Shown here in pieces: positions 1 through 7,886 of a stretch of DNA of 7,886 nucleotides. The translations under genes and the position numbers were made by a program. Origin of the DNA: DASVDK01 sp036381125 [NCBI: Thermodesulfobacteriota bacterium] (lineage in GTDB: Bacteria; DASVDK01). The notes beneath the pieces are model-generated. The model saw only the letters and a program-made list of their open reading frames with translations, ran no database searches and was not told where the DNA came from. Where the stretch lies: assembly GCA_036381125.1 (NCBI GenBank), contig DASVDK010000192.1, forward strand, positions 1 to 7,886, given 5' to 3'. The number at the start of each line of letters is the position of its first letter. Position 1 is the first letter of the stretch.

Positions 1-1
1 C

Positions 2-1267
2 GAGTGGGATCCCTTCGCGGGGCTCGCGCTCCCGCGAGCGCGCATCGAGGCCTTCCTGTCGCGCGTGCCGTTCCGTCAGCGCGACCGCCGCGTCCATGCC
101 GCGCCGGCCGTCCCGGTGCCGGCGCGCCTCGACGTGCCGACGGCGGCCGAGATGTCGACCCAGGAGGGGTTCGGCAGGCTCCTGTACACGCTCGGCCGCG
201 AGGGCGGCCCGCTCGCCGATCGCGTCGTCACCGTCTCGCCCGACGTGACCGCCTCGACGAACCTCGGCGGCTGGGTGAACCAGCGGGGGATCTTCGACCG
301 GCAGGAGCGCGCCGACGTCTTCCGCGCCCTCCAGCTTCCCTCTCCCCTGCGCTGGGAGGCTTCGCGGCGGGGGCAGCACTTCGAGCTGGGCATCGCCGAG
401 CACAACCTCTTCCTCATGCTCGCGGCCCTGGGGCTCTCGGGCCCGCTCTTCGGCGTGCGGCTGCTGCCGGTGGGGACGCTCTACGACCCCTTCATCATGC
501 GCGGCCTCGACGCCCTCAACTACGCCTGCTACCAGGACGCCCGCTTCATGCTGGTCGCCACGCCGTCGGGGGTCACGCTCGCGCCGGAGGGGGGCGCCCA
601 CCAGTCCATCGGGACGCCGCTCGTCGGGATGGCGATCGACCACCTCGTCTACTTCGAGCCGGCCTACGTGGACGAACTCGCGGCCATCATGCGGTGGGGC
701 TTCGACTACATGCAGCAGGAGGACGGCGGGTCGGTGTACCTGCGGCTCTCGACGCGCGCCATCGCCCAGCCGACGCGGACGCTCGACGAGGCGCAGGTGG
801 CCGACGTCCTCGCCGGCGGCTACTGGCGGCGCGCGCCCGGTCCCGGCGCCGAGATCGCCGTCGTCTACGCCGGAGCGGTGGCGCCCGAGGCCGAGGCCGC
901 GGTCGACGCGATGCTCGAGGACCTGCCGGGCGCCGGCCTCCTCGCGGTCACCTCGCCCGGCCGGCTGCACGCCGGCTGGACCGCGGCCTGCGCCGACCGG
1001 GCGTCGCGGCGGGAGGGATCGCCGTCGCACGTCGAGCGCCTCCTCGCGGCCCTGCCGGCCGACGCGGCGCTCGTCACCGTGATCGACGGCCACCCCGCCA
1101 CCCTCTCGTGGCTCGGCGCCGTGGCCGGCCACCCGATCGTCCCGCTCGGCGTGTCGCGCTTCGGCCAGTCCGGAGACATCCCCGACCTCTACCGCCTCAA
1201 CCGCCTCGACACCGACGCGATCCTCGACGCCGCCGCGGCGGCCCTCCTCGCCCGCGAGCGGCGCTGA
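2..1267 (+). CDS. AceE-like pyruvate dehydrogenase E1 / transketolase-family enzyme, C-terminal part (5' truncated)
   Basis: This is a thiamine-diphosphate enzyme of the transketolase / homodimeric 2-oxoacid dehydrogenase E1 superfamily. The frame is open from base 2, so 421 residues are visible; the N-terminal diphosphate-binding domain lies outside the window. The visible part starts with a linker. The pyrimidine-binding domain follows from the STQEGFGRLL motif near base 155. It contains VSPDVTASTNLGGW and GIAEHN, whose Glu (codon 398-400) is at the position of the glutamate that activates the thiamine ring. A segment SGVTLAPEGGAHQS resembles the TSGRTTLNGEGLQH region of AceE. The transketolase C-terminal domain begins near base 850 and ends with a GVSRFGQSGDIPDLYRLN stretch, like the FGRSD region of AceE. 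This favours an AceE-type E1 acting on pyruvate or another 2-oxoacid over a transketolase, but the substrate is not proven. No E2 or E3 gene is visible. It converges on the next gene with a 55-base gap. Confidence 0.8.
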   Translation, partial: EWDPFAGLALPRARIEAFLSRVPFRQRDRRVHAAPAVPVPARLDVPTAAEMSTQEGFGRLLYTLGREGGPLADRVVTVSPDVTASTNLGGWVNQRGIFDRQERADVFRALQLPSPLRWEASRRGQHFELGIAEHNLFLMLAALGLSGPLFGVRLLPVGTLYDPFIMRGLDALNYACYQDARFMLVATPSGVTLAPEGGAHQSIGTPLVGMAIDHLVYFEPAYVDELAAIMRWGFDYMQQEDGGSVYLRLSTRAIAQPTRTLDEAQVADVLAGGYWRRAPGPGAEIAVVYAGAVAPEAEAAVDAMLEDLPGAGLLAVTSPGRLHAGWTAACADRASRREGSPSHVERLLAALPADAALVTVIDGHPATLSWLGAVAGHPIVPLGVSRFGQSGDIPDLYRLNRLDTDAILDAAAAALLARERR

Positions 1268-1270
1268 CCC

Positions 1271-1314
1271 ACCCCGGGGTCGGGCCGCGGCGGTGGCGGG
1301 ACCGGCCCCGCGGC
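1271..1314. terminator. GC-rich inverted repeats in the convergent gap (possible bidirectional terminator)
   Basis: The 55-base gap between two converging stop codons holds a perfect 10-base palindrome, ACCCCGGGGT (1271-1280). It also holds two mutually exclusive stems: GCCGCGG at 1284-1290 with CCGCGGC at 1308-1314, and GGGCCG at 1282-1287 with CGGCCC at 1303-1308. Neither is followed by a T run on either strand, so a standard intrinsic terminator is not shown. The placement between converging genes is the main reason to list it. Confidence 0.3.
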
Positions 1315-1322
1315 GTCAGGCC

Positions 1323-2459
1323 TCAAGGCCCGAGGGACACGGCTCCGGCCTCGACGAGCGCCTCGACCTCGGCCTCGCCGTAGCCGCACTCGGCGAGCAG
1401 CTCGCGCCCGTGCTCCCCGAGCGACGGCGCCGGCCCGCCCGGCCGCACGTCGGCCGCGGAGAAGCGCATCGGCATCGCCACTGCCGGGCCGGCGAAGAGC
1501 CCCCGGTGCGCGAACTGGGGCCAGCGGCGGACCTCCTCGAGGTCGAGCACCGGCGCGAAGGGCACGTTGGACCCCTCGAATCGCCTCGTCCAGCCGTCGC
1601 GGGTGTCGCTCGCGAAGAGGCCCGCGAGCCGCTCGCGCACCTCCTCGAAGCGCGCGACCCGTTCGGCGTGGACCAGCTCGCGCAGGTCGGCGAGACCCGC
1701 CACGTCGCAGAACGCCCGCCAGAAGTCGTCCTCGTAGACGATGCCGAGCGTGACGAAGCGGCCGTCGGCGGTCCGGAAGACGCCGTAGCAGGGCGCCACC
1801 GTGACGTTCGGCTTCTCGGCCGGCCGCCCCTCGGCGGCGAGTCGGGCGTGCTCGACGGCGGTCCAGGCCGCCACGCCGTCGGTCATGGAGAGGTCGATGT
1901 ACTGTCCCGGTCCGCCGGCCAGGCGGCCGACGAGGGCCGCCAGGCAGGCCACCGCGGCGTACTGACCCGCGGCGAGGTCCGAGACCAGGACCCCGGGCGG
2001 GTGCGGCGCGCCGCAGACGCGCGCGTCGAGGTCGAGGACGCCGCCGAGCGCCAGGTAGTTCACGTCGTGGGCGGGGCGGCCGCGCTCGGGCCCGTCCTGG
2101 CCGAAGCCCGAGATCGAGCAGTAGACGAGACCGGGGTTCAGCGCGGCGAGCGTCTCGTAGTCGGCCCCGAGCCGCGCGGCGACGCCCGGCCTGAAGCCCT
2201 CGAGGAAGAGATCCGAGCGGCGGACGAGCCGGTGGAGCACCTCCCGCGCGTCCGCCCGCTTGAGGTCCAGCACGAGGCTGCGCTTGCCCCGGTTCACCTC
2301 GTCGAACATCGGCGCGTAGGCGCGGAGCGGGTCGCCCCGCGGCGCCTCCACCTTGATCACGTCGGCGCCGAGGTCGGCGAGCATCCGCGTGCAGTAGGGC
2401 CCCGGCATCTGGGTGGTGAGGTCGACCACCCGTACCCCGTCGAGCGGGCGGCGCCTCAC
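1323..2459 (-). CDS. CaiB/BaiF family III CoA-transferase or 2-methylacyl-CoA racemase
   Basis: A 378-residue protein of the CoA-transferase family III fold, full length for the racemase/transferase group. It opens with [19 protein letters not shown] and [16 protein letters not shown], the usual CoA-binding N-terminus. Residues R90 (EGFRPGV), H131 ([12 protein letters not shown]), D161 (VSDLAAGQ) and E243 (IVYEDDFW) fall where 2-methylacyl-CoA racemase (MCR of Mycobacterium) has R91, H126, D156 and E241. The His and Glu are not needed by plain transferases such as formyl-CoA transferase, which rely on the Asp alone. I therefore lean toward an acyl-CoA racemase/epimerase, although family members with this pattern are often annotated only as CoA transferase. 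The start is a GTG that overlaps the purE stop as GTGA, a 4-base overlap typical of translational coupling. It is the last gene of a three-gene minus-strand operon. The acyl substrate cannot be read from the sequence. Confidence 0.9.
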
Positions 2460-2932
2460 AGCGTCTCGCCGAGGACGGCATCGCGCTGGCGGGCGCGATA
2501 GGCCTCGAGGCGGCTCGCCAGGGCCGGGTCCTGGAGCGCGAGGATGGCGGCGGCCAGGAGCGCGGCGTTCACGGCCCCGGCCTCGCCGATGGCGAGCGTC
2601 CCCACCGGGATGCCGCGCGGCATCTGGACGATCGACAGGAGCGAGTCGAGGCCCGAGAGGGCCTTCGACTGGATCGGCACGCCGAGCACCGGCAGCGTCG
2701 TCTTCGACGCGACCATGCCCGGCAGGTGGGCCGCTCCGCCCGCGGCGGCGACGATGACCCTGAGCCCTCGCGAGGCCGCGGTGGCCGCGTACTCGAACAT
2801 GAGGTCCGGCGTCCGGTGAGCCGAGACGACCCGCTTCTCGTACGGGACGCCGAGGGCGTCGAGGAGGTCGGCCGCGTGCCGCATCGTGTCCCAGTCGCTC
2901 CGGCTGCCCATGATGAGGCCGACGAGGGCCAT
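2456..2932 (-). CDS. purE: 5-(carboxyamino)imidazole ribonucleotide mutase PurE
   Basis: PurE converts N5-carboxyaminoimidazole ribonucleotide to 4-carboxy-5-aminoimidazole ribonucleotide in cytosolic de novo purine synthesis. The 158-residue length is normal for the bacterial class I enzyme. Visible signatures are GSRSDW (residues 9-14, substrate phosphate/ribose binding), SAHRTP (37-42, with H39 matching the catalytic His45 of E. coli), [11 protein letters not shown] (63-73) and PVLGVPIQS (81-89). The ATG is preceded by a perfect Shine-Dalgarno AGGAGG (minus strand, 2942-2937) four bases away, which fixes the start. A purK partner would normally be next to it, but none is present: the upstream neighbour is the DinB/maleylpyruvate-isomerase-like gene (19-base gap) and the downstream neighbour is the CoA-transferase (4-base overlap). 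Class II PurE, which uses CO2 and needs no PurK, cannot be ruled out, but bacterial sequences of this form are normally class I. Confidence 0.97.
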
Positions 2933-2951
2933 GCTTCCTCCTGTGAGACGG

Positions 2952-3578
2952 TCAGAACACGCGAAGGGCGTCGACGGCGTCGCGCTCGCGGCGGGCGAGG
3001 GCGCGGATGACGGCGAGGTCGCCGTGCCGGTGACGGGCGGCGGCGACCAGGTGGTCGACGACGGCGTCGCTCACCGCGCGCGGCCAGTCGGGGGTCGCAA
3101 GGCCGAGGCTCACCGCGAGGTCGTCGGTGTGGACGGTGATCTCCACCATGCGGGTGACCAGGTAGTCGTCGAGCCGCATGACGTGGCCGCCGGTGACGGC
3201 GACGAGCCGGTCCCGCGGCTCGGCCGGCAACCGCGTCCGGAGCCGGGCGAGCGCGGCGTCGACCGCCGCCACGAGCGCCGCGGGGCCGTCGGCGGCCAAC
3301 GCCTCCCCGCGCGCCCGGATCCCGACGTGGACCGGGTCGGCCAGGTCGCGCGTGGTCAGGACGGTCGGAAAGTAGGCGGCGGCCGGGATCGGCCGTGCCG
3401 ACGGCGGCGGCGCGTCGAGGTACGACTCGACCACGAGCACCGCCCGCGCCAGGTGCCCGGAGAGCCCCCGCACGGTGAACTCCGCGAGCGCGCTCGGCGC
3501 GTCCCACCGCGCCGCCGTCTCCGGCGCCGCCAGGAGCCCCCGCGCGACGCCCGCCGCCTCGAGCCAGGTCCCTCGCAT
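2952..3578 (-). CDS. Maleylpyruvate isomerase N-terminal / DinB-like metal-dependent protein
   Basis: A 208-residue, mainly helical protein that resembles the maleylpyruvate isomerase N-terminal (MDMPI) family within the DinB/YfiT four-helix superfamily. Three residues are spaced like the zinc ligands of Corynebacterium maleylpyruvate isomerase (H52, E144, H148): H42 in LSGHLA, then E146 and H150 in [11 protein letters not shown]. Characterised relatives are thiol-dependent transferases or isomerases that use mycothiol or bacillithiol. Which thiol, if any, is used here is unknown. A separate C-terminal SCP2-like domain, present in true maleylpyruvate isomerase, is absent. The start ATG has a strong purine-rich Shine-Dalgarno (GGGAGGGGG) four bases upstream. 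The gene leads a minus-strand operon with purE and the CoA-transferase, and is divergent from the zinc transporter genes across 109 bases. The exact reaction is not assigned. Confidence 0.75.
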
Positions 3579-3599
3579 GTCGCCCCCTCCCGAGCCGAG

Positions 3600-3628
3600 A
3601 GTCTAGCCGACGCGCCTTGACAGGGGAA
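3600..3628 (-). promoter_or_regulatory. Weak candidate promoter for the minus-strand operon
   Basis: Read on the minus strand, TAGACT (3605-3600) fits the TANNNT pattern of a -10 element, and a poor -35 (TTCCCC, 3628-3623) lies 17 bases upstream. The predicted start falls about ten bases further on, just ahead of the GGGAGGGGG ribosome-binding site. The -35 match is weak. The element overlaps the spacer region of the divergent znuA promoter, so the two promoters could interfere with each other. Confidence 0.3.
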
Positions 3629-3646
3629 CCGCCGGCCCGCTACGCT
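3617..3646 (+). promoter_or_regulatory. Candidate sigma-70-type promoter of the znuACB operon
   Basis: A perfect TTGACA -35 hexamer (3617-3622) is followed after 18 bases by TACGCT (3641-3646), a three-of-six match to the -10 consensus. Transcription would start near 3653, which places the AT-rich dyad at 3652-3671 directly on the start site. The znuA Shine-Dalgarno GGAGGG (3677-3682) lies five bases before its ATG, leaving a 5' leader of roughly 35 bases. The call rests on the -35 match and on position. Confidence 0.5.
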
Positions 3647-3651
3647 TGCTC

Positions 3652-3671
3652 CTGCAATTTAGTCGCAATTG
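3652..3671. promoter_or_regulatory. Candidate Fur-family (Zur-type) operator
   Basis: This 20-base stretch stands out as AT-rich against very GC-rich surroundings. It contains an inverted repeat CAATT (3655-3659) / AATTG (3667-3671) with a 7-base spacer, and at the same time a direct repeat GCAATT (3654-3659 and 3665-3670) with an 11-base period. It can also be read as CTGCAA-N5-TCGCAA (3652-3668), which matches 10 of 12 bases of the TTGCAA-N5-TTGCAA pattern I recall for the Streptomyces Fur-family regulator Nur. It lies at the predicted transcription start of znuA, the usual place for a metal-loaded Fur-family repressor to block transcription. A Fur-family gene is encoded at 6867-7316. Binding is inferred, not shown. 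Confidence 0.5.
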
Positions 3672-3687
3672 AGCCCGGAGGGTCTCG

Positions 3688-4608
3688 ATGCCTCGTCATC
3701 CCCTCGCCGCTCTCGCGGCCGCGGCGGTCCTGGCCGTCGGCGCGGGCGGGGCCGTCGCCGCCGAGTCGGGCCGGGTCACCGTCGTCGCCACCGTCTACCC
3801 GCTCGCCGAGTGGGCCGCGCGCGTCGGCGGCAACCGCGTCGCCGTCGCCAACCTGATCCCGGCGGGCAGCGACCCCCACGACTTCGAGCCGACGCCGGCC
3901 GACCTGCGCCGCCTGCGCGAGGCCGACGTGGTGCTGACGCTCGGCCCCGGCTTCCAACCGGCGATCGACCGGGCGCTGCGGACGCGAACTCCGGGGCAGG
4001 TCCGCCTGGTCGCGACCGAGGGGCTCGCGCTCCGCGCGCCGGCCGAGGGCGGCGACGACCACGGGGACGACCTCCCCGGCGACCCGCACGTCTGGCTCGA
4101 CCCGGTCCTCGCGAAGCAGATCGTCGGCCGCATCGCCGACACGCTCGGCGCCGCCGATCCGGCCGGGGCGGCCGCCTACGCGGCCAACGCCCGGGCCTAC
4201 CAGGCGCAACTCGACGACCTCGACGCCCGCTACGCCCGGACGCTCGCGTCGTGCGCGCACCGAGACCTCGTGACCTCGCACGCGGCCTTCGGGTACCTCG
4301 CGGCGCGCTACGGACTCCACCAGGTGCCGATCCAGGGCCTCTCGCCCGAGGCCGAGCCGACGCCGCGCCGACTCGCCGAGCTGGTCGCGTTCGTCAAGCG
4401 CCGCGGCATCCGGTACGTCTTCACGGAGACCGTCGTGAACCCGAGGGCGGCCGAGACGCTCGCGCGCGAGAGCGGCGCCGGCACCCTCGTGCTGCACACG
4501 CTCGAGACGCTGTCGCAGGCCGAGGTCGCGCAGGGCAAGACCTACCTCGGCGTCATGGCGGAGAACCTCCGCGCCCTGGCGACCGGCCTGGAGTGCCGGG
4601 CCTCGTGA
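3688..4608 (+). CDS. znuA: Zinc ABC transporter, periplasmic substrate-binding protein ZnuA
   Basis: Cluster 9 (ZnuA/TroA-type) metal-binding protein of 306 residues. A signal peptide covers about residues 1-25: MPRH, an alanine-rich hydrophobic core, and a likely signal peptidase I site after AVAA. No lipobox cysteine is present, so the protein should be soluble in the periplasm. The metal ligands are visible as H64 (DPHDFEPTP), H134 (DPHVWLDP) and H198 (VTSHAAFGYLAARYGL). His in the third position is typical of zinc proteins, whereas manganese PsaA-type proteins have Glu. E273 (HTLETL) lies near the site of the usual fourth acidic ligand. The Asp/His loop between the first two ligands is very short (GDDHGDD, 122-128) compared with the long His-rich loop of E. 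coli ZnuA. FTETVVNP (245-252) is a further family signature. It is the first gene of the operon, with a good Shine-Dalgarno, and its stop overlaps the znuC start. Manganese as substrate is a less likely alternative. Confidence 0.93.
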   Translation: MPRHPLAALAAAAVLAVGAGGAVAAESGRVTVVATVYPLAEWAARVGGNRVAVANLIPAGSDPHDFEPTPADLRRLREADVVLTLGPGFQPAIDRALRTRTPGQVRLVATEGLALRAPAEGGDDHGDDLPGDPHVWLDPVLAKQIVGRIADTLGAADPAGAAAYAANARAYQAQLDDLDARYARTLASCAHRDLVTSHAAFGYLAARYGLHQVPIQGLSPEAEPTPRRLAELVAFVKRRGIRYVFTETVVNPRAAETLARESGAGTLVLHTLETLSQAEVAQGKTYLGVMAENLRALATGLECRAS

Positions 4609-5423
4609 GCGTGACCGCGCCGGCAGCGCCGACCGGTCGGGCCGCCCCCCTCGCCCGCCTGCGCGGGGTGTCGTTCGTCTACGGTGCGACCCCGGTGCTC
4701 GAGGACGTCTCGCTCGACATCGAGCCGAGGGCGCTCGTCGGCGTCATCGGCCCCAACGGCGCGGGCAAGAGCACGCTGCTCAAGGTGATCGCCGGGCTCC
4801 TCGAGCCCTCGAGCGGCACGGTCGAGCTGTTCGGGACGCCGATCGCCCGCTTCCGCGAGTGGGGGCGGGTCGGCTACGTGCCGCAGCGCCCCCGGCTGCT
4901 CGGCGTCAACGTCCCGGCCTCGGTGGACGAGGTGGTCTCGGCCGGCCGCCTGGCCAGGCTCGGCCCCGTGCGCCGGCCGGGCGCGGCCGACCGGGCGGCC
5001 GTCCTCGACGCCATCGAGACGGTGGGGCTCTCGGATCGGCGGCGGCGTCCCATCGCCGAGCTGTCGGGCGGCCAGCAGCAGCGGGTCCTCATCGCACGCG
5101 CGCTCGCGAGCGAACCGCAGCTCCTCCTGCTCGACGAGGCGCTGGCCGGCGTCGACCTCGACACGCAGGAGGACCTCTACGCCCTCTTCCGGCGGTTGAC
5201 CCGCGAGCGCGACCTCGCCGTCGTCTTCGTCTCGCACGACGTCGGCGTCCTCGCCACGCAGGTCACCACGATGGCGTGCCTCAACCGCCGGCTCCTCTAC
5301 TGGGGTTCGCCCGAGGCGCTGCGCGAGGGCGACCTCTTCGAGCAGCTCTACGGCGGCGCGAGCCTCTTCACCCACACGCACCTGCACGCACACGGGGACC
5401 CGGGTCCCCGGCCGAGGGGGTGA
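4605..5423 (+). CDS. znuC: Zinc ABC transporter, ATP-binding protein ZnuC
   Basis: Cytoplasmic ATPase of the zinc importer, 272 residues from the chosen GTG. All ABC motifs are present: Walker A GPNGAGKST (49-57), Q-loop YVPQ (Q94), signature LSGGQ (153-157), Walker B LLLLDE (173-178, catalytic E178), D-loop GVD and H-switch VSHD (H211). The usual Pro after DE is Ala (DEALAGVD), a mild deviation. The C-terminus carries alternating histidines H257, H259, H261 and H263 (HTHLHAH), a His-rich end often seen in zinc importer ATPases. GTG at 4605 overlaps the znuA stop as GTGA, with a GGAG 11 bases upstream, and gives a normal N-terminus. In-frame GTGs at 4593 and 4611 are alternatives. The gene is followed after six bases by znuB. 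Confidence 0.92.
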   Translation: MSVTAPAAPTGRAAPLARLRGVSFVYGATPVLEDVSLDIEPRALVGVIGPNGAGKSTLLKVIAGLLEPSSGTVELFGTPIARFREWGRVGYVPQRPRLLGVNVPASVDEVVSAGRLARLGPVRRPGAADRAAVLDAIETVGLSDRRRRPIAELSGGQQQRVLIARALASEPQLLLLDEALAGVDLDTQEDLYALFRRLTRERDLAVVFVSHDVGVLATQVTTMACLNRRLLYWGSPEALREGDLFEQLYGGASLFTHTHLHAHGDPGPRPRG

Positions 5424-5429
5424 GGCGCC

Positions 5430-6236
5430 ATGCCCGAGATCCTGCAGTACGACTTCATGCAGCGAGCGCTCGCCGGCGGGACGCTGATCGGGCTCCTCTG
5501 CCCCCTCATCGGGACCTTCCTCGTCCTGCGCGGGTACGCGCTGATCGGCGACGGCCTCGGTCACGTGGCCTTTGCCGGCGTCGGCACCGCCATGCTCGCC
5601 GGCCTCTACCCGCCGCTGCTCGCCGGCCTCTTCGCCGTCGCGGCCGCCCTCGGCCTCGAGCGCCTTCGCCGCAGGCCCGGCAGCCGCGGCGAGATCGGCC
5701 TCGCGCTCGTCTTCTACGCCGGGATCGCCGTCGCGGTCATCGCGGCCACCCTCGCCCGGTCGTTCAACGCGGGCCTGCTCGGCTTCCTCTTCGGCAGCGT
5801 CGTCACGATCGGCGCGGCCGACCTCTGGGCGATCGGCGGCCTGACGCTCCTGGTCGGCGGCGCCGTGGCGCTCCTGGGACCGGCCCTCTTCGCGGTCGGG
5901 ATCGACGAGGAGGCGGCCCGGGTGGCGGGCCTGCCCGTGGACCGGCTCAACGACCTCCTGGCGGTGTCCGCGGCGCTGACCGTCGTGGTGGGGATGCAGG
6001 TGGTCGGCGTGCTGCTCGTCGCCGCGCTCATCGTCGTCCCGGTCGCCGCGGCCCTCCCCCTGGCCCGCAGCTTCCGGCAGGCGCTCCTCGGCGCGGTCGC
6101 GCTCGGCGTCCTGTCGGTCTGGGTCGGCCTCGGCGCGAGCTTCTACCTCGACCTCGCGCCGGGCGCGACGATCGTCCTGGCCGCGCTCGCGCTCTACGTC
6201 CTGACCAGCTCGGCCGGTCGGCTCCTGCGGCGCTGA
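5430..6236 (+). CDS. znuB: Zinc ABC transporter, membrane permease ZnuB
   Basis: Inner-membrane permease of the ABC-3 family (ZnuB/TroC/MntB type), 268 residues. Hydrophobic segments lie at about 13-33, 48-75, 88-108, 114-128, 133-156, 176-210, 215-237 and 243-261, consistent with the seven to nine helices of the family. Family signatures are GDGLGHVAFAGVG (41-53), LLGFLFGS (116-123), EEAARVAGLPV (160-170, the likely ATPase-coupling region) and VGVLLVAALIVVPVAAAL (192-209). It dimerises with two ZnuC subunits to carry the metal handed over by ZnuA. The ATG lies six bases after the znuC stop, with purine-rich sequence upstream, so co-translation is likely. It ends 24 bases from the convergent response-regulator gene, with no clear terminator between them. 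Confidence 0.93.
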   Translation: MPEILQYDFMQRALAGGTLIGLLCPLIGTFLVLRGYALIGDGLGHVAFAGVGTAMLAGLYPPLLAGLFAVAAALGLERLRRRPGSRGEIGLALVFYAGIAVAVIAATLARSFNAGLLGFLFGSVVTIGAADLWAIGGLTLLVGGAVALLGPALFAVGIDEEAARVAGLPVDRLNDLLAVSAALTVVVGMQVVGVLLVAALIVVPVAAALPLARSFRQALLGAVALGVLSVWVGLGASFYLDLAPGATIVLAALALYVLTSSAGRLLRR

Positions 6237-6260
6237 GCCGGGCGGCGGCGATAGGCGGCG

Positions 6261-6638
6261 CTAGGCCGCGCGCGCCCGACCGAGCCGGTGGGCGACGCTG
6301 GCCAGCACGGTGTCCGGATCGAACGGCTTCACGATCACCTCCGGGCATCCGGCCGCCGTGGCCGCCCGGGCCGTCGCCGGGTCGGCCAGCGCCGTCAGCA
6401 CGAGGATCGGATGCTCGGGCCAGCGCCTGCGCAGCACGTGGCAGAGGTCGAGGCCGTTGCCGTCCGGGAGGGCGACGTCGAGCAGCGTCAGCGCCGGCGG
6501 CGTCGACTCGGCCAGCACGTGCCGGGCGCTGCCGAGCGTCTGCGCGACGGCCACCTCGTAGCCGGCCGTCTCGAGCATGAGGGTGAGGATCGTCGCGATG
6601 TCCGGTTCGTCCTCGACCACCAGGATGCGCGTCGCCAT
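6261..6638 (-). CDS. Single-domain response regulator (CheY-like receiver)
   Basis: A 125-residue protein made of one receiver domain and nothing else. The acidic pocket is D10/E11 (VVEDEPD), the phospho-acceptor is D54 (LLDVALPDGNG), the switch Thr is T82 (VLTAL) and the conserved Lys is K104 (VKPFDPD), so the phosphorylation chemistry looks intact. There is no output domain, so it must act through protein contacts or as a phosphorelay intermediate. The ATG at 6638 is chosen because MATRILVVEDE is the standard receiver N-terminus; the frame continues 55 codons upstream but that part looks like non-coding leader. The Shine-Dalgarno is a poor G-rich run. No histidine kinase lies in the window. 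It is downstream of the Fur-family gene on the same strand, 228 bases away and behind a hairpin, so it is probably expressed separately. Its partner and pathway are unknown. Confidence 0.9.
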   Translation of the reverse strand: MATRILVVEDEPDIATILTLMLETAGYEVAVAQTLGSARHVLAESTPPALTLLDVALPDGNGLDLCHVLRRRWPEHPILVLTALADPATARAATAAGCPEVIVKPFDPDTVLASVAHRLGRARAA

Positions 6639-6657
6639 CGTCCACCCCCCGCGAAGC

Positions 6658-6701
6658 GCCAGGGGAGGCGGTCTCACGGACGAGCGGATCCGCCCCCTGG
6701 C
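6658..6701 (-). other. Hairpin in the leader of the response-regulator gene
   Basis: GCCAGGGG-AG-GCGG (6658-6671) pairs with CCGCCCCCTGGC (6690-6701). This gives a 12-base-pair stem interrupted by a two-base bulge, closing an 18-base loop. It sits 19 bases upstream of the ATG at 6638 on the minus strand. No T run follows it in the minus direction, so it does not look like an intrinsic terminator. It could affect translation or mRNA stability, or be an operator. In such GC-rich DNA some long stems arise by chance. Confidence 0.35.
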
Positions 6702-6845
6702 ATCACCCGAGACCTGGCGTGGAATAGCAGACGAGCGCTCGGTCCTGCTGCGAGGATCGTCACAACGACGAACGGTGATGCGCCGCGTCGTGACCGGCAC
6801 CACGGCCGATCGAGTCGACCTCGGCGGCGAACGTGAGACGCCGCA

Positions 6846-6864
6846 CGTCGCCCGGTGGGCGACG
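6846..6864 (-). terminator. Perfect hairpin just downstream of the Fur-family gene
   Basis: CGTCGCCC (6846-6853) and GGGCGACG (6857-6864) form a perfect 8-base-pair GC-rich stem with a 3-base loop, two bases past the stop codon at 6867-6869. Shape and position suit a terminator, but the following minus-strand sequence (TGCGGCGTCT) has no proper T run. It may be a pause or Rho-assisted stop, or a 3'-end stabilising structure. The remaining DNA between 6639 and 6845 holds no gene I can support. Confidence 0.45.
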
Positions 6865-6866
6865 GC

Positions 6867-7316
6867 CTACGCCTTCTTGACGCCTCCGGCGCCGCGGCGG
6901 CAGGTCGGGCAGGTGCCGAAGAAGTCGAGCCGGTGGGCCTCGATGCTGTAGCCGCTACGTCGCGATACGATGCGATGGATCGACTCGAGGTCGCATCCCG
7001 GCAGCTCGTCGATCCGCCCGCAGACGGTGCAGACGAGGTGGTGGTGGTGGTCGATGAACGGCTCCGCCAGCTCGAAGCGGGCAGCGCCCTCGGCGAACTC
7101 CACCCGGCGGGCGAGACCGAGCTCGACGAGGAGCCCGAGGGTGCGGTAGACGGAGCTGCGGTCCACTCGGCGGGCACGCACTTCGTCGGCGAGGGCATCG
7201 GCGTTGACCGGCCCCTCCGCCGCGGCCAGCGCGCGGATCACCGCATCGCGCGGTCCCGTGTAGCGGTGCCCCTCGGCGTAGAGGCGCTCGCGGATGCGCT
7301 CCACGACGGCGTCCAT
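6867..7316 (-). CDS. zur: Fur-family metal-dependent transcriptional regulator, probably Zur
   Basis: A 149-residue Fur-family repressor of normal length. The winged-helix DNA-binding domain covers about residues 1-80, with the recognition helix in DRSSVYRTLGLLVELGLA (52-69). The dimerisation domain carries the HHHH cluster (90-93), the structural zinc site CTVC (C96, C99) and CPTC (C136, C139), with E82, E104 and H128 (EAHRLDFFG) near the regulatory metal positions. Fur, Zur, Mur and Nur cannot be separated by motifs alone. Zur is preferred because the gene lies beside a complete zinc-type importer whose start region carries a Fur-like dyad. With metal bound it would repress uptake when zinc is sufficient. 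The ATG has no Shine-Dalgarno, but a TAGCAT -10 element ends six bases before it, suggesting a leaderless transcript. Confidence 0.85.
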   Translation of the reverse strand: MDAVVERIRERLYAEGHRYTGPRDAVIRALAAAEGPVNADALADEVRARRVDRSSVYRTLGLLVELGLARRVEFAEGAARFELAEPFIDHHHHLVCTVCGRIDELPGCDLESIHRIVSRRSGYSIEAHRLDFFGTCPTCRRGAGGVKKA

Positions 7317-7322
7317 GCGTCG

Positions 7323-7352
7323 ATGCTAGCGCGCCGCGCGAGCCCGGTTCAA
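7323..7352 (-). promoter_or_regulatory. Candidate promoter of the Fur-family gene, implying a leaderless mRNA
   Basis: On the minus strand, TTGAAC (7352-7347, four of six to the -35 consensus) and TAGCAT (7328-7323, four of six, fitting TANNNT) are separated by 18 bases. Six bases then lead to the A of the ATG at 7316, exactly where transcription would begin. No ribosome-binding site is seen, which agrees with a leaderless start. Confidence 0.5.
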
Positions 7353-7420
7353 GGGAGGCCGCGCGACGCTTCGCGACGGAGACGATGCGGGAGGCGTGGG
7401 TCCGGGTGGGCGGCGCCGAG

Positions 7421-7442
7421 ACACGGCTCGTGCGCCCCGTGT
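7421..7442 (-). terminator. Short inverted repeat after the dehydrogenase stop
   Basis: ACACGG (7421-7426) and CCGTGT (7437-7442) are perfect inverted repeats around a 10-base loop, directly adjoining the stop codon of the minus-strand dehydrogenase. There is no T run, so termination is only a possibility. The rest of the 126-base gap holds the regulator promoter and nothing else I can support. Confidence 0.25.
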
Positions 7443-7886
7443 TCACGGCGCCGAAGCCGCGAACGATGCGGCGCCGGCCGCGGGCCTGCCGACGCCGGAC
7501 GCGCCGCGCGGGGCCGTGCCCGCCGAGCCCCGCAGCTCGTCGACGGTGCGGCAGCCGAGCAGCGCCATGGTGCGGTCCAGCTCCTCCAGCAGGATCGCGA
7601 GCGCGCGCGCGGCGCCGGCCTCCCCGCCCGCCGCGGCGCCGTAGAGCGTCGGGCGGCCGGCGAAGACGAATCGCGCCCCGGCCGCGACGGCGCGCGCGAT
7701 GTCCGCCCCGCGCCAGACCCCGCCGTCCACCATCACGACCAGCCGGCCGCCGACCGCCTCGGCAACGGCCGGCAGCGCCTCGATCGGCGCCGGCGCGGCG
7801 TCGAGCTGCCGGCCGCCGTGGTTCGACACGATCACGCCGTCGGCGCCCGCCCGTAGCGCCTCCTCGGCATCCTCCGGGTGGAGGAT
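7443..7886 (-). CDS. FMN-dependent alpha-hydroxy acid dehydrogenase, C-terminal part (cut by window edge)
   Basis: The frame is open to the right edge, giving 147 C-terminal residues of a (beta/alpha)8-barrel flavoenzyme of the lactate dehydrogenase/glycolate oxidase family. The visible part starts ILHPEDAEEALRAGADGVIV. SNHGGRQLD follows, with H23 and R26 of the visible part at the catalytic His and substrate-binding Arg positions (H254 and R257 of spinach glycolate oxidase). VDGGVWRGADI and FAGRP form the FMN phosphate site, and LAILLEELDRTMALLGCRTVDEL is the usual C-terminal helix region. After this comes a tail of about 28 residues rich in Ala and Gly, which looks lineage-specific. Members oxidise L-lactate, glycolate, mandelate or related 2-hydroxy acids while reducing FMN. 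The N-terminal half is missing, so the substrate cannot be chosen. A GTG at 7835 lies inside the conserved barrel and is not a start. Confidence 0.9.
   Translation of the reverse strand: MLHPEDAEEALRAGADGVIVSNHGGRQLDAAPAPIEALPAVAEAVGGRLVVMVDGGVWRGADIARAVAAGARFVFAGRPTLYGAAAGGEAGAARALAILLEELDRTMALLGCRTVDELRGSAGTAPRGASGVGRPAAGAASFAASAP

Follow-up and report, generated by a model that had tools for sequence, protein, structure and literature searches.

The closest described counterpart of the site analysed here is the Zur box ATGCAACnnnGTTGCAT, predicted upstream of znuABC-zur in Desulfovibrio, with a D. desulfuricans instance given in Table 5 of that study (Rodionov et al. 2004, PMC545781). In Streptomyces, the nickel regulator Nur, which controls sodF and nikABCDE and has an M-site of four histidines (PMC7055735), reads the box tTGCaa-N5-ttGCAA (PMC3919588). 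The M-site ligands of ScZur include Cys79 and His87, and a Zur without an M-site has been described in Synechococcus (PMC11077047). Among the literature matches listed, all outside subscription, PMC545781 is the only source in which we found the TGCAA class given as a Zur box. Here we describe a box of this class before the importer genes in a 7,886-base window (the whole stretch of DNA analysed). Positions 3652–3668 are predicted to be, with good probability, an operator of the TGCAA-N5-TTGCA class for a zinc-loaded Fur-family dimer (Zur). The class is uncommon but has already been predicted in Desulfovibrio; the setting here is probably new, and the site has an asymmetry in common with four distant genomes.

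The window has a GC content of 75.5% and carries, on the forward strand, znuA (3688–4608; PF01297, E 3.7e-88), which encodes a metal-binding importer protein apparently of the zinc type; znuC (4605–5423; PF00005, ABC_tran, E 4.3e-32), which encodes the ATPase and begins within a GTGA shared with znuA; and znuB (5430–6236; PF00950, ABC-3, E 4.3e-57), which encodes the permease. A Fur-family gene on the reverse strand (6867–7316; PF01475, FUR, E 4e-22), whose product is the candidate reader of the operator, lies 0.6 kb past the end of the znuABC operon. These Pfam matches bear out the initial annotation, which had placed the site at the start of a metal-importer operon with a Fur gene nearby. 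Between znuB and fur lies a reverse-strand gene for a single-domain response regulator (receiver only; 6261–6638), and no histidine kinase was found among the scanned window ORFs. An E1-like protein with a transketolase domain is encoded at 2–1267; its C-terminal part matches aceE-type models far under cut-off, and its highest identity is 48% among 331 Chloroflexota genomes and 49% among 326 Actinomycetota genomes, about equally far from both. An MDMPI_N-domain gene (2952–3578, reverse strand) faces znuA across a 109-base gap, which contains in order TTGACA-N18-TACGCT, CTGCAATTTAGTCGCAATTGAG, CGGAGGG and the znuA ATG. The first of these elements (3617–3646, forward strand) is the probable znuA promoter, which we count as putative because an automated promoter scan reported nothing above its threshold; CGGAGGG (3676–3682, forward strand) is the ribosome-binding site suggested by the sequence.

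The predicted operator core, CTGCAATTTAGTCGCAA, lies 20 bases before the znuA ATG and is assigned from its letters and from the occurrence of the same box class in other genomes. Its reading as CTGCAA-N5-TCGCAA, proposed earlier, falls exactly on 3652–3668; since TTGCAA is its own reverse complement, the terms direct and inverted repeat name one arrangement. For a Fur-family dimer, the natural reading is a predicted 7-1-7 site, TGCAATT-T-AGTCGCA, with half-sites TGCAATT (3653–3659) and TGCGACT (the complement of 3661–3667). A forward CGCAATT (3664–3670), 11 bases from the first, may be an extra half-site, and a second dimer site is doubtful because this copy has no partner half. The two GCAATT copies pointed out in the initial annotation do stand 11 bases apart (3654–3659 and 3665–3670); the window holds no other copy on either strand, and the repeat extends to GCAATTTAG/GCAATTGAG, 8/9 identical. 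The stretch was rightly called AT-rich, as the 20-mer beginning at 3653 is the GC minimum of the window (7/20). The proposed CAATT/AATTG dyad fared less well: its letters are present, with CAATT starting at 3655 and AATTG ending at 3671, but CAATT-N7-AATTG was rejected as an operator, being found in 0/78 upstream regions of relatives and 2/257 loci overall.

Within the window, TTGCAA-N5-TTGCAA (at most 3 mismatches) has a single site, 3652–3668, with 2 mismatches of 12 (expected 0.09; at least one site in 17 of 200 shuffles). TGCAA-N5-TTGCA (at most 2 mismatches) likewise has one, 3653–3667, with 1 mismatch at the 10 fixed positions (expected 0.18; 35 of 200 shuffles), as does TTGCGACTNNNTTGCAA (at most 3 mismatches), with 1 mismatch (expected 0.06). 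The generic motif is only moderately unusual per window, so the weight of the argument rests on its position at the importer start and its likeness to sites in relatives. A Zur dimer would occupy the 7-1-7 site through its two half-sites, covering about +1 to +16 under the putative promoter. Because the predicted operator and the probable znuABC transcription start overlap, a repressor bound under ample zinc would block RNA polymerase there; when zinc drops, the site would empty and the importer would be made.

Relatives were gathered by ZnuA searches. A scan of named genomes gave 21–40% identity among the best 80 of 161, and further searches covered 201 Chloroflexota, 246 Actinomycetota and 145 Verrucomicrobiota genomes, 8 genomes of the family of G413 and 199 of the class of G277; 45 genomes of a further phylum gave no ZnuA match at E 1e-40. 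Each phylum label is taken from the named locus on which the search was centred. The best ZnuA identity was about 50% in the Actinomycetota phylum, with 53% over the aligned part in G321, and the orthologues compared for box conservation are 39–53% identical to the window ZnuA. The box scan covered 310-base, orientation-corrected regions at 78 znuA starts, which represent 76 distinct sites (L002 and L090 are one contig, L003 and L141 one genome). It took in 20 of the 80 named-genome loci, the remainder being nearly all Bacillota, and left out 13 of 30 Chloroflexota loci in which the match starts near residue 120.

TGCAA-N5-TTGCA boxes scoring 9–10/10 were found in 8 of the 78 upstream regions (7 of 76 distinct) versus 1 of 1161 tiles drawn from these loci (Fisher 1.5e-9), where the control tiles are largely coding and unlike upstream regions in composition. 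The eight include L133, a 9/10 match far upstream beside a good TGA-type box, which we take as chance; L004 (8/10, p 0.24) was left out of the count. Among Verrucomicrobiota, the box occurs in 4 of 19 loci (G533, G004, G580 and L009) versus 0 of 205 tiles. The box precedes znuA or fur-znuABC in four Verrucomicrobiota genomes, six Actinomycetota-phylum genomes and one other; shuffling of individual loci gave modest values for several relatives (0.01–0.07). In G239 (L118) and G293 (L122), where fur directly precedes znuABC, an identical promoter box, ACGCAACTGAGTTGCAT, sits between the -35 and -10 elements of fur-znuABC, which in G293 are TTGACA and TTAATA spaced 17 bases. This box is one base off the predicted D. 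desulfuricans Zur site ATGCAACtgaGTTGCAT listed in PMC545781, despite the different phyla.

Of the six Actinomycetota-phylum genomes, four (G277, G867, G871 and G813) share an identical box, TTGCGACTTTTTTGCAA, between divergent fur and znuA genes. Their ZnuA proteins are 63–77% identical to one another and 41–45% identical to that of the window, and many letters flanking the box differ, with a few next to it common to three or four of the genomes. The window complement, TTGCGACTAAATTGCAG, agrees with the pattern TTGCGACTNNNTTGCA at each of its 13 fixed positions. In a set of 238 loci (1.50 Mb) this pattern occurs only in these four genomes, and its chance in the 109-base gap is about 1e-6 by base composition, for a pattern fixed after the likeness had been noticed. 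Across 396 Actinomycetota-phylum genomes, TTGCGACTNNNTTGCA is present in nine, three times at fur/znuA and six times elsewhere (five of the six inside long open frames), and the reversed control gave 5 matches. A wider regulon defined by YGCRACTNNNTTGCR was rejected: in six genomes, there were 5 matches beyond the fur/znuA sites versus 9 for the reversed control, and no zinc gene was obvious near those five among the open frames, which were viewed without family searches.

Most of the znuA orthologues compared are without the box type of the window. The TGA-type box TGAnAATnATTnTCA, scoring at least 10/12, is present at 16 of 23 Actinomycetota-phylum loci (from the Actinomycetota search and the family of G413), at 4 of 9 actinobacterial loci of the named-genome scan and at 16 of 26 further loci; because it was detected where present, we judge the scan able to find an expected Zur-type box. 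Conservation before orthologous znuA genes, the refuting check named in the initial annotation, is mixed: the box is present in a subset of genomes and absent from most of those compared, in which another Fur-family box is found instead. G413, the closest full-length ZnuA match in the Actinomycetota search, has neither a TGCAA-type nor a TGA-type box. At L121, L124, L127 and other Actinomycetota-phylum loci, the TGA-type box and the predicted start codon of znuA overlap, hinting at messages with no leader or a very short one. Chloroflexota loci such as L104, L105, L106 and L095 have palindromes like TGAYACNNNGTRTCA / TGAGACTTAGTCTCA before znuA, perhaps another Zur box type. The Chloroflexota-phylum locus L085 (G168), with 44% GC, encodes a ZnuA 46–48% identical to that of the window, the highest value in the sample of that phylum. 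Its genes lie in the order fur-znuABC with ATGATACTGGTATCAT immediately before fur, and the locus may have been horizontally acquired.

The window Fur protein keeps the structural Cys4 site (C96, C99, C136 and C139) and the ScZur D-site ligands (H90, H92, E111 and H128), and has HHHH at 90–93. The ScZur M-site pair is absent, with R70 in place of Asp65, which we take to be an M-site ligand, and A84 in place of Cys79; A43 stands for His36. At the N-terminal His position of Fur proteins it has Pro36, which disfavours a Nur-like four-His site, one of whose ligands is presumably His33.

The initial annotation had predicted a Fur-family operator with Nur-like spacing and had left the choice between an uncommon Zur motif and a metal other than zinc; the site does follow the layout of the Nur box. 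A Nur-type operator whose regulator senses nickel or another non-zinc metal would account for the letters and spacing, which match tTGCaa-N5-ttGCAA with two mismatches. Comparison of ZnuA with NCBIfam gives no match at cut-off and leaves the metal unsettled, since the strongest sub-threshold matches are MntC, a manganese protein, which leads, and the zinc protein AztC. The nearest solved chains are AdcA and YcdH, in which the DPH, DPHVWL and H-x-AF segments align, and the window ZnuA shares with both the His of its TSHAAF segment. This His marks the zinc type, manganese proteins having Glu instead. No nickel transporter (nik) or SOD gene was found among the ten window ORFs scanned, and the regulator has Pro36 as against the four-His M-site of Nur outlined in PMC7055735. 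The same letters form the predicted Zur box of Desulfovibrio in PMC545781, and boxes of the class recur before znuA and fur-znuABC. Zinc is therefore more likely than nickel as the metal, to judge from these comparisons; the uncommon Zur motif is favoured, and a non-zinc operator appears highly improbable. The site could also be an AT-rich promoter tract that resembles an operator by chance and has no regulator: promoters are AT-rich, shuffling predicts 0.09–0.18 copies of the generic motif per window and the nearest match, G413, is without the box. Against a chance origin stands the exact 13-position match to a box that four genomes keep at the same gene and that none of the other loci in the set of 238 contains, and we regard chance as improbable.

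A real, zinc-linked operator could still be read by a Fur paralogue encoded at some other place in the genome, with the protein encoded at 6867–7316 having other targets. Many relatives carry two to four Fur-family genes, and the local Fur shares more identity with regulators next to TGA-type boxes (33–44%) than with those next to TGCAA-type boxes (23–36%). In a tree built from 57 Fur-family sequences it has no clear place and does not group with the TGCAA-box regulators, which themselves fall on separate branches, and no TGCAA-type box precedes the local fur gene. Against the paralogue, relatives of the local Fur usually adjoin znuABC, doing so in many genomes, and the window has no TGA-type box at up to 3 mismatches. 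Its recognition helix begins with DRSSVYRT, which resembles the DRASIYRT found in the four TTGCGACT regulators but neither PQSSVYRN nor VGIASVYRA; because two unlinked Furs have DRST, and so share DRS, this likeness is only a weak hint. We consider a paralogous reader rather unlikely. That the 6867–7316 protein reads the operator is, taken alone, somewhat more likely than not.

If 3652–3668 is a TGCAA-class Zur operator, the class would provide a usable motif for zinc regulons in lineages where standard Zur boxes fail to apply. It is possible, though we propose it only tentatively, that TGCAA-N5-TTGCA constitutes a second zinc-repressor code, widely scattered, at which several unrelated branches of the Fur family have arrived, and that the asymmetric TTGCGACT-N3-TTGCA of the window and distant genomes is a sub-code for a dimer preferring two unequal half-sites. 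Letters alone do not separate Nur boxes from TGCAA-class Zur boxes, so caution is needed in calling TTGCAA-N5-TTGCAA sequences nickel boxes.

Compared with known systems, the window matches the Nur box in letters and spacing with 2 mismatches of 12, but its target is the zinc-type importer znuACB and its Fur protein is without the N-terminal His. The actinobacterial-type Zur box TGAnAATnATTnTCA occupies the same place before znuA, with a relative of the Fur protein encoded nearby, in many Actinomycetota-phylum genomes, whereas the half-site of the window differs. Like the Desulfovibrio system, the window has a TGCAA-N5-TTGCA palindrome ahead of znuABC and a Fur-family gene in the same cluster, and its site shares 12/17 letters with the D. 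desulfuricans site; unlike that system, it is less symmetric (5/8 pairs versus 8/8), has the half-site TGCGACT and has fur outside the operon. The genomes with TTGCGACTTTTTTGCAA differ from the window in the spacer (TTT versus AAA), the last base (A versus G), their divergent fur/znuA layout and their locus GC (51–59% versus 75%), and with them the window shares TTGCGACT-N3-TTGCA exactly, including the off-consensus G.
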